From contig NZ_JALRMO010000001.1 in NCBI RefSeq assembly GCF_023276405.1, positions 6,259,001 through 6,323,000 on the forward strand: a stretch of 64,000 nt of DNA, in the 5' to 3' direction. Shown in pieces: positions 1 through 64,000 of the stretch (position 1 is the stretch's first letter; each line of letters opens with the position of its first letter). The translations under genes and the position numbers were made by a program. This DNA is from Paenibacillus hamazuiensis (GTDB taxonomy: Bacteria; Bacillota; Bacilli; Paenibacillales; NBRC-103111). Under the pieces are notes generated by a model. That model saw only the letters and a list, made by a program, of their open reading frames with translations, was not told where the DNA came from and did not search any database.

Positions 1-1
1 G

Positions 2-448
2 GTCGGCACGCTTCTCGCCTGCCGGTTTCTCATTGCAGCGGCGTTATTTTGGGGCACGCTTGCCATCGTCAGGCCCCGCTTTACCCTCACGCGCCGTGAA
101 ACAATAACGCTGCATCTGATGGGCGTCGGCGGGTACGCCGTTATGGCAACCCTACTGTTCACGGCGTTTTATCTCATCCCGGCGTCCCTCGCTGAAATGC
201 TGTTTTACGCATACCCGGCTCTGGTATGCCTGCTGATGAGATGGCTGGACAAAGAACCTGTCACCGTGCGCAAAGCCGCTTCTCTCGGCATCGGCATGCT
301 CGGTACGGCGCTGGTGCTCGGTGTCCCGGCGGGGATGGCCGGTGTGGCGCTTGTATTGTGCAGCCTGCTGGCTGCGGAATTAAAATCGGGAGCTTCAAGC
401 CGCAAAAGAGAAACCCGGGTTCGAGCGGAATTTTCCAGATCAAGTTAA
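2..448 (+). pseudogene. EamA/DMT-family transporter remnant (left end cut by window)
   Basis: The reading frame is open to the left edge and encodes about 148 residues with hydrophobic helices typical of the first EamA half of drug/metabolite transporters (FLIAAALFWGTL, then AFYLIPASLAEMLFYAYPALVCLL, then GIGMLGTALVLGVPAG). Full-length family members have ten membrane segments in two EamA domains and about 290-310 residues. Here the frame changes into a polar, Arg/Ser-rich tail just after the first domain and stops, and no second domain is visible in any frame before the next gene. I infer a 3'-truncated or decayed gene. A single-domain EmrE-sized protein is possible because the true start is outside the window. 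Confidence 0.6.
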
Positions 449-542
449 ATACCGCGCCTCCCCAGACCAAAGAAAGAACGGTGGTCACACTGGGGAAGCG
501 CATCTACCCGATGATCCGATCTTCGCTTGATCCGTTCCTGCG

Positions 543-1364
543 TTACGGTTCGGCAAACAGCCGATTCCCCCGCTCGGCGATAAACCGAAGGGCTTCCTCC
601 AGCGCAGCTTGACGAAATCCGAACGACTTTTCCATCATCGATATCCAGTCGCTTTTGCGGGAAAACTCGTGAATTTCCGTACCCTGATCGGATTTGACGA
701 ACAGCTTCCGGTCGACCACCGAATAAGCCGCTCCCTGCTTGAATAGAGTAACGACGATTCGGCGCATAAACGGGTTATCATCTTCATCTCTCAGAGAATG
801 GGTGATATCCTGTTCAAAATCATTTACTTCCACCGGCATCCACTCGATATATTTGGTGACGATGCTTTGACCGTTCGCCCTCCGGTCGATCATAAAACGG
901 GTGGAGCTCAGGCGGACGATTTCCACTTCCTCCCCGCAGCGAAAGAAACGGGGCTCTTCTTCCAGCCGAAGCGGCTCGAACAGCGGCGCGCCATAGCCTA
1001 TATCCACGTAAAAGGCCCGCCCTTCCACAGTCACACGGTTCGCCCAATGAGCATTCCCGCCGGTGGCGCGAACGATCTCCGCCTGAAACCCGAGGGCGCG
1101 AAGCAGACTGCCGAAATGGACGTTCAGAATGTAACAATTCCCGCCGAGATTTTCGCGTTCCAGCCGATCTAAGTAGATATCCATGGAAGGAAACCACTTA
1201 AAACCCGACGTTCCCCGATTCAAATAATAATGAAACTTGCTCAAGTTCTCGAACGGAACAAGGTGCAGGTGACGCTCGACCAAAAGTCGCAAATATTCCA
1301 GCGTCGGCATCCGTTTTTCGATCCGAAGGCAGGATAAATATTGTTGCAGCAGCAAATCTTCCAT
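543..1364 (-). CDS. arylamine N-acetyltransferase family protein
   Basis: A 273-residue protein of the NAT family, whose members transfer acetyl groups from acetyl-CoA to arylamines or act as acyltransferases in secondary metabolism. The catalytic triad is visible: Cys77 in ENLGGNCY, His106 in NAHWANRV and Asp121 in YVDIGYG, with spacing close to classical NATs (Cys69, His107, Asp122). The chosen ATG at 1364 has a TAAGGAGGTG ribosome site 5' of it; an upstream in-frame start would lie inside the preceding gene. It begins 13 bases after the DUF2269 gene stops, so the two are probably co-transcribed. The substrate cannot be told from sequence. The usual RGGxCxE motif is relaxed to ENLGGNC. Confidence 0.82.
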   Translation of the reverse strand: MEDLLLQQYLSCLRIEKRMPTLEYLRLLVERHLHLVPFENLSKFHYYLNRGTSGFKWFPSMDIYLDRLERENLGGNCYILNVHFGSLLRALGFQAEIVRATGGNAHWANRVTVEGRAFYVDIGYGAPLFEPLRLEEEPRFFRCGEEVEIVRLSSTRFMIDRRANGQSIVTKYIEWMPVEVNDFEQDITHSLRDEDDNPFMRRIVVTLFKQGAAYSVVDRKLFVKSDQGTEIHEFSRKSDWISMMEKSFGFRQAALEEALRFIAERGNRLFAEP

Positions 1365-1377
1365 TGCTCCCACCTCC

Positions 1378-1833
1378 TTACTGCGGCTTGACAATCATCA
1401 GGATCAGCAGCAATATTCCCAGTATGCCGGACCACAGATGAAGGTTTCGCACGCGGGTATACAGCACGGTCAAATGCGCGGCGGGCACATCGGAGGCGGC
1501 CGTCTCGGACTCCGCAAGCAGTTTTATCAACCGGCCGGCCGCAGGGTTCAAATACACGATGACAAGGATTTCGATCGCTGCAAAGACGGCCAACGAACCT
1601 ATGATCCACACCTGCATGAACGGTCCGTACGAGCCGATAAAAAACAAGGCAAGGCCCGAAATGAAGGCGAGGGAACCGAATATTTTGGGGAATACCTCCA
1701 AGGAAGCAACCTGCAGCAAATTCCTTTTCATTTCGTCCAATGTGGATACTTTCCTCAGGATGAACGGAAAGGCGTATGCCGGCCCCAAGCCCAGCATCGC
1801 AGACAACACATGAATCGTAACCAGTAATACCAT
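1378..1833 (-). CDS. DUF2269-like integral membrane protein
   Basis: A 151-residue protein with four predicted membrane helices: the N-terminus ending in HVLSAMLGLGPAYAFPFI, then IFGSLAFISGLALFFIG, VWIIGSLAVFAAIEILVIVYL, and a C-terminal helix near LWSGILGILLLILMIV. The N-terminal HVLSAxxGLGPAxAFPF signature matches DUF2269 (predicted integral membrane proteins of unknown function). The ATG at 1833 is the only start downstream of an in-frame stop, but its ribosome site is weak. It lies 89 bases after the LuxR-type regulator and 13 bases before the NAT gene on the same strand. Role unknown. Confidence 0.72.
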   Translation of the reverse strand: MVLLVTIHVLSAMLGLGPAYAFPFILRKVSTLDEMKRNLLQVASLEVFPKIFGSLAFISGLALFFIGSYGPFMQVWIIGSLAVFAAIEILVIVYLNPAAGRLIKLLAESETAASDVPAAHLTVLYTRVRNLHLWSGILGILLLILMIVKPQ

Positions 1834-1921
1834 ACAGCAGCACCGCTTTCATGAGATTTTGTGGATGCACTCATCATAGCGGTAAAAAAAATCTTCCGGT
1901 ATCGGTGAAATTACGTATTTA

Positions 1922-3100
1922 TCAAACCATCTCCTTACCATCCGCAAGAAGCCCCTTTTCCATCACGTATCGCGTCAAGGCGGCCCGGGAAGGGACGCTT
2001 AGCTTCTGATAAATTCTTTCCAGATGTGTCGTTACCGTTCTCGGGCTGATAAATAGAATTCTGGCGATTTCCGCGTTCGTGTATCCTTTGGCGACGTGAG
2101 CCGCCACCTGCCGCTCCCTTGCACTGAGATTCGTATAGAACGGATCGGTTTTCTTATCCCATTGCAATCTGACAAGCTCTACAGCTTGTCTGAACATTTC
2201 TTCCCGCTCTTGCTCTGCAACGGACGGAAGGGTCGGCATCGTTTTTCCGAGCCTCACTCCAAGTTCGGTAAGATACCCGTCCTCGTGCGAATAAGCAACC
2301 TGAGGCTGATCTCTTGCGAATTCGCAGCAGACGATCCCTGTCACCGTACCGGATGAGAGGATGGGAAAAGCCAAGTAACTGGAAGGCGACGTTTCCGTAA
2401 CCGGAATCGCCGATGTGACCTCCTCCTGATCCCGGGACCGTATGGAGTGAACATACCTGAGCTGGGAACGGATGTTGTTCAGCCGGATTACGCGGCCTTC
2501 GTTCCTTGTCAATATCGCGAGCCGCTTCATGGCCCCGAATGCGTCTATATCCACCCCTGCTCCCGGAACTCCCAGTGACGCCTGCAGCTTGACATCCAGG
2601 CCATTTTCCTCCGGAATCCAATAAGATAAACAGTCCCATTCATGGGCGGCGGCCAGCACCTTCAGCAAATCTCCGTACATCTCCGGAGTCGATTTCAAAT
2701 GAAACGACTCTTCGATACACTGGCGCGCCGAGACGACTTCAAATACAAGAACCGATCTTACCTCCGCGGGCAGCGGAACTCCGGCCATCCAGGAGACGGT
2801 CATCAAATCTTGTCTGATCCGTTCAAACAGGGGACCTTCCTGCTCGGAGCGAAGGTAACGAACGATAAGCTCCCAATGAACGAAATCGCGGGGATTGGCG
2901 ATTTTGAGCAGCGCCAGCGGATGTTCCGTCAAATTCCGGTACGATTTGTTCAAAAGCTGGTTCGCTACGGCAACGAAACGCCCTTCCACATGCCAAACCC
3001 GCGTCAGATTGGCGATATTGGGGATCCCTTCGGCCGAGCTGGTTACGATACACGAAGGGTATGCCCCTTCGAAGACGGGCAGCAGTTCTGACGGAAGCAT
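1922..3100 (-). CDS. LuxR-type regulator with split-barrel and GAF domains
   Basis: A 392-residue cytoplasmic regulator. Residues about 1-130 resemble an FMN-binding split barrel of the pyridoxamine-5'-phosphate-oxidase class (PSCIVTSSAEGIPNIANLTRVW, then FVAVANQLLNKSYRNLTEHP). Residues about 140-300 form a GAF-like sensor. The C-terminus is a LuxR/NarL helix-turn-helix (LSARERQVAAHVAKGYTNAEIA, then SPRTVTTHLERIYQKL). There is no receiver domain, so control is probably by ligand or cofactor binding to the N-terminal modules. The start ATG overlaps the stop of the upstream gene by one base (TAATG), which implies translational coupling with the small split-barrel-like protein. Target genes are unknown; the NAT/DUF2269 genes downstream are candidates. 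Confidence 0.78.
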   Translation of the reverse strand: MLPSELLPVFEGAYPSCIVTSSAEGIPNIANLTRVWHVEGRFVAVANQLLNKSYRNLTEHPLALLKIANPRDFVHWELIVRYLRSEQEGPLFERIRQDLMTVSWMAGVPLPAEVRSVLVFEVVSARQCIEESFHLKSTPEMYGDLLKVLAAAHEWDCLSYWIPEENGLDVKLQASLGVPGAGVDIDAFGAMKRLAILTRNEGRVIRLNNIRSQLRYVHSIRSRDQEEVTSAIPVTETSPSSYLAFPILSSGTVTGIVCCEFARDQPQVAYSHEDGYLTELGVRLGKTMPTLPSVAEQEREEMFRQAVELVRLQWDKKTDPFYTNLSARERQVAAHVAKGYTNAEIARILFISPRTVTTHLERIYQKLSVPSRAALTRYVMEKGLLADGKEMV

Positions 3101-3573
3101 TATTCCCCGCTCCTTTCCATCACCGGCAATCCGGCACCGGGGCCGGGAGTCTGCGAGTAAACCGCCTTGACGCGAAAACCGGCCGACACACAGTCGGACG
3201 GCAATACGTGAATCAGCGGTACGAGATTGGGAATGTGCAGTTCAACCCGCCTCCGCTGCTCTTCGAGAGCAAGGACATCTTCCCTCGCAAGAGGACGGAG
3301 ATCGGCAAAACGTCCCTTGAACTGATACGATTCGTTGTCGACTCCCGAGGTGAGAAGAGCGGACAGCTCCCCCGGCGGTTCCGAATAATCCGTTAACCGC
3401 AGCCACTGGCTCTTTAAAATATATGTCCAAAGCACCCCCGCTTTCGGCTCCAGCCGAAAACCATAACCTCTGCATACAAACGGAGCCGCCCCCGGCTTCG
3501 CTGCCGCCAAGTGGATAAACACCGGCACGGTCCGCCGCATAAAACGGCTGATTTCTTCAGGCCAATCGATCAT
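3100..3573 (-). CDS. small split-barrel-like protein, hypothetical
   Basis: A 157-residue soluble protein. The ATG at 3573 has a GGAGG site immediately upstream; a longer frame exists but its extra N-terminus has no ribosome site and runs back into the divergent marR gene. The fold looks like another flavin split barrel (VPVFIHLAAAKPGAAPFVCRGYGF, then GVLWTYILKSQWLRLTDY), and it is translationally coupled by TAATG to a regulator that itself starts with such a domain. No catalytic motif is recognisable, and the family assignment is tentative. Confidence 0.55.
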   Translation of the reverse strand: MIDWPEEISRFMRRTVPVFIHLAAAKPGAAPFVCRGYGFRLEPKAGVLWTYILKSQWLRLTDYSEPPGELSALLTSGVDNESYQFKGRFADLRPLAREDVLALEEQRRRVELHIPNLVPLIHVLPSDCVSAGFRVKAVYSQTPGPGAGLPVMERSGE

Positions 3574-3686
3574 ATCCGCCTCCGGTTTCGTCTTTGTTAG
3601 TTCATATTCTATCAGTCGGCTGTAAAATGATCTACTTCGGTTAAAATCAGGGTTTACAAAAAAGAAAAACCGATATATAATTTTCG

Positions 3687-3698
3687 TTGTACATACAA
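3687..3698. promoter_or_regulatory. candidate MarR operator upstream of marR
   Basis: TTGTACATACAA is a near-perfect dyad (TTGTA, CA, TACAA) lying 23 bases before the marR start, in the gap shared with the divergent split-barrel gene. The same 12-mer in reverse orientation, with one change, lies before the adjacent MFS gene. A duplicated dyad flanking both genes of a marR-transporter pair is the usual arrangement for MarR autoregulation. Binding is inferred. Confidence 0.6.
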
Positions 3699-3721
3699 AA
3701 TTAACAAAGGAGGTGTTTGGC

Positions 3722-4147
3722 ATGGATGATAGTTTCCTCCGCGAGTGCCTGTTTTTCACAGCGAACCGATTGGGCCGCGCCATCACCAAGATGGCGGAGG
3801 AAGAATTCGCGCCGACCGGGCTTACCCCCATGTATGGATACATCATTCGCCTTGTGAACGGAACCCCGGGCATCTCCCAAAAAGAGCTGGCCGACAAGCT
3901 GTCCATCGCCGCTTCCACGCTTACCAGGTTTATCGATAAGCTGGAAAGCAGACGGCTTGTCGAACGTAAAGTGAACGGCAAGACCGTGCTTGTGTATCCG
4001 ACTGACAAGGGCAAAGAACTCGAAGATACGATTCGACAGGCATCCAGAAGCCTGAAGACCCGTTATGAAGCTCTTCTCGGCTCCGAAGCTGCGCAGCAGC
4101 TGTCCAAGGACCTGGAGCTGACCAGCGAAAAGCTGGAAAAGCATTAA
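3722..4147 (+). CDS. MarR-family transcriptional regulator
   Basis: A 141-residue winged-helix repressor. The wHTH reads GISQKELADKLSIAASTLTRFIDKLESRRLVERKV, followed by the wing GKTVLVYPTDKGKELE; the flanking helices form the dimer interface typical of MarR. The ATG at 3722 is preceded by AAAGGAGGTG at 3706-3715; a GTG nine bases earlier overlaps this ribosome site and is rejected. The MFS transporter begins 59 bases downstream on the same strand. Paired 12-bp dyads before each gene suggest that it represses itself and the transporter and is released by a small ligand. The ligand is unknown. Confidence 0.88.
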   Translation: MDDSFLRECLFFTANRLGRAITKMAEEEFAPTGLTPMYGYIIRLVNGTPGISQKELADKLSIAASTLTRFIDKLESRRLVERKVNGKTVLVYPTDKGKELEDTIRQASRSLKTRYEALLGSEAAQQLSKDLELTSEKLEKH

Positions 4148-4164
4148 TTTTTTTCTTTTTTATT

Positions 4165-4176
4165 TTGCATGTACAA
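4165..4176. promoter_or_regulatory. second candidate MarR operator, before the MFS gene
   Basis: TTGCATGTACAA is the reverse complement of the dyad before marR with a single base difference. It lies 30 bases before the MFS start codon, inside the marR-MFS gap, and so could control the transporter independently of marR. Direct observation of the repeat; function inferred. Confidence 0.55.
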
Positions 4177-4206
4177 CTAAAATAAATTTTAAGGAGTGAA
4201 CTGGAG

Positions 4207-5478
4207 ATGTCTCCAAGCAGTTCATCATCAAAATTCCATTACGGGTGGGTGGTTGTCCTCATCACCTTCGTGACCTTGATCGTTTCGGCAGGGGTCCGTT
4301 CGATGCCGAGCATACTGATGCTGCCGTTCGAGAAAGAATTCGGATGGAACCGGGGGAGCATTTCCGGCGTCATATCGTTCGGCATCTTCCTCTATGGGCT
4401 GGTAGGCCCCTTTTCCGCCGCGCTGCTTGAAAGGTTCGGCATACGCAGAATGATGGTCATCTCTTTGGCGGTACTCGCCGCCAGCCTCGCGGTTACGCCT
4501 TGGATGACGTCCCTGTGGCAATTCGAGATTCTTTGGGGACTTGTCAGCGGGCTTGCTACCGGCATGATGGCGAACGTGCTCGGGGTGACGGTCACCAACC
4601 ATTGGTTTGCGCAGCGAAAAGGGCTTGTCGTCGGCTTGCTCACGGCAAGCGCCGCAACCGGACAGCTCTTGTTCCTGCCGCTGCTCGCTAAAATCACCGT
4701 AGATGCGGGCTGGCGTTATGCGATGTATACGGCTGTTGCGGTTATCGCGGTCGTGCTGGTCATTGCGGCTGTCTGGATGCGGAACCACCCGTACGAGAAA
4801 GGCGTCCCGCCTTATGGCGAAGATAAGCTTGTTAAGCCGGCTCCGTTCCAAGGGAATTTGTTTCTGGCGCCGCTGCTTGCCCTTCGTGAGGGGCTTGGCA
4901 ATAAAACCTTCTGGCTGTTGGCCGGCACGTTCTTTTTTTGCGGGTTCTCGACCAACGGCTTGATCGGCACCCACCTGATTCCCGCCTGCGGAGATTACGG
5001 CATTCCGGAGGTGATGGCGGCGGGCATGCTCGCTCTTATGGGCATGTTCGACCTGTTCGGCACGACGCTGTCCGGCTGGCTGTCGGACCGTTTCGACAGC
5101 CGCTGGCTGCTGTTCTGGTATTACGGGCTTCGCGGTCTCTCGCTGCTGTTTCTGCCCTATGCGCTCGGTGCCGGCCCGACGATGCTTATGATCTTCACCG
5201 TGTTTTACGGTTTGGATTGGATTGCCACCGTACCGCCGACCGTCAAGCTCGCCACGAAGGAGTTCGGCAAGGAAAAGGCGGGCATGATATTCGGCTGGGT
5301 CGTCGTCGCCCACCAGATCGGCGCTTCCGTTGCCGCTTACGGCGCAGGTGCGCTGCGCGATTCGCTCGGCTCCTATACCGTGCCGTTTGTTACGGCAGGC
5401 TTCGTATGCCTGTTCGCCTCCCTGATGGCGATCCGCATCTCCAAAGCGGGTGCGGCGGCCCGGCAGCTGCAGGCTTAA
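4207..5478 (+). CDS. MFS transporter, oxalate/formate or monocarboxylate type
   Basis: A 423-residue protein with twelve predicted membrane helices and the signature of the monocarboxylate/OFA branch of the major facilitator superfamily: YGWVVVLITFVTLIVSAGVRS at the N-terminus, LPFEKEFGWNRGSISG, and GWLSDRFDSR between helices 8 and 9. An AAGGAG site precedes the ATG. It follows marR on the same strand and shares its putative operator, so expression is probably induced when MarR releases. Members move organic anions or act as drug exporters; the substrate cannot be read from sequence. Confidence 0.85.
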   Translation: MSPSSSSSKFHYGWVVVLITFVTLIVSAGVRSMPSILMLPFEKEFGWNRGSISGVISFGIFLYGLVGPFSAALLERFGIRRMMVISLAVLAASLAVTPWMTSLWQFEILWGLVSGLATGMMANVLGVTVTNHWFAQRKGLVVGLLTASAATGQLLFLPLLAKITVDAGWRYAMYTAVAVIAVVLVIAAVWMRNHPYEKGVPPYGEDKLVKPAPFQGNLFLAPLLALREGLGNKTFWLLAGTFFFCGFSTNGLIGTHLIPACGDYGIPEVMAAGMLALMGMFDLFGTTLSGWLSDRFDSRWLLFWYYGLRGLSLLFLPYALGAGPTMLMIFTVFYGLDWIATVPPTVKLATKEFGKEKAGMIFGWVVVAHQIGASVAAYGAGALRDSLGSYTVPFVTAGFVCLFASLMAIRISKAGAAARQLQA

Positions 5479-5591
5479 GCACCTTCGCCGTCCTTCCGTA
5501 CCCGATTCGGGCCGGATTCGGCCATCCGTCCGAGGTCCAGCCCCACATCCCCTCCTGAGGCGGTTTTGCCACCTCGGCCCGGAAGCTACAA

Positions 5592-5615
5592 TGGTTAGTG
5601 TAATTCGACTAACCA
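5592..5615. promoter_or_regulatory. inverted repeat next to the multicopper oxidase promoter
   Basis: TGGTTAGT and ACTAACCA form an exact 8-bp inverted repeat around an 8-base spacer, ending just before the AAGGGGGA ribosome site. A possible -10 (TACAAT, 5587-5592) touches its left arm and a weak -35 (TTGCCA, 5566-5571) lies upstream. The layout suits a repressor operator. It does not look like a CsoR site or a CopY site, and no regulator gene sits beside it. Confidence 0.5.
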
Positions 5616-5628
5616 AGGGGGATTTATT

Positions 5629-7734
5629 TTGTATACGGTATGGATACCATCCGAGCTCGGATGTTTGTTGCTGATGTTCCTTTTATCGTGGATCGCGGGA
5701 AGTAAAGCTTCCCGGCTTATTTACAGTCCTTCGGGAGGACAAATGCGGCGCAAGGCGGGCAAGCTGCTTTTTTGGGCCGGGTACGTCGCGGTTCCCGCTT
5801 CAGCCGTGCTGTACATTGCGATAAGTATGATTACAGCGCTGAATCCGGTGTTTTGGCAGGATCAGGCATTTGTCCACATACCTCTTTCAGGCATTCCGCT
5901 TTTAGCCGTATGGTTGGCTGCCGTGCCGAAGCTTGTGCGGCTGCGCAGGGAGACGAAGCTTTCTGCGGATGAGGAACTCCCCGGGGCGAACGTTCGCAGG
6001 CTTGCCGCAGCTCCCGGGCTGATCGTTCCGTTTCAGGCCGCTGCGCTGGGCGCCGTTGTATCGTTTTATTACGTGCTTGCGCCTCCGGTTCCGTTCGCCT
6101 GGCCGGACTTGATCCCGGCCGGCCTGTTTCTTGCCGCCGTCGCCGTACTTTGGAAGCGGCACAGCCGCCGGATGAAAGCCGTAAGCGTCCCGGACGCCGT
6201 CGTTCGTTACCGCCCATGGCTCGCGTTTGCAAGAAATGTCGGCATATTGGCGGTCGTTGCCGCCGCGTTCGTCGGGTTGTTTTATTTCTCCATGCAAAAC
6301 AGCCTGCTGCCCGGAAAAATGGATATGATGACCGGGCCGGCCGACTACGGCAAAGGCATCGCTCTCGATCACAACCACATGAACCATCTGGCCGGAAGCG
6401 GCAATGGAGCCTCCTCCTTCGCCAAAATGGTCTCCGTAACCGATTTGACGGGACCGCGCACCGGCACGCCGGACCGGAAATTTACGCTGACCGCCGAGAA
6501 AAAGACAGTCCGCCTCAGCTCCGGCAAAGCCGTAGACGCCTGGACTTATAACGGGCAAATTCCCGGTCCTGAGCTGCGAATAAAGCAAGGCGAGCTTGTC
6601 GAGGTCACGCTGATCAACAAAGATATCGAGCAAGGCGTTACCATTCATTGGCATGGCCTGGACGTGCCGAATGCCGAGGACGGCGTGGCCGGCGCCACCC
6701 AGGAGGCCGTAATGCCGGGGGAAACCTACACGTACCGGTTTGTCGCGGAACAGGCGGGCACGTTCTGGTACCATTCGCACCAATCGTCCAAAGAAGCGGT
6801 GCAAAAAGGGTTATTCGGCCCGCTGATCGTCGAGCCGAAATCCGGCATGGCTCCGAACGGCAAAGATATGACGATCATCACCCATAAATGGGACGACACC
6901 TTGGCCTATGGCGCGAACGATTCGACGGATAAAATGATCGTCGCTCCGGGGACGCCCGTGCGGCTAAGGCTCGTGAATACGGACGACTGGGTGCGGCAAA
7001 CCTATACGTTAACCGGCGCGCCCTTTCAGGTCGTCGCCATTGACGGAACGGACTTGCACGAGCCCGGCGTTTTGAGCGACACCGCTTTGGAGCTGACGAC
7101 CGGCGGCCGCTACGACATCTCGTTTATCATGCCGGACAGCCCCGTCTTCCTGGGGATCGGAAACAGTAAAAACAAGCTGGGATTGCTGATGACTCCGGAT
7201 GGGACCGGCGGCATTCCGGCGGCCGCTTCCGCCGCTTTGCCCGCATTCGATCCGGCGGAGTACGGAGGCTCCGCGCAGGTTCCTTTTAACGCAGACAGCA
7301 AGTTCGACCGGGAATTTACGATGGTTCTGGATAACAAGCTCGGCTTTTACAACGGACAATTCAACATGCTGTACACGATCAATGGAGAAGTTTTTCCAAA
7401 TACGCCGATGTTTATGGTTCGTGAAGGCGATCTGGTCAAGACGACGATCATCAACCGGAGTATGGTCGACCATCCGATGCATCTGCACGGACACCACATG
7501 CTGGTGCTGACGAAGAACGGAAAACCGGTAAGCGGCACATGGTGGTCGGATACGCTTGATTTGCAGCCTGGGGAAACGTACGAAGTGGCATTCCGGGCGG
7601 ACAATCCCGGCGTTTGGATGGATCACTGCCACAACTTGGTTCATGCTGCGTCCGGCATGACGATGCACCTGTCGTACGAAGGAGTGACCACGCCTTATTC
7701 AATCGGCAGCGCGACAAGGAACCATCCGGAGTAA
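5629..7734 (+). CDS. membrane-anchored multicopper oxidase
   Basis: A 701-residue protein starting at TTG 5629 (AAGGGGGA site upstream; no better in-frame start). About 225 N-terminal residues hold roughly six predicted membrane helices, followed by a His/Met-rich stretch (HNHMNHLAG) and cupredoxin domains. All four copper motifs are present: HWHG, HSHQ, HPMHLHGHH and HCHNLVHAASGM, so the type 1 and the trinuclear type 2/3 centres should be intact. Such enzymes oxidise substrates (cuprous ion, phenols, metal ions) with reduction of oxygen to water; the oxidase part probably faces the outside. The long membrane domain is unusual compared with CueO or CotA. Physiological substrate unknown. Confidence 0.86.
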   Translation: MYTVWIPSELGCLLLMFLLSWIAGSKASRLIYSPSGGQMRRKAGKLLFWAGYVAVPASAVLYIAISMITALNPVFWQDQAFVHIPLSGIPLLAVWLAAVPKLVRLRRETKLSADEELPGANVRRLAAAPGLIVPFQAAALGAVVSFYYVLAPPVPFAWPDLIPAGLFLAAVAVLWKRHSRRMKAVSVPDAVVRYRPWLAFARNVGILAVVAAAFVGLFYFSMQNSLLPGKMDMMTGPADYGKGIALDHNHMNHLAGSGNGASSFAKMVSVTDLTGPRTGTPDRKFTLTAEKKTVRLSSGKAVDAWTYNGQIPGPELRIKQGELVEVTLINKDIEQGVTIHWHGLDVPNAEDGVAGATQEAVMPGETYTYRFVAEQAGTFWYHSHQSSKEAVQKGLFGPLIVEPKSGMAPNGKDMTIITHKWDDTLAYGANDSTDKMIVAPGTPVRLRLVNTDDWVRQTYTLTGAPFQVVAIDGTDLHEPGVLSDTALELTTGGRYDISFIMPDSPVFLGIGNSKNKLGLLMTPDGTGGIPAAASAALPAFDPAEYGGSAQVPFNADSKFDREFTMVLDNKLGFYNGQFNMLYTINGEVFPNTPMFMVREGDLVKTTIINRSMVDHPMHLHGHHMLVLTKNGKPVSGTWWSDTLDLQPGETYEVAFRADNPGVWMDHCHNLVHAASGMTMHLSYEGVTTPYSIGSATRNHPE

Positions 7735-7768
7735 AACGGACACATCAGATCTTATTTGTGCCCAGCTG

Positions 7769-9910
7769 TTACAGCATTGGAGCGACCCCCGTCATCAGCG
7801 GCTGAATCCGCACCGCGCAAACCTTAAACCCCGGCATCCGGCACGTCGGGTCGAGCGCCTGGTTCGTGATCCGATTGACGTTCTGCAGATCGCCCCAGTG
7901 CATCGGCACGAATACCGTATCCTGCCGGATTTCCGGCGTTATGCGGCTGCGGACGACGATCGAACCTCTCCTCGTCTGCAGTCGGACGAGCGTCCCGTCC
8001 TCGATCCGGTATTTTCGCGCCGTCTTCGGATGAATTTCCATAAACGATTCGACATCCCGCGCCAGGAGCGACGGACTGCGTCTTGTTTGCACCCCGGTCA
8101 GGTAGTGGCTCAATACGCGGCCTGTCGTCAAATGCAGCGGATACTCGTTATCCACCGTCTCGTCCGGAAAATGGTTCGCCACCGGCGTCAGCTCCGCTCT
8201 GCCGTCCGCATGAGCAAACGACTCTTCGAACAACCGGCCTGCGCCGGGATGATCCGGAGACGGGCAGGGCCAATAGACCCCTTCCTCCCGCCGCAGCCGC
8301 TCGTAGGTGATGCCGTAATAATCGGCAATCCCGCCTTTACTGGCGAGGCGCAGCTCGTCAAAGATCGCTTCCGCCGAAGCGAAGCGAAAATAAGCTCCGC
8401 GGCCGAGCGATTCGGCCAGATCGCTTAAAATTTGCCAATCGTGCTTGACCTCGCCGGGGACAGGACGGCTCGCTTCCCTCAGAAGCACCCGCCCTTCCAG
8501 GTTGGTCAGCGTGCCTTCGTTTTCCAGATAAGCCGAAGCCGGCAGCACCAAATCGGCGAGACGCGCCGTTTCCGACATCAGCATATCGGCGACGACCAAA
8601 AATTCGAGCTTTTTCAGCCCTTCCTCGACGAAATTCGCATTCGGGTTCGAAACGACGGGATTCGAGCCCATGACGAGCAGAGCGCGAATTTCCTGCGCGT
8701 GCACCTTCTCCATCATCTCGTAAGCGGAGACGCCTTTCCCCGGCAGCTCATCCGGGTCGATCCCCCACACCCCGGCCACATAGGCGCGATCTTCCGGATT
8801 CTCGATCAGGCGGTATCCCGGCAGCTGGTCGGCCTTCTGGCCGTGCTCCCGGCCGCCTTGACCGTTCCCTTGTCCGGTTACGGCGCCGTAGCCGCAGCCC
8901 GGCTTCCCGATGCGTCCGGTGACGAGCGCGATGTTGAGGAAATTGCGCACCGCCATATACCCGTCGGTCTGCTGCTCCACTCCGCGCGCCGTGAACACCA
9001 TGCCGGTCGCCGCTTTACCGAAAGCCTGCGCGGCTTGGCGGATGTAGTCCGCAGGCACTCCCGACAGTTCGGCGATTTCGTCAAGATTTTGCCGCTCCAC
9101 ATGAGCCTGCAGCTCCTCGAACCCCTTCGTGCGCTCCCGAATGAACGCAGGGTCGGTCATGTTTTCTTCCAAAATCACTTTCAGCAGCCCATTTGCCAGC
9201 GTCGCATCCATCCCCGGCTTGACCTTCAAATGCAGGTCCGCCATCTTGGTCGTGCCGGTGTCTCTCGGGTCGATCGCGATCAGAAACGCCCCGTTCTCCT
9301 TCGCTCGCGTAAAATAAGGCATCAGCGTCGGCTGGCAGTCGGCAATGTTCGTTCCCGCGAGGATGATGCATTTCGCCAGCGGAATGTCGGACAGAGGGTT
9401 CGTCAGCCCGCGGTCGATGCCGAACGTCTTGTTGCCGGCGGAAGCGGCCGCCGACATGCAGAAACGGCCGTTATAATCGATATATTTGGTTTTCAGCGCG
9501 ACGCGGGCGAATTTCCCGAGCAGGTAGGCCGACTCGTTGGTGAGCGAGCCTCCGCCGTAAACGCCGATCGTATCGGGGCCGTAGCGGCCGCGAAGGCCGC
9601 CGAACTTTTCCGCAATCAGCCGGTAAGCTTCTTCCCACGGGATCCGCTCCCACCGGCCGTTTCTTTTGATCATCGGATGCAAGATGCGCTCGCCGTTCAT
9701 CACATGCTGGTACGCATTCATCCCTTTGACGCAAAGCCGCCCTTCCGAAGCGGCATTCGGCTTCGCAATAACCGTATACGTTTTGCGCCCGTTCGCGTCC
9801 GCTTCCTCGGCGATCTGCATTTTGCACTGCACGCTGCAAAACGGACACTGCGTATCCATAACGGCCCCGGCGGCCGTTCTCTTTATCTCCGCGCTTCGAT
9901 TCATCCCCAT
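7769..9910 (-). CDS. nasC: assimilatory nitrate reductase catalytic subunit
   Basis: A 713-residue molybdopterin oxidoreductase close in length to B. subtilis NasC. The N-terminal [4Fe-4S] motif is complete: Cys22, Cys25, Cys29 and Cys60 (CPFCSVQC, then GRLCVKG). Molybdopterin domains follow (YDPRDT-type nucleotide region AIDPRDTGTTKMADLHLKVKPG, ARGVEQQTDGYMAVRN) and the C-terminal bis-MGD binding barrel (YPLHLTTGRVLSHYLTGVQTR). It reduces nitrate to nitrite in the cytoplasm using electrons passed by NasB. The start lies 4 bases after the nasB stop, so the genes are one operon. No nitrite reductase or molybdenum-cofactor genes are in the window. Confidence 0.88.
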   Translation of the reverse strand: MGMNRSAEIKRTAAGAVMDTQCPFCSVQCKMQIAEEADANGRKTYTVIAKPNAASEGRLCVKGMNAYQHVMNGERILHPMIKRNGRWERIPWEEAYRLIAEKFGGLRGRYGPDTIGVYGGGSLTNESAYLLGKFARVALKTKYIDYNGRFCMSAAASAGNKTFGIDRGLTNPLSDIPLAKCIILAGTNIADCQPTLMPYFTRAKENGAFLIAIDPRDTGTTKMADLHLKVKPGMDATLANGLLKVILEENMTDPAFIRERTKGFEELQAHVERQNLDEIAELSGVPADYIRQAAQAFGKAATGMVFTARGVEQQTDGYMAVRNFLNIALVTGRIGKPGCGYGAVTGQGNGQGGREHGQKADQLPGYRLIENPEDRAYVAGVWGIDPDELPGKGVSAYEMMEKVHAQEIRALLVMGSNPVVSNPNANFVEEGLKKLEFLVVADMLMSETARLADLVLPASAYLENEGTLTNLEGRVLLREASRPVPGEVKHDWQILSDLAESLGRGAYFRFASAEAIFDELRLASKGGIADYYGITYERLRREEGVYWPCPSPDHPGAGRLFEESFAHADGRAELTPVANHFPDETVDNEYPLHLTTGRVLSHYLTGVQTRRSPSLLARDVESFMEIHPKTARKYRIEDGTLVRLQTRRGSIVVRSRITPEIRQDTVFVPMHWGDLQNVNRITNQALDPTCRMPGFKVCAVRIQPLMTGVAPML

Positions 9911-9914
9911 ACGA

Positions 9915-12269
9915 TCACCTTGTCCCGGCAGCCTTCGGCTGCAGTTCTATTTGCTCTTCTCCTTCAGTCGGGTCATTCCAGGCGTAAAGCCGTCCGGTCA
10001 GCCCCGCCCGGAAACCTGTATCAAACAAACCTTCGCGAAGCCGCAAAAGCCCGACGCGTTCGATCCAATCCGCTGTCGTTTCGCCGTAATAAGCATCCTC
10101 CCGGTACCACTGCAGAAAAGCGGCGGAGATGGACAGCACGTCCTCGTCGCTTGCCGCCGTACACAGCAGCTCACCCTTTTTCGGCTTCGCCTGGCCGCTG
10201 CCGCCGACGTAGATTTCCCAGCCGCCCGGCGCTCCGGCGATGCCGAGGTCTTTGACCAGCGTGCCCGCCTTATGCTGCGGACTGGCGGATACTGCCACGG
10301 AGACGGCACCCGGCAGCTGCAGCCGCTCGAGCGCGCGCTCCAGAGCAGCCGCAAGGCGAACCGAATCCTGCATCGCATGCGGATCGTACCGCTCGCCGAC
10401 GCAGGCGGCAACCGATGCGACCGGCAGGCCGTAATCGGCGACGGCGGCCGGCATATCCAGCTCCGCGAGCACCGATCGCACATCGCCGGACTCCACGCCG
10501 AGCAGCTTCAGGTGCCCGTTCTCGGCCAGCCGAATGTGCGGAATGCCGTATTTGTCGGCCACATCGGCAATCCGCCGCAGCTGCCTTGCGCTGACGGCGC
10601 CGCCGTACGTCCGCGGAATGATCGCCTGCGTCCCGTCGGCCAGCACGCCGGAAGACGGCGTTAAAGCCGCCTCACCGGGGGCAGCGCCCACGTAGTAAAG
10701 CAGCGCCGCACGGCAGACCCCGCAGCCCTCCGGCGATTTCCAACGAAGCCGCCTCATGGCTTCCGCCACTGATACATACCCCCTGCCTTGCACAGCTTCC
10801 TTCAACTCTTCGCGGCTCAGATCGGTACAGCCGCACACCGTTTCCTTATCCGCTGCAGGCTGTTCCTCATTCGCCAGCGTATAGTCCAAAATCGCCGAAA
10901 CCAGCGGCCTGCAGCCGCCGCAAGAGCTCGACGCTTTCGTGCACTGCCGCACCTGCTCGAACGTGTCCAGCCCGTTTTCGCGGATAGCCGAAACAATGGC
11001 TCCCTTCGAAACCCCGTTGCAGGAGCATACCGTCTCCTTATCGGATAAGCCGCAAACATAATCGTCCATTGCGCCGCCCGCAGCGGCCCTTGGTGCATCC
11101 AGCACCGACACGTCGGCCTGCTGCTTGATATAGCCGAGCAGCTTCGCTCCCTCGCTGCTGTCTCCGAAAAGGACGGCTCCGACGATTTTTCCGTCCTTAA
11201 CCCATATTTTTTTATACTTGCCCCGGACTCCGTCATACATTTGTATCGTTTCGGTGTCCTCGGAATCGACGATTTCCCCTGCGGAAAAGACATCGACACC
11301 GGACACTTTGAGCTGGGTCGACAGCACCGAACCGTGGTACCCCTCCGTCGCCGCCCCGCATATTTTTTGCGCGAGCACCTTTCCCTGCTCATACAGCGGG
11401 GCTACGAGACCGTATACGATTCCACGATGCTCTGCGCACTCGCCGACCGCATAAACGTGCGGAATGTTCGTCTCCATACGATCGTTCACAACGATGCCGC
11501 GGTTCGTTAAAATATCGCTGTCTTTGGCGAGCTGCACGTTCGGCCTGACGCCGACCGCCATCACGATCAAATCTGCGGCCGCCACCGTTCCATCCTTGAA
11601 GCGCAGCCCCTCCACGCGATCTTTGCCGACGATTTCGTCCGACTGTTTTTCGAGCAGGAACCGCATTCCTTGCCGCTCCAGCTCTTTTTTCAGCATATCC
11701 GAAGCGACCGGATCGAGCTGCCGTTCCATCAGGTAGCGGAAAATGTGCACCACTTCGACTTCCATGCCGAGATTGAGCAGGCCGCGAGCCGCTTCAAGAC
11801 CGAGCAGACCGCCTCCGATGACGATCGCCTTCCTGTATGTTTTGGACGCCTCGATCATGTTGCGGCAGTCGTTCATATCCCGGAAGGCGGTCACTCCCGT
11901 CTTGTTCGCACCAGGCAAAGGCAGCATAAAAGGCACGGATCCGGTCGCCAAAATCAGATGATCGTAATCGGCGGTCAACCCGTTCTCCGTTATGACCTGC
12001 CGGCGGTGGGTGACGACCTTGGCCACCGTTTCTCCGGTAAACAGCTTGATTCCATTCTCCTTGTACCATTCGCGGCTGTTGATCGTAATATCCTCGACGG
12101 TCGTATCGCCCTGAAGCACCTTCGAGAGCATGATCCGGTTGTAGTTCGGATGCGGCTCGCTGCCGAAAATCGTAATATCGAAAGCATCCGGGGCAAGCTT
12201 CAAGATTTCTTCGATGCATTTGACACCTGCCATCCCGTTGCCTACCAGGATAAGTTTTTGTTTAGCCAT
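9915..12269 (-). CDS. nasB: nitrate reductase electron-transfer subunit, NirB-like with degenerate siroheme domain
   Basis: A 784-residue flavoprotein. Residues about 1-400 are an FAD/NAD(P)H oxidoreductase (GNGMAGVKCIEE, then VIGGGLLGLEAARGL). Two BFD-like [2Fe-2S] domains follow (VCSCNGVSKGAI with SSCGGCRP, then VCGCTDLSREEL with GCGVCRAA). The C-terminal third resembles the ferredoxin-like and siroheme region of NirB, but the cluster cysteines are lost: AACVGERYD lacks the second Cys and SASPQHKAG replaces the usual SGCPxxC. It is therefore read as NasB, passing electrons from NAD(P)H to NasC, and not as a nitrite reductase. A CGGAGGTAAC site precedes the ATG; nasA ends upstream and nasC follows after 4 bases. 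Confidence 0.84.
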   Translation of the reverse strand: MAKQKLILVGNGMAGVKCIEEILKLAPDAFDITIFGSEPHPNYNRIMLSKVLQGDTTVEDITINSREWYKENGIKLFTGETVAKVVTHRRQVITENGLTADYDHLILATGSVPFMLPLPGANKTGVTAFRDMNDCRNMIEASKTYRKAIVIGGGLLGLEAARGLLNLGMEVEVVHIFRYLMERQLDPVASDMLKKELERQGMRFLLEKQSDEIVGKDRVEGLRFKDGTVAAADLIVMAVGVRPNVQLAKDSDILTNRGIVVNDRMETNIPHVYAVGECAEHRGIVYGLVAPLYEQGKVLAQKICGAATEGYHGSVLSTQLKVSGVDVFSAGEIVDSEDTETIQMYDGVRGKYKKIWVKDGKIVGAVLFGDSSEGAKLLGYIKQQADVSVLDAPRAAAGGAMDDYVCGLSDKETVCSCNGVSKGAIVSAIRENGLDTFEQVRQCTKASSSCGGCRPLVSAILDYTLANEEQPAADKETVCGCTDLSREELKEAVQGRGYVSVAEAMRRLRWKSPEGCGVCRAALLYYVGAAPGEAALTPSSGVLADGTQAIIPRTYGGAVSARQLRRIADVADKYGIPHIRLAENGHLKLLGVESGDVRSVLAELDMPAAVADYGLPVASVAACVGERYDPHAMQDSVRLAAALERALERLQLPGAVSVAVSASPQHKAGTLVKDLGIAGAPGGWEIYVGGSGQAKPKKGELLCTAASDEDVLSISAAFLQWYREDAYYGETTADWIERVGLLRLREGLFDTGFRAGLTGRLYAWNDPTEGEEQIELQPKAAGTR

Positions 12270-12298
12270 ATCGTTACCTCCGTGAATTCAAGCCGATC

Positions 12299-13492
12299 TC
12301 AGCCCGTTATTTTCTCGATCAATGCCGGTCTTAGCGTCTCCTGCTCGGACGGCTTCTTCCGGCCTGCGGACCGGTTTATCCATAAACATGCCAAGGCAAA
12401 AAGCATGAGCAATATGAAACCGGCGGTATATGATCCCGTCATGTCCTTAATGAAGCCCAATACAATTGGCGGAAAGAAGCCGCCGATGCCTCCGGCGGCG
12501 CCGACGAATCCGGTGACCGCTCCTGTATTGCCGATTGCCACCTCCGGAACCATTTTGAACACGGCGCCATTGCCGATGCCCAGCCAGACGGAAGCAAACA
12601 AGCATCCGGCACTGAACAAAATTAAATCGTTCAAGCTGCAGGCGATCAGTATCGCGGACAGCGCGATACCCCCGAAAACGACCATAAGCACCCTGCGCGA
12701 GCCGAACCGGTCGGCCATGTAGCCACCGAGCGGCCGAATGAGCGTCGCCATGACGACGAAACCGGCGCTCTTTAACCCTGCATCGGCAGCCGCGAGGCCG
12801 AACAATTCCTTCAAAAAAGTCGGCAAATATACGCTGAATGTCACAAAACCGCCGAAGGTCAGGAAATAAAACACGGATAAGTACCAGGTCGATTTATACT
12901 TCACGACGGAGAGCGACTGCTTAAACGTCTTCGCTTGAGCCGGTTTCGGCAAATCCGTCGTTCCGAGCCAAAATACGGCCGCCATCGCGACAATCATGAT
13001 CGAGTAAGCGTAAAATACCGTGCTCAGGCCATATTCGCCGAGCACCACCGGAACGAGATAACTGGAAGCGGCAACGCCCAAATTCCCAAGCCCGGCCAAA
13101 CCAAGGATAAAGCCCTGTTTCTCGGGGGGATACCATTTTGAAATGTACGTGAGAGAAATCGAGAAGGTCGATCCCGCCATGCCGGTCAAAAAAGCGCAGA
13201 GCAGCAGCATGCCGAAGGAATCGGCCCTGACGGCCAGCAGCATGGGCAAAACGAGGAACAGCATCGTCAGCGCAAACACTTTCCTGCCGCCAAACCGATC
13301 CGTGTAAATGCCCATCGGAATCCGCATCACCGATCCGAGCAGCACCGGCGTGGCGATCAGGACGCTTTTCTGAATCGTGCTTAATTGAAAAAGCTCCTGC
13401 AGCGGGCCGGCAATCGGAGAAAACACATTCCATATCATGAACGAAGCGGTCATCGCGACGGTGGAGAGCGAAAGCGCCATTGCAGACCTCAT
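12299..13492 (-). CDS. nasA: nitrate/nitrite MFS transporter
   Basis: A 397-residue protein of the NarK/NasA nitrate-nitrite porter family with twelve membrane helices. Diagnostic stretches are NVFSPIAGPLQELFQLS in helix 1, RIPMGIYTDRFGGRKVF, and the glycine-rich nitrate-signature helices GLGNLGVAASS and GFVGAAGGIGGFFPP. The ATG at 13492 is chosen because GGAGG (13503-13507) is optimally spaced; a TTG nine bases upstream is too close to it. The gene is first in the nasA-nasB-nasC operon, with a 29-base gap to nasB. A perfect GlnR/TnrA box lies about 80 bases upstream, which implies nitrogen-limitation control of uptake and reduction together. Confidence 0.87.
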   Translation of the reverse strand: MRSAMALSLSTVAMTASFMIWNVFSPIAGPLQELFQLSTIQKSVLIATPVLLGSVMRIPMGIYTDRFGGRKVFALTMLFLVLPMLLAVRADSFGMLLLCAFLTGMAGSTFSISLTYISKWYPPEKQGFILGLAGLGNLGVAASSYLVPVVLGEYGLSTVFYAYSIMIVAMAAVFWLGTTDLPKPAQAKTFKQSLSVVKYKSTWYLSVFYFLTFGGFVTFSVYLPTFLKELFGLAAADAGLKSAGFVVMATLIRPLGGYMADRFGSRRVLMVVFGGIALSAILIACSLNDLILFSAGCLFASVWLGIGNGAVFKMVPEVAIGNTGAVTGFVGAAGGIGGFFPPIVLGFIKDMTGSYTAGFILLMLFALACLWINRSAGRKKPSEQETLRPALIEKITG

Positions 13493-13570
13493 TTTGACCA
13501 ATCCTCCATATTGTTTATTACATATAATGTTATATAAATGATAGTTTCAGTTTAAAAATCGGATCGATTG

Positions 13571-13587
13571 TGTAATATTTAATTACA
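13571..13587. promoter_or_regulatory. GlnR/TnrA box upstream of nasABC
   Basis: TGTAATATTTAATTACA fits the Firmicute GlnR/TnrA consensus TGTNAN7TNACA exactly, with outer arms that are perfectly complementary. Its centre lies about 87 bases before the nasA start. A possible -10 on the minus strand (TATAAC at 13529-13534) places the box near -55, which suits activation under nitrogen limitation as for TnrA at nas promoters. Which regulator acts here is not decided by sequence; Paenibacilli normally use GlnR. Confidence 0.85.
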
Positions 13588-13828
13588 CCATATCAATTTA
13601 ACCGAATCCTTCACCATATTCAATACCGGGCACGTTATTTTTAGAAAATATATATATTTGTCCTTTAATATACGAACATTAAAATAATTTACACTTATTA
13701 TAATTCGGTTTTGGTTGAATTTGTTATTCGGCTTTCCACATTAACTTAACGATGTTCACATCGTGACCGCAGTATATTTCGCCATATTTGTGTCATGTTT
13801 TATCCCATATACCATTTCCGCCCAAAAC

Positions 13829-13870
13829 AAAAAAGGCGCCGCTTTTCAAAACAAAAGCGGCACCTTTTTT
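13829..13870 (-). terminator. intrinsic terminator of the MHS transporter
   Basis: An 18-bp stem (A6 GGCGCCGCTTTT against AAAAGCGGCACC T6, one mismatch) with a CAAAAC loop. A/T runs on both sides would terminate transcription in either direction. It lies 39 bases past the transporter stop codon. Confidence 0.85.
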
Positions 13871-13909
13871 GTGCATGATGCATCCCCCATAACGGGGAGA
13901 TTGATCTAT

Positions 13910-15247
13910 TTACTTTTTCCGATTCGGGTTAGCGGACTTCGGGTCTTCATCCAGCTCGGCTTCGATGCGGGAGTGCTTCGAAGACTCGTTCATCCTCCAG
14001 TACACGATGAAGCTTACGGCGATACATGCGGCTACGTAGTAATAAAAGAGCTGCTCGGAGCCGATGCTCTTAAACCATAACGCGATGTACTCCGCGGTCC
14101 CGCCGAATATGGCCACGGTCACTCCGTACGGGAAACCTACGCCGAGGGCGCGGACTTTCGTCGGGAACAGCTCCGCTTTCACGATTGCGTTAATGGAAGT
14201 ATAGCCGGATACGATGACAAGGCCTATCATCATAAGCAGGAACGCGCCGACCGGATTTTTCGCCTGCTCCAGAATCAGGAACAGCGGCACGGTAAGCAGA
14301 GTTCCGAGAACACCGAAGCCGATCAGCAGCGGACGCCGTCCCACCCGGTCGGACAGCATGCCGACGAGAGGCTGAAGAATCGTAAAGACCAGCAGAGCGG
14401 CGAAGTTGATCCAACTCACGACCTCCTTGGGAAGCCCTGTCGTGTTCACCATGAACTTCTGCAAATACGTAGTGTACGTGTAAAAGGCGACGGTTCCTCC
14501 CAGCGTCAGGCCGACTACGGTCAGCACCGCTTTCGGATGCTTCATCAGGGCCCGCATCGTTCCCGCTTCGGACCGGCTGGCGGAATTCATTTTCGCATAC
14601 TGCTCCGATTCGTCCATCGAGCGTCGCAGCCACAATACGGCAAGCGCCCCCAGCGCCCCGATGACAAACGGAATGCGCCAACCCCACGCCTTCATATCGG
14701 GCTCGCTGAGAATCTGCTGCAGAATGATCTGAATGCCCAGCGCCACCAGCTGCCCGGCAATCAGCGTGACATATTGGAAGCTGGAGTAAAAGCCGCGGCG
14801 GCCGCGGCTGGCCATTTCCGACAGGTACGTCGCCGACGTTCCGTATTCCCCTCCCAGCGACAAGCCTTGCAGCAGGCGGGCGAGAACAAGGATAACGGGA
14901 GCCAGCACGCCGATGGAGTTATAGCCGGGCGTGCAGGCGATGATCAGCGAACCGCCGGCCATCACGCTGATGGACAGCGTCAGCGCGGCACGGCGGCCGT
15001 GGCGGTCGGCGTAGCGGCCCAGCAGCAAGCTCCCTATCGGGCGCATCAAAAAGCCGACGGCGAAAATCGCCGCTGTATTCAGCAGCTGGCTGGTCTGGTC
15101 CCCCTTGGGGAAAAACTCGGACGAGAAATAAACGGCGAATGCGGCATAAACGTACCAATCGTACCATTCGATCAGGTTTCCGACCGAACCTTTGAAAATG
15201 TTGGCCGCGATGCGCCGATGATTTAGCTGCTCTACGGATTGACTCAT
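13910..15247 (-). CDS. MHS-family MFS transporter (KgtP/ProP type)
   Basis: A 445-residue proton symporter of the metabolite:H+ symporter branch, which includes alpha-ketoglutarate, shikimate, citrate and proline/betaine permeases. Family hallmarks are GSVGNLIEWYDWYVYAAFAVYF at the first helix, MRPIGSLLLGRYADRHGRR between helices 2 and 3, and RLLQGLSLGGEYGTSATYLSE in helix 4. The ATG at 15247 has GGAGGG upstream; a longer frame lacks a ribosome site. It is divergent from a LytS/LytT-type pair across a 289-base gap, so that sensor may control it. The substrate is probably a carboxylate but cannot be fixed from sequence. Confidence 0.85.
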   Translation of the reverse strand: MSQSVEQLNHRRIAANIFKGSVGNLIEWYDWYVYAAFAVYFSSEFFPKGDQTSQLLNTAAIFAVGFLMRPIGSLLLGRYADRHGRRAALTLSISVMAGGSLIIACTPGYNSIGVLAPVILVLARLLQGLSLGGEYGTSATYLSEMASRGRRGFYSSFQYVTLIAGQLVALGIQIILQQILSEPDMKAWGWRIPFVIGALGALAVLWLRRSMDESEQYAKMNSASRSEAGTMRALMKHPKAVLTVVGLTLGGTVAFYTYTTYLQKFMVNTTGLPKEVVSWINFAALLVFTILQPLVGMLSDRVGRRPLLIGFGVLGTLLTVPLFLILEQAKNPVGAFLLMMIGLVIVSGYTSINAIVKAELFPTKVRALGVGFPYGVTVAIFGGTAEYIALWFKSIGSEQLFYYYVAACIAVSFIVYWRMNESSKHSRIEAELDEDPKSANPNRKK

Positions 15248-15536
15248 CGTTGGACCCTCCGGTCTAAAGGAATATGATGTAATGCTGTGAAAAATTGCGG
15301 GCGACCGGCCCCGAACCACTCCGGCCGCAATCGCTTACATTTTTTTATGTTATAATGATTGCAAAATGGCGTTCATCATATCCTCCCCTGTTTAAAGAAT
15401 TATAGCCACGCGGGTACCATCATTTTATTAAACCGCAGCTTGCTTTTTCCACGATATGCTGCCCGGAATTCAAAAACGATCGCCGAGCTGCAGCTATTGC
15501 CGTTTGAGATGCAAAAGTTTGGAGGCTTCCCATGGT

Positions 15537-17234
15537 ATGCACATCCTGATTGAGCTTATCAAAAACATTTCCGTCATTGCGTTAGCCGCACTGCTTCTGG
15601 GACAAATCGATTTTTTCCGAAGCTTCTTTTACGAGAAAAACAGCTTCGCGCGAATCGCCGTCCTGTCGGCATTATTCGGTTTTATGTCCGTCATCGGCAC
15701 CGTCGACGGCGTTCCGGTAAACGGCGCATTGGCCAATACCCGGATCGTGGGAGCCGTTGTCGGCGGAGTCGCCGGAGGGCCTGTGGTCGGGGTTATATCC
15801 GGTTTGATCGGCGGCATTCACCGATATTCGCTCGGCGGATTTACCGCAGCCGCTTGCGGGGTCTCCACCGTTTTTTGCGGTTTGTTCGGCGGACTGTTCG
15901 GGCTAAAGTTCGGCATGTCCAGGATCAATTGGCGGCATATCCTGATGCTGGGCGCAGGGGCGGAAATCATCCAGAAAACGCTGGTTTTAGCGCTGGCGAA
16001 GCCGTTCGAGGCTGCGCTCGATCTGGAGTTAAAAATCGCCCTGCCGACTACGGCCGCAACAGTCGTGGGCATTGCGATATTCATGCGAATCTTTATCCAG
16101 ATCAAAATGATGCAGGACCAGTCCGGCGCCGCAGCCGCCAATCTTGCGCTCGATATCGCCAGCCGTACCCTTCCGCAGCTGCGAACGGGCCTGAATGAAA
16201 AATCCGCGGAACACACGGCGGAGACGATATATAAAATGACGGCGGTGGATGCGATCGCCATTACGGATTTCACGAAGGTATTAAGCTACAAAGGCATCGG
16301 TGAGCACCTCCCCGAAGGTAAAGCGATCAGCCTTGAGGCGATAAAAACCGTCCTGAAGGAAAAGAGAGTAAAGATCGCCGCGCGCCGCAGCGATGTGAAG
16401 GAACTGTCCGCCCCTTCGCCGTTAAAAACGGGGGTAGGCGTTCCGCTGTACCATAAGAACGAGCCGGTCGGCACCTTGCAATTCTACTTTGCGAACAGCT
16501 CCAAGCTGACGCAAACCAACCTCAAATTGATCGACGGATTGGCCAAGCTGCTGTCGGTTCAAATCGAGCTGGCCGAGGCCGAAAACCAATACAGAATGCG
16601 CCAGCAGGCCGAATTAAAAGCGCTTCAGGCGCAAATCAATCCGCATTTTCTGTTCAACACGCTGAGTACGATCATGTCCTACTGCCGAATAAACCCGGAC
16701 TTGGCAAGGAGTCTCCTCGGCAGTTTAAGCGATCTGCTGCGGCGCAGCTTAAACAACAAGAGCCATTATCATAGCCTGAAAGAGGAGCTGGACGGAGTCG
16801 TCTCTTACCTGGAGATTGAAAAAGTCCGATTCGCGAACCGGCTGCACATATCCATGAATATCGATCCGGCCGTGCTAAACGTACCCGTTCCGATCCTGAC
16901 CCTGCAGCCTCTGGTCGAAAATGCGGTTCGCCACGGTCTTTTCCCGAAAACGAACGATTGCAGGCTGGTTATCGGCGCCAGCAAAATACGCAATCAAGTG
17001 CGCATCGTCGTTGAGGACAACGGCGTCGGCATTCAGGAGCAGCGATTGTCCGATATTCTGAGCGAACGCACGAAAGGAATCGGGCTCTCCAACGTCCACA
17101 ACCGGCTCCGTTCGATATACGGAAAAGAATACGGGGTCCGGGTCAAAAGCGCGCCGGGCCGCGGCACGACGATAACCGTCGATATCCCCGGCCACGCCCA
17201 TTTTTTGAAGGAGAGCGATGGAGCATGTTTATAA
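15537..17234 (+). CDS. LytS-type sensor histidine kinase
   Basis: A 565-residue membrane kinase. Residues about 1-195 form the 5TM-5TMR_LYT sensor (IALAALLLGQIDFF, DGVPVNGALANTRIVGAVVGG, GPVVGVISGLIGGIHRYSLGG). A GAF-like region follows, then the His_kinase box QAQINPHFLFNTLSTI with the phospho-accepting His, and a HATPase domain (LQPLVENAVRHGL, VEDNGVGI, GIGLSNVHNRL). The ATG at 15537 is the start with a GGAGG site 11 bases upstream. It overlaps the response-regulator gene by 10 bases. Known 5TMR_LYT kinases sense carboxylates such as pyruvate or respond to wall/membrane state. The divergent MHS transporter makes a carboxylate signal plausible. Confidence 0.87.
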   Translation: MHILIELIKNISVIALAALLLGQIDFFRSFFYEKNSFARIAVLSALFGFMSVIGTVDGVPVNGALANTRIVGAVVGGVAGGPVVGVISGLIGGIHRYSLGGFTAAACGVSTVFCGLFGGLFGLKFGMSRINWRHILMLGAGAEIIQKTLVLALAKPFEAALDLELKIALPTTAATVVGIAIFMRIFIQIKMMQDQSGAAAANLALDIASRTLPQLRTGLNEKSAEHTAETIYKMTAVDAIAITDFTKVLSYKGIGEHLPEGKAISLEAIKTVLKEKRVKIAARRSDVKELSAPSPLKTGVGVPLYHKNEPVGTLQFYFANSSKLTQTNLKLIDGLAKLLSVQIELAEAENQYRMRQQAELKALQAQINPHFLFNTLSTIMSYCRINPDLARSLLGSLSDLLRRSLNNKSHYHSLKEELDGVVSYLEIEKVRFANRLHISMNIDPAVLNVPVPILTLQPLVENAVRHGLFPKTNDCRLVIGASKIRNQVRIVVEDNGVGIQEQRLSDILSERTKGIGLSNVHNRLRSIYGKEYGVRVKSAPGRGTTITVDIPGHAHFLKESDGACL

Positions 17235-17962
17235 AAACGATGATCATTGACGACGAACCGGCCGTTTGTTCCGAATTGGAATACATGCTGCAAAAATATA
17301 TCGACCTGCGGATCGTTGCGGTCCGGCACAATCCGCTCGAGGCCCTGCCGCAAATCATAGAGCTCGAACCCGATTTGCTTTTTCTCGATATCGAAATGCC
17401 GGGAATGAACGGTTTGGAGCTGGCCAAAAAGCTGAATCAAATGCCGAACCCTCCGTTCATTATCTTTTCGACGGCTTTTCAGGAATACGCCCTGGAAGCG
17501 TTCGACACACCTGCCGTCAGTTATTTGACGAAACCCATTATGGAACAAAAGCTGGACGACGCCATCAAAAAAGTCAAATCGCTTCAGGCAAGATCGAAAA
17601 TCAGCGAAGGAAAAGGATATGCGGGCGAAGAGAGGATCTGCGTGCGGAAGCAAAACCGGCTTATCCCGATATCCGTCGGGGACATCCGTTATGCGTACGT
17701 AGAGGAAAAAGAGCTGTTCGTGGCGACGAAGGACAGTGTCGCCCCCTGCGATCTGTCGCTGCACGAGCTGGAAGCCATCCTGAACAAAACCGGCTATTTC
17801 TTTCGTACCCACCGGAATTATATCGTCAACCTGAAGCACATTGTCGAAATCGTACCCTGGTTTCACAGCACTTACCTGCTCACGATGAACGAGGCGGGCC
17901 GCACCAAGGTGCCGGTAAGCAGAGGGAAAATAAAAGCGTTCAGAAGCATGATGAACCTGTAG
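17225..17962 (+). CDS. LytTR-family response regulator
   Basis: A 245-residue regulator with an N-terminal receiver (IIDDEPAV acidic pair, phosphoacceptor Asp in LLFLDIEMPGMNG, STAFQEYALEAF, TKPI lysine) and a C-terminal LytTR DNA-binding domain (residues about 140-245: NRLIPISVGDIRYAYVEEKEL, TGYFFRTHRNYIVNLKHI). It is translationally coupled to the kinase by a 10-base overlap. LytTR proteins bind paired 9-bp direct repeats; likely targets are promoters in the adjacent divergent gap before the MHS transporter. I did not find an unambiguous pair of LytTR boxes there. Confidence 0.88.
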   Translation: MFIKTMIIDDEPAVCSELEYMLQKYIDLRIVAVRHNPLEALPQIIELEPDLLFLDIEMPGMNGLELAKKLNQMPNPPFIIFSTAFQEYALEAFDTPAVSYLTKPIMEQKLDDAIKKVKSLQARSKISEGKGYAGEERICVRKQNRLIPISVGDIRYAYVEEKELFVATKDSVAPCDLSLHELEAILNKTGYFFRTHRNYIVNLKHIVEIVPWFHSTYLLTMNEAGRTKVPVSRGKIKAFRSMMNL

Positions 17963-17988
17963 TATCGACCCGATTATCCGGCAATGCA

Positions 17989-18019
17989 AAGGATCCCGGC
18001 TTTGGCCGCCGGGATCCTT
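17989..18019. terminator. hairpin between convergent lytT-like and GH105 genes
   Basis: A perfect 12-bp stem (AAGGATCCCGGC with GCCGGGATCCTT) around a 7-base loop lies 26 bases after the response-regulator stop. The T-tract is short on both strands, so it may serve as a shared terminator or mRNA end for the convergent genes. Confidence 0.6.
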
Positions 18020-18080
18020 GAGAATGCGGTTTATTTCTAATCCGCCTGCTTATCGAGCTTTTTTTTCTGCCGATCGCCGC

Positions 18081-19202
18081 TTACTCGACCGCGCCGGCCG
18101 CTTCGATTTCGAGGCAGGCCATGATGAACGGCGCAAAGCCTTTCGGGTCGTCGGCGCGCGTCGGTTCGCTGATGTAATACTCGAATGAGCCGTCGCGGTA
18201 CGGGTTGCCGCCGAGTCCGGCGACGCTGCAAATATGGTTCAGGCGGTAAGTGCCGCCCGGCTCTTCTTCGACGCAGCGCTCGAGAAGGCCTTGAAATCCG
18301 CGCTGCGCAGCTTTCATTGCGCTGCCGCCGAGGTAGCCTTTATTGGCGCCTTTGGCGAGCGCACACGTGAACATCGACGAGCCGGAAGCTTCCAAATAAT
18401 TGCCCTCGCGCCCCCCTTGATCGAGCACCTGATACCATAATCCGGACGTTTCGTCCTGCACCTTGATCAGCGCTTCCGCCAGGCGGTGGAAGATGCCGAT
18501 GATTTGTCCGCGCTGCGGATGTCCGAGCGGAAGGAAGTCCAGCACATCGACGATCGCCATAACGTACCAGCCGATGGCGCGGCTCCAGAAATGCGGCGAG
18601 CAGCCGGTTTCCTTGTTCGCCCAGCGCTGCTCCCTGCTTTCGTCCCAGCCGTGGTACAGCAGCCCCGTAGCCGGGTCGCGGGATACTTTTTCCATCAGCA
18701 AAATCTCGTTCGCCACATCGTCGAACCAATGCGGATCGTTAAACGTCGCGGCATACTGCGCAAGCAGCGGCGAAGTCATGTATACGCCGTCGAGCCACAT
18801 TTGGAACGGGTATATTTTCTTGTGCCAAAGTCCGCCCTCGCTCGTGCGCGGATGCCCCTTGAGCTGGGTGACCAGCAGCTCGATCGCCTTGCGATATTTG
18901 TCCTCGCCCGTCTTTTCATAGAGCAGGAACAACGTCTTGCCCTGATTGATCATGTCCACGTTGTACTCGTTCAGATTATACGTATCGATGGTGCCGTCCT
19001 CGCGGATGAACACATCCATATTTTCCTTAATGTAGTCGTAGTAGCGGTCATCCCCGGTCGTGCGCCACATCCGCTCCATCGCGGTCAATGCGCAGCCGTT
19101 TTCATAGTTCCAGCATCTTCTTTTCTGAAAAGGCATATCGGCGACGAGCGGATACTTTTTGATGAAAGAATCGGCCATCGTCTTGGACCATACTTTACTC
19201 AC
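18081..19202 (-). CDS. GH105 unsaturated rhamnogalacturonyl/glucuronyl hydrolase (YteR-like)
   Basis: A 373-residue cytoplasmic alpha/alpha-barrel glycosidase of family 88/105, without signal peptide. These enzymes hydrate and release the unsaturated uronic acid left at the end of oligosaccharides by pectate or rhamnogalacturonan lyases. The catalytic Asp lies in FQMWLDGVYM near residue 140, matching Asp143 of YteR; other conserved stretches are WNYENGCAL, QGKTLFLLYEKTG, and CSPHFWSRAIGWYVMAIVDVL. Translation starts at GTG 19202 with AAGGAGG nine bases before. It is divergent from a LacI regulator. No lyase or oligosaccharide importer is adjacent. Confidence 0.87.
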   Translation of the reverse strand: MSKVWSKTMADSFIKKYPLVADMPFQKRRCWNYENGCALTAMERMWRTTGDDRYYDYIKENMDVFIREDGTIDTYNLNEYNVDMINQGKTLFLLYEKTGEDKYRKAIELLVTQLKGHPRTSEGGLWHKKIYPFQMWLDGVYMTSPLLAQYAATFNDPHWFDDVANEILLMEKVSRDPATGLLYHGWDESREQRWANKETGCSPHFWSRAIGWYVMAIVDVLDFLPLGHPQRGQIIGIFHRLAEALIKVQDETSGLWYQVLDQGGREGNYLEASGSSMFTCALAKGANKGYLGGSAMKAAQRGFQGLLERCVEEEPGGTYRLNHICSVAGLGGNPYRDGSFEYYISEPTRADDPKGFAPFIMACLEIEAAGAVE

Positions 19203-19812
19203 TTGCGGTTCCTCCTTCGATTGGTGAAAAAGTAAAATACATGCACCCGCCCGTTTCCGGTGAAATTTCGGCGAATGCGGTTAACCGATAATCCATGAGC
19301 TCGCGGCGGCGCTCCGTCCATATTGTACCTTGAGCTCATCTTGTCTTCAACCGCTATTTCCGCCGGCCGAATTTTTTTTGAGAGCTTATCCTCCCCATGG
19401 CCCAATGTCGTCGGGTTAAGCGGGACCATGGCGGAACTGCGGTTCGCTAATCGCAAATAAACCGCCTATCCCATCGTAGCCGCAAACGGAGAACATCGCA
19501 TCATCCGCAGATAACGAGATCGTCCGAAACGCCCACGCAGCGGCAAAACAAGCCGGTGTGCAGCATTTAACCTGGATGTGCAGAATGCAACCCGGAACCC
19601 CGGAAACGTCCGGGCTGCGGCTAACCGCCGCCATGCGGCCCGGCGCTGCGCCGCGCCGGGAGCAGGGCTCCATAGCAGCAATGCCGGCTTCTCAAGACCA
19701 ACGGGCGATGGTATATTTTTCTCCAAATAACAACGTTGTTATTTCGGCCGTCCTGTAGTAAACTCTTCACTATGGACTTTGCTACATAAGGAAACCCGCT
19801 TGGGAGGAAACC
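19203..19812. other. 610-base divergent intergenic region, GH105 and lacI
   Basis: The right end holds the lacI operator and promoter. The rest, about 19220-19700, contains short open frames on both strands but none with a convincing ribosome site or family resemblance. I see no riboswitch, no tRNA and no second copy of the LacI dyad near the GH105 start. Confidence 0.5.
19725..19744. promoter_or_regulatory. LacI-type operator, perfect 20-bp palindrome
   Basis: AAATAACAACGTTGTTATTT is fully self-complementary with the central CG typical of LacI/GalR operators. It covers a putative -35 (TTGTTA, 19736-19741) that is followed by a 17-base spacer and -10 TAAACT (19759-19764), 48 bases before the lacI start. 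This position suits autorepression of the lacI operon. Confidence 0.8.
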
Positions 19813-20787
19813 ATGAGCGTTACAATCAAAGACATCGCCCGGCTGGTGGGCGTCAGCTATTCCACTGTCGCCAAGGCGCTGAACGACAGCCCCCTGGTCA
19901 AGCCGGCCACCAAGAAAAAAATCGTGCAGGCCGCAGAGCAGCTCGGCTACAAGCCGAATTTCGCCGCCCGGATGCTGGTGACCGGACGCACCGGGATTAT
20001 CGGAGCGGTCTGGCCGACGGTGGAGCGGACATTTCTGTCGGCCCTGCTGACGGAAATTCAGCGCGAGCTGTTGAACCACCGGTATACGATGCTGCTGTCG
20101 ATCCACGCCGGGCAGGAGGCGATCCGGTTGTTCGAGCAGCTGCGCCTGGACGGAGTGCTTGAATTTGAAGGCGCCGCTCTCGGCGAGACGCCGCTCTCTA
20201 CGCCGTCGTCCATGCCGCTGCTCACCATCGGCAAGACGGACCGCCCTTCCGTTTCCTATATCGACATCAACCGCCGCCTGTCGATCCGGCTCGCCGTAGA
20301 GCGTCTCGCCGAACGCGGATACAGGAAAATCGCCTATGTCGGCAAAGAGGACCCGGCCGCGCAAAATTCCGAAAAAATGACCGGGTATTTCGAAGGACTG
20401 TCGATGTGCGGTTTGCCTGCCGATCCGTCCTGGGTGCTCAGGACGTCCGGCAACGACTGGGAGCAGGGCTATATCGCCGCCAAACGTCTGCTTGAACTCG
20501 CGGACAAGCCGCAAGCGATCGTCAGCAGCGGCTACGACCTGACGACCGGGATCGTGCGCGCGCTTCAGGCGTCGGGCGTACGCATGCCCGAGGATATGGC
20601 GCTGGTCAGCTACGATAACATGCCGCATTTGGAGCGGCTCGAGGTTCCCGTTTCGGCGGTCGGCGTCCCGCTGGACGTATTGGCGCGAACCGTCGCCGAG
20701 ACCATGGCCGGACTTGCTCAGTCGCCGGAGACGGCTCCCGTCGTGAAAAGTTTAATGCCCGAATATGTCCGGCGCAAATCCGATTGA
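19813..20787 (+). CDS. LacI-family transcriptional regulator
   Basis: A 324-residue repressor. The HTH is at residues 3-50 (TIKDIARLVGVSYSTVAKALND, hinge helix NFAARMLVTGRTG), followed by a periplasmic-binding-protein-like effector domain (IIGAVWPTVERTFLSALL, YIDINRRLSIRLAVERL, QAIVSSGYDLTTGIVRALQ). GGGAGG precedes the ATG. A perfect LacI-type palindrome overlaps its own promoter. It heads a same-strand run with a MATE-like membrane protein (38 bases later) and a toroid-fold protein, and is divergent from GH105, so a plant cell-wall sugar or uronate is a reasonable but unproven effector. Confidence 0.9.
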   Translation: MSVTIKDIARLVGVSYSTVAKALNDSPLVKPATKKKIVQAAEQLGYKPNFAARMLVTGRTGIIGAVWPTVERTFLSALLTEIQRELLNHRYTMLLSIHAGQEAIRLFEQLRLDGVLEFEGAALGETPLSTPSSMPLLTIGKTDRPSVSYIDINRRLSIRLAVERLAERGYRKIAYVGKEDPAAQNSEKMTGYFEGLSMCGLPADPSWVLRTSGNDWEQGYIAAKRLLELADKPQAIVSSGYDLTTGIVRALQASGVRMPEDMALVSYDNMPHLERLEVPVSAVGVPLDVLARTVAETMAGLAQSPETAPVVKSLMPEYVRRKSD

Positions 20788-20825
20788 TTGTGCAAGGAGC
20801 GTGGCGATGATTAGGGAGGAACAGC

Positions 20826-22136
20826 ATGTTTCGCATCATCCGATTTTATGTGCCGATGGGCATATCCTCGCTGCTCGCAGCGCTGACCCACGTCATTATT
20901 AACGGGGTGCTGGCCCGCTCCGAGCACCCCGACGTCGTCATCAGCAGTTATGCGGTAGCGGTCAGCTTATCCTTTTTGCTGGATTTGCCGATGAACGCGA
21001 TCCGGCAGGCGTCCAGCAAGTTTTCCCGCGACCGTGTGTCGTTCCGTTCGGTCGGCAGGTTGGCCGCCGCGGTGGCCGTCACGCTGGTCTGCACCAGCGT
21101 GCTGATCGGCTGGACGCCGCTCGGCGCGCTCATTTTCCGCTACTTGTTCGGAGTGAGCGGTCAGCAGCTTGCTCCTACGGTTCAGGCGTATCAGGTGCTC
21201 GCGTTTCTGTACGCGTTCACCTCGCTGCGCAGCCTGTTCCAAGGCGTTATCATCAACCAGCTGCGCACCGGATGGATGACGATCGGCATGGCCACGCGCG
21301 TTGCGGTCATGTTCGCGATGTCCTGGTATTGCATCCGGGCCGGCTGGACGAATGACAGCCGCATCGGCTGCTGGATTTTCATGGTCGGCATTCTGATCGA
21401 ATGCTCGGTCGCCGTTTGGGAGGGCCGCTCGCTGGCCCGCCGGCTGCCCCGGGAACGCGCGGACGAATCCGTCCGCAGCGTGAAGGAGCTGCTGCCGTTC
21501 TATATCCCGCTGCTTTACTCGTCGGCGGCGACGGCGATTTTGCAGCCGGCGCTGCAGGCCGCGCTCAATATGACGAGCCGTCCGACGGTGGCCGTCGCCT
21601 CGTTTGCCGTGGCGCTGCAGCTGTCGAATATGCTGGCGTGGTTTTGCGCGTCGGTGCACCAAATCGTCATTCAATTTTACAAAAACGAACGCCGCCACGT
21701 GCTCGCTATCATTGCGTTTTTATCGATTTTTTCGCCCGCCGTGCTGCTTGCGTTTTCCACCGAAACCGGCGGCGGCTGGCTGCTCGAGGGTGTCCTCGGC
21801 GTTCACGGGGAGCTGCTGCACGAGGTTCGCCGAATGCTTCCGTTTCTGGCGCTGCAAAGCTGCCTGTTCCCGTGGATCGACTTTGCGCTCGGCCTGTCGA
21901 TTCTCAGCGGCAAAACGAAAGCCCCGATGCTGGCGCGGATCGGCGCCGTCGTTCTGTCGCTCGCGCTGCTGGCGCTGGGCGTCGCTTTATGGCCGGGGCT
22001 GAACGGCAGCCTTGCCGCCATAGTGAACGCGGTCGTCGCTCCGGTCGAGTTTGTTCTCGCAGTTAAATTTTTGCGCAGGCTGGAAAGCCGCACACCTCCC
22101 ATTCTACTAACTGGACAAAGGACGGATGCAAAATGA
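20826..22136 (+). CDS. MATE/MOP-superfamily-like membrane protein
   Basis: A 436-residue polytopic protein with about twelve hydrophobic helices in two similar halves (RFYVPMGISSLLAALTHVIING at the start; ELLPFYIPLLYSSAATAILQPAL at the second half), the layout of multidrug/oligosaccharidyl-lipid/polysaccharide exporters. AGGGAGGAAC precedes the ATG. Its last codons overlap the next gene by ATGA, so the two products are made together. Exported or flipped substrate unknown. A canonical NorM-type MATE is less likely because the usual helix signatures are weak. Confidence 0.65.
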   Translation: MFRIIRFYVPMGISSLLAALTHVIINGVLARSEHPDVVISSYAVAVSLSFLLDLPMNAIRQASSKFSRDRVSFRSVGRLAAAVAVTLVCTSVLIGWTPLGALIFRYLFGVSGQQLAPTVQAYQVLAFLYAFTSLRSLFQGVIINQLRTGWMTIGMATRVAVMFAMSWYCIRAGWTNDSRIGCWIFMVGILIECSVAVWEGRSLARRLPRERADESVRSVKELLPFYIPLLYSSAATAILQPALQAALNMTSRPTVAVASFAVALQLSNMLAWFCASVHQIVIQFYKNERRHVLAIIAFLSIFSPAVLLAFSTETGGGWLLEGVLGVHGELLHEVRRMLPFLALQSCLFPWIDFALGLSILSGKTKAPMLARIGAVVLSLALLALGVALWPGLNGSLAAIVNAVVAPVEFVLAVKFLRRLESRTPPILLTGQRTDAK

Positions 22137-23245
22137 CACCTGAAGAACGCTTGAAGGAAATGGATCCCTTATTCGCCGGCTTTTACACCTGGCTTGCCGG
22201 TCAGTACGACCCGCTCTCCGGCGGTTTTCATTATGCGCGAAGCTCATTTGACATGGGCATGATCCCGGATATCGAATCGACGGCGCAGGCGGTCAACATC
22301 CTGGAAAGGTCCGGACTGCTCGGACAGCTGCCGAAAGAGATGAAAGACCGGATGATCGCCTTTTTCCAGATCAAGCAGGACCCTTCGGGTTATTTCTACG
22401 ACGATAACCCGAACATGCGCAAGGACGAGGTGATGGTTGCCCGGGCTCTCGGTTACTGCGCTCATTCGCTGCACAAGCTGGGCGGAGAGCCGCTGTATCC
22501 GCTGCCTCATCAATCGAAGGAGCTGCCGGAATTCATGCGGTCGCCCGAAGCTTACGTCGCGTGGCTGAAGCAGGTCGACCTGCGCAACAGTTGGCGGGGC
22601 TGCGACCTCATGACGAGCGCCAACCATTACCTGACGAGGCTGGATGAATCGGCTCGCGCTTCTTATGTCGAAGCGGCGGCGGATTATTTCGCTTCGATCC
22701 AGCATCCGGACACCGGCTTCTGGGGCGGCGGCCATCCGTACGTGCAAATTTCCGGAACCTTCAAGCTGAGCGCCTTCTACAAGCGGTTCGGGGTGCCGGT
22801 GCCGAACGTAGACAAGATTTACCGGGCGCTGCTGAACTGCCTTCGCCATGAAGAAGCGCTCGATATGTGCTGGGTCCGCAATCCGATCGATCTGCTCGAG
22901 ACGTTCCGGGGCGTGCTGAGCATTCCCGCGGAGGAACTGGAAGAGATTTTCCGCATCACCGCCGCAAATATGCGGAAGTTTTTGCGCGGGGACGGAGGTT
23001 TCTCCAGAGAGCTGCTGCATTCGCCGAAAGCGCCGAACGTCGCGCAGGTGAAAGAAGGCGAGTTCTACCCGTACATGCCCGTGGCGGTGCCGATCGGCCA
23101 AGGGCTCGTCGAAGGAGATATGAACGCGGGCACACAGGCGCTTTTGATCCGCGAATACGCGCACCTTTTGGCGAAAGCCGATCACAAGCCGCTGAGCCAA
23201 TACACCGGGCATTTTATGGAGCGGATCGAGCGCATTTACGCGTAA
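22133..23245 (+). CDS. alpha/alpha-toroid protein, prenyltransferase/terpene-cyclase-like fold
   Basis: A 370-residue soluble protein without signal peptide. It contains repeated motifs reminiscent of prenyltransferase-beta/squalene-cyclase helical barrels: PLSGGFHYARSSFDMGMIPD then STAQAVNILERSG; DPSGYFYDDNPNMRKDE then ARALGYCAHSL; PDTGFWGGGHPYVQISG then FKLSAFYKRFG. The DxDD motif of class II terpene cyclases is not seen, nor a clear zinc-ligand set of prenyltransferases. Its ATG overlaps the stop of the MATE-like gene (ATGA), implying coupling. A role in processing something handled by the transporter is inferred; the specific activity is unknown. Confidence 0.55.
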   Translation: MTPEERLKEMDPLFAGFYTWLAGQYDPLSGGFHYARSSFDMGMIPDIESTAQAVNILERSGLLGQLPKEMKDRMIAFFQIKQDPSGYFYDDNPNMRKDEVMVARALGYCAHSLHKLGGEPLYPLPHQSKELPEFMRSPEAYVAWLKQVDLRNSWRGCDLMTSANHYLTRLDESARASYVEAAADYFASIQHPDTGFWGGGHPYVQISGTFKLSAFYKRFGVPVPNVDKIYRALLNCLRHEEALDMCWVRNPIDLLETFRGVLSIPAEELEEIFRITAANMRKFLRGDGGFSRELLHSPKAPNVAQVKEGEFYPYMPVAVPIGQGLVEGDMNAGTQALLIREYAHLLAKADHKPLSQYTGHFMERIERIYA

Positions 23246-23346
23246 ACCGGAACCCGGCGGAGACGTCCGCGCCATTAACGGTATCGATGGGATCAGGCTG
23301 CCCTGGCGGCTCTCTCATCGACTAAAACCGGATAGGAGCTAATGTC

Positions 23347-24300
23347 GTGGGGAAAGCAAACAAATGGATTTATCTCATGCTGGCCGCCGTTGTCGCCTCC
23401 TGGGGGCTTAATGTCGTCGGGGTCAAATATATGACAGAGATGGCCCCGGCCTTTCTCGTTGCGGCCGTTCGAATGCCGCTGGCCGGCCTCGCCCTGCTGC
23501 CTTTCATGCTGCAAAGGTTCGGCTGGTACCGGCCGAACCCGCGCCAGTGGCTGCTGCTTGTGCTGATCGGGCTAATCTCGGTCTTTTTTCACCAGCTGTT
23601 TCTCGCCACAGGCGTCGTGACGACCACAGCCACCAACGCATCGCTCATTCTTGGGCTGAATCCGCTGATGACGGCGCTGCTCGCCGCCGTATTCATCGGT
23701 GAAAAAATGAGCCTGCGGCTGCTGTTCGGCATCGCCGCCGGATTTACCGGCGTCGTCATCGTGGTGCTGTCCGGCGCGGCGGAAGCGACGCTTGCGGCCA
23801 CCGGAATCGGCGATCTGATCATGTTTTTATCGATGCTCGCTTACGTCGTCGGCGGCTTGCTGATCAAAACGCTGTCAGGCACGAACATGCCGACGCTGGT
23901 CATTACGACTTACTCCACCTTTATCGGCGGAATCATGCTGAATATCGGAGCTTTTGCCAAATATGGGGCAAACGCATACGGCGAGCTGCATTTTAACGGG
24001 ACCGCCTGGGCCGTCATGCTGCTGTCCGCGTGGATCGCCTCTTCTCTCGGCACGCTGGGCTGGAATTATGCGATCAAAACGATCGGCGCGAACAAAACGG
24101 CGATGTTCATCAACGGCATGCCGTTCGCCAGCATGATCGGAGCCGTCCTGTTTCTCGGCGAACATGTCCGCACCGTTCATATACTGGCTTTCTTGCTGAC
24201 GACGCTCGGCATCATCATCGGCACGTCCCCGGCTAAAGATAAGGCACTGCCGCGGCCGACATCCGAACCGAAGCGATTCGGGAGGAGCCCTCAAAAGTGA
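23347..24300 (+). CDS. EamA/DMT-family transporter
   Basis: A 317-residue protein with ten predicted membrane helices in two EamA domains (first AAVVASWGLNVVGVKYMTEMAPAF through IVVLSGAAEA; second DLIMFLSMLAYVVGGLLIKTLSG through LAFLLTTLGIIIGTSP). The GTG at 23347 is chosen for the ATAGGAG site nine bases before. These exporters move amino acids, nucleosides or other metabolites. It follows the toroid gene after 101 bases on the same strand and ends in a polar tail. A strong terminator lies downstream. Substrate unknown. Confidence 0.82.
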   Translation: MGKANKWIYLMLAAVVASWGLNVVGVKYMTEMAPAFLVAAVRMPLAGLALLPFMLQRFGWYRPNPRQWLLLVLIGLISVFFHQLFLATGVVTTTATNASLILGLNPLMTALLAAVFIGEKMSLRLLFGIAAGFTGVVIVVLSGAAEATLAATGIGDLIMFLSMLAYVVGGLLIKTLSGTNMPTLVITTYSTFIGGIMLNIGAFAKYGANAYGELHFNGTAWAVMLLSAWIASSLGTLGWNYAIKTIGANKTAMFINGMPFASMIGAVLFLGEHVRTVHILAFLLTTLGIIIGTSPAKDKALPRPTSEPKRFGRSPQK

Positions 24301-24360
24301 AGCGAACCTCTGACCCCTATTCCTGGTACTTTTGGGGGAGCCCCCGGTATCCACAAAAAT

Positions 24361-24447
24361 TAGCTGCACATAATTTCCCAAGCAGCTAAAAAAGGGCTGC
24401 CCGCAAACGTTTTCATAACATTTGCCAAGCAGCCCCTTGATTTTTTC
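24361..24447. terminator. tandem hairpins between convergent EamA and acidic-protein genes
   Basis: A first small hairpin pairs TAGCTGC (24361-24367) with GCAGCTA (24382-24388). A second, larger one pairs AAAGGGCTGC (24391-24400) with GCAGCCCCTT (24429-24438) and ends in GATTTTTT on the plus strand, with an A-run on its other side. It can terminate transcripts from both directions. Confidence 0.75.
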
Positions 24448-24480
24448 ATGCATTATGGGAGTAGGGATCGATGTATGAAA

Positions 24481-24804
<324 letters not shown>

Positions 24805-25110
24805 TTGAATCCCTCCCGTTTCCCCGGAGCTTTAAGCCCCGGGAGTACTACATTATACTAGGCGGGACGTTTGAATAGAACAGCTCCTGCGCAGCTTCTC
24901 CAATAATTTTTCGACATGATCGTCCGTGCGGTTTCCCCCTCGGGTTCATAAGATATTCACGGCATCGGCCGGCCGGAGCCTTCATTTTCCGACAAAATAT
25001 AAATTCAGTCTAGCAATTCTTTCTGTATAATGTAAAAATAGCTTTATACCGTATATTTTCCGCCAGTAACAGGCCGGCATACGAGTACTGGCAGACCGGA
25101 GGAGTATAGG
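24805..25110. other. divergent intergenic region with candidate kinase promoter
   Basis: About 300 bases separate the acidic-protein gene from the kinase fusion. A TATAAT box at 25026-25031 with a weak -35 (TTCAGT, 25004-25009, 16-base spacer) could drive the kinase gene 80 bases downstream. Nothing else is recognisable. Confidence 0.45.
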
Positions 25111-26664
25111 ATGATGACCAGCGAGAACCCGCCGCAAAAAAAAACGAACGAAGCCCATCTGAGCCAGTTGGCCTCCGTTGGACAAATCGCTGCAGGCATC
25201 GCGCACGAGGTGAAAAACCCGCTGACTGCCGTCAAAGGTTTTTTGCAGCTGTTAAAAGAGAGAAACGATAAACAATATATCGAAATCGCCCAATCGGAGC
25301 TGGATAACGCGCTCGCCATATTGCAAAATCTGCTTCATGTGTCCAAACCCGATCTCGAAAATGAAGCCTTCGAATCGATCGATCTGACGGTGGAATTGGA
25401 ATCGCTCACCCAGCTGTTCCAGGACCAATTTTACCGCGTTGCCGTCGTTAAAGATTTGCAGGATCCGGGGAATTTCATCCTGGGGAAAAGAAATCAGCTC
25501 AAAAAGGCATTTTTCAATTTGCTGAAAAACGCCTTCGAGGCGATTCCCGGAAAAGGCACCATCACGATAACGCATTCGGCCGGCGAAAAAGAGATCACCG
25601 TTTGCATTCAGGATAGCGGAATCGGCATTCCGAGGAACAAACTCGAAATGCTGGGCACTCCGTTTTTTACGACAAAGGAGAACGGCACCGGCATGGGCCT
25701 CACTCTTGTCTTTTCCGTCATCTACGAGCATAACGGCACGGTGAAGGTGGAAAGCGAAGAGCAGGCCGGGACCAAATTTATAATCACCTTCCCCAAAGGT
25801 AACGGCAGCATCATACGTAAAGAGGTGGTTCGGATGGAATTGCAGCAGGCCCAGACTTTAAAAGACTTTTTCACAGTCAATCGGGACCTGTTCGAAAAAC
25901 GTCTGCTGGCCGAGGCGGTTAACGTTCGCGATAAAATCGACGAAATCCTTACTGTCGGCAATATCAATTTGCTGGAAAACGCCCACAAGCTGGTCATTTA
26001 CATCGTCGAAAGCCGGGAGCACGAAGTGATATCGTTCGCCCGGATGGAAGGCGTCAGTTGGGCCAAACACTCGCTCACGCTCGCCTTCAAGCTCGAATGG
26101 ATCCAGGCGGTGCGGCGCGTGATGTGGGATTTTCTATACAACTACGACCGCATAAACGATTCGACCACCACGAAAGAGCAGTTTTACAACCAGGAAAAGC
26201 GCATTAACGAGCTGATGGATCAGTTCATCCATCACCTCTTTATGAGCTACACCCAGTTCAAGGACGATCTGATCCGGGTGCAGCGGGAAATGGTGGAGGA
26301 TCTTTCGGCCCCGATCATACCGCTTACGGCGTCCACATCGATACTTCCGTTAATCGGTTTCGTCGATACCTCCCGCGCAAACACCATTGAGGATAAAGTC
26401 ATCACGCAGATCGGAAATTACCGCATCGAAACGCTGATTATCGACCTGTCCGGCGTGATAAACATGGAACCGGAAGTGATCAAACAATTGATCAACGTCA
26501 TTGACGGGGTTAAAATGATGGGCTGCCACGTCGTCATCACGGGACTGAGGCCGGATGTCGTGAAAACGATGATCCGCTCGGGGCTCAGCTTTGAAAGCAA
26601 AGCGACGACGAAAGGAACTCTCCAGCAAGCAATCGTCGATCACATCGGGGTCGCATTATCCTGA
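25111..26664 (+). CDS. histidine kinase fused to an RsbR-like globin-STAS module
   Basis: A 517-residue soluble fusion. Residues about 15-235 are a complete kinase without sensor: H-box AAGIAHEVKNPLTAVKGF (His32), N-box KKAFFNLLKNAFEAIP, G-box QDSGIGIP and TGMGLTLVFSVI, like sporulation-type kinases. Residues about 245-385 resemble the globin-like N-domain of RsbR-type stressosome proteins (ARMEGVSWAKHSLTLAFKLEWIQ). Residues about 400-517 are a STAS domain (LIDLSGVINMEPEVIKQLINV, MMGCHVVITGLRP). The residue where RsbR proteins carry the first phosphorylated Thr appears to be Pro in MEPEV; the Thr in ITGLRP is kept. GGAGGAG precedes the ATG. It probably links phosphorelay and general-stress signalling; partners unknown. 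Confidence 0.82.
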   Translation: MMTSENPPQKKTNEAHLSQLASVGQIAAGIAHEVKNPLTAVKGFLQLLKERNDKQYIEIAQSELDNALAILQNLLHVSKPDLENEAFESIDLTVELESLTQLFQDQFYRVAVVKDLQDPGNFILGKRNQLKKAFFNLLKNAFEAIPGKGTITITHSAGEKEITVCIQDSGIGIPRNKLEMLGTPFFTTKENGTGMGLTLVFSVIYEHNGTVKVESEEQAGTKFIITFPKGNGSIIRKEVVRMELQQAQTLKDFFTVNRDLFEKRLLAEAVNVRDKIDEILTVGNINLLENAHKLVIYIVESREHEVISFARMEGVSWAKHSLTLAFKLEWIQAVRRVMWDFLYNYDRINDSTTTKEQFYNQEKRINELMDQFIHHLFMSYTQFKDDLIRVQREMVEDLSAPIIPLTASTSILPLIGFVDTSRANTIEDKVITQIGNYRIETLIIDLSGVINMEPEVIKQLINVIDGVKMMGCHVVITGLRPDVVKTMIRSGLSFESKATTKGTLQQAIVDHIGVALS

Positions 26665-26667
26665 GCC

Positions 26668-26694
26668 AAGCAGCCTTCCCAAGGCTGCTTTTTT
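26668..26694 (+). terminator. intrinsic terminator of the kinase-RsbR gene
   Basis: AAGCAGCCTT and AAGGCTGCTT form a perfect 10-bp stem with a CCC loop, followed by TTTT, starting four bases after the stop codon. Confidence 0.9.
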
Positions 26695-26767
26695 AGGTTC
26701 AAACGGCCGCACTGAAAATTAAACAGGCCGCCTCTCCCGGAAATCGGGCAGGACAGCCTGCGATCCT

Positions 26768-27721
26768 TTATCTTTTGCTGGAATCGAACGGTTCCCCCGC
26801 CGCCTTGGGCGCATTCGACGACTTCGAGAAGACGATCAGCGCAAGCAGCGTCACCGCATAAGGAAATACTTTCAATATGACGGGAGGAATGGCGGACAGC
26901 GACGGAATGACCTGCGATACGTTGGCCACCGTGCTGGCGAACCCGAAAAACATCGTCGCCGCCAGCACGCCGAGCGGCTTCCACTGCCCGAAGATGAGCG
27001 AAGCAAGCGCCAGAAAGCCGAGACCGGCGACGCTGCCGGTAAATTCGCCCGCGTATGTCACCATGATGACGGCCCCGCCGAGACCGGCGAACGCCCCCGA
27101 GATCATGACGCCGACGTAGCGCATCCAGCGGACGCGGATTCCCGCGGCCTCGGCGGCTTGCGGATATTCGCCGCAGGCGCGCAGGCGAAGGCCGAACGGC
27201 GTTTTGTACAGCACGAACGAGCTGATAAAGACGATCAGCAGCACGAGCCAGGTGGTCGGATACGTTTTGGCGAAGAGCAGCGGCCCGAGAACGGGAATCT
27301 TGACCAGCCCGGGAATGTCGAACGGCACGAAACCGCTCGTGATGCGAATATTGCCGCTCCCGGTCATATTTCTCGCCAAAAAGACGGTCAGCGCTCCGGC
27401 GATCATGTTGATCGCGGTGCCGCTGATGATCTGATTGGCGTTCAGATTGATGCTCGCAAACGCATGCAGCAGGGAAAACAAAATGCCGGCGACCGTGGCG
27501 ACCAGCAGGCCGACCCACAGCACAAAAGGCTGGCCGGGCCAAAGCTGCTGCATTTTGAAAATGACGAAAGCGCCGACGAACGAACCCATGATCATTAGCC
27601 CTTCCAGGCCGATGTTGACGACGCCGCTTCGTTCGCTGAACAGCGCGCCGAGCGCGGTAATGAGCAGCGGCACGGTGAAGACGATCGCATACGGGAAAAT
27701 TTGCTCAAGGGTAGTCCACAT
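26768..27721 (-). CDS. nupQ: nucleoside ABC transporter permease, NupQ-like
   Basis: A 317-residue membrane protein of the BPD_transp_2 family, close in length to B. subtilis NupQ (YufQ). It has about nine helices; diagnostic parts are ERSGVVNIGLEGLMIMGSFVGAF near the start and RVRWMRYVGVMISGAFAGLGGAV in the middle. The ATG at 27721 (GGAAGGTGG upstream) overlaps the 3' end of nupP by 17 bases. It is the last gene of a four-gene nucleoside importer (lipoprotein, ATPase, two permeases). In B. subtilis the system imports guanosine and related nucleosides. Confidence 0.85.
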   Translation of the reverse strand: MWTTLEQIFPYAIVFTVPLLITALGALFSERSGVVNIGLEGLMIMGSFVGAFVIFKMQQLWPGQPFVLWVGLLVATVAGILFSLLHAFASINLNANQIISGTAINMIAGALTVFLARNMTGSGNIRITSGFVPFDIPGLVKIPVLGPLLFAKTYPTTWLVLLIVFISSFVLYKTPFGLRLRACGEYPQAAEAAGIRVRWMRYVGVMISGAFAGLGGAVIMVTYAGEFTGSVAGLGFLALASLIFGQWKPLGVLAATMFFGFASTVANVSQVIPSLSAIPPVILKVFPYAVTLLALIVFSKSSNAPKAAGEPFDSSKR

Positions 27722-28781
27722 GGTCCGGCACCACCTTCCTTCCTTTGGCCGCCCGGCGTCCGGCAATCGCCCGGATCCACCGTTCGATCAGGATGCCCGC
27801 TGCGGCGAAATAAATGATGATGGCAATGATCGAATCGGCAATTTCCGGCGGAATTTCCGTCATCGCGTTCATAAAACCTCTTCCCGAATACAGCAGCCCG
27901 AAAAAGACTGCGGAAGCGAGCACGCCGAGCGGAGAGCTCGCGCCCAGCAAAGCTACGGCAATACCGTCAAAACCTTGGCTCGGCAGGATGCCGATCTGGA
28001 TGCTCGACGCATTGCCCGCATACAGCGCGACGCCGCCGAGGCCGGCAAGGGCGCCGGAGATGAGCATCGACAGCACGATGCCGCGGTTGACGGCGATGCC
28101 TGCATATTCAGCGGCATGCCGGTTAAAGCCGACCGCCTTCAGCTCGTAGCCGAGCGTCGTTTTGCCGATCACGAAGGCAATCACGGCGACGGCAGCAAGC
28201 GCGATGAACAAGCCGAGGTTGATGTACGAACCTCCGAACAGGTCGGAAAGGAACGGATTCCTCAGCAGCGCGGCCTCCGGTAGCTGTTTCGACTCCGTTT
28301 CCAGGTAATCGCCTTTGAAATAAGACGGGACGGCATAATAGACCGTCCAATAACATATCCAGTTCATCATGATCGTCGAGACGACCTCGTGTACGTTAAA
28401 CTTCGCTTTCAATATGCCGGGAATCAGACCCCATAGGGCTCCGCCAACCATGCCCGCGACGACCATCAATAGCAGCAGCAGCGCTCTCGGCAGGTCCATC
28501 GTCAGGCCGATCGCCGTCGCACAAAAGCCGCCGAACAGCATTTGCCCGGCCGCCCCGATATTAAACAAGCCGGTGCGGAAAGCGAAGGCCACAGACAGGC
28601 CGGTAAAAATAAGCGGAGTTGCGGTTGCCAGCGTGTTGCCGATTCTTTCCGGGTTTTTGAGGCCTCCCTCGACCAGGAATTTATAGCCCTGCAGCGGATT
28701 GTGGCCGGTGACGGCCATCAGCAGCGCTCCCGCAAGCAGCCCGAGCAGAACGGCAAGAAGCGATTTGACGCTGTTGTTCAT
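27705..28781 (-). CDS. nupP: nucleoside ABC transporter permease, NupP-like
   Basis: A 358-residue permease of the same BPD_transp_2 family (SLLAVLLGLLAGALLMAVTGHNP, FRTGLFNIGAAGQMLFGGFCAT, MLISGALAGLGGVALYAGN). The start ATG overlaps the ATPase gene stop (ATGA), with GAGGAGGG before it, and its end overlaps nupQ, so all three cytoplasmic/membrane components are coupled. It pairs with NupQ to form the translocation channel. Confidence 0.85.
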   Translation of the reverse strand: MNNSVKSLLAVLLGLLAGALLMAVTGHNPLQGYKFLVEGGLKNPERIGNTLATATPLIFTGLSVAFAFRTGLFNIGAAGQMLFGGFCATAIGLTMDLPRALLLLLMVVAGMVGGALWGLIPGILKAKFNVHEVVSTIMMNWICYWTVYYAVPSYFKGDYLETESKQLPEAALLRNPFLSDLFGGSYINLGLFIALAAVAVIAFVIGKTTLGYELKAVGFNRHAAEYAGIAVNRGIVLSMLISGALAGLGGVALYAGNASSIQIGILPSQGFDGIAVALLGASSPLGVLASAVFFGLLYSGRGFMNAMTEIPPEIADSIIAIIIYFAAAGILIERWIRAIAGRRAAKGRKVVPDHVDYP

Positions 28782-30304
28782 GCGATGCCCTCCTCTGTCC
28801 TCAGGCCGGCGATCATCAGTCCCAGCTCCTGTTCGCCCGTTTCCGCAGCCTGCACGATCCCTACGAGCTCCCCGCCATTCAGGACGGCGATCCGATCCGA
28901 TACGTTCAGGATCTCGTCCAGCTCCAACGACACGAGCAGCACCGCTTTTCCGTTATCTCGGTGCTCGATGAGCCGTTTGTGGATGTATTCGATCGAGCCT
29001 ACATCAAGCCCCCGTGTCGGCTGCACGGCGATGAGCAGATCGGGATCGCGCTCCATCTCCCGCCCGATAATCGCCTTCTGCTGGTTGCCGCCGGACAACG
29101 ACCGCGTAATCGAGGAGCCGCCGGTTCCGGAGCGAACGTCGAAGCTGCGGATGATATGATCGGCATGCTTTCGAATGGCCGCCCGCTGAAGCAGGCCGCT
29201 CTTGGAATATGGCGGACGGTTGTACACTTCCAAAATCATGTTGTCCTCCAGCGTGTAATCGAGCACGAGTCCGCGCTTCTGCCGGTCTTCCGGGATATGG
29301 CCAACGCCTCCCTGAATCCGCTCGCGGATGGACAGGCGGGTGATGTCTTGTCCGTTCAGCGAAATGCTTCCGGACTCGACATTCCTCAGACCGGTAATGG
29401 CCTCCACCAGCTCCGTCTGCCCGTTGCCTTCCACACCGGCAATGCCGACGATTTCCCCGGCCCGCACCTCCAGGGAAACTTTCCTCAGCCCCTCGACTCC
29501 TTTGTTGTTCTTCACCACAAGCGACTCCACCCGGAGTACCGTTCGGCCGGGATTGCTCTCCTTTTTGTTCACCTTAAACGTCACCTGCCTGCCGACCATC
29601 ATCTCCGCCATCACCGCTTCGCTCGTGCCGGCGACATCGACGGTTCCGATCATTTTCCCACGGCGGATGACGGTGCAGCGGTCGGCGACCGCCTTGATCT
29701 CCTTCAGCTTGTGCGTGATCAAAATGATCGACTTGCCCTCCCGGATCAGGCTGCGCATAATGCCCTGCAAATCCTCGATTTCCTGGGGCGTGAGCACGGC
29801 GGTCGGTTCGTCGAATATAAGCACCTCCGCGCTTCTGTACAGCATCTTGAGAATTTCGACTCTTTGCTGCATGCCCACGGAAATATCTTCAATTTTCGCA
29901 TACGGATCCACATTGAGGCCGTAACGCGACGACAGCTCCTTGATGCGCCCCGCTGCCGAATCGATATCGAGCACAAGCCCTTTGCGCGGCTCCAGCCCGA
30001 GGATGATGTTCTCGGTGACGGTAAACGTATCGACCAGCTTGAAATGCTGATGCACCATGCCGATGCCGAGCCTGCCCGCCACGTTCGGGTTCGCGATCTT
30101 GACCTCTTTGCCGTTCACCTTGATGACACCGCGGTCCGGCTGGTACATGCCGAACAAAATGCTCATCAGCGTCGACTTGCCCGCTCCGTTTTCACCGAGC
30201 AAAGCGTGAATTTCGCCTTTTTTCAGCGTAAGCGTAATATCGTCGTTGGCGACGATGCCCGGAAACTCCTTGCGAATGTTCAGCATCTCGATGGCGTACT
30301 CCAT
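28778..30304 (-). CDS. nupO: nucleoside ABC transporter ATP-binding protein, NupO-like
   Basis: A 508-residue double ATPase as in sugar/nucleoside importers. The first half has a full Walker A (GENGAGKST), signature ISVGMQQRVEIL and Walker B LIFDEPTAVL. The second half has a divergent Walker A (GVEGNGQTEL), signature LSGGNQQKAIIG and the Walker B-region substitute LLIAVQPTRGLD, as is usual in this family. AAGGAGGGC precedes the ATG. A terminator-like hairpin separates it from the lipoprotein gene upstream, which should lower its expression relative to the binding protein. Confidence 0.88.
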   Translation of the reverse strand: MEYAIEMLNIRKEFPGIVANDDITLTLKKGEIHALLGENGAGKSTLMSILFGMYQPDRGVIKVNGKEVKIANPNVAGRLGIGMVHQHFKLVDTFTVTENIILGLEPRKGLVLDIDSAAGRIKELSSRYGLNVDPYAKIEDISVGMQQRVEILKMLYRSAEVLIFDEPTAVLTPQEIEDLQGIMRSLIREGKSIILITHKLKEIKAVADRCTVIRRGKMIGTVDVAGTSEAVMAEMMVGRQVTFKVNKKESNPGRTVLRVESLVVKNNKGVEGLRKVSLEVRAGEIVGIAGVEGNGQTELVEAITGLRNVESGSISLNGQDITRLSIRERIQGGVGHIPEDRQKRGLVLDYTLEDNMILEVYNRPPYSKSGLLQRAAIRKHADHIIRSFDVRSGTGGSSITRSLSGGNQQKAIIGREMERDPDLLIAVQPTRGLDVGSIEYIHKRLIEHRDNGKAVLLVSLELDEILNVSDRIAVLNGGELVGIVQAAETGEQELGLMIAGLRTEEGIA

Positions 30305-30352
30305 CTTTCGCCCTCCTTATATCGGGTCTCCCCAAAAATCGTTCCCGTACCA

Positions 30353-30386
30353 CAAAAAAAAGACGGAAACGGTCCGTCTTTTTTTG
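30353..30386 (-). terminator. attenuator-like terminator between nupN and nupO
   Basis: AGACGGA and TCCGTCT (30361-30379) form a 7-bp stem flanked by A8 and T7 runs, so it is active in principle in both directions. Placed between the binding-protein gene and the transporter genes, it would reduce read-through so that lipoprotein exceeds membrane components. Confidence 0.8.
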
Positions 30387-30397
30387 TTTTGAACGCA

Positions 30398-31528
30398 TTA
30401 CTTGATCAAGGAGCCTTGCTCGGCGGCGACTTTGATTTCGCCGGATTTGATTTTCGCGGCTACGTCCGCTACCTTTTTCACCGTGTCGTCGCTCAGGTTC
30501 GGGTTTTTGTCCGGAATGCCTACGCCGTCGTTTTTCGAATCCATCGTCAGCGTTTTGCCGCCCGGGAACTTGCCTTCCGCTTCCGCTTTAACCATATCGT
30601 ATGCGGCGTGATCGATCTTCTTCATCGCCGATGTCAGAATGACCGATTTGTCGCCCGAATACACGCCGTCCTTGTATTGGTCTACGTCGACGCCGACGAT
30701 CCAGGCCGTCTTGCCTGCGTTTGCGCGGGTTTTCGCCTCGTTGATGGCGCCTACGCCAACGCCTCCCGCCGCAGCGAAGATGACATTGACGCCGCGGTCG
30801 AACATTTGTGCCGCGAGCTGGCCGCCTGCCGCCACGTTATCGAAGGAACCTTGGTAAATGACGTTTTCCTGCTTGATCGTCAGCTTTGTGCCGAGCTTTT
30901 CATTCGCATAGTTCACGCCCTGCTGGAAGCCCCAGTTGAACTTTTGCACCGGAGGAATGCTCATGCCGCCGATAAAGCCGGCTTGACCTTCCTTGAGCTG
31001 CACCGCCGTAGCAACACCGGCCAAGAACCCTGCCTCGTGCTCCGCGAAGAAGATCGATACGGTGTTCTCCTTCACGACCGGTTTATTGTCCCCGGCATGC
31101 GGCGATCCGTCGATCAGCACGAATTTTGCATCTTTATACTTGTCCTGCGCTTTGAAAATCGACGTCTCGAATTTAAAGCCGGGCGTCACGATAAATTTAA
31201 AGCCGGCATCATACAGATTGCCGATTTCTTTTGTATAGTCGGCCTCGGTGGTGCCGGTGGGTTTCAAATATTTTTTCTCCAGCTTCAATTCGTCGGCCGC
31301 CTTCAAAATCCCTTCCCAGGTGCCCTGGTTGAAGGATTTGTCGTCGATCGTTCCGGCGTCGGTAACCATGCCGACTTTAAACGTTTTGGCCGGCGTGGCG
31401 GCGCCCCCGGAATTGGCCGTGCCCGCTCCCGTTCCCGTGCCGCCTCCTTTATCCGCCGTGCTGGCGCAGCCTGCAAGCAAAGCTATCGACAAGGCGACGC
31501 TCGTTAATACTGTAACCCCTTTTTTCAT
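30398..31528 (-). CDS. nupN: BMP-family nucleoside-binding lipoprotein, NupN-like
   Basis: A 376-residue extracellular lipoprotein with signal peptide and lipobox LLAGC, followed by a Gly/Thr-rich linker. The basic-membrane-protein family signatures are FKVGMVTDAGTIDDKSFNQGTWEG, DAGFKFIVTPGF, AGFIGGMSIPPVQKFNWGFQQG and VIFAAAGGVGVGAINEAK, matching PnrA/BmpA/NupN nucleoside-binding proteins. The ATG at 31528 follows a CAGGAGG site; a longer frame lacks one. First gene of the nupNOPQ-like operon, with a roughly 240-base leader and a candidate promoter upstream. Confidence 0.88.
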   Translation of the reverse strand: MKKGVTVLTSVALSIALLAGCASTADKGGGTGTGAGTANSGGAATPAKTFKVGMVTDAGTIDDKSFNQGTWEGILKAADELKLEKKYLKPTGTTEADYTKEIGNLYDAGFKFIVTPGFKFETSIFKAQDKYKDAKFVLIDGSPHAGDNKPVVKENTVSIFFAEHEAGFLAGVATAVQLKEGQAGFIGGMSIPPVQKFNWGFQQGVNYANEKLGTKLTIKQENVIYQGSFDNVAAGGQLAAQMFDRGVNVIFAAAGGVGVGAINEAKTRANAGKTAWIVGVDVDQYKDGVYSGDKSVILTSAMKKIDHAAYDMVKAEAEGKFPGGKTLTMDSKNDGVGIPDKNPNLSDDTVKKVADVAAKIKSGEIKVAAEQGSLIK

Positions 31529-31897
31529 TCGAAAACCTCCTGATATTAAACTATGTACGTCGAATTTTGGCGAGTCTATAAACAACTATATTCGCTATGA
31601 ATCCAATTTTCAATATTTTACCTAACGTTTTTAACAATATACATATTTTGTGCAAAAAACCGCCGCGACGTCGTGACGCGTACCACCCCAAAGATCAACC
31701 TTTTTCAACCCAAGTTCTATTTTACAAAACAGTTTGACGTGACCTCCTTTCCGGCGAACGGATAGTGTGTCAGTAATTATAACACAAAAAACATCAACGT
31801 CGAAGCACACAGCGTGAAAAACACAATGTAAGGGTTTGCATTTTGTTATATATAATAACATGTGTGCGACATATGAGTCGGAGTCAGCATTGCCTGC
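31529..31897. other. nupN leader and intergenic region
   Basis: On the minus strand a candidate sigma-A promoter (TTCGAC at 31799-31804, 17-base spacer, TATAAT at 31776-31781) implies a 5' leader of about 240 bases. Within it, 31605-31619 (AATTTTCAATATTTT) resembles a degenerate CodY motif with four mismatches. B. subtilis nupNOPQ is CodY-controlled, so this is worth noting but weak. A GGGTGGTAC stretch near 31680-31690 recalls the T-box sequence but lacks the other T-box elements. Confidence 0.5.
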
Positions 31898-32725
31898 TCA
31901 TTTGCCGGGCAACGGACGGTTCGGCTTCGTAATATCAAACGTCTCTTCAGGCACCGTCTTATTCGCCACCACGGTCAGGCTCTGAATCATCACGCTGGCC
32001 GTACCCGGCTCAGAGGACGTATAAGCCGAGATTCCCAGCTCTTTCACATTCGTTACGTCGACGTCAAACGCTACCGGTTCATCTCCGGCACGCATGCCGG
32101 AACGCTCGAAGAGCACTTTGCCCTGATCGTTGTCAACGATCCTCAGCCGCACCTCTGCATCAGCCGTGGATGTAACGGCCGCTTTGCCATGCACCCGCTT
32201 GGCCGCCCCGTACAGGGAGTACCCTATTTCAAAGGCGGAGCCTCCGCCCGGATCGCTTTTGCCGATCGGAAACGACAGGCAGCCCCGCCCGCGCTGCACC
32301 GCCGTAATGTCGCTGGCCAATCGCAGTGTTTTGTTCAGCAGAGAATACTCCGCATCGCCGAAGCCGGCCGCGTTCTTACCCGGTTCGTCCGCAGGCCTGC
32401 AGGATGTTTCTGCCTGCCGCGGGGTAAAGACAGCTATGGTTTGGGTATCCTCATCCCAATCTATCGCAAGCCCCGTTAAAGCGCCGACCGAGCGAAGCGG
32501 CACATAAGCGGAGCCGTTGTAGATCAGCGGGCTTTGCGCGATACCGTCCGCATCTTTCGGCGTCCACTCCTCTCCGTTCACCGTCAGCTTGATTTCCCTG
32601 TTGATATAAGCTTTGACCTCCTCAATCACGGACCCCGCATGAGCCCCCAGCGCCATTCCTAACGACAAAACGGCACCATACCCCACGACAACTGCTTTTT
32701 TGCCCCACGCGGCTTTTCTTCTCAT
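31898..32725 (-). CDS. secreted stalk-domain / NPCBM-like protein
   Basis: A 275-residue protein with an N-terminal signal peptide (VVVGYGAVLSLGMALGAHAG). Residues about 45-105 are a copper-amine-oxidase-N-like stalk domain (LTVNGEEWTPKDADG, PLIYNGSAYVPLRSVGALTG, IDWDEDTQTIAVF). Residues about 125-255 resemble an NPCBM carbohydrate-binding module (YSLLNKTLRLASDITAV, FEIGYSLYGAAKRVHGKAAV, VTNVKELGISAYTS). Such combinations are common in Paenibacilli as cell-surface or wall-associated proteins of unknown role. AAGGAG precedes the ATG. It stands alone, with the nup operon downstream and the divergent phasin-like gene upstream. Confidence 0.75.
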   Translation of the reverse strand: MRRKAAWGKKAVVVGYGAVLSLGMALGAHAGSVIEEVKAYINREIKLTVNGEEWTPKDADGIAQSPLIYNGSAYVPLRSVGALTGLAIDWDEDTQTIAVFTPRQAETSCRPADEPGKNAAGFGDAEYSLLNKTLRLASDITAVQRGRGCLSFPIGKSDPGGGSAFEIGYSLYGAAKRVHGKAAVTSTADAEVRLRIVDNDQGKVLFERSGMRAGDEPVAFDVDVTNVKELGISAYTSSEPGTASVMIQSLTVVANKTVPEETFDITKPNRPLPGK

Positions 32726-33032
32726 CTATTCATCGCTCCTTCGATTGCGGCAGGCAATTCGTTACACACTGTATATATTCCATGGTTTCTTTCGTTTTCC
32801 TTCATAACTTTGGAGCAATTGGGAATCTTTATTAATATTCGGAATGCATGGTGAAACACCCACGCTGCGTGTCCCGGATCGTGCTTCCGATCGCTCTTGT
32901 TCTCGGATTTCTTAATTTAAACGCCGTTCGGCGGTTGAAATCCGTTCACAAAGGCGACCGCTAACGCTTCTCCAGCACGATTCCGTCCACTTCGCTCTGT
33001 TTCACCATGATTCTAGCAAGGAGGTATGCAAA
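32726..33032. other. divergent intergenic region, nothing recognised
   Basis: About 300 bases between the stalk-domain gene and the phasin-like gene. Apart from the two ribosome sites at its ends I see no clear promoter, terminator, repeat or reading frame of note. Confidence 0.4.
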
Positions 33033-33326
33033 GTGAACGAATTGCTGAAAAAGGCGCTGTCTCTAGGAGTCGGCGTCACACTGCTCACGAAGGAAAAAAT
33101 CGAAAGCGCCGTGGACGAGCTGGTGAAAAAAGGCGAGCTCGCGCCCGCCGAGTCGAAGGAGCTGGTCCGGCGGCTGGTGGAAAAAGGCGAGGCCGGGCAG
33201 GAGGAGTGGAAGCAGCTTTTGCGCGAACAGCTGAAAAGCCTGCTCGCCGAACTGCAGATCGCGACAAAAGAAGATATCGAAGCTTTAAGCAGGCGGATTG
33301 AAAAGCTGGAGAACCCCACATCTTAA
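33033..33326 (+). CDS. phasin-like / PHA regulator-like small coiled-coil protein
   Basis: A 97-residue helical protein starting at GTG 33033 behind CAAGGAGGT. Composition and heptads (LTKEKIESAVDELVKKGEL, ESKELVRRLVEKGEAGQEE, ATKEDIEALSRRIEKLE) match the short phasin/PhaI-like family, whose C-terminus often carries a leucine-rich coiled coil for oligomerisation. The closing element TKEDIEALSRRIEKLE is typical. It precedes the AarF-like kinase gene by 90 bases on the same strand, so they may act together, perhaps at membranes or lipid granules. Function in Firmicutes is not settled. Confidence 0.7.
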   Translation: MNELLKKALSLGVGVTLLTKEKIESAVDELVKKGELAPAESKELVRRLVEKGEAGQEEWKQLLREQLKSLLAELQIATKEDIEALSRRIEKLENPTS

Positions 33327-33416
33327 TACGGGGATCACGCAGTCCGCAGCCGCGGGAGCGGTTATGCCCGCAGGTTGGCCGAAAGAGGGAATCCATGCCG
33401 GGAGGAGGGATCTGGG

Positions 33417-35093
33417 TTGATTCGCAAACGGATTCGTCATTTTAACCGTTACCGGGAAATCGCGGTGGCGCTCACTCGCCATGGCTTCGGATTTATCGTG
33501 GAAGAGATGGACGTGTTTCAGTTTTTCCCCCTGCCGGGCAAGCTGCGGGAAGGTGCGGCCAAGGACAAGGAAGAGAAAACATCCGTCGGCGAGCGAATCC
33601 GCCTGGTCCTGCAGCAGCTCGGTCCGACGTTCATCAAGCTCGGCCAGATCGCCAGCACACGTTCCGACATCATCCCCGGGCCGATCCTGAAAGAGCTCGA
33701 GAAACTTCAGGACCAGGTGCCTCCGTTCTCCTTTCACGAGGTCCGGGACATTCTCGAAGCGGAGCTCGGCATCGAAGTGGACCACACGTTTGCCCGCTTT
33801 GACAAAAAGCCGGTGGCCGCCGCTTCGATCGGCCAAGTCCACCTCGCGCTTCTTCATACCGGCGAGCAGGTTGCGGTCAAGATACAGCGGCCGGATATCG
33901 CGGTGACGATCCGCACCGATTTGGAAATTTTGCAAAATTTGGCCGTGCTCGCCGAAGCTCGCTTCGAATGGGCAAGACGCCATCAAATCCGAAGAATGGT
34001 CGAGGAATTCAGCAAATCGCTGTGGAACGAGCTGGATTATACGATTGAGGGAAGCAATACGGAGAAAATCGCGGCGCAGTTTGGGAGAAATACCCGCATC
34101 CATATTCCCCGGGTATACTGGGAGTTTTCCTCGAAAAAGGTGCTGACGACCGAATTTTTGGACGGGATCAAATTAACCGATCTGCAACTGCTTCATGAAA
34201 ACGGCTACAGCCGCAAACGTATCGCCGAGCGTCTGATGAAAGCCATGCTTCAGCAAATGTTCGTCGACGGCTTTTTCCATGCGGACCCGCATCCGGGCAA
34301 TATTATGGTGCTGCCGGGGGAAGTGCTCGGGTTTCTCGATTTCGGATTGGTCGGCCGGCTGACTCCGGAGCTGAAGCGCCATCTCTCGGGCCTGATCATC
34401 GCCTTGATGCTTCAAAGCTCGGAGGGTATTATTCGGGCGGTTCTCGGGATGAATCTGGTCACGCCGGAGGTGAACGTAGCGGAATTGCGCCGCGATGTCG
34501 ACCGCCTGCACGACAAATATGTCGGCCTGTCGTTCCGGCAAATGAGTTTGGGGGAAGCGGTGAACGACCTGCTCGATGTGGCTTACCGGCACCATGTGCA
34601 AATACCCGCCGATTTCGTTCTACTCGGCAAAAGCCTGATCACCGTCGAAGGCGTTGTCGAGCAGCTCGATCCGGATATCAGCATCATTCAGATCGCGGAA
34701 CCGTTCGGCAAACGGCTGATGATGGAACGGCTCCATCCCAAGTCGATTTTCGGAAGCATCAAGGAGGAGTGGACGCAAATCAGCGACATCGCCCTGCAGC
34801 TTCCGGGTCACATCAAAGATCTGATGGCCCTGGTGAAACGAGGGAAGATTGACGTGAACCTCCCCGAGTTTCATTTGCTGCTCCGCAAGTTGGACCGGAT
34901 CGGCAACCGAATTTCGTTCAGCATCGTCCTGCTTTCTTTCAGCATCATCATGACGGGCGTCATCATCGGCTCATCGCAAAACCGGCAGCCCAGCCTGCTG
35001 TGGAACTTACCCGCACTCGAAGCCGGCTCTCTGGTAGCTGTGTTTATGCTCGGCTGGCTGATTTTGTCGATTTTCAAATCGGGGAGATTTTGA
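33417..35093 (+). CDS. ABC1/AarF/UbiB-family atypical kinase
   Basis: A 558-residue protein starting at TTG 33417 (GGGAGGAGGG site). Atypical-kinase hallmarks are LGPTFIKLGQIASTRSDIIP (KxGQ motif), AAASIGQVHLA (Ala-rich loop replacing the glycine-rich loop), VAVKIQRP lysine, FFHADPHPGNIMV catalytic region and LDFGLVGRL metal-binding region. Two C-terminal hydrophobic helices (ISFSIVLLSFSIIMTGVIIGS and AGSLVAVFMLGWLILSIF) anchor it in the membrane. Family members support isoprenoid-quinone biosynthesis or lipid homeostasis through ATPase activity. The partner substrate here is unknown. Confidence 0.87.
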   Translation: MIRKRIRHFNRYREIAVALTRHGFGFIVEEMDVFQFFPLPGKLREGAAKDKEEKTSVGERIRLVLQQLGPTFIKLGQIASTRSDIIPGPILKELEKLQDQVPPFSFHEVRDILEAELGIEVDHTFARFDKKPVAAASIGQVHLALLHTGEQVAVKIQRPDIAVTIRTDLEILQNLAVLAEARFEWARRHQIRRMVEEFSKSLWNELDYTIEGSNTEKIAAQFGRNTRIHIPRVYWEFSSKKVLTTEFLDGIKLTDLQLLHENGYSRKRIAERLMKAMLQQMFVDGFFHADPHPGNIMVLPGEVLGFLDFGLVGRLTPELKRHLSGLIIALMLQSSEGIIRAVLGMNLVTPEVNVAELRRDVDRLHDKYVGLSFRQMSLGEAVNDLLDVAYRHHVQIPADFVLLGKSLITVEGVVEQLDPDISIIQIAEPFGKRLMMERLHPKSIFGSIKEEWTQISDIALQLPGHIKDLMALVKRGKIDVNLPEFHLLLRKLDRIGNRISFSIVLLSFSIIMTGVIIGSSQNRQPSLLWNLPALEAGSLVAVFMLGWLILSIFKSGRF

Positions 35094-35105
35094 CGGAAAA
35101 TCCCA

Positions 35106-35135
35106 TTGACACGAAACCAAAAGGTTTCGTATAAT
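35106..35135 (+). promoter_or_regulatory. sigma-A promoter of the AHSA1-arsR operon
   Basis: TTGACA (35106-35111), an 18-base spacer and TATAAT (35130-35135) give a near-consensus promoter. The spacer is itself a perfect operator palindrome, so binding there would block RNA polymerase. Confidence 0.85.
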
Positions 35136-35158
35136 CAATCCGAAACCTTTTGGTTTCA
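35112..35158. promoter_or_regulatory. two mirrored ArsR-type operators
   Basis: CGAAACCAAAAGGTTTCG (35112-35129) fills the promoter spacer and CGAAACCTTTTGGTTTCA (35141-35158) follows the -10. The second is the first read on the other strand, one base apart, with centres 29 bp apart. The adjacent arsR gene is the natural candidate to bind both and repress its own operon. Confidence 0.78.
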
Positions 35159-35184
35159 TAAATCATCACATGGAGGTTCTCCTT

Positions 35185-35610
35185 ATGACCAACCCATCTC
35201 AAGGCACTGTTCCCGATATTAAGCAAACGATTGTATTACATGCACCGATTCAAAAAGTATGGAATTCGGTAGCCACCTCCGAAGGCATTGCCGCCTGGTT
35301 TATGCCCAACACCTTCGAGCCCGAGCTCGGCAAAGAATTTACGCTGACCGATCCCAACTTCGGCACTTCGCCATGCAAGGTAACGGAGCTCGATCCGCCG
35401 CGCCGGCTTGCTTTCACATGGGCCAAAGACTGGGTCATCACCTTCGAGCTGGAGGAGCAGGACGGCAAGACACAGTTTACCCTCATCCACTCCGGATGGG
35501 ATGCGGATAAGGTAACCGAGTTCGGCATGCCTCACCCGATGGTCCGCGAGCGCATGAACCAGGGCTGGAGCCAAATCGTTCTCCGGCTGCAAAAGCTGGT
35601 CGAGGCCTGA
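35185..35610 (+). CDS. SRPBCC/AHSA1-family protein
   Basis: A 141-residue START-like protein of the Aha1-C family (IKQTIVLHAPIQKVWNSVATSEGIAAWFMPNTFEP, then RLAFTWAKDWVITFELEEQDGKTQFTLIHSGW, then MNQGWSQIVLRLQKLVE). The ATG at 35185 follows TGGAGG. Such proteins bind hydrophobic ligands in a deep cavity and are often encoded with an ArsR-type regulator, as here, where the stop overlaps the arsR start by one base (TGATG). The ligand is unknown. Confidence 0.87.
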   Translation: MTNPSQGTVPDIKQTIVLHAPIQKVWNSVATSEGIAAWFMPNTFEPELGKEFTLTDPNFGTSPCKVTELDPPRRLAFTWAKDWVITFELEEQDGKTQFTLIHSGWDADKVTEFGMPHPMVRERMNQGWSQIVLRLQKLVEA

Positions 35611-35987
35611 TGTCCGCCGCACCCAAGCACGACGTATTTCAGGCGATCGCCGATCCGACCCGCCGCGAGCTGCTCAGCCTGCTGGCGGACAACGACATGC
35701 CGGTCACCGTCCTGAGCGGACATTTTCCGATCAGCCGCACGGCCGTCTCCAAGCATCTGCGTGTGTTATCCGACGCCGGACTCGTCAAGGAGCGGAAGGT
35801 CGGGCGCGAAACGCGCTACAGCCTCAGCCCCGAGCCTTTGCTGGAACTGAAGCGTTGGCTGGCCTTCTACGAACGTTTTTGGGAAAACAAGCTGGCCTCG
35901 CTCAAATATCTTGTGGAAAACGAAGATGCTACGGAATCCGGCCCTGCCGGACCAAAGCTCGCAATCCATTCGCCGGCCGGCGAATGA
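35610..35987 (+). CDS. ArsR-family regulator without metal-site cysteines
   Basis: A 125-residue winged-helix protein (VFQAIADPTRRELLSLLADNDMPVTVLSGHFPISRTAVSKHLRVLSDAGLVKERKVGRETRYSLSP split across helices and wing). It has no Cys at all, so it is not a classical arsenic or cadmium sensor. It belongs to the non-metal branch commonly paired with AHSA1 proteins and is translationally coupled to one. Two mirrored palindromes at the operon promoter suggest autoregulation. It ends with a long polar tail, variable in the family. Confidence 0.87.
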   Translation: MSAAPKHDVFQAIADPTRRELLSLLADNDMPVTVLSGHFPISRTAVSKHLRVLSDAGLVKERKVGRETRYSLSPEPLLELKRWLAFYERFWENKLASLKYLVENEDATESGPAGPKLAIHSPAGE

Positions 35988-36042
35988 ACTGCACCCGGAT
36001 CCGCGAACCCGCCCATTGTTTAAATCCTCTGAATTCCCCCCC

Positions 36043-36073
36043 CAAAAAAAATACCCGCGACATTCGCGGGTAT
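36043..36073 (-). terminator. terminator of the Ugp/TagC-like operon
   Basis: ATACCCGCG and CGCGGGTAT (36051-36073) form a perfect 9-bp stem with a 5-base loop. On the minus strand it is followed by T8, about 17 bases past the TagC-like stop. Confidence 0.85.
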
Positions 36074-36089
36074 ACATCAAACTTCTATT

Positions 36090-37148
36090 TTAATCCTCTT
36101 TATCCTTCTTATGCGACCCTTGCATCCCTTCAATCGCCTCGGCCGGGAGCAGGCGGTCGATCGAATAAATATTCGCCAGCCGGTTCGGCGTAAAATTGGA
36201 CGCGAAGCCGAAGCTCAGCTCCGCCTTCTGCGGATGCTTCACATCCGGCAGGCGAATCGCCAGCCCTTCCGGCTCGCGGAAGGTGAGCGTGTCCCCCGCG
36301 GTGATCAGCTGCTTATCCAGCACCTCGCCCGTTTGCAGATCGACGGCGGTAATGTACGTGTTGCCCACCGGTTCCACCGATCCTCCCGAGCCGTAGGAGT
36401 TGCCTTCGAGCAGGTAGAGGTAACCGCCGTAGGAAGCGAAGCCTTGGAACGTGCCGACCGTCGGCTGCGGCACGTCGGCGATCGGCGTGTAATTGCGCTG
36501 CTTGACATCCTCCAGGTTGTATACGCCGAAACGGAACGCGCCGTTCTTACGGTAACGCATCGTCAGCAGGTCGTTCGCCGGATCGATGTTTACAGTCGTG
36601 CGGTCCGCGCCTTCGATGAGCCGATGTTTTTCCAGCTCTGGGGAATCCTTGGTTAAAATTTTGCCGTTCTCGAACGCGAATCTGGCGATTTGCGTGCCCC
36701 ATCCGCTGCTGCCTTCAGTGACGGCGTCGGTCTCCGTCCACAGATAGGATGTGCCGCCGATCGCTTCCACTCCGATCTGCACCCCATGGCCGAACCCTTT
36801 GAGGAACATGTAGCCGGTCTCGTTTCCTTGCATATCAAGCTCGGTCAACGCCAAGTCGCCGTTTTTATCGCGGTTGGCTCCGCTGACCGCGCCGCTCTCC
36901 CCGGGAAGCTTCTGGCCTCCGGCCATCAGCTGCACCACATAAATGCGCTGATTGACATTGTCGAAAGCAAAGGACTGCAGCACCGTTCCATTGTGGAGCG
37001 CTTTATCGCGAATCAATTCCGCGGCCGGCGCGGATAACACGAACATTTTCGAATGCAGAGCGGACGGCTCTGCACCGGCGGCCGGAACGGAAAACGGGAG
37101 CAAGCTCAGAATGGCAATGCTTGCTATATGTTTAACAAAACGACGCAT
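36090..37148 (-). CDS. secreted TagC/DinC-like beta-propeller-type protein
   Basis: A 352-residue exported protein; the ATG at 37148 follows GGGAGG and begins a signal peptide (HIASIAILSLLPFSVPAAGAEP). The mature part has repeated beta-rich stretches (LQSFAFDNVNQRIYVVQLM, GDLALTELDMQGNETGYMFLKGFGHGVQIGVE, TVNIDPANDLLTMRYRKNG, TFQGFASYGGYLYLLEGNSY) that recall B. subtilis TagC (DinC) of the teichoic-acid locus and phage tail proteins related to it. It is last in an operon with a glycerophosphodiesterase and a Ugp-like importer, which fits a role at wall teichoic acid. Biochemical activity unknown; family call by memory of the pattern. Confidence 0.6.
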   Translation of the reverse strand: MRRFVKHIASIAILSLLPFSVPAAGAEPSALHSKMFVLSAPAAELIRDKALHNGTVLQSFAFDNVNQRIYVVQLMAGGQKLPGESGAVSGANRDKNGDLALTELDMQGNETGYMFLKGFGHGVQIGVEAIGGTSYLWTETDAVTEGSSGWGTQIARFAFENGKILTKDSPELEKHRLIEGADRTTVNIDPANDLLTMRYRKNGAFRFGVYNLEDVKQRNYTPIADVPQPTVGTFQGFASYGGYLYLLEGNSYGSGGSVEPVGNTYITAVDLQTGEVLDKQLITAGDTLTFREPEGLAIRLPDVKHPQKAELSFGFASNFTPNRLANIYSIDRLLPAEAIEGMQGSHKKDKED

Positions 37149-37171
37149 ACTCAACCAACCTCCCACATCGA

Positions 37172-37936
37172 TTAACTTCGGGTGATTTGCCCGCGAATTT
37201 TCATGGCCGGAAACGGGTTGTTGCAGGTCATCAAAGTTGCGCCGCAGCCTATCGAATAATAAACCTGCTGATCGACGTCCGGACAGTAACACCAGGTCAA
37301 GAGGCCCATGTCCTGAAACTCCTTCACCCGCGCCGGGGTGAGCAGCTTCATGCTCATCGCTACCGCCCACATTTTGGAATAAGTGCCGTTTTCGCCGGTA
37401 TCAAAATTGTACATCGCTTCCCCCGGGAACCCTTGCGTCTTCAAGCCGTACGTATCGTGCATGTAGGCGATAATCTCCGCATCGAAGCAGGTGAACACGC
37501 AGCGCGGCAAGTACCCGTATTCCTTCAGCATCGACACCGCTTTATCGACCGCTTCCTGGGCATCCGGGCTTGGCTTGACCTCCACATTCAGCAGCACCTC
37601 GGGATAGGCCCGCAGCAGGTCGCAAAGCTCCTCGAACGTCGGAATTTTCAGTCCTTCAAACGGTTTGCCGAACCAGCCGCCCGCATCCAGCTGCTTCAGC
37701 TCGGAAACGGTGAGGTCGCCCACCTTGCCGCTGCCGTTGGTCGTCCGGTCCACCGTCTCATCGTGGATCACCACGACGACTCCGTCCTTGGAGAGGCGAA
37801 GGTCGAACTCCAGCATATCGGCGCCGGCTTCAAGCGCCTCGTGGAAAGCAAGCAGCGTATTTTCGGGATAATCGCATTTGAGCCCCCTGTGGGCGGCTAC
37901 CACGAGAGTGGGATCGGTTTTCAGACGTTCGATCAT
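37172..37936 (-). CDS. glycerophosphodiester phosphodiesterase (UgpQ/GlpQ type)
   Basis: A 254-residue cytoplasmic enzyme (no signal peptide) that splits glycerophosphodiesters into glycerol-3-phosphate and an alcohol. The catalytic set is present: His16-Arg17 (AAHRG), PENT, Glu43 and Asp45 ([12 protein letters not shown]) and His58 ([13 protein letters not shown]); EVKP near residue 120 completes the metal site. It sits directly after the substrate-binding protein of a Ugp-like importer (23 bases) and before the TagC-like gene, so it should hydrolyse imported diesters. Lack of a signal makes it UgpQ-like and not an exported teichoicase. Confidence 0.88.
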
Positions 37937-37959
37937 GGAGTAACCTTCCTTTCGTTACA

Positions 37960-39288
37960 TTACTGCTTCAAAATCCGCTCGGTTTCTTTCTTGAACGTAT
38001 CCAGCGTGGACGCGATGTCTTTGTTGTCGTACATGATCGCCTGGATCGCCTTGAGGAACTCCTGGTTCACCTGCGTCCAGTTGACGTGTTTATTCGTGTC
38101 CACCGCATACTGAAGCTGATCATACGCAACTTTGCGCGCCGGCTGCTTCGCCCACAGATCTTTCATCTGCTGGGACTCGACCATTTTTTTCGTGAACGGA
38201 AGATATCCGGAATCGAGCACAAACTGCAGAGCACCCTTGGAGTCGGTCATAGCCCAGTTCAAAAACTCCCAAGCCGCCTGTTTGTTTTTGGAGCCTGCCA
38301 TCATCGCCACGTTGGCTCCGCCGGTCGGGTTCGCATAAACCTGGTCCATCGGCATAAACGCCGTAACGTATTCGAACTTGGCGTTATCGCTCAAACTGCC
38401 GATAACTCCCGTCGACTGGAACATCATGCCGATCTTGCCGCTCGTGAACATCGTGTTGACGATATTGCCGGAGTCCTGCGCCGGCGGGTAGTACAAGGCA
38501 CCGGTGCTTTGCATATCCTTCAAAAATTGGAATACTTTCACGCCTTCCCCGCCTGCGAATCCGATCGATTTGCCGGCATCGTCGAAAAACTTGCCCTTCG
38601 CTTCGGTGATCATTGCGATCGGATACCAGGTATCGTACGGCATGCTGAGGCCGTAGCGCTTATATTCGTTGCCTTCCTTGACGACCAGTGCATTGGCGAC
38701 CTTTTTCAGATCGTCCCACGTCTTCGGAACAGCAAGGCCTTTCTCGTCGAGCATTGTCTTGTTGATATGCAAAATCGGGGTGGACCGGTTGAACGGCAGC
38801 GAGACGAGCTTTTTATTGAAGGTCGAATGCCCCATGAGACCCGGAGTAAAGTCACTTTCGCTCAGGCCGGACTTTTTCATATACGGGTTCAGGTCTTCCA
38901 AAACGTCGGAATCGGCGAACATTTGCACATAAGCGCGCTCCAGCATCGCGACATCCGGCTCGCTTTTGGCGGCGACCGCCTGCTGAAGCTTGGTCACCAT
39001 CTCATCGTAGGAGCCTTGGAACGTGCCGACGACCTCCACCTTGCTTTGCGATTCGTTGAAACGCTTGATCATCGCATCGATATATTCGCCGTTTTTCCCT
39101 CCCAGCGAGTGCCAGAATTGGACGGTGACCTTGCCCCCCGAGCCGGACCCGGACGATGCCGCAGGTGCGGGGGTCTGGGCGGAAGAAGCTCCGGTACCGC
39201 CTCCGGATTGCTCCTGACCGCCACCGCAGCCCGCAAGCACGCCGGACAACATCGCTGTAGCCATTAATACGGTCGAAAATTTTTTCAT
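37960..39288 (-). CDS. extracellular solute-binding lipoprotein, UgpB-like
   Basis: A 442-residue lipoprotein (signal peptide, lipobox VLAGC) of the family 1 binding proteins. KVTVQFWHSLGGKNGEYIDAMIKRFNESQ, VTKLQQAVAAKSEPDVAMLE, VSLPFNRSTPILHINKTML and NPTGGANVAMMAGSKNKQAAWEFLNW match UgpB-type proteins; the WHSLGG and FNRSTP elements are the parts that contact glycerol-phosphate headgroups in UgpB. It belongs to an operon with two permeases, an ATPase and a glycerophosphodiesterase, which strengthens the call. A different oligosaccharide ligand cannot be excluded. Confidence 0.8.
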   Translation of the reverse strand: MKKFSTVLMATAMLSGVLAGCGGGQEQSGGGTGASSAQTPAPAASSGSGSGGKVTVQFWHSLGGKNGEYIDAMIKRFNESQSKVEVVGTFQGSYDEMVTKLQQAVAAKSEPDVAMLERAYVQMFADSDVLEDLNPYMKKSGLSESDFTPGLMGHSTFNKKLVSLPFNRSTPILHINKTMLDEKGLAVPKTWDDLKKVANALVVKEGNEYKRYGLSMPYDTWYPIAMITEAKGKFFDDAGKSIGFAGGEGVKVFQFLKDMQSTGALYYPPAQDSGNIVNTMFTSGKIGMMFQSTGVIGSLSDNAKFEYVTAFMPMDQVYANPTGGANVAMMAGSKNKQAAWEFLNWAMTDSKGALQFVLDSGYLPFTKKMVESQQMKDLWAKQPARKVAYDQLQYAVDTNKHVNWTQVNQEFLKAIQAIMYDNKDIASTLDTFKKETERILKQ

Positions 39289-39317
39289 TACGTGTGACCT
39301 CCATTTTATGATATGAA

Positions 39318-40148
39318 TTATTTAATACCCGAATAAACAAACGCGCGAACGATTTGCTTGGAAGCAAACACATACACGATCAGAATCGGCACGACCAGAA
39401 CGACGTTGCCTGCCATAATGACATGCCAGTTCGAAATGCCCTCGGTTTCCCGTAACATCGCAATTCCCATCGTCAGCGGACGAACCCCGGCGGAATCCGT
39501 CATCACCAGCGGCCAGAAGTAATCGTTCCAGTGGCTGACGAAGCTGAACAGCGCGATGGTGGCGAGCGCCGGCATCGACATCGGGATCATGATTTTGCGG
39601 ATAATTTTGAACTCGCCGGCATTATCCAATCGGGCCGATTCGATGATTTCCTGCGGAATCTGCATAAAATACTGGCGCAGCAGGAAAATCCCGAAAGCGT
39701 TGGACATGAAAGGGATGATCTGCGGCAGCAGCGTTTTGATAAGCCCCCAGTCGGCAAGCATCAGATACACCGGGATGAAGGTGACCTGGCCGGGAATCAT
39801 AAACGCCAGCAGTACCATCGAAAACAATATTTCTTTGCCGAAAAACCGGTATTTCGCAAACGAATAGGCGGCCGGAATCATCACGATCATCTGCAGAACG
39901 ATGATTGAAAACGTGATGATGACGGAATTTTTCGCATAGGTCAAAAAAGGCCCCGCATTCATCGCGGTTACAAAGTTCATCCATTGCGGCGATGCCGGAA
40001 TCCAGGTCGGAGGAAACCGAAGCGTCTCCTGCAGCGTTTGCAAAGAGGTGGAAATCATCCATAAAAACGGGAAAACGAACACCAGTAAAACGATCGCCTT
40101 CAGAAGAAACTCCAGCGTGCGCCTCACTTGCTTCATTTCAAATGTCAC
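39318..40148 (-). CDS. ABC sugar/glycerol-phosphate permease, UgpE-like
   Basis: A 276-residue inner-membrane permease with six helices (IVLLVFVFPFLWMISTSLQ) and the EAA loop in EIIESARLDNAGEFKIIRKIMIPMSMP. It begins at GTG 40148 behind GGGGGAAG; an ATG four codons later is an alternative. It forms the channel with the upstream UgpA-like partner. The gap to it is 36 bases. Confidence 0.85.
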   Translation of the reverse strand: MTFEMKQVRRTLEFLLKAIVLLVFVFPFLWMISTSLQTLQETLRFPPTWIPASPQWMNFVTAMNAGPFLTYAKNSVIITFSIIVLQMIVMIPAAYSFAKYRFFGKEILFSMVLLAFMIPGQVTFIPVYLMLADWGLIKTLLPQIIPFMSNAFGIFLLRQYFMQIPQEIIESARLDNAGEFKIIRKIMIPMSMPALATIALFSFVSHWNDYFWPLVMTDSAGVRPLTMGIAMLRETEGISNWHVIMAGNVVLVVPILIVYVFASKQIVRAFVYSGIK

Positions 40149-40184
40149 AGAGTTTTCTTCCCCCCTTGTCGTGGTCGATTGGGC

Positions 40185-41063
40185 TTATTGATAGTGCACC
40201 TTTTTGGACAACAATCGGAAGTAGATGAAGGTCAGAAGCGCAATGATGGCCATCAGGACTACCCCGGTTGCGGAAGCATAACCGATGCTGTTCGTTCTGA
40301 ATTCGTAGATGTAATAAACGAGTGTCGTTGTGGCGCCGTTCGGGCCGCCGCCGGTCATGATTTTCACGGTATCGAACACCTTGAAGGAGCCGATCGTCAT
40401 AATGATCAGGATGAAAAAGAGCTGAGGCGAAATAAGCGGCAGCGTAATCTTGAAAAACATCTTGGACTTGCTGGCGTTATCCAGCGCCGCCGCCTCGTAG
40501 ATGCTCGGCGGTATGCTTTGCAGCGCCGCCACGATAATGAGCGTATAGTAGCCGATATTGTGCCACACCGACACGATAATGATGGAGATCATCGCCGTCT
40601 TCGAGCTTTGCAGCCACTGTGATGTCGGCAGACCGACCGATTTCAGCAAAAAGTTGAGGATGCCGTGACTCGGCTCCATCAGCCACATCCATACGAGTGC
40701 GATAGAGACGATGGAGATGATGTGCGGAGTGAAGATGCCCGCCTGCACGACTGCGTTAAATCTGCCTTTTTTGTTCAACCACACCGCGATGAGCAGAGAG
40801 ATGGCCATGGTCAGTACGACGACCCCTACCGTGTAAACGACTGTATTTGCCAGCGTGCGGTAAAAATCTTCGCGTGTAAAAATTTGCGTGAAATTGTCCA
40901 GCCCGATAAATTTGCTCTTGTCCTTGTTGAGCAGGTTGTATTTGTAGAAGCTTAATTTAATTAAATAAAGCACCGGGTACATGACAAACAGGACAATTCC
41001 TGTCATAGCGGGCAAAACCATCACGTACGGACGAATCCGTTCCCATATAAGTTTTTTATCCAT
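40185..41063 (-). CDS. ABC sugar/glycerol-phosphate permease, UgpA-like
   Basis: A 292-residue permease with six helices (VLPAMTGIVLFVMYPVLYLIKLS) and the EAA loop SIYEAAALDNASKSKMFFKITLPLISP. The Ugp-type stretch FTREDFYRTLANTVVYT is present. Its start overlaps the end of the ATPase gene by 8 bases. It works as a heterodimer with the UgpE-like permease. Confidence 0.85.
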   Translation of the reverse strand: MDKKLIWERIRPYVMVLPAMTGIVLFVMYPVLYLIKLSFYKYNLLNKDKSKFIGLDNFTQIFTREDFYRTLANTVVYTVGVVVLTMAISLLIAVWLNKKGRFNAVVQAGIFTPHIISIVSIALVWMWLMEPSHGILNFLLKSVGLPTSQWLQSSKTAMISIIIVSVWHNIGYYTLIIVAALQSIPPSIYEAAALDNASKSKMFFKITLPLISPQLFFILIIMTIGSFKVFDTVKIMTGGGPNGATTTLVYYIYEFRTNSIGYASATGVVLMAIIALLTFIYFRLLSKKVHYQ

Positions 41064-42108
41064 GGCTCATCCCTCTGAGCGCCCGCAAATATTCGCCGTA
41101 ACGTGCATCGCCGCTGTCGACGCGTTTCTCATCCGGTCCGAAGAAGTAGATCTTGTCCGCGTCGACGCCGACGTACACGATCTGGTCCACGGAAAATAAA
41201 TCCTCGGTGCACTTGATCATAAACGAATGCCCGCCCGTGCGAACCTGGTAAATCGTTTCCGATCCGAGCATTTCCCGCGTGACGATCTCCCCGCGCACGG
41301 TATAGAACTTATCTCCGGGCTCTGTGGATAACACGGCGCTCTCCGGGCGAAAACCGAACTTCACTCCGCCTTCTCCAAGCTCCGCCACATTCATCGGCGG
41401 CACCCCGATAAACTGGGCGGCGAACAGATTGCTCGGGCTGCGGTAAATCGTCTCCGGCGGCGCCTCCTGCTGAATTTGCCCGCGGTTCATCAGCACGATC
41501 GTATCGGCCATGGACATCGCCTCCACCTGGTCGTGAGTTACGTATACGAACGTCGTACCGAGCTTCTTGTGCATTTCGATCAGCTCGATGCGCATCTGAA
41601 CCCGCAGCTTGGCATCGAGGTTGGAAAGCGGCTCATCCATCAGAAACACCGAAGGTTTCTTCACCATGGCGCGGGCCAAGGCGACGCGCTGCCGCTGTCC
41701 GCCGGACAACGTCGACGGCTTGCGGTCCAGGTAATCGCGCAGTCCGACGGTTTCGCTGATGCTTTCGACGAGACGGGTTCTTTCCTCTTGGGGAACTTTA
41801 TTGTTTTTCAGGCCGAATTCAATATTTTCCCTGACCGACATCGTCGGATAGATCGCATAGTTTTGAAATACCATCGCCACTCCCCTTTGTCCGGGGGCGA
41901 TGCGCGTAACGTCTTTGCCGCCGATAAGAACCGATCCCGAGGTTTGCTGGTCAAGCCCGGCGATCATGCGCAGGAGGGTCGTTTTCCCGCAGCCGGAAGG
42001 GCCTACCAGTACGGTGAATTTGCCGTCCTCGATCTTGAGGTCCAAATCTTTGATGATGACGTTGCCGCCAAACGACTGCGTCACTTTTACGAACTCAATT
42101 GACGCCAA
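41056..42108 (-). CDS. ABC transporter ATPase, UgpC/MsmX type
   Basis: A 350-residue ATPase with Walker A GPSGCGKTT, Q-loop FQNYAIYP, signature LSGGQRQRVALARAM, Walker B SVFLMDEPLSNLD and the switch His in VTHDQVEAM, then a TOBE-type C-terminal regulatory region (FGFRPESAVL). The start is TTG 42108 with AAGGAGG (42116-42122) seven bases before; no ATG fits. A dedicated ATPase is notable, because many Firmicute sugar importers share MsmX. It is the first gene of the six-gene operon, and a four-hexamer Pho-box-like array lies 80-118 bases upstream. Confidence 0.87.
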   Translation of the reverse strand: MASIEFVKVTQSFGGNVIIKDLDLKIEDGKFTVLVGPSGCGKTTLLRMIAGLDQQTSGSVLIGGKDVTRIAPGQRGVAMVFQNYAIYPTMSVRENIEFGLKNNKVPQEERTRLVESISETVGLRDYLDRKPSTLSGGQRQRVALARAMVKKPSVFLMDEPLSNLDAKLRVQMRIELIEMHKKLGTTFVYVTHDQVEAMSMADTIVLMNRGQIQQEAPPETIYRSPSNLFAAQFIGVPPMNVAELGEGGVKFGFRPESAVLSTEPGDKFYTVRGEIVTREMLGSETIYQVRTGGHSFMIKCTEDLFSVDQIVYVGVDADKIYFFGPDEKRVDSGDARYGEYLRALRGMSHG

Positions 42109-42187
42109 GAGCAGTCCTCCTTCTGCAATTTCCAAGTTTTCACATTGGAAAACTTTGAATTTTACTTTGTCCAGAATAGCTTGGCAT

Positions 42188-42226
42188 TGTTTTCCGAATG
42201 TTACCCGAATGTGAAGATTAGGTAAA
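42188..42226 (-). promoter_or_regulatory. candidate PhoP box upstream of the ugp-like operon
   Basis: On the minus strand four hexamers follow each other at exact 11-bp spacing: TTTACC, TTCACA, GTAACA and AAAACA, separated by 5 bases (TAATC, TTCGG, TTCGG). B. subtilis PhoP binds direct repeats of TT(A/C/T)A(C/T)A with this periodicity. A -10-like TATTCT begins 9 bases after the last hexamer, the position expected for PhoP activation. The match is 6/6 for one, 5/6 for two and 4/6 for the last. PhoP itself is not in the window. Confidence 0.7.
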
Positions 42227-42299
42227 GATCAATGTATGCGCTTCCATTTCATCTGCGATGCCCATCGCCCTCCATTAACAACAGCCGGGTTTTATGATA

Positions 42300-42350
42300 C
42301 AATCCTAAGTATCGACTTCCACTGTGTCACCAGTGAAAGTCGAGGATTGT
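42300..42350. terminator. large hairpin at the end of the TarJ-like gene
   Basis: CAATCCT pairs with AGGATTG, and inside it CGACTTCCACTG pairs with CAGTGAAAGTCG (one mismatch) around a 6-base loop. It spans the TarJ-like stop codon. The T7 run lies on the plus-strand side, so as a minus-strand terminator it is not classical. Confidence 0.4.
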
Positions 42351-43421
42351 TTTTTTCCAGTCCCGGTGAGCCATGGCAGATTCCAAAGCGCCAGCAAGGT
42401 CGTCTGCCGTGCTCACCACCGTATATTTTTCCGGAATGAGTTTTCTGAGCGTGTTCTGACATTCCGGTTGTTCCATCACCTTCAGCACATCCTCGAAGTC
42501 TCGAATCGAGCTGCGGCTGCTGCCGTGGATCGTAATCCCTTTCTCCAGCACGTCCCGCGTATTGATCGGCACATGCTCCTCGCTGACGCCCATCGCCACG
42601 AGATGACCTCCGGGCCTCAAGATATCGATCCCCTGATTAATTGCACTTTCGCTGAACCTTCCGCCCGTGCACTCCATCACAACGTCGACTTTCCAGCCGG
42701 CCTTGAAATCGTAGCTCTGCACCATTTCCGTCTCGGCAAAATCGAATTGATCCAGCTTCTCCCGAATGGCACCGAACACAATGAGCCGGTCCTTGCCGAC
42801 GCCAAACGCATGGTGCAGCATCGCTGCGGTCAAATAGCCGACCGGCCCGTCGCCGAATACCGCGGCGCTGCCTTTATCCAGCAGATGGCTGATTCCTCTC
42901 GCCGCCCGGTACGATACGCTGCACAGTTCCGCGAGCACGGCAATCTCATCAGGGATTGATGAAGGAACCGGAATCGCGCAAGCTTCGGGAATGACAAGCC
43001 TGCTTTGGGCGATCCCGTCGAAGCCGCTGCCCATAAATTGCGAGCGGTAGCAGTAGTTGTCTTCAATTTCGTTTCGGCATGCCGGGCAGCATTCTTCGGG
43101 AGGGATATCTTGGAGCAGGTATCCGGGCAAATTCGGAACGACGACAACTCTCTCTCCTTTGGGGAGCTTGGATGAGGCGCTTTCCGCGATCGTCCCAATT
43201 CCTTCATGCAGCAGCGCCATCGGCAGTTTTTTCGCAAGCACTTCCGGCTTGCGCATGCCTCCGAAGTAGCGAAGGTCGGCGTGGCAGATGCTGGCGATAG
43301 TAGGCTCCACCGCGACATAACCGCTGCGCAGCTCCCTTTCTACAATCACCTCTTGAACCTCGCGCGGTTGGGTCAACCGCCATGTTCGCGATTTCACGGT
43401 GCCGGTTGTTGAGCTTGCCAC
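42327..43421 (-). CDS. TarJ-like zinc alcohol dehydrogenase, ribitol-5-phosphate dehydrogenase
   Basis: A 364-residue medium-chain dehydrogenase. It follows staphylococcal TarJ closely in pattern: ASICHADLRYFGGMRK, KLPMALLHEGIGTI (zinc-ligand HE), VVVVPNLPG, YCYRSQFMGSGFDGIAQ, then FGDGPVGYLTAAML nucleotide fold and AINQGIDILRPGGHLVAMGVSE with NTRDVLEKGITIHGSSRSS. TarJ interconverts ribulose-5-phosphate and ribitol-5-phosphate. A Cys lobe (ECCPACRN, NYC) for structural zinc is present here. The GTG at 43421 is chosen for the CGGAGG site; no tarI cytidylyltransferase is adjacent. Placed next to a DeoR regulator and a Ugp-like operon it may act catabolically on released ribitol phosphate. Confidence 0.78.
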   Translation of the reverse strand: MASSTTGTVKSRTWRLTQPREVQEVIVERELRSGYVAVEPTIASICHADLRYFGGMRKPEVLAKKLPMALLHEGIGTIAESASSKLPKGERVVVVPNLPGYLLQDIPPEECCPACRNEIEDNYCYRSQFMGSGFDGIAQSRLVIPEACAIPVPSSIPDEIAVLAELCSVSYRAARGISHLLDKGSAAVFGDGPVGYLTAAMLHHAFGVGKDRLIVFGAIREKLDQFDFAETEMVQSYDFKAGWKVDVVMECTGGRFSESAINQGIDILRPGGHLVAMGVSEEHVPINTRDVLEKGITIHGSSRSSIRDFEDVLKVMEQPECQNTLRKLIPEKYTVVSTADDLAGALESAMAHRDWKKTILDFHW

Positions 43422-43504
43422 TAACAGAAACACCTCCGTATGTTATTCGTAAAAGTATATGAATTTCCGGCCGCCGAAGCGGTCGCGAAAGCTTCACCGA
43501 AGGG

Positions 43505-44266
43505 TCAGGCAAGAAGCACGTTGATGCCGGCGTCGCGAAACGGCTTGGCCTCGTATTCCGGCAGCTCCTTGTTCGTAATTAACGTATGAATGGCCGAATT
43601 CGGCGCGACCGTGTGCAGCGACAGCTTGCCGATCTTCGTTTCGTCGGCCACGACGATCACTTCCTGCGCGGCGCCGATCATTCCCTGTTTGGCCGTCACA
43701 AGCTGGGCTTCGGGATGCATGAGGCCATGCTTCGGATGAATGGCCGGCGTGCCGATGAACGCTTTGGACACGTGCAGCGACCGCAGCACCTGATCGGTAA
43801 ACATTCCGTTCAGCATGTAGCTGGAAGGATACAGCTCCCCTCCGGTTACCGTCACTTTCACTCCCGGCGCATCGCGCAGCTCGGCCGCCACGTTGATGTC
43901 GTTGGTCACTACCGTCAGATTCGAGCGATGGACCAGGTTTTTGGCGATGTGCAGCGTCGTTGTGCCGGAGTCGATGATGATATGCTCGCCGTCCTCGACC
44001 AGATTGGCCGCCAGCTTGCCGATGCGCATTTTCTGCTCGAGCTGCGCATGCGAACGCTCGTTAAACGGCGGCTCGTTATGCGTCAGCTGCTCCACAATGA
44101 CTCCGCCGTGCGTTCGTTTGAGCAGTCCTTCCTGCTCAAGCTCCGCCAAATCCCGGCGAATGGTCGCTTCATGCACGTCGAATTCGACGGCCAAAGCCAC
44201 CACGGAAGCGACACGGTGCTGCCTGACATGCTCCACGATTCTCAGCTTTCTTTCTGCCGCCAACAC
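43505..44266 (-). CDS. DeoR-family transcriptional regulator
   Basis: A 253-residue repressor. The N-terminal HTH reads MLAAERKLRIVEHVRQHRVASVVALAVEFDVHEATIRRDLAELEQEGLLKRTHGG (in separate helices), and the C-terminal sugar-phosphate sensor contains DSGTTTLHIAKNL and VVADETKIGK. The GTG at 44266 aligns with the usual MLxxER start and lies nine bases after AGGGG; a GTG nine bases earlier abuts that site. It is followed after 83 bases by the TarJ-like gene. DeoR proteins respond to phosphorylated sugars or polyols, so ribitol- or glycerol-phosphate is a plausible inducer. Confidence 0.88.
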   Translation of the reverse strand: MLAAERKLRIVEHVRQHRVASVVALAVEFDVHEATIRRDLAELEQEGLLKRTHGGVIVEQLTHNEPPFNERSHAQLEQKMRIGKLAANLVEDGEHIIIDSGTTTLHIAKNLVHRSNLTVVTNDINVAAELRDAPGVKVTVTGGELYPSSYMLNGMFTDQVLRSLHVSKAFIGTPAIHPKHGLMHPEAQLVTAKQGMIGAAQEVIVVADETKIGKLSLHTVAPNSAIHTLITNKELPEYEAKPFRDAGINVLLA

Positions 44267-44754
44267 TTGCGTCACCCCTCACCCGCAGAAACAAACATCA
44301 AAATCGCTTCTTTTTGTTTATTTTATGTTCATTTATGCTCGTATTACATCTTTAGAGTAACGCCATACTGTCAATCTTGTCAATATGCTTTTATTTAAAA
44401 GGGGCACGTACTGCGTATTTTCAAATTCATTTGCGCAAAAATAAACATTTCATGGCGCGATGCCGCGCGTCTTGGTATGAAAACTGGCGAAAAAAACGCC
44501 GCCAGGTCCTTTATTAGTGCTATTTGTCCGTTTGTTGGGAGTAGCGGGGGAGGTTCTGCCCGCTGCTTGCGGTTGAAAATAGAAACGCCGGGCCTTATGG
44601 GTTATACTGGAAATCGGCAATAATGAATTGCGTAATTCAAGGAGGCTTCTGCAGAGCCTCCTTGAAAAACAAAATGGATGGGGGAAGTTATGAAAAATGA
44701 AGTAAGTTGGAGATGATCAATGAAATTATGATGCCGCGGCCGCTCCCCGTTATG
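44267..44754. other. 488-base intergenic region with AT-rich deoR leader and hairpin
   Basis: The left part, about 44310-44345, contains TTTATTTTATG-TTCATTTATG repeats that could be a DeoR-type operator for the deoR gene. The middle has no coding potential. The right part carries a perfect hairpin (separate entry) and a short frame of eight codons starting near 44690 that I do not regard as a gene. Confidence 0.4.
44636..44666. repeat. perfect 12-bp inverted repeat
   Basis: TTCAAGGAGGCT and AGCCTCCTTGAA flank a 7-base loop. The stem sequesters a GGAGG motif. Neither side has a strong T-run, so it is not an obvious terminator. Role unknown. Confidence 0.6.
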
Positions 44755-45081
44755 TCACAGCACGATTTTCATCACATTCCACAGGGCATCGCATAATTCT
44801 TCCTCCCTTTCCTCCATCGCGGACATTCGTACGACCCATTCCTCCGAATCCCGCTGCATGCAAAAACCAGCTTCATGCTCAGTCAGGTATGCTATCATTT
44901 GTCCGACGGTTAATAGCGGGAGCGATTTATGCTTCTCCACCCCGTTTAAGTAATAAATCATTTCTTCATGATCGCCAATCGCAATATACTCCCCTTCTTC
45001 GGGAGCCCATTGCGTTCGCAGCTTTTCCTTTTGCTGATCGGTGAGCTCGTGCAGATGAGATGCGGATATTCGCTGGACCAT
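44755..45081 (-). CDS. hypothetical small acidic protein
   Basis: A 108-residue soluble protein starting at ATG 45081 with GGAGGTGG before it. No family recognised. The sequence has mixed alpha/beta character (ELTDQQKEKLRTQWAPEEGEYIAIGDHEEMIYYLNG) and acidic composition, with two Cys (GFCMQRD and EELCDALW). It stands alone between the DeoR region and an MFS gene. Confidence 0.6.
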   Translation of the reverse strand: MVQRISASHLHELTDQQKEKLRTQWAPEEGEYIAIGDHEEMIYYLNGVEKHKSLPLLTVGQMIAYLTEHEAGFCMQRDSEEWVVRMSAMEEREEELCDALWNVMKIVL

Positions 45082-45472
45082 ACGCCACCTCCGGATGAAA
45101 GAATCGATGAAACTGCAAAAAGACCCAAATCCAGCCAGGACACGCGCGAAAAAATCACGCTAACCACCCTGAAGCCGCCATGGGTCCAAAAGAGACAAAA
45201 AAAGACCCGTATTCGGGTCTGGTCTTTTATGCAAAAAAATATGCACATTGTAAAAAGGCGACCCATCCACTGCTGACGAGGTTAGCTGCCGGGCTCGGGC
45301 AAAGATGGTCCCCTACATGCCAGAATGCATGATTCGCCCCAAAAACGTTGGTTCCCCCGCTTTCCGGATCATCCGGAAATTAAGCGTAACTTAATCATAT
45401 AAATCAACCACGATCAAGTCAATATGTTAAATATTTACTGGGTTAATCACTTTCTAGCACGAATGCCGCCGC
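45082..45472. other. intergenic region downstream of an MFS gene
   Basis: This stretch holds the MFS terminator at 45196-45220. Short frames across it lack ribosome sites and known families. Nothing else is recognised. Confidence 0.45.
45196..45220 (-). terminator. intrinsic terminator downstream of the MFS gene
   Basis: AGACCCG and CGGGTCT (45203-45220) form a stem with a 4-base loop. On the minus strand a T7 run follows, about 250 bases after the MFS stop. Confidence 0.7.
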
Positions 45473-46768
45473 TTACCCCGCTCCGCCCTTTCTGGTCAGC
45501 CGGAAAATATACTCCTTCCCGGACTCTTCGGACACTGCCCTTTTCCGGGGCGGCTTCGGTTTCCCTCCGTACTGTTTCGGTTTAATCGCGAACATGGCGA
45601 GCAATGCGGCCAATACACCAACCCCGGCCATCGTAAAAAAGAGCATCCTGTGCGTTTGCTCCATCAGCAAAGAGGCGACCGGCGGATCGGCGGCCACCCC
45701 GATAAACCTCATGCTGCTGTAAATGGAGGATACCGTCCCCCTCTGCTCCTTTACGATCCCTTCCGTGATCATCGCATCGAGGCAGGGCAAAGCCATTCCG
45801 ATACCGATGCCGCCCAAGGTCATGAAAATAAACAGCATATAGATCGAGTCGCTGCGAAACCATCCGCATACAAGCATCGCCGCCGTTGCCAGAGACGCGC
45901 CGAAAAAGTTGACCCATTTCATCCGCCGCTTGTTTTCCCCGATCCACTTTCCTGCCGTAAATGAGGACAAACAAAGCGCCGCCGTCGGGATCGCAAGCAG
46001 GGCCCCCTTGAAAACACCGTCGATGTTATATAGATCTTCGAGTATTTGGGACAAATAAAATAACGCTGCAAAGAGGACAAACATGAAGATGCCGCCGATC
46101 GCAAAAATCGCATAAAGCCAGCGGCCTTTTTCCCCAAATACCTGTTTGATCGATTTGAGAAACCGCCCGAGGCTTGGCGGCTCTTGCTCCCGCTTTTTCG
46201 GCACCTTGACCAAAAAACCGACCATGACAAGCGAGACCAGGCAAAATACCGGTATCGCAAAAAATGGAACATACCACACGACTGCAGCCAAAAGCGAACC
46301 GAGAATCGGACTGAGCACTTTGCCGAACGTATTGGCCGTTTCGATCGCCCCGAGTCCCTCGCTTACGTCCGATTCTTTTTTGAACATGTCGCCGACGAGA
46401 GGCATGACGATCGGAGCCGCTCCCGCCGCACCTACTCCCTGCAGCAGCCGCCCCAGTAAAATCCATACGTAAGCATGCTCCAGCCATAGGGCGGCAATGC
46501 CGGACAAGAGCCCTCCCGCTCCCGCTACAGCCAGGCTTGGGATGATCACTTTTTTCCTTCCGTATCGGTCGGAAAGAAACCCTGCAATGGGGATCAGAAA
46601 AATCGCCACAATCGAGTAAACGGTAATAATCATGCTTACTTGAAAGGAGCTGATCCCCAGTTCTTTGCGAATGGCGGGAAGAATCGGAATGAGCATGGAA
46701 TTGCCCAATGTCATGTTGAGCGGAATAGAAGCGAGCGAGACCAGGTCCCATTTTTTCGTTGCTTCCAC
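45473..46768 (-). CDS. MFS drug-type exporter (DHA1)
   Basis: A 431-residue transporter with twelve predicted helices in the DHA1 pattern: LASIPLNMTLGNSMLIPILPAI in helix 1, motif A GFLSDRYGRKKVI, RLLQGVGAAGAAPIVMPL in helix 4 (motif B), and GAIETANTFGKVLSPILGSLL in helix 5 (motif C of antiporters). Starts at GTG 46768 behind AAAGGTGG. No regulator is adjacent. Substrate unknown. Confidence 0.83.
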   Translation of the reverse strand: MEATKKWDLVSLASIPLNMTLGNSMLIPILPAIRKELGISSFQVSMIITVYSIVAIFLIPIAGFLSDRYGRKKVIIPSLAVAGAGGLLSGIAALWLEHAYVWILLGRLLQGVGAAGAAPIVMPLVGDMFKKESDVSEGLGAIETANTFGKVLSPILGSLLAAVVWYVPFFAIPVFCLVSLVMVGFLVKVPKKREQEPPSLGRFLKSIKQVFGEKGRWLYAIFAIGGIFMFVLFAALFYLSQILEDLYNIDGVFKGALLAIPTAALCLSSFTAGKWIGENKRRMKWVNFFGASLATAAMLVCGWFRSDSIYMLFIFMTLGGIGIGMALPCLDAMITEGIVKEQRGTVSSIYSSMRFIGVAADPPVASLLMEQTHRMLFFTMAGVGVLAALLAMFAIKPKQYGGKPKPPRKRAVSEESGKEYIFRLTRKGGAG

Positions 46769-46953
46769 TGCTACGCAGCCACCTTTCGATCGCATTATTT
46801 CCGGTGTTATGGTTAGCGAGTTTCCGGTGGTCCGGTAAACGTAATGGATGGATAACCATTTTCATTATTTGCTTGAACGATTGTTGTCATTCACGCTTCG
46901 GGAATGAATGAGCCGTCCGAAAGGCATCCTACGAACAAGGAGGCGAATATAAC

Positions 46954-47121
46954 ATGGATAAAAAGACGCAGGAAGGCATGAAAAATCTCGACGTCACCGC
47001 CGACGCCGGCGATTGGATCGAGGCCGCTTCAGCTAACCGCACAGACGCCGAATTCGCCGAGAGCGATGAAAAAGTGAAAAATTCGGCAAAGCAAGCGGCG
47101 AAGCCGGCTTCTCCCCGATGA
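46954..47121 (+). CDS. 55-residue acidic hypothetical protein
   Basis: A small protein that begins MDKKTQEGMKNLDVTADAG and ends AKQAAKPASPR. The ATG at 46954 has an AAGGAGG site. It overlaps the next gene by ATGA (47118-47121), so the two are translationally coupled. No family is recognised. The charged, Ala-rich composition suggests a disordered or helical protein. Confidence 0.65.
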   Translation: MDKKTQEGMKNLDVTADAGDWIEAASANRTDAEFAESDEKVKNSAKQAAKPASPR

Positions 47122-47483
47122 AAAGCGCAGTAATCCCCGCGCTGTTGTTGTCCTGTCTCCTCTGGTGTTCCGAAGTGCAGGCGGAAGCGGGGGCACCCGC
47201 GGTACCCGGCACGTACGCCGGAGCCAATTTGCCTTGGTCGACGGCCAGCCCTCCTCAAATCATTTACGGCCCTGGTATTTATACGACCCCTGACGGGAAG
47301 CAAGTGGATCTGTATGGCTATTCGGGAGGCCGCTGGGGCGCAACCGGCGACGAGACGAGGGCCCTTGCGATACCGGCAAACGGCCAAACCCGCGGGTATT
47401 CCCCCGGCTGGCTGGGGCTTCTCGGGATCGCCGGATTAGCGGGTCTTCTGGGCAAGGTTAACCAAAGACAAACGAACCCCTGA
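47118..47483 (+). CDS. secreted small protein with WGxxG-like C-terminal tail
   Basis: A 121-residue protein with a signal peptide (SAVIPALLLSCLLWCSEVQAEAG), a tyrosine- and glycine-rich core (YGPGIYTTPDGKQVDLYGYSGGRWGATGDETRA), and a C-terminal hydrophobic Gly/Leu helix WLGLLGIAGLAGLLGKVNQRQ. The last part resembles the WGxxGxxG C-terminal domains (hydrophobic helix followed by basic residues) used as membrane or sorting tails. The start overlaps the stop of the upstream 55-residue gene. A terminator follows 27 bases after the stop. Confidence 0.65.
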   Translation: MKSAVIPALLLSCLLWCSEVQAEAGAPAVPGTYAGANLPWSTASPPQIIYGPGIYTTPDGKQVDLYGYSGGRWGATGDETRALAIPANGQTRGYSPGWLGLLGIAGLAGLLGKVNQRQTNP

Positions 47484-47510
47484 AACCGGCGTGCTTTTAT
47501 ACAGGTTTAG

Positions 47511-47556
47511 AACGGAGCGATGGCGGGTTTTCCGCGGCCGCTCCGTTTTGATTTTT
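47511..47556 (+). terminator. intrinsic terminator of the two-gene small-protein unit
   Basis: AACGGAGCG and CGCTCCGTT form a 9-bp stem, with an internal CGGG/CCGCG pairing in the loop, followed by TTGATTTTT. It abuts the stop of the convergent MFS gene. Confidence 0.82.
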
Positions 47557-48773
47557 CACTGCCCGCCGGATGTTCGGCGCGTCCATGCCCAAAAAAGCAG
47601 CGCAACTACGCTTATTAAGGCCCCGAGTATACATACCCCGTGCCATCCCGCCCATGAATAAACGGACGTAGAAGCCGCCGCTCCCGATGCACTTCCGAAG
47701 GAATAAAAGATCATATATCCCCCGGTCATGCGGCTCCTCGCTTCCGGACGAACGCTTAAAATCATACTTTGATTCGTAACATGCACCGCCTGCACCGCAA
47801 AGTCCAACATGACGACCCCTGCGGCAAAAAACCACAGCGAGCTGTTCAATAACCCGATCGGCAGCCAGGAAACCGATAACAGCAGCAATGCCGCACCGGT
47901 CGTTCGTTCACCCAACCCGCGGTCGGCCAGCTTCCCCGCCCTGCCGGCTGCTAAAGCGCCCGCTGCGCCCGCAAGACCAAACAGCCCGATAGCGGTATGG
48001 CTTAACGAAAAGGGCGAAGAGCTAAGCGGCAGCACCATGGACGACCATAAAATGCTGAAGTCTGCAAAAATGAAAAACGCAAGTGCGGCACGAACCCGCA
48101 TAAGAGGAACTTGCATGAATAAATCTTTAACTGATCGCAGCAGATCAGGATAAGAGATTTTTCGGAACGGCCGCCGCACCGCGGGTGTAACGATCAGGAA
48201 AGCGCAGGCCATGCAAACGGTGATTGCGGCGGAGGTTATGTAGACGGACCTCCAGCCCATCCAATCGGCCATTGTTCCGGAGAACGTTCGGGCCAGCAGA
48301 ATGCCGATGACGATACCGGACGTAACGAGTCCGATGACCTGTCCCCGGCGATCCGGGGACGACCGGTCGGCCGCAAGCGCCACAAGGACTTGGGCAACGA
48401 CGGCCAAAAACCCGACCAGTCCCATTCCGGCAAACAGTACCAAGCTGTTCGAAGCAAACGCCACAATGCTTAAAGCGACAGCCGAGAGCGCCAACATCCC
48501 GGTTACGAGCCTGCGCGGATCAAGCAAATCACCAAGCGGAACCAGGAAGAACAAACCCAGCGCATAACACAATTGTGTGGCGGTAACCACGGTGCCGATC
48601 ACTGCATTGTTGATACCAAATTCAGCGGCAATTTCATCAAGCAATGGTTGGGAAAAATAAACGGTAGCTACCGCAGAACCGCAAACGAATGCATACAGCA
48701 AAGCCGCCGACCGCGAAAGGCCGGAGGATATCTCCGGGCATTGCGTACCAAGTCTTTGAAGGGAGCCGGACAT
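47556..48773 (-). CDS. MFS transporter, DHA1/YgaY type
   Basis: A 405-residue transporter with twelve helices (ALLYAFVCGSAVATVYFSQPLLDEIAAEFG at the start, LGDLLDPRRLV motif A, GIVIGILLARTFSGTMADWMGWRS). Similar proteins are annotated as multidrug or arabinose-type efflux carriers. GAGGTG precedes the ATG. A strong promoter with nearby dyads lies upstream, but no TetR- or MarR-type gene is adjacent. Confidence 0.82.
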   Translation of the reverse strand: MSGSLQRLGTQCPEISSGLSRSAALLYAFVCGSAVATVYFSQPLLDEIAAEFGINNAVIGTVVTATQLCYALGLFFLVPLGDLLDPRRLVTGMLALSAVALSIVAFASNSLVLFAGMGLVGFLAVVAQVLVALAADRSSPDRRGQVIGLVTSGIVIGILLARTFSGTMADWMGWRSVYITSAAITVCMACAFLIVTPAVRRPFRKISYPDLLRSVKDLFMQVPLMRVRAALAFFIFADFSILWSSMVLPLSSSPFSLSHTAIGLFGLAGAAGALAAGRAGKLADRGLGERTTGAALLLLSVSWLPIGLLNSSLWFFAAGVVMLDFAVQAVHVTNQSMILSVRPEARSRMTGGYMIFYSFGSASGAAASTSVYSWAGWHGVCILGALISVVALLFWAWTRRTSGGQ

Positions 48774-48789
48774 CGAAACACCTCATTTT

Positions 48790-48901
48790 ATACCGATTGG
48801 TATTTTATATACGGTTCATTCTACCTCCGATCAATCGGATTTGTCAACTTAATTCTGATAAAAATCAACTAAACTTAGATCATTTTATATACCATACGGT
48901 A
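48790..48901 (-). promoter_or_regulatory. MFS promoter with three dyads
   Basis: On the minus strand TTGACA (48842-48847), an 18-base spacer and TAGAAT (48818-48823) form a strong promoter. The spacer contains TCCGATCAATCGGA (48826-48839). ATACCGATTGGTAT (48790-48803) follows the transcription start, and TACCATACGGTA (48890-48901) lies upstream. The dyads share ACC/GGT and CCGAT elements and look like operators of a TetR-type repressor encoded elsewhere. Confidence 0.6.
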
Positions 48902-48944
48902 CATTTAAATGCGGCAACTGCTAATGTCGAAAATGTAAATCAAA

Positions 48945-48974
48945 CGAAAAAAAACGCCGCTTAAGACAGCGGCG
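48945..48974 (-). terminator. terminator of the isochorismatase-like gene
   Basis: CGCCGCT and AGCGGCG (48955-48974) form a 7-bp stem with a 6-base loop. A T8 run follows on the minus strand. It lies 20 bases past the stop codon. Confidence 0.85.
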
Positions 48975-48994
48975 AATTCAAATAGGTTATTGCG

Positions 48995-49582
48995 CTATTG
49001 TTTTAGCGCCGAAATCACATCATCTGTTGTTCGGATTTTGCCCATTTTAGGGAACATGTTTTTCACTACATAATCGTGTTCCTCTTTCGTCGAAGCCGTC
49101 ATCGCTTCTTCCACGAATATTTGATTGTATCCATGCTGAAAAGCTTCTCTGGCCGTCGTATCCACACCGATCGAAGTGGAAATCCCGCACAGCGCGATGG
49201 TGTCGATACCGCGGCGGAGCAGCTGAAGATCCAGATCCGTGCCGTAGAAAGCACCCCACTGCCGTTTGGTTACCACGTGGGCTTTTTCGAAACCTGCCAG
49301 CTCGGGTATCAATTCGTCCCAGCCTTCCGGCCGCTGCATGGCAATCGGGGCGGCATCCGTTTCGGGTTTTAACATATCTTTGCCGTCTACAGACGAGACT
49401 CTCACGAGCACGACGAAAGCTCCTTTTTCCGTGAAAGCTTGCACCAGCTTGCTGGCCTGCCCCACCACCTGCTCCACCGAATTGGGGGCTAGCCGGCGTT
49501 CCGGGTTGGCAATCCCTTTTTGCAGGTCTATAACGACAAGCGCTGTTTTCTTCGCATCCAAAACTTCGGTTTCGTTTGTCAT
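48995..49582 (-). CDS. isochorismatase-like hydrolase lacking the catalytic Cys
   Basis: A 195-residue protein of the isochorismatase/cysteine-hydrolase superfamily. The general-acid/base residues Asp19 (LVVIDLQKG) and Lys106 (VTKRQWGAF) are present. The nucleophile position in the GxxTxxCV motif is Gly in [11 protein letters not shown], so it cannot be a nicotinamidase- or carbamoylase-type Cys enzyme; true isochorismatases (EntB, PhzD) also have Gly there. GAGGAGAG precedes the ATG. It follows the MFS gene by 21 bases. An enol-ether hydrolase activity is possible, substrate unknown. Confidence 0.8.
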
Positions 49583-49603
49583 ATCATTCTCTCCTCGACT
49601 GAT

Positions 49604-50815
49604 TCATTTTTTGTATAAGGTGAGCTTATTTATGTTAAGTCTCTTATACACCTTAAAATAAACCCATAATGCACTCAGGAATAACAGCGCGCTCATGACG
49701 AAAAATACGTACGGAATCCCGAACCACGCAGCGATTTGCCCGCCAAACACCGCGCCCCCGAAAGCGCCTAAATAAGCTGCGGACATGTTAAACCCGAACA
49801 CCCGCCCGGTAAGGGAATCCGGGGTGATTTTTTTCATCAGGGTGTTGACGGACGGACTAAGCCCGGCCGCCGCAAGTCCAAACAGGAAACGCAGTCCGGT
49901 CAACTGCCAAGGATCGCTCACAAAAGCTTGGGGTATAAACAAGATGCCCGCCGCGATGAGTGCGCCCAGTATGACCTTGTGGGCCCCAACTCGGTCTGAC
50001 AGTCTCCCCAGTCTGGGAGCGGCAATAATATTGGCCAGCCCCGAAGCGGAGAAGGCGATTCCGGCGATTAAAGCCACATGGTCGGTATTCCGGGACAGCT
50101 GGGCCACATAGACGGTAATAATCGGTTCCACGGAATACATGGCCACCGTCAGGACAAAAAAAGTGATGAAAAGCGTAATGGTCAAGCTTTTTTCGGGTAT
50201 GCTGTTCCAAACTTCTTTCATATTCAGCACTTTATTATCATGTCTAACAAACGATTCTTTAACGAATAGAGCCGTTGTCATAAAGGCAACCAGCATCAAC
50301 CCGCCTGTTACAAAAAACGAATGCTGCAAGCCAAAATGTTCGGCAATAAAACCGCCGATCGTCGGCCCGATTAACGAACCTGAAGTGTTGGCTGTCGAAA
50401 GGGTTCCTAACGCCCAGCCCGAATGCTCCTTATCCGTCTGGGTGGCAATCAGGGTCGTGCAAGCCGTGCTGTAGCCTGTGATGACCCCCTGCAGCAGCCG
50501 GAGCCCGATCAAAATAAATACATTGTGAGCAAAACCCATACAGCCTACAATGATAGCCATTCCCAGGCTTGCCCGGAGCAGCATCGGTTTACGTCCGTAT
50601 TTGTCCGCAGCTATCCCCCATATAGGCGAGAAGATTGCCGATACGATAAAGGTAATCCCGAAAGCAAGTCCGGATAATTGGGAGATCGATCCCGAATCGT
50701 GCACGCCAAGCTGCTTGATGTATAACGGCAGGATCGGGGCGATCTGGCTCATGCCGATACCTGTGACAAACATCCCGAACCAGCAAACAAACAGATTTCT
50801 TTTCCATATGGGCAT
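49604..50815 (-). CDS. MFS multidrug-type exporter (MdtG/TetA-like)
   Basis: A 403-residue transporter with twelve helices: NLFVCWFGMFVTGIGMSQIAPILPLYI in helix 1, IWGIAADKYGRKPMLL motif A, LRLLQGVITGYSTACTTLIAT in helix 4, and STANTSGSLIGPTIGGFIAE in helix 5. The ATG at 50815 is preceded by AGAAGGAAGG. It is flanked by an AraC-type regulator upstream (111 bases) and an isochorismatase-like gene downstream, so AraC-controlled export is likely. Confidence 0.85.
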   Translation of the reverse strand: MPIWKRNLFVCWFGMFVTGIGMSQIAPILPLYIKQLGVHDSGSISQLSGLAFGITFIVSAIFSPIWGIAADKYGRKPMLLRASLGMAIIVGCMGFAHNVFILIGLRLLQGVITGYSTACTTLIATQTDKEHSGWALGTLSTANTSGSLIGPTIGGFIAEHFGLQHSFFVTGGLMLVAFMTTALFVKESFVRHDNKVLNMKEVWNSIPEKSLTITLFITFFVLTVAMYSVEPIITVYVAQLSRNTDHVALIAGIAFSASGLANIIAAPRLGRLSDRVGAHKVILGALIAAGILFIPQAFVSDPWQLTGLRFLFGLAAAGLSPSVNTLMKKITPDSLTGRVFGFNMSAAYLGAFGGAVFGGQIAAWFGIPYVFFVMSALLFLSALWVYFKVYKRLNINKLTLYKK

Positions 50816-50926
50816 CACAAAAAGCCTTCCTTCTGCGAGAGCTGGCATTCATCGTGATTGTATAACAGCACTTCACAATAACACCCTCATCTTAGCAGCC
50901 GGAAAGCTTATGTGCCATGCAGGATA

Positions 50927-51757
50927 TTAAACTCCATGGACATTTTTGCTGTAAAATTCGGAAGGACTGAGACCCTCCGTTTTCTTGAATATGCGGCTAA
51001 AATAAAATTCATCCGTAAACCCGAGAGCCCGGGAAACCTCTTTGATTTTCCTGTTGCCCTCCAAAATCATTTCTTTTGCTTTGTCCATCTTTATTTTGTT
51101 AAAGAACTCTATAATGGAATACCCTGTAATTTCTTTAAACGTTCTGGACAAATAAGTTGGTGACAACTGCACCAGATCTGACAATTGCGACAAGGTGATT
51201 TTATCCTGTATATGTTCATGCATATACCGGATGATTTTTTCCACTTTCAAGGAAGAGGAGTAGTTAGGGTTTTCTTTTTTGATGTTTTGGAAGATGACAA
51301 TCACTAACTGCTGAAGCAAGGTTTTGGATATAAACTCATAACCCGGCAGCTTGGCATCCCAAGTCTTCACCAGCTTTTTAAACACGTCCTCAATTTGATA
51401 ATAATCCTTTAATTCTTGCTCAAAGGGTAGAGGTAGATCTCGCGGTCCTTTTTGCAGGTTCCACCCACCTTCGCTTAAATTCACACTCGCATAACTGAAA
51501 TGGACGGAAAAACAGCTCAGAGGAGCTTCAGGATCCGTCTCGATTGCATGCGGCATACCCGGGCTAATATAGAGCAGCGTCCCGTCCTTCAGTTCGTATG
51601 CCTTTTTATCGATTTTAAACGTCCCCTTCGCCTTTGCGAAAAAAACGAGTTCATGATGCTGAAGGGTTCTACTGGTTTTAATAGGGCGCGCACCTGATCT
51701 GCCCGATTGCTTGGAGTTGCAGTAGTGTACGTGAAAAAAGAGATTTTTCAATATCAT
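50927..51757 (-). CDS. AraC-family transcriptional regulator
   Basis: A 276-residue regulator with an N-terminal cupin (HHELVFFAKAKGTFKIDKKAYELKDGTLLYISPGMPHAIE) and a C-terminal pair of HTH motifs (ITLSQLSDLVQLSPTYLSRTFKEITG and IKEVSRALGFTDEFYFSRIFKKTEG). The ATG at 51757 has CGGAGG before it; a longer frame lacks a ribosome site. It is first in the araC-MFS-isochorismatase-like group on the minus strand. The effector should be a small ligand bound by the cupin. Confidence 0.88.
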   Translation of the reverse strand: MILKNLFFHVHYCNSKQSGRSGARPIKTSRTLQHHELVFFAKAKGTFKIDKKAYELKDGTLLYISPGMPHAIETDPEAPLSCFSVHFSYASVNLSEGGWNLQKGPRDLPLPFEQELKDYYQIEDVFKKLVKTWDAKLPGYEFISKTLLQQLVIVIFQNIKKENPNYSSSLKVEKIIRYMHEHIQDKITLSQLSDLVQLSPTYLSRTFKEITGYSIIEFFNKIKMDKAKEMILEGNRKIKEVSRALGFTDEFYFSRIFKKTEGLSPSEFYSKNVHGV

Positions 51758-51846
51758 GAGAGCCTCCGGGGGTATACTAGCTCTTAGCAACTGGTATGCA
51801 CTTAAATCGTATATTTTGAACCTGTAGGCGAGCTTTAATATCATCG

Positions 51847-52098
51847 TTATTTTTTGAGCAATCTTATTAACGACATTAAAAGAAAAACAAGGCTAATAAT
51901 ACTACTAAAAATAAGCAGACTTATGAAAATCGGCCACTCCAAATTGTATATAGATAAAACAATCAAGAGAACACCTGAAGACAATAGCATAGTTACATTT
52001 TCTTTATGCCGTTTGGTGAACTTATGTTTGATCATTCTGTATACTAACACTAAATTCATAAATGCAAATAGAGTTAAGGTGATATAAGTAAGTATCAT
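51847..52098 (-). CDS. small two- to three-helix membrane protein
   Basis: An 83-residue protein with hydrophobic helices (ILTYITLTLFAFMNLVLVY, VTMLLSSGVLLIVLSIYNLEW, FISLLIFSSIISLVFLLMSLI). The ATG at 52098 overlaps the stop of the upstream gene (ATGA). No family recognised. The local DNA is much more AT-rich than the neighbours, which hints at transfer. It may partner the upstream 92-residue protein. Confidence 0.6.
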   Translation of the reverse strand: MILTYITLTLFAFMNLVLVYRMIKHKFTKRHKENVTMLLSSGVLLIVLSIYNLEWPIFISLLIFSSIISLVFLLMSLIRLLKK

Positions 52099-52373
52099 TT
52101 TTCTCTTCCGCTCCAAACCATGGGCGTGAGCCAATTCACTTCTTCACATGCTTTGAAGTAGTCGTCTAATGAGTCGAGAAAGCATATGCTGCCCGAAGGA
52201 TTGTTGGCGGACATATATTCGTAGACCATAATGGGGCCGCTCTCCAGTTTCCAGGCCGTATGAATGCGTGTTACTTTTTGTCCGTCCATCATGAATTCTT
52301 CGGCAATGTGCCTGATTGCCCGCTTGTTGTGCAGTTCATCGTCCTCGCTAATGAGGATCGGAAACTTCGCCAT
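52095..52373 (-). CDS. hypothetical 92-residue protein coupled to a membrane protein
   Basis: A soluble protein (AKFPILISEDDELHNKRAIRHIAEEFMMDG, then VYEYMSANNPSGSICFLDSLDDYFKACEE). Acidic, with two Cys. No family recognised. It overlaps the small membrane protein gene by four bases and lies 48 bases after a MerR gene, whose promoter may drive all three. Confidence 0.6.
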   Translation of the reverse strand: MAKFPILISEDDELHNKRAIRHIAEEFMMDGQKVTRIHTAWKLESGPIMVYEYMSANNPSGSICFLDSLDDYFKACEEVNWLTPMVWSGREK

Positions 52374-52421
52374 GGCTCCTCATCTCCTTTCAGAGCGGAA
52401 GCGTTTCAGAGCATTCTACAA

Positions 52422-52808
52422 CTAATCCTGCTGATTCCTCAGCCCTTTTTCCGCTTCAACTACGCCCTGTTCATACCTTGCAATTTTGTCATCGAGACGT
52501 TCCAATACTTTCTTCATATCTTCCATTCGGGTTACGAGTTTTTTACGTTCCTCGACCAGAAGTTCTTTCCTCGCTTGAGCGCTGCTGTCACCTTGTTGAA
52601 ATAACCCCACATACTCAATCAACACTTCAATGGAAAGACCTGCGCCGCGCATGCATTTGACGAATTCGACCCATCTGCAGTCTTCTTCCGTATAGTCCCG
52701 GATTCCGTTTTTATTGCGATTGACACGAGGAATCAGTCCGATTCGTTCATAATAACGCAGCGTATCTTGAGAAACATCAAACCTTTCACTGACTTCGGCT
52801 ATCAACAT
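52422..52808 (-). CDS. MerR-family transcriptional regulator
   Basis: A 128-residue regulator with an N-terminal HTH and wing (LIAEVSERFDVSQDTLRYYERIGLIPRVNRNKNGIRDY), then an antiparallel coiled-coil dimerisation helix (ARKELLVEERKKLVTRMEDMKKVLERLDDKIARYEQGV). The C-terminal effector part is short and has no metal-binding cysteines; its one Cys pair (CRWVEFVKC) is in the DNA-binding half. It resembles AdhR/NmlR-like proteins. GAGGTGGGG precedes the ATG. Its own promoter has the 19-base spacer and central dyad that MerR proteins twist. Confidence 0.87.
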   Translation of the reverse strand: MLIAEVSERFDVSQDTLRYYERIGLIPRVNRNKNGIRDYTEEDCRWVEFVKCMRGAGLSIEVLIEYVGLFQQGDSSAQARKELLVEERKKLVTRMEDMKKVLERLDDKIARYEQGVVEAEKGLRNQQD

Positions 52809-52834
52809 GCAGCCCCACCTCCCTAATATCCGAT

Positions 52835-52865
52835 ATTATCGCATCTGGAGTTAACTCCAAGTCAA
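52835..52865 (-). promoter_or_regulatory. MerR-type promoter with 19-bp spacer and dyad
   Basis: TTGACT (52860-52865) and GATAAT (52835-52840) are separated by 19 bases on the minus strand, too long for normal use. The spacer carries the perfect palindrome TGGAGTTAACTCCA (52846-52859). This is the classical architecture activated by MerR proteins, and it lies 27 bases before the merR start. Confidence 0.88.
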
Positions 52866-52892
52866 TATCCAACAGCCGTTCGATTAAGGTTA

Positions 52893-53681
52893 TCAACTGC
52901 TTGCACTCGTGTAATTCGCAAGAGCAAACCTCCAGAACCGGCGAGCGAGCCAGAAGAAAACGACAGCTGCGATCACTGCCGCAAAGGTTGCCCGAACATT
53001 CCATTGGCCAATTAACGAACTCGCCGGAGTAAACGTAATTAACGCCGCGGGCACAACATAAGTGAGGGCTATGCGCAACCAACCTTTGTACATGGTGACG
53101 GGAAATCGCGCGGTTTCAAAAAAGGAGTTGAACAGGAAAGACAAATCATCCATCCGAATCACCCAAAAGGCGGTGGTCATCAGCAGCATCCATAAAGAAT
53201 AAATGATCAATAAAGCAGCCATGATGCTGATGAAAAAGAACCCTACATCAAGCATGGAAGGCATGAAATGCTTTTGCAACAGGCCGTAGATCACCAGCCC
53301 CATCCCTAACAGGACATCAATCAAACGCCAGAAAACAAGATGCCGCAAACTTACGAAAAACATACTATCCACCGGTTTGGTCAGCACATAATCCAAAGTC
53401 CCCATCCGAATGTGTAAAAGAAGCCTTGGCATATTGGGGCGAAGCGCGAAATCGACGAGCCCTTGCAGCGTATTGTAAATCCCAAGAAGAATCAGAACGT
53501 CGGCATATGCCCAGCCGCCCAACTCATCCGTTTGGTAAAAGAAAATTTGCACCATTAAAATCGAGACCAAAATGCCGAATAAACTCGAAAAAAGATTCCC
53601 CACAAACTCGCTGCGGTATTCGAGCTCCTCGACCAGACAAGTCCGGAAAAACTCTTTAAATATACGTGCGTATCGCCTCAT
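52893..53681 (-). CDS. ABC-2 family exporter permease (second subunit)
   Basis: A 262-residue permease with six helices (FVGNLFSSLFGILVSILMVQIFFY, RHLVFWRLIDVLLGMGLVIYGLL, FFFISIMAALLIIYSLWMLLM, VVPAALITFTPASSLIG). It matches the ABC-2 family 6 type of membrane protein usually found in pairs with an ATPase. The ATG at 53681 (GGGAGG before it) starts one base after the previous gene. Substrate unknown. Confidence 0.82.
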   Translation of the reverse strand: MRRYARIFKEFFRTCLVEELEYRSEFVGNLFSSLFGILVSILMVQIFFYQTDELGGWAYADVLILLGIYNTLQGLVDFALRPNMPRLLLHIRMGTLDYVLTKPVDSMFFVSLRHLVFWRLIDVLLGMGLVIYGLLQKHFMPSMLDVGFFFISIMAALLIIYSLWMLLMTTAFWVIRMDDLSFLFNSFFETARFPVTMYKGWLRIALTYVVPAALITFTPASSLIGQWNVRATFAAVIAAVVFFWLARRFWRFALANYTSASS

Positions 53682-53682
53682 G

Positions 53683-54456
53683 TTATCCTCCCACCGCTTG
53701 ATTTTTCTTGAGTCCGGCTTTCCATAACCAAACGATCGCCCCAATGAGAAGAACCGCCCAAATAAAGGAACCTGCAAATCCGGTCAGAAGCGTTCGAGTG
53801 TCCGCCGCACCCGTTAAAATTTCCAGAGGGAAGCCGATCATATAACGATAAGGCAAGAAGGTGCTGATTTGTTTGACGACAGGCGGCAGCAAAGAAAACG
53901 GGGCGATCCGCCCGGAAATAAATAACGAAACGGTTTCGAACATAGCGTAGACTGCAGTCACTTTCGTCATCCAAAACCCTAAAATGCCGAACATATAACT
54001 AAAAGCAAATCGGATTATCGCTCCTAGCAGCAATGCGGCTAAAAACAATCCCCACCCGCTTGCGGGCAGGTGCAGCTGAAGAGAAGGAATAAAGAAAGAC
54101 AGAACGATCCAGCAAGGCAAAAGAACAACCAGAAACAAGCCTTTATATACGATATTTTCGGCGATCGCCCAATGAACCGGATGGAAAGGCCGGACAATTT
54201 GGTAAGAGAATGTCCCTTCCCGTATTTGACGGTCCATTTCCCATACGTCCCAGGCGCTCGTCAGACGTTCAACCACAATCAGAGCAATAAAATACAAAAC
54301 AAATGTATCCCCCTGATCCGGATAAATATTCATCCACACCATCATGGTGATCAAAGGCTGGACCATCGTGCCGAACATCCAAACCATCGTAGAGAGCTGA
54401 TAAGAAAACATCTCCACAAACTTCATGCGCAAGATCGCCCGGTATTTAATTAGCAT
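53683..54456 (-). CDS. ABC-2 family exporter permease (first subunit)
   Basis: A 257-residue permease with about six helices (YQLSTMVWMFGTMVQPLITMMVW, GLFLVVLLPCWIVLSFFI, LLGAIIRFAFSYMFGILGFWM). The conserved region REGTFSYQIVRPFHPVHWAI is typical of this family. It overlaps the ATPase gene by 11 bases and is followed after one base by the second permease. Confidence 0.82.
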   Translation of the reverse strand: MLIKYRAILRMKFVEMFSYQLSTMVWMFGTMVQPLITMMVWMNIYPDQGDTFVLYFIALIVVERLTSAWDVWEMDRQIREGTFSYQIVRPFHPVHWAIAENIVYKGLFLVVLLPCWIVLSFFIPSLQLHLPASGWGLFLAALLLGAIIRFAFSYMFGILGFWMTKVTAVYAMFETVSLFISGRIAPFSLLPPVVKQISTFLPYRYMIGFPLEILTGAADTRTLLTGFAGSFIWAVLLIGAIVWLWKAGLKKNQAVGG

Positions 54457-55426
54457 GAGACTCCTCCCGGAAGGCTAACGTAATCACTTCTTCCATCGGC
54501 GGATCTTGAATATTCAGATCGCTGATTTCAAATCGGGCCAGCAATTCGGATGAGACGACCGGCACGCGGTCCCTCGGAACCCGCAGCGTCAATTTCCCGT
54601 CTTCAAAAGAAACCACTTCCCCGTAGCTTTCCCACGAACCGTGGGCGCCTGAAGGAAGACGAACCTCGAGCAGCTTATACGGCGTTAATCTTTCCGTCAA
54701 ACTCTGCAGTTCCCCGTCGTAAAGAAGTTTTCCGTGATTAATGATCAATACCCGGTCGCAAAGTGCGGTGACATCACCCATATAATGAGAGGTCAGGAGT
54801 ATCGTCGTTTTATGTTCGCGATTGTATTTGGCAATGAACTGGCGCACCTTTTCCTGCGTATTTACATCCAAACCGATCGTCGGTTCATCTAAAAATAAGA
54901 CGGATGGACGATGCAGCAAAGAGGCGGCTAATTCACATTTCATCCTCTGCCCGAGACTCAGGTTTCGAACCGGTCTTCCCAGCAAAGGAGCCAATTCCAG
55001 CAACTCCACCAGTTCATCGAGCGTTTGACGAAACGTGATTTCGTCGATTTCATAAACGCTTTTATTCACGAGAAAAGTCTCCATCGGCGGAATGTCCCAT
55101 ATCAATTGACTTTTCTGTCCCATCACCAAACTCATGATTTTTTTGAACTCGTTTTTTTGCTGCTGCGGTTTAAAATCATTCACACGAATATGTCCGGACG
55201 TAGGATGCAGCAAACCGGCCAGCATCTTAATCGTGGTTGTTTTACCGGCTCCGTTCGGTCCGAGAAACCCCACAATTTCACCGGTATTAATTGTGAACGA
55301 TACATCCTTCACCGCATGAACGGTTTGATATTCCCGTTTAAACAGGCTGCGCAGCGCTTCCGTCCAGCCTTCCTGCCTGACATGGACACGAAATGACTTG
55401 TTTAAATCCCGAACTTGAATAGACAT
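54446..55426 (-). CDS. ABC-2 type exporter ATP-binding protein
   Basis: A 326-residue ATPase with Walker A GPNGAGKTTT, Q-loop MGQKSQLIWD, signature NLSLGQRMKCELAASLLH, Walker B VLFLDEPTIGLD and switch His in LTSHYMGDV. The signature LSLGQRMKCELA is the form found in this family of drug or polysaccharide exporters. A GCGGAGG site precedes the ATG. A candidate promoter (TTGACC 55480-55485, TAAAAG 55457-55462, 17-base spacer) lies upstream. Confidence 0.86.
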   Translation of the reverse strand: MSIQVRDLNKSFRVHVRQEGWTEALRSLFKREYQTVHAVKDVSFTINTGEIVGFLGPNGAGKTTTIKMLAGLLHPTSGHIRVNDFKPQQQKNEFKKIMSLVMGQKSQLIWDIPPMETFLVNKSVYEIDEITFRQTLDELVELLELAPLLGRPVRNLSLGQRMKCELAASLLHRPSVLFLDEPTIGLDVNTQEKVRQFIAKYNREHKTTILLTSHYMGDVTALCDRVLIINHGKLLYDGELQSLTERLTPYKLLEVRLPSGAHGSWESYGEVVSFEDGKLTLRVPRDRVPVVSSELLARFEISDLNIQDPPMEEVITLAFREESHAN

Positions 55427-55514
55427 GTTTCCTCCGCTGAGAAAAGAGTTAGCTTACTTTTAAAAGTGTAGTTAAACATGGTCAAAAGTACAATGCTCTT
55501 AACAAAAGTGAAAA

Positions 55515-55554
55515 ACACCCTGATCTCCCGCTTAATATAAGGAGATGAGGGTGT
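55515..55554 (-). terminator. terminator of the CzrA/CadC-like arsR gene
   Basis: ACACCCTGATCTCC and GGAGATGAGGGTGT form a 14-bp stem with one mismatch and a 12-base loop. A TTTTTCACTTTT run follows on the minus strand. Confidence 0.82.
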
Positions 55555-55596
55555 ATTTATCAGAGATTATAGAAGCGGCGCGGTCCGTTGTATCCG

Positions 55597-55959
55597 TTAA
55601 TTGTGATTCACATGCTGCAGCATTTGTACAAATATTTGTTCGATATGCTCATCGTCCAGCGAATAAAAAACGGTCTTTCCCTCTTTTCTTCGCTTGACGA
55701 TACGCAAATTGCGCAAATATCGAAGTTGATGGGAAATCGCCGACTGTCCCATATTCAGCACGACGGTAAGATCGTGAACGCATAATTCCTTTTTTAATAA
55801 GGTATATATAATTTTAACGCGCGTTGGATCGCCGAGCGCCTTAAATACATCGGCAAGGCCAACCGCTATATGTTCTTGAATCAGATTTTGTTTTAGCTCC
55901 AAAACATTTACCGTTCCTTGGCACGTATCTTCACACTGCTCTTGAGCGACTTTTTCCAT
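55597..55959 (-). CDS. ArsR/SmtB metal sensor with CzrA-type zinc site
   Basis: A 120-residue winged-helix protein (FKALGDPTRVKIIYTLLKKELCVHDL, then MGQSAISHQLRYLRNLRIVKRRKEG). The C-terminal alpha-5 set Asp103, His105, His116 and His119 has exactly the spacing of the CzrA zinc site. It also has N-terminal Cys9 and Cys13 and Cys60 in ELCVHD, like the CadC alpha-3N site, except that the second Cys of CVC is His62. It should respond to zinc or cadmium. No efflux gene is adjacent, so it may act in trans or on the ABC exporter downstream. Confidence 0.85.
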   Translation of the reverse strand: MEKVAQEQCEDTCQGTVNVLELKQNLIQEHIAVGLADVFKALGDPTRVKIIYTLLKKELCVHDLTVVLNMGQSAISHQLRYLRNLRIVKRRKEGKTVFYSLDDEHIEQIFVQMLQHVNHN

Positions 55960-56051
55960 AGACCCACCACCCTGTATATCTCAATCGTTTTTATAATTAT
56001 AACAAAAAAACAACAATTGAAACACTTTATTGTAATTCCTACGAAAAAAGA

Positions 56052-56092
56052 AGGACGAACCGCCAACGCTGCTGCCGTTGTACGTTCGTCCT
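56052..56092 (-). terminator. terminator of the SDR gene
   Basis: AGGACGAAC and GTTCGTCCT form a 9-bp stem with further pairing inside (CAACG with CGTTG). On the minus strand a TTCTTTTTT run follows. It lies 31 bases after the SDR stop. Confidence 0.82.
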
Positions 56093-56122
56093 CATTTTCG
56101 CAAAACCGCTTGCTGCCATTAT

Positions 56123-56860
56123 TCAATTGAAGCCACCGTTTGCACGAATCGTCTGTCCGGTTATCCAGCGGGCTTTGTCGCTGACGAGCAGCTCGATCGC
56201 ATTGGCGATGTCCTCGGGTTCGCCAATCCGACCAAACGCGTTCATTCGGCGGTACGATTCGATCGACTCCTCCGATTTGCCGTTCAGAAACAGCTCGGTC
56301 GAAACTTGTCCGGGCGCTATGCAATTGATGACAATGTCCTTGGGACCGAATTCCTTGGCCAATTGGCGGGTCAACTGCTCGACCGCACCTTTCGTTGCGG
56401 CGTAGACGCTGTAGGTCGGGAGCATCGCGCCGGCCACGGAGGTCGAGAAGTTGATGATCGTCCCGCCTTTGGCCATATGCTTCATCGCTTGCTGGCAAGC
56501 GAAATATGTCCCTTTCACGTTGATCGAGAAATGCCGATCAAACATCTCCTCCGTCACGTCCGTGATAGCCGTATATTCCAGGATGCCGGCATTATTGATC
56601 AGAATATCCAGGCGTCCAAATCGCTCGAGCGTCTCCGAGAACAAAGCTTCCACTTCGCTCACCTTGCTCACATCGGCACGGATTGCCGCCGCTTCGCCGC
56701 CGGATTGTTCGATCGTCCTTACAACCTCCTCCGCTTTCTCGCGATTCGAGGAATAATTGACGACCACCTTCGCTCCGGATTGAGCCAACTGGATGGCTAT
56801 TTGCCGTCCGATGCCCCGCGATGCCCCGGTGACGATTGCTACTTTTCCATTTAAACTCAT
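56123..56860 (-). CDS. short-chain dehydrogenase/reductase (SDR), FabG-like
   Basis: A 245-residue NAD(P)-dependent oxidoreductase with a Rossmann fold: TGASRGIGRQIA cofactor motif, NNAG, Ser in NFSTSVAG and the catalytic YAATK (Tyr and Lys). Residues after the first strand (VVNYSSNREKAEE) suggest NADP preference. ATG 56860 with a GGAGAG site. It is divergent from an AraC-type regulator across 184 bases, which probably controls it. Substrate unknown. Confidence 0.87.
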   Translation of the reverse strand: MSLNGKVAIVTGASRGIGRQIAIQLAQSGAKVVVNYSSNREKAEEVVRTIEQSGGEAAAIRADVSKVSEVEALFSETLERFGRLDILINNAGILEYTAITDVTEEMFDRHFSINVKGTYFACQQAMKHMAKGGTIINFSTSVAGAMLPTYSVYAATKGAVEQLTRQLAKEFGPKDIVINCIAPGQVSTELFLNGKSEESIESYRRMNAFGRIGEPEDIANAIELLVSDKARWITGQTIRANGGFN

Positions 56861-57044
56861 TTCCGTTCTCTCCTTTATTTTTGATTTCGGCCGATCGGTG
56901 TTCCGCTGTATTCGACCTTGTAAATTCATTATAAAAAAGGATGGCTCCAACCCGTTAGAACATACCTATTCAATCCTTGCCTAATTCTCTTCAAAGTCGG
57001 TATGATAAAACTAACCAAATCTCTCCGGAAAGGACCTCTCTAAC

Positions 57045-57971
57045 ATGGACGAATCTCTACGCATGGAGCAGGCGTTGCAGCAATTGGCGCTCTTGATACG
57101 CCGCCATGCTCCTTCGAACGGCATACATCGGACGGCCGTGCCTTCCTTGACGTTGATGCATGCCGCACGGTTGTCGGAACCGCTGGAATCCGTATATAAG
57201 CCATCCATTTGCGTCGTGGCGCAAGGGGCGAAAATAGCCACATTGGGCGACGAAACGTACCGATACGATCCTTCGACGTACCTGGCCGTTTCCGTTGAAT
57301 TGCCGATCATCGGAAGAATCATCGAGGCTTCGCCCGAGATTCCCTATTTAAGCTTAAAGCTGAGCTTTGACACCGACGTCATTCTCGACATCGTGAAAGA
57401 GACGAAGCGCCCCGACTTCGTTCCTGCGGAGGTTTCGCGCGGCATCACCGTGAATCGAACGTCCCCGGCCTTACTCGAAGCCATCGTACGGCTCATGCAG
57501 CTGCTCAACGAGCCTGAGGACGTTTCGGTTCTGGCACCGCTCGTCATCCGCGAAATTTTGTATCGAGTGCTTCAAGGCAAACAAAGCGCGCTCATCCATC
57601 AATTCGCGATCATCGGCAGCCATGCGCACAGCATCGCTCAGACGATCCAGTTGATCAACCGGCAATACGATCGTCCGCTCGCGATCGAACAGCTTGCCAA
57701 GACGATAAACATGAGCACGTCCGCGTTTCATAAACATTTCAAACGCGTCACGACAATGAGCCCGCTGCAATACCAAAAAACGGTGCGTTTGCAAGAAGCC
57801 CGGCGCCTGATGTTGACGGAATCCGTGCAAGCCTCCGATGCGGCCTTCCGCGTAGGCTACGAAAGTCCGTCCCAGTTCAGCCGAGAATATGCCCGAATGT
57901 ACGGGCGGCCTCCGATGCTTGATGTTCAGGAGCTTCGCGGTTCGGTTAAAGGTTCCAATATGATTGGCTGA
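57045..57971 (+). CDS. AraC-family regulator with AraC_N (PF06719-type) domain
   Basis: A 308-residue regulator. The N-terminal ligand-binding domain is of the AraC_N type (VPSLTLMHAARLSEPLESVYKPSICVVAQGAKIATLGDETYRYDPSTYLAVSVELPI in pieces), and the C-terminus has two HTH motifs (LAIEQLAKTINMSTSAFHKHFKRVTTMSP and ASDAAFRVGYESPSQFSREYARMYG). This type is commonly divergent from an SDR or aldo-keto reductase gene, as here. A terminator follows the stop. Confidence 0.88.
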   Translation: MDESLRMEQALQQLALLIRRHAPSNGIHRTAVPSLTLMHAARLSEPLESVYKPSICVVAQGAKIATLGDETYRYDPSTYLAVSVELPIIGRIIEASPEIPYLSLKLSFDTDVILDIVKETKRPDFVPAEVSRGITVNRTSPALLEAIVRLMQLLNEPEDVSVLAPLVIREILYRVLQGKQSALIHQFAIIGSHAHSIAQTIQLINRQYDRPLAIEQLAKTINMSTSAFHKHFKRVTTMSPLQYQKTVRLQEARRLMLTESVQASDAAFRVGYESPSQFSREYARMYGRPPMLDVQELRGSVKGSNMIG

Positions 57972-58009
57972 AGAGGCTCCATAAGGGTCCATAAGGGACC
58001 TCTTTTTTT
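57972..58009 (+). terminator. terminator of the araC gene
   Basis: AGAGG and CCTCT, with extra TCC/GGG pairing across a mismatch, form a stem followed by TTTTTTTG directly after the stop codon. Confidence 0.75.
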
Positions 58010-58033
58010 GAATTGCTGGGCCGATAAGCAGCC

Positions 58034-58065
58034 AAAATAAAGTCCGCCGCGAATCCGCGGCGGAC
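58034..58065 (-). terminator. terminator of the SLH surface-protein gene
   Basis: GTCCGCCGCG and CGCGGCGGAC (58042-58065) form a perfect 10-bp stem with an AATC loop. TTTATTTT follows on the minus strand, nine bases past the stop. Confidence 0.85.
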
Positions 58066-58073
58066 AGGAGCAG

Positions 58074-61000
58074 CTAATTAATAAAATGCATGTATTGCAG
58101 CATTCTCTTCAACAGTGATGCGCTTTGTGCGCGTGTAGCATTCTCTTTGGCGGCAAACGTCGTATTGGTCATGCCTTGCACAATGTTGGCTGCGAGCATT
58201 TGAGCCGCTGCGTCTTTGGCCCAATCTGCAATTCCAGACTTGTCAGCGAACCGATCCAGCGCTTTCGCGTCCGTTTTTACCTCTATCCCTCCAACTTTGA
58301 GCGCCCGCGCGATCATCGCAACCATTTCCTCGCGAGTTATGCTCGCATTGGGTTTGAAGTCTCCTTCTTCATAGCCGCTGATCAATCCTGCCTTCTGCGC
58401 TGCACCTACAGCTCCGGCGTACCAATCGCCTTCGTTCACGTCCGTTAACGGATGCACGGGGTTTTCTTCAAGAAGTCCGAGCGAACGTACGAGAAGTGCC
58501 GCAAATTCGGCGCGTGTAATGTTGTTGTCAGGCGCAAATGTGTTATCCGCTGCCCCTTCTACAACCAGCTTGTTCGCCAGCATTTCCACATCCGCTTTGG
58601 CCCAATGCCCTTCCAGGTCGGCGAAGGCTTTATCCGATTGAATCACGGTATAAATACTATTATGCGAAGAATGAATGGTAACTGTGTTGTCGGAAAAAGA
58701 GGACGGAATAAAATGCAGCTTGTTGCTCGCATCGATCCACACTGCCGTTGCCTTTTGAAAATCCGCCGCAGATTTCAGGATCAAGGTGCGGTCCACGTAT
58801 TTTCCGTTAAAATCGGTTACATCTTTGCCGGAAAAACTTACCTTGAAATCAACCGGGTTGCCCAGTAACGGCTTCACCCCAAGCTTCGCAGCGGCTGCAT
58901 TCACATCGTCATTTGTTTTGCCCGATACTTTCGAAATGATGACGGTGACTACCGTATCTTTCGGTACGTTCTTTAACGCACTGACAGGAAGACTATAACT
59001 CGCGCCATCCACCTTGATTTGAACGATGACGCCCGGCTTTTTGCTTGCCGCATCCAATAGAGCCGATGCGGGAAGCTCCACCTTGACCACCGGATCGGTA
59101 TTGTTGACTTCAATGGCAATCACCGAATTTTGCCCGGAAACCAGGATTTTGGCCAATTTGTCTGCATCTATCGTTACTTTCGTAACGGCCTGACCGTCAT
59201 CGGTCATTTCTTTTGTTACCGGCGCATCCGTAAGCACACCATCAATCGATACGGCATTCGTATTGATGGGGGTCGATTGATTTGACGACGGCGATGATGG
59301 ACTGCGTGACGAACTTGCTCTAGTCACGTTTATCGTATAGGTTTTTCCAGCACCGTTCTGCGCCGTCACTGCAATCGTGATCGCATTGTTTCCTGCATTC
59401 AGGTAGATCGCACCGCTCGGCTCGCCGCTTGCAACGGTATTTCCATTTACCGTTATCGTCGCACCGCTATCTTGCGCACTTGCCGTTACGGTAAGGCTGG
59501 ATACGGAATTCGGCACCATGGCCGTGTAAACGATTGTCCCCGGTACAAACGCCGGACTCAGTTCGCCACTCGACATCGTTAAGCCGCTCAAGTCTGCGTT
59601 GCTGCTCAATTCAGGGCCAGTGTTGCCTCCCTCTTCCGCTGCACGGGTCACTGTAACCTTGTACGTCTTCGTTGTACCGTTTTGTGCCGTCACTACGATA
59701 ACGATTGGGTTACTCCCGACCTGCAGATGGACGGCATCACTCGGCACACCGCTTGCCACAGCATTCCCATTAACGGTCATCGTCGATTTACTATCGTACA
59801 CGCTTGCCGTTACGGTAAGGCTGGATACGGAATTCGGCACCATGGCCGTGTAAACGATTGTCCCCGGTACAAACGCCGGACTCAGTTCGCCACTCGACAT
59901 CGTTAAGCCGCTCAAGTCTGCGTTGCTGCTCAATTCAGGGCCAGTGTTGCCTCCCTCTTCCGCTGCACGGGTCACTGTAACCTTGTACGTCTTCGTTGTG
60001 CCGTTCTGCGCCGTCACTACGATAACGATTGGGTTACTCCCGACCTGCAGATGGACGGCACCACTCGGCTCACCGCTTGCCACAGCATTCCCATTAACGG
60101 TCATCGTCGCTTTGCTATCGTACACGCTTGCCGTTACGGTAAAGCTTGTTACGGAATTTGGCACCGCAGCCGTGTAGGCGGTTGTCCCCGGTACAAACGC
60201 CGGACTCAGTTCGCCGCTCGACAGCGCTAAGCCGCTTAAATCCGCGTTGCTGCTCAATTCAGGGCCAGTGTTGCCTCCCTCTTCCGCTGCACGGGTCACT
60301 GTAACCTTGTACGTCTTCGTTGTGCCGTTCTGCGCCGTCACTACAATCGTAATCGTATTGTTTCCTACATTAAGGTGGATCGCACCACTCGGCTCACCGC
60401 TTGCCACAGCATTCCCATTAACGGTCATCGTCGATTTACTATCGTACACAATTGCCGTTACGGTGAGACTTAATATGGAGTTTGGCACCGCAGCCGTGTA
60501 GGCGGTTGTCCCCGGTACAAACGCCGGACTCAGTTCACCACTCGACAGCGTTACGCCGTTCAAATCCGCGTTGCTGCTCAATTCAGGGCCAGTGTTGCCT
60601 CCCTCTTCCGCTGCACGGGTCACTGTAACCTTGTACGTCTTCGTTGTGCTGTTCTGCGCCGTCACTACAATCGTAATCGCATTGTTTCCTACATTAAGGT
60701 GGATCGCACCACTCGGCACACCGCTTGCCACAGCATTCCCATTAACGGTCATCGTCGCTTTGCTATCGTACACGCTTGCCGTTACGGTAAAGCTTGTTAC
60801 GGAATTTGGCACCGTGGCCGTGTAGGCGGTTGTCCCCGGTACAAACGCCGGACTCAGTTCGCCGCTCGACAGCGTTAAGCCGTTCAAATCCGCGTTGCTG
60901 CTCAATTCAGGGCCAGTGTTGCCTCCCTCTTCCGCTGCACGGGTCACTGTAACCTTGTACGTCTTCGTTGTGCTGTTCTGCGCCGTCACTACAATCGTAA

Positions 61001-64000
61001 TCGCATTGTTTCCTACATTAAGGTGGATCGCACCACTCGGCTCACCGCTTGCCACAGCATTCCCATTAACGGTCATCGTCGCTTTGCTATCGTACACGCT
61101 TGCCGTTACGGTAAAGCTTGTTACGGAATTTGGCACCGCAGCCGTGTAGGCGGTTGTCCCCGGTACAAACGCCGGACTCAGTTCGCCGCTCGACAGCGTT
61201 AAGCCGTTCAAATCCGCGTTGCTGCTCAATTCAGGGCCAGTGTTGCCTCCCTCTTCCGCTGCACGGGTCACTGTAACCTTGTACGTCTTCGTTGTGCTGT
61301 TCTGCGCCGTCACTACAATCGTAATCGTATTGTTTCCTACATTAAGGTGGATCGCACCACTCGGCTCACCGCTTGCCACAGCATTCCCATTAACGGTCAT
61401 CGTCGCTTTGTTATCGTACACGCTTGCCGTTACGGTAATGCTTGTTACGGAGTTTGGCACCGCAGCCGTGTACGCGGTTGTCCCCGGTACAAACGCCGGA
61501 CTCAGTTCACCGCTCGACAGCGTTAAGCTACTCAAATCCGCGTTGCTGCTCAATTCAGGGCCAGTGTTGCCTCCCTCTTCCGCTGCACGGGTCACTGTAA
61601 CCGTGTACGTCTTCGTTGTGCCGTTCTGCGCCGTCACTACAATCGTAATCGTATTGTTTCCTACATTAAGGTGGATCGCGCCACTCGGCTCACCGCTTGC
61701 CACAACATTCCCATTAACGGTCATCGTCGATTTGCTATCGTACACGCTTGCCGTTACGGTAAAGCTTGTTACGGAATTTGGCACCGTGGCCGTGTAGGCG
61801 GTTGTCCCTGACGCATAACTCGGACTCAGTTCGCCGCTCGACAGCGTTAAGCCGTTCAAATCCGCGTTGCTGCTCAATTCAGGGCCAGTGTTGCCTCCCT
61901 CTTCCGCTGCACGGGTGACTGTAACCTTGTACGTCTTCGTTGTGCCGTTCTGCGCCGTCACTACAATCGTAATAGTATTGTTTCCTACATTAAGGTGGAT
62001 CGCACCACTCGGCTCGCCGCTTGCCACAACATTCCCATTAACGGTCATCGTCGATTTGCTATCGTACACGCTTGCCGTTACGGTAATGCTTGTTACGGAG
62101 TTTGGCACCGCAGCCGTGTACGCGGTTGTCCCCGGTCCAAATGCCGGACTCAGTTCACCGCTCGACAGCGTTAAGCCGCTCAAATCCGCGTTGCCGCTCG
62201 CTTCTTCCCGGTTAACTATGATGGTGTAAACCTTCTTCGTCCCATCCTCTGCAGTCACTGTCACCGTAACGGTGTTCTCTCCAACGGACAAATACGCATC
62301 ACCCTGTATCGCGACACTCGCATAGTTGTCCGATTTCGTATAGGTTATGTCGACCCAACTTAATTGGTTAGGGATGCTCACGTGATAAGGACCGATATTG
62401 TCATAAACGAATCCTGTGACGGTTATCCCGTTTACCTTAAGATCCGTCAAATCGGCACTCTTGATCGGCGGGTCGTTAACGGACGCGATGTTCAGCTTCA
62501 CCGGTTTCTGAACCGTCACATAATAAGTATTCCAATAAAGGACGCAATTGCCCCACCTGTCGTACGAACAATAGCTTTCCGTTCTTTGCTCTAAGAATGA
62601 CAAATCAAGCGTTATCGTGCCGTTAGCATTTGGATCGAAATAGCTGTAAGCGTTCTGTCCGCATTCCCTGTCCAACGACTGAAACGACCATTTGGGAGAC
62701 CCGGCAACGTTGAAGGTGCTTAAGTTGCTTCCCATTACAGAATACGGGATGCAAAACTTTTGGCCTTCCTCCATTTGTTGATCGGACATCGTTTTAGAGG
62801 AATCATAGTATGCAAGACCGGAAGGAGACACCCGATTCGCATAGATCGTATACGTTTTGACATCGCCTCTGCCTGAGTTCACTTGCAGCCCAATGGTATT
62901 TCTCCCATTCGCAAGAGCTATCGTAGTACCAGTCGCAGGGGTACCATTGACCGTCATCGTGATTTGTGAAGCCGAATCCAAAGCTGTAGCGGTGATATCC
63001 AGTTGGGCGAACTGGCTGGACAAATCGAACGAATAGACCGGTACATCCGGATTAAAAGCGTGATCGAGAGGGACGGTCCGGTCATCTGCGGGATTAAGGG
63101 TCGGACTATTAATGACGATCCGCAATTCCTTCAGCACATTGATGTCTGTCCCGATAGTGTACACCGCGGCCCCGGAATATTCTTTTCCGTCAGATCCTCT
63201 CCAGGAAAAAGAATCAATACCGTTCCAGCCTACGGCCGGTTTATATGCAAGGTGAGAAAGTTCCGCCCTTGCGATTTCCTGCTGCAAGGTCACTGACGCG
63301 CCTTTAAGCAGCAGCTCTCCGTGCTCCGGCAGTCTCGTGATCCGAACTTGTTGAAGCGGATCGCCGTCCTCATCCGAATACAAGCTGACGAAATCGTCTT
63401 CCTGGAAATGCAACGTTTTTTCCTTAGAGATCCATTGGTCAGTGTCGTTTACAACCGGCGGAATATTGAGTGCATCATCGACCGTTACCGTAAACGAAGA
63501 GGAAGCTGACGATTCCCCATCGAAAGCCGTTACGGTAATAACCGAGCTGCCCTTTTGCCCCGGCGTCGGCTGGATGCGCAGATTCCATGCTTGCCCCAAG
63601 TCGCTGACGATGAGCCAATCTTTTGGGACTAGTGCGGTATTGCTGGAATCGACTGTGATTTGTATGTTTTCCCTGGCGGTGTCAATGTCCGTCACGGCAA
63701 TGGGGAGATCCAGCGACGGTTCGTTCCCTTTCATTTTAACATCCTGCAATGTCCTGACGATTGGCGGGTCGTTAATGGGGGCGATTCCCAGCTTCATGGT
63801 TTTCTGAACCGTCACGTAATAAGTATTCCAATAACGGGTGCAATTGCCCCACCTGTCGTACGAACAATAGCTTTCCGTTCTTTGTTCCAGGAAAAACAAA
63901 TCAAGCGTTATCATGCCGGTAGCATTTGGATCGAAGTAGCTGTAAGCATCCTGTCCGCATTCCCTGTCCAACCACTGAAACGACCATTTGGGAGACCCGG
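58074..64000 (-). CDS. giant SLH surface protein with cadherin-like repeats (N-terminus beyond window)
   Basis: At least 1975 residues, open to the right edge. From the N-side: a Cys-containing module (LDREC with WGNC), a tandem cadherin-like region ([24 protein letters not shown]), a cadherin-like beta-sandwich unit, a second copy of the Cys module, one more divergent unit, then nine near-identical 108-residue cadherin-like beta-sandwich repeats ([46 protein letters not shown]). A domain typical of Paenibacillus surface proteins ([26 protein letters not shown]) follows. The end has three SLH domains ([29 protein letters not shown]) with ITRAE, ITREE and the variant ATRAQ. It should sit on the cell wall via secondary polymers. 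Adhesion is likely but unproven. Confidence 0.88.
59330..62215 (-). repeat. nine tandem 324-bp repeats in the surface-protein gene
   Basis: The same linker (encoding [16 protein letters not shown]) begins at 59599, 59923, 60247, 60571, 60895, 61219, 61543 and 61867, i.e. every 324 bases without deviation. Eight linkers separate nine repeats. The DNA between copies is nearly identical, with scattered substitutions, and the outermost units are more diverged. This implies recent amplification and possible copy-number change by recombination. Confidence 0.92.
62500..62720 (-). repeat. Cys-module duplicate, second copy
   Basis: This stretch encodes a module ([40 protein letters not shown]) nearly identical to one at 63796-64000; the CCCCACCTGT element occurs at 62551 and 63847, a 1296-base offset. 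The two copies flank the cadherin-like N-region of the surface protein. Confidence 0.8.
63796..64000 (-). repeat. Cys-module duplicate, first copy (cut by window)
   Basis: First copy of the module described at 62500-62720, running off the right edge. Four Cys are conserved in both copies visible here (one in DREC, then SYCSYD and WGNC), which could form disulphides outside the cell. Confidence 0.75.

Follow-up and report, generated by a model that had tools for sequence, protein, structure and literature searches.

Organization of the locus

The locus lies in a window of 64,000 nt (the whole stretch of DNA that was analyzed) from contig NZ_JALRMO010000001.1 of the soil bacterium Paenibacillus hamazuiensis, and all coordinates are positions in this window. 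Eight genes, all on the minus strand, extend from position 44275 to 36090 (Table 1). Four of them specify a Ugp-like importer; the others encode a DeoR-family regulator, a dehydrogenase of the TarJ family, a glycerophosphodiesterase (GDPD), and a TagC-like protein. Every gene listed in the initial annotation, including the DeoR regulator beside the importer operon, was found in its place and assigned to a Pfam family. The proposal that the importer, GDPD, and TagC-like genes form one operon is borne out by their close packing (an 8-bp overlap followed by gaps of 23-36 bp) and by a terminator-like hairpin at their 3' end. The locus probably comprises two transcription units, DeoR-TarJ and importer-GDPD-TagC.

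Table 1. Genes and predicted regulatory elements of the locus (window positions)
Feature	Position	Strand	Evidence or details
Candidate sigma-A promoter of deoR-tarJ (TTGACA ... TTACTCT)	44354..44383	-	Sequence
Putative DeoR operator GAGCATAAATGAACATAAAATAAACA	44315..44340	-	Recurs in orthologous deoR promoters
DeoR start codon	GTG 44275, alternatively GTG 44266	-	Alternative by homology
DeoR-family regulator	43505..44275	-	PF00455 (DeoR_C) 1.7e-50; PF08220
TarJ-family zinc-dependent dehydrogenase	42327..43421	-	Start GTG 43421; Pfam ADH_N/ADH_zinc_N
Cre-like (CcpA) site ATGGAAGCGCATACA	42233..42247	-	0 mismatches to WTGNAARCGNWWWCA
PhoP-box array TTTACC-N5-TTCACA-N5-GTAACA-N5-AAAACA	42188..42226	-	11-bp period, upstream of importer
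Candidate -10 elements TATTCT and TAAAAT	42159..42178	-	Sequence; downstream of PhoP-box array
ABC importer ATPase, UgpC/MsmX-like	41056..42108	-	Start TTG 42108; PF00005 (ABC_tran), TOBE_2
ABC permease, UgpA-like	40185..41063	-	PF00528 (BPD_transp_1); best NCBIfam UgpA 4.8e-50, under cut-off
ABC permease, UgpE-like	39318..40148	-	PF00528 (BPD_transp_1); best NCBIfam UgpE 3.7e-35, under cut-off
UgpB-like lipoprotein	37960..39288	-	SBP_bac_8 5.5e-45; best PDB 9lff UgpB 1.9e-36
Cytosolic GDPD	37172..37936	-	PF03009 7.2e-39; best PDB 2pz0 8e-34
Secreted TagC-like five-bladed beta-propeller	36090..37148	-	Start 37148; PF21311 (Phage_RBD_prop) 1.8e-16
Terminator-like hairpin and T run, 3' of TagC-like gene	36044..36071	-	Sequence

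Importer, binding protein, and phosphodiesterase

The importer is a complete CUT1 system, composed of an ATPase with a TOBE domain, two permeases, and a substrate-binding protein. The best NCBIfam models of its subunits are UgpC (PRK11650, 382 bits against a curated cut-off of 432), UgpA (171/335), UgpE (122/297), and UgpB (125/411); as each subunit scores under its cut-off, the system is named Ugp-like rather than Ugp. The GDPD reaches 125.6 of the 264 bits set for the UgpQ equivalog model (NCBIfam PRK09454), also under the cut-off. It has the family fold, an intact HR...EFD...HD motif (aligned to 2pz0), and no apparent signal peptide. GDPD enzymes are as a rule glycerol-specific, requiring a glycerol moiety, and poly(ribitol phosphate) contains glycerol only in its linkage unit. 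This requirement is a point against the function proposed below, in which the diester can be specified only loosely.

Residues of the binding protein were matched to known structures by family alignment and by profile alignment to 9lff and 4aq4. Tyr94, Ser169, Ser292, and Tyr362 correspond to the tetrad that coordinates phosphate in Phaeobacter UgpB (Tyr64, Ser143, Ser266, and Tyr342; PMC12718374) and show little or no variation among 18 orthologues. The residues that clamp glycerol-3-phosphate in UgpB (Trp188 and Trp191; PMC12718374) are replaced by Arg211, which is invariant, and Leu214, which is variable. Retention of the tetrad together with loss of the two-tryptophan clamp favors a phosphodiester ligand over glycerol-3-phosphate, in agreement with the initial view of a UgpB-like protein suited to phosphodiesters. 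The AlphaFold model of the protein is poor (pLDDT 55), so these conclusions on the pocket are drawn from sequence alignment only.

TarJ-family dehydrogenase

The best PDB match of the dehydrogenase is S. aureus TarJ (6xh9, E 7e-58, 38% identity), with the second-best match at E 1e-12, and the metal and catalytic residues Cys46, His72, Glu73, and Glu165 are conserved between the two. The enzyme thus belongs to the TarJ family, as had been proposed; it is not, however, a biosynthetic TarJ. In the phylogenetic tree it falls outside the biosynthetic clade, whose genes neighbor tarI/tagF, and groups in a sister clade with enzymes encoded beside ribitol-type PTS or ribulokinase genes. Judging by this placement, it is probably a catabolic-branch ribitol-5-phosphate (pentitol-phosphate) 2-dehydrogenase. 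The absence of tarI- and tagF-type biosynthesis genes noted near the locus extends to the entire 8.8-Mb genome, in which neither TarI nor any member of the TagB/TagF/TarL family was found; one gene for a TagA-type glycosyltransferase is present. Both the missing genes and the position in the tree support catabolism rather than synthesis, and a biosynthetic assignment of the TarJ-family gene was rejected.

TagC-like propeller

The TagC-like protein carries an apparent signal peptide and is a member of PF21311 (60.9 bits, gathering cut-off 23.7). Its AlphaFold model is a five-bladed propeller (pLDDT 84, pTM 0.82), and the sole close folds are receptor-binding proteins (RBPs) of the mostly staphylococcal phages P68, 80alpha, phi11, and NF5 (Z 23-30, next 18.6). 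Five-bladed propellers also occur in sugar hydrolases and in unrelated proteins, and a common fold does not prove a function. The invariant polar residues of the TagC-like protein are H121, E128, R198, R200, E248, R291, and E294. A PDB sequence search with the protein alone gave nothing convincing; the phage RBPs emerged from profile and fold searches. The platform propeller of the phi11 RBP is the likely site for GlcNAc of wall teichoic acid (WTA) (PMC4901313).

Regulatory sites

The PhoP-box array consists of four TT[ACT]ACA-like hexamers spaced at 11 bp upstream of the candidate importer promoter, as in the Pho regulon. It matches 20 of 24 consensus letters and is the top-scoring position on both strands of the window (p 0.003, the lowest value that 300 shuffles can give). 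Genome-wide, the same pattern marks phnF/phnD, a PhoB/PhoP-type regulator gene, two secreted 5'-nucleotidases, a calcineurin-type phosphoesterase, and a diglucosyl-DAG-synthase-like gene. The predicted site suggests that phosphate shortage probably switches the importer operon on, whereas a search upstream of deoR and tarJ at the locus revealed no PhoP box.

Among relatives, arrays with at least 18 of 24 letters occur in 7/15 AbcA-type orthologous promoters versus 2/66 others. Half of the orthologous ATPase-bearing loci and all ATPase-less loci are devoid of the box. PhoP control as a rule for the whole module was rejected, as the array is missing from short-gap and ATPase-less loci; to judge from the predicted sites, phosphate control is confined to certain lineages. 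PhoP arrays are less common than DeoR and CcpA-type sites. Cre-like sites with at most one mismatch are found in 15 of 24 importer promoters (0.26 expected), and GARCAWWAAYGAACA has its sole exact match in the 8.8-Mb genome at the putative DeoR operator. Since array-less relatives retain DeoR and CcpA-type sites, the locus probably also serves carbon use. The designation as a phosphate-starvation locus is supported by the array found here and has to be narrowed to some lineages and extended, probably, to carbon.

Conservation of the gene set

The gene order DeoR-TarJ-importer-GDPD-TagC is syntenic in many Paenibacillaceae, while in Brevibacillus, Fictibacillus, and Siminovitchia the set is partial or rearranged. 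DeoR orthologues in most importer-type loci are 79-89% identical, and in most loci the GDPD gene is the next gene beside the importer. The TarJ-family gene and the GDPD gene remain together even in loci with no adjacent importer. The TagC-like gene is present in 24 and the dehydrogenase in 38 of 104 family genomes, and 23 of the 24 encode both (hypergeometric P 4e-12, relatedness ignored). The TagC-like gene is absent from some otherwise complete operons and lies elsewhere in a few genomes. In some relatives, an AraB-type ribulokinase gene is located within the operon. The co-occurrence in Paenibacillaceae suggested as a check is thus observed, and the conserved order together with the TagC-dehydrogenase association indicates that the locus is not a chance grouping. 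No account of this gene set turned up in the literature searched.

Proposed function

In Gram-positive soil bacteria, teichoic acids account for a large share of the phosphate. The locus is, with somewhat better than even confidence, a catabolic and phosphate-scavenging module for ribitol and/or glycerol phosphodiesters; these would most likely be pieces of the teichoic acids, or of similar ribitol-phosphate polymers, that other Gram-positive bacteria make. Outside the cell, the TagC-like propeller may bind the polymer and possibly cut it or aid its release. Small phosphodiesters would then enter through the UgpB-like lipoprotein and the importer, consistent with the retained phosphate residues and the lost glycerol-3-phosphate clamp, and the cytosolic GDPD, by analogy with its family, would hydrolyze them, yielding a polyol phosphate plus an alcohol. 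Ribitol-5-phosphate might arise directly or through phosphorylation by a kinase of the ribulokinase type kept in the operon of some relatives. The TarJ-family enzyme would oxidize it to D-ribulose-5-phosphate, which feeds the pentose phosphate pathway, and glycerol-3-phosphate could enter glycolysis or lipid synthesis. The predicted sites imply control by DeoR at its own promoter and by CcpA at the cre site, joined in this genome and some relatives by PhoP upstream of the importer operon; this combination suggests that the module serves both carbon and phosphate supply.

A more specific scenario can be put forward only tentatively: a host with no canonical WTA consumes its neighbors' ribitol teichoic acid, using a phage-RBP-like propeller for capture or cutting, an importer for ribitol phosphodiesters with a remodelled UgpB pocket, and a catabolic TarJ paralogue under joint PhoP/CcpA/DeoR control. 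The module is widespread in Paenibacillaceae, and four of its proteins could be purified for direct tests. With it, 'orphan' TarJ genes would make sense as catabolic genes, and TagC-like proteins would gain a function open to testing.

Alternatively, the importer and GDPD might be a standard Ugp-UgpQ pair that handles glycerophosphodiesters from phospholipids (glycerophosphocholine, -ethanolamine, -inositol), with the TarJ-family and TagC-like genes serving otherwise. PhoP control and the usual glycerol specificity of GDPDs fit such a system, as do the nearest solved binding proteins (UgpB and the mycobacterial GPC-binding UgpB) and a phosphate tetrad that suits any glycerophosphodiester. It is nevertheless rather unlikely, given that the TarJ-family gene stays with the GDPD gene where no importer adjoins, that TagC-like genes are so regularly accompanied by TarJ-family genes, and that the ribulokinase in some relatives' operons indicates a pentitol.

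It appears unlikely that the host turns over or recycles a surface polymer of its own, whether lipoteichoic acid or a secondary wall polymer of glycerol or ribitol phosphate, in the manner of B. subtilis GlpQ and PhoD under phosphate starvation. The absence of TagB/TagF/TarL and TarI implies that the host has no canonical polyol-phosphate WTA, even though PhoP control, a secreted propeller that could act on the own wall, and the TagA-type gene are compatible with recycling. Lipoteichoic acid or a polymer of some other kind may nonetheless be present. Of the two origins initially considered, own or neighboring cells, the former is the weaker, because a canonical WTA polymerase is missing from the organism.

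It is quite improbable that the CUT1 importer transports a plain sugar or polyol and that the GDPD gene adjoins it for another reason. Such importers are very common in Paenibacillus, cre sites and DeoR regulators are typical of carbon operons, and the subunits score below the Ugp cut-offs; yet the four phosphate-coordinating residues, invariant in the 18 orthologues, are missing from glucose-binding proteins, the GDPD gene is the usual neighbor, and a PhoP box is present. Supply of ribitol-5-phosphate for CDP-ribitol in teichoic acid biosynthesis, suggested by the TarJ family and the name TagC, is very unlikely in a genome devoid of TarI and TagF/TarL, and with an enzyme outside the tarI/tagF-linked clade.

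Comparison with known systems

The dehydrogenase shares its family with the TarJ/TarI/TarL pathway of ribitol teichoic acid synthesis, but it belongs to the sister clade and its partner genes are absent from the genome. The TagC-like protein has the same five-bladed propeller as the RBP platforms of phages phi11, 80alpha, and P68 (5efv, 6v8i, and 6iab), with Z 29-30 and approximately 2.5 A over approximately 262 residues for P68 and 80alpha; phage phi11 requires GlcNAc on ribitol WTA for adsorption. In contrast to the platforms, it is a stand-alone secreted protein with no stem or tower, encoded in a nutrient operon.

E. coli UgpABCE with UgpQ and related glycerophosphodiester systems resemble the locus in importer architecture and in the phosphate tetrad of the binding protein; a cytosolic GDPD in the operon and phosphate-starvation control (predicted here) are shared with the E. 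coli system. The differences are the sub-cut-off scores of the subunits, the Arg211/Leu214 replacement of the tryptophan clamp, and the linked pentitol-phosphate dehydrogenase, DeoR regulator, and secreted propeller. The dehydrogenase shares a clade with a PTS-linked enzyme of L. chiayiensis, to which it is 52% identical, and the Lacticaseibacillus locus of the related dehydrogenase matches the layout of the characterized D-ribitol pathway. Lacticaseibacillus casei utilizes D-ribitol by means of a PTS of the mannose type together with catabolic enzymes (Bourand et al. 2013, as cited in PMC6717177). That PTS takes up free ribitol, whereas the present locus combines an ABC importer with a GDPD for phosphodiesters.

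To our knowledge, teichoic-acid scavenging has been described for glycerol teichoic acids cut extracellularly, and we know of no import-and-digest route for ribitol-phosphate diesters. S. aureus GlpQ scavenges phosphate from teichoic acid when phosphate is short. The B. subtilis teichoicases GlpQ and PhoD make teichoic acids a phosphate source in phosphate starvation (Myers 2016, as cited in PMC7793946). The same use of teichoic acids is proposed here, but those hydrolases, of the GDPD or calcineurin type, are secreted and attack glycerol phosphate, whereas the present locus couples an importer to a cytosolic GDPD and implies ribitol phosphate.

Gene content and conservation of the locus

The initial annotation, which proposed scavenging of teichoic-acid-like polyol phosphates under phosphate starvation, was largely on track in its interpretation, with three refinements: a catabolic TarJ paralogue, control by carbon as well as phosphate, and a secreted propeller resembling phage receptor-binding proteins (RBPs). 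The gene set it described in this 8.8-Mb genome of the Paenibacillus group was correct, and all eight genes were found in order. Packing is tight from the importer through the PF21311 (TagC-like) gene (an 8-bp overlap, then gaps of 23-36 bp), and a terminator-like hairpin closes this run. The importer subunits are Ugp-like: the binding lipoprotein (SBP) resembles UgpB, the permeases UgpA and UgpE, and the ATPase UgpC, every one scoring under the NCBIfam cut-off.

Coordinates of the features discussed
Feature	Location	Strand
Genes for DeoR regulator, TarJ-family dehydrogenase, ABC ATPase, two permeases, lipoprotein SBP, glycerophosphodiester phosphodiesterase (GDPD), secreted PF21311 protein	window 44275-36090	minus
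cre-like site, perfect	window 42247-42233	
Hexamer array	window 42226-42188	
Inverted repeat	window 42134-42155	minus
PnrA/BMP-family lipoprotein and double-domain ABC ATPase; probable nucleoside importer	window 28778-31585	minus
Array L111	host genome 8492027-8492076	
Array L116	host genome 7251121-7251159	
Divergent GDPD, related locus	L059:9750-10586	
Tandem TagC-like propellers, related locus	L065:8489-11599	
TarJ paralogue, Bacillus subtilis strain	L184:7984-10059	

The order DeoR-TarJ-(ATPase)-permeases-SBP-GDPD-(TagC) recurs in relatives. In Brevibacillus centrosporus the set is complete, and an AraB-type ribulokinase gene sits between those for GDPD and TagC; Fictibacillus and Siminovitchia carry sets in changed order. 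In several loci the TarJ-family gene and GDPD stay together with the importer non-adjacent, the GDPD often being of a divergent type; this type replaces the usual one in seven related loci (L059, L061, L074, L078, L079, L082 and L084). Another relative encodes three tandem TagC-like propellers, two within one 683-aa frame, flanked by other GDPD and SBP genes. A search of 104 family genomes found the dehydrogenase (E 1e-40 or better) in 38 and the TagC-like protein in 24, of which 23 have both (P = 4e-12, relatedness ignored); this supports co-occurrence of the pair.

A probable catabolic TarJ paralogue

The dehydrogenase shares 38% identity with S. aureus TarJ, and its metal-binding and catalytic residues are conserved. 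A collection of 84,980 species genomes yielded eighty relatives, which are found beside an importer with a GDPD or TagC-like gene (23; 24 with the window), a GDPD only (8), a mannose-type PTS (19), an AraB-type kinase with or without an MFS transporter and DeoR (16), TarI/TagF (8), or none of these (6). The PTS loci of Lacticaseibacillus, where an apparent ribulose-phosphate 3-epimerase gene comes next, correspond to the D-ribitol pathway already published. A maximum-likelihood tree of 81 sequences has a branch (support 88, under the 95 mark) that separates all catabolic-context enzymes from those linked to TarI/TagF, S. aureus TarJ among them. The TarJ-like enzyme of the initial reading is refined to a catabolic TarJ paralogue. 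Six loci from Staphylococcus and Mammaliicoccus (L202, L203, L204, L205, L207 and L210) combine a TarJ paralogue with an AraB-type kinase, an MFS transporter and DeoR, and probably serve pentitol utilisation distinct from tarIJL. In a Bacillus subtilis strain, the gene next to a catabolic-clade paralogue encodes a DeoR regulator, and none of the known transporter types lies nearby.

The host genome contains no PF04464 (TagB/TagF/TarL) protein, and a TarI search returned only IspD and one weak IspD-like match; hence the host lacks ribitol teichoic acid synthesis via the known route. Together with the position of the dehydrogenase in the tree, this upholds the preference for catabolism over synthesis, and of the two sources originally named, own or neighbours' teichoic acid, the former is weakened.

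Regulatory elements

Hexamers repeated every 11 bp constitute the Bacillus PhoP box architecture. Four such hexamers (TTTACC, TTCACA, GTAACA and AAAACA) with an 11-bp period lie upstream of the ATPase gene, scoring 20/24, the top among ~128,000 positions on both strands. Genome-wide, a three-hexamer pattern with at most two mismatches matches 32 sites, this array included, against 13 for the reversed control. Among the genes that follow matches elsewhere are phnF/phnD, two 5'-nucleotidase genes, a diglucosyl-diacylglycerol-synthase-like gene, and those for a PhoB/PhoP-type response regulator and a calcineurin-type phosphoesterase, a set compatible with a Pho regulon. The strongest PhoP-box-like arrays observed in the genome are L111 (23/24) and L116 (22/24), downstream of which no Pho gene was identified. 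Arrays of at least 18 letters occur at 7/15 orthologous AbcA-type promoters (the window's included) versus 2/66 other promoters tested (Fisher P = 5e-5, relatedness ignored), and are missing from orthologous loci that lack the ATPase or have only a short gap between it and the TarJ-family gene. Phosphate control, supported by sequence for this locus, is therefore lineage-specific and does not extend to a general rule.

Control by the repressors DeoR and CcpA is characteristic of carbon catabolism. Direct repeats such as GAGCATAAATGAACA are common to the DeoR promoters of orthologues, and in the host genome the exact motif is confined to the deoR promoter. A cre-like site, with one mismatch or none, precedes 15/24 importer operons (0.26 expected); the window's is perfect. 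A perfect inverted repeat, AAGTTTTC-CAATGT-GAAAACTT, lies downstream of the candidate -10 region and ahead of the ATPase start; it is possibly an operator or leader hairpin.

Substrate binding and the proposed pathway

The phosphate in UgpB is coordinated by Tyr64, Ser143, Ser266 and Tyr342, and the glycerol hydroxyls by Glu88, Gly303 and Arg393, with Trp188/Trp191 as a clamp on the glycerol; glycerophosphocholine- and dinucleotide-binding relatives share the Tyr/Ser set, which glucose-binding ones lack (PMC12718374). By profile alignment, the corresponding SBP residues Tyr94, Ser169, Ser292, Tyr362, Glu117 and Gly324 are invariant among 18 orthologues (Arg393 falls outside the aligned portion), whereas invariant Arg211 and variable Leu214 replace the two tryptophans. 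Because the ligand residues are kept and the tryptophans replaced, the mapping favours a phosphate ester bigger than, or other than, glycerol-3-phosphate, which makes a preference for plain sugars unlikely.

Genes, order, conservation, regulatory sites, residues and phylogeny are established at the sequence level. In the pathway proposed from them, the importer would take up phosphodiesters derived from teichoic acid of other organisms, these would be cleaved inside the cell, and ribitol-5-phosphate would be oxidised. As GDPDs usually require a glycerol moiety, which in ribitol wall teichoic acid (WTA) is confined to the linkage unit, either this GDPD can use diesters of ribitol, or its actual substrate is a mixed glycerol-ribitol phosphodiester. 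The AraB-type kinase encoded within some relatives' operons would process ribulose, or ribitol set free as alcohol. The host has two AraB homologues away from the locus, one in an apparent ara operon and the other beside an apparent L-fucose isomerase gene (neighbours named by eye).

A secreted propeller

The AlphaFold model of the TagC-like protein, built from a 16-sequence alignment (pLDDT 84, pTM 0.82), is closest in fold to the RBPs of phage NF5 and of three staphylococcal phages, phi11, 80alpha and P68 (E ~1e-13 or better, against 3e-6 for the next fold). Fold comparison gave Z 23-30 for phage RBPs, with other propellers next at 18.6; P68, 80alpha and NF5 superpose at 2.5-2.7 A over 253-264 residues, and phi11 yields a longer alignment (Z 28.9). 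The phi11 RBP platform is thought to hold GlcNAc of ribitol WTA (PMC4901313). The TagC-like protein shares the phage RBP propeller fold as a secreted, stand-alone protein inside this operon, which suggests that it may bind polymer.
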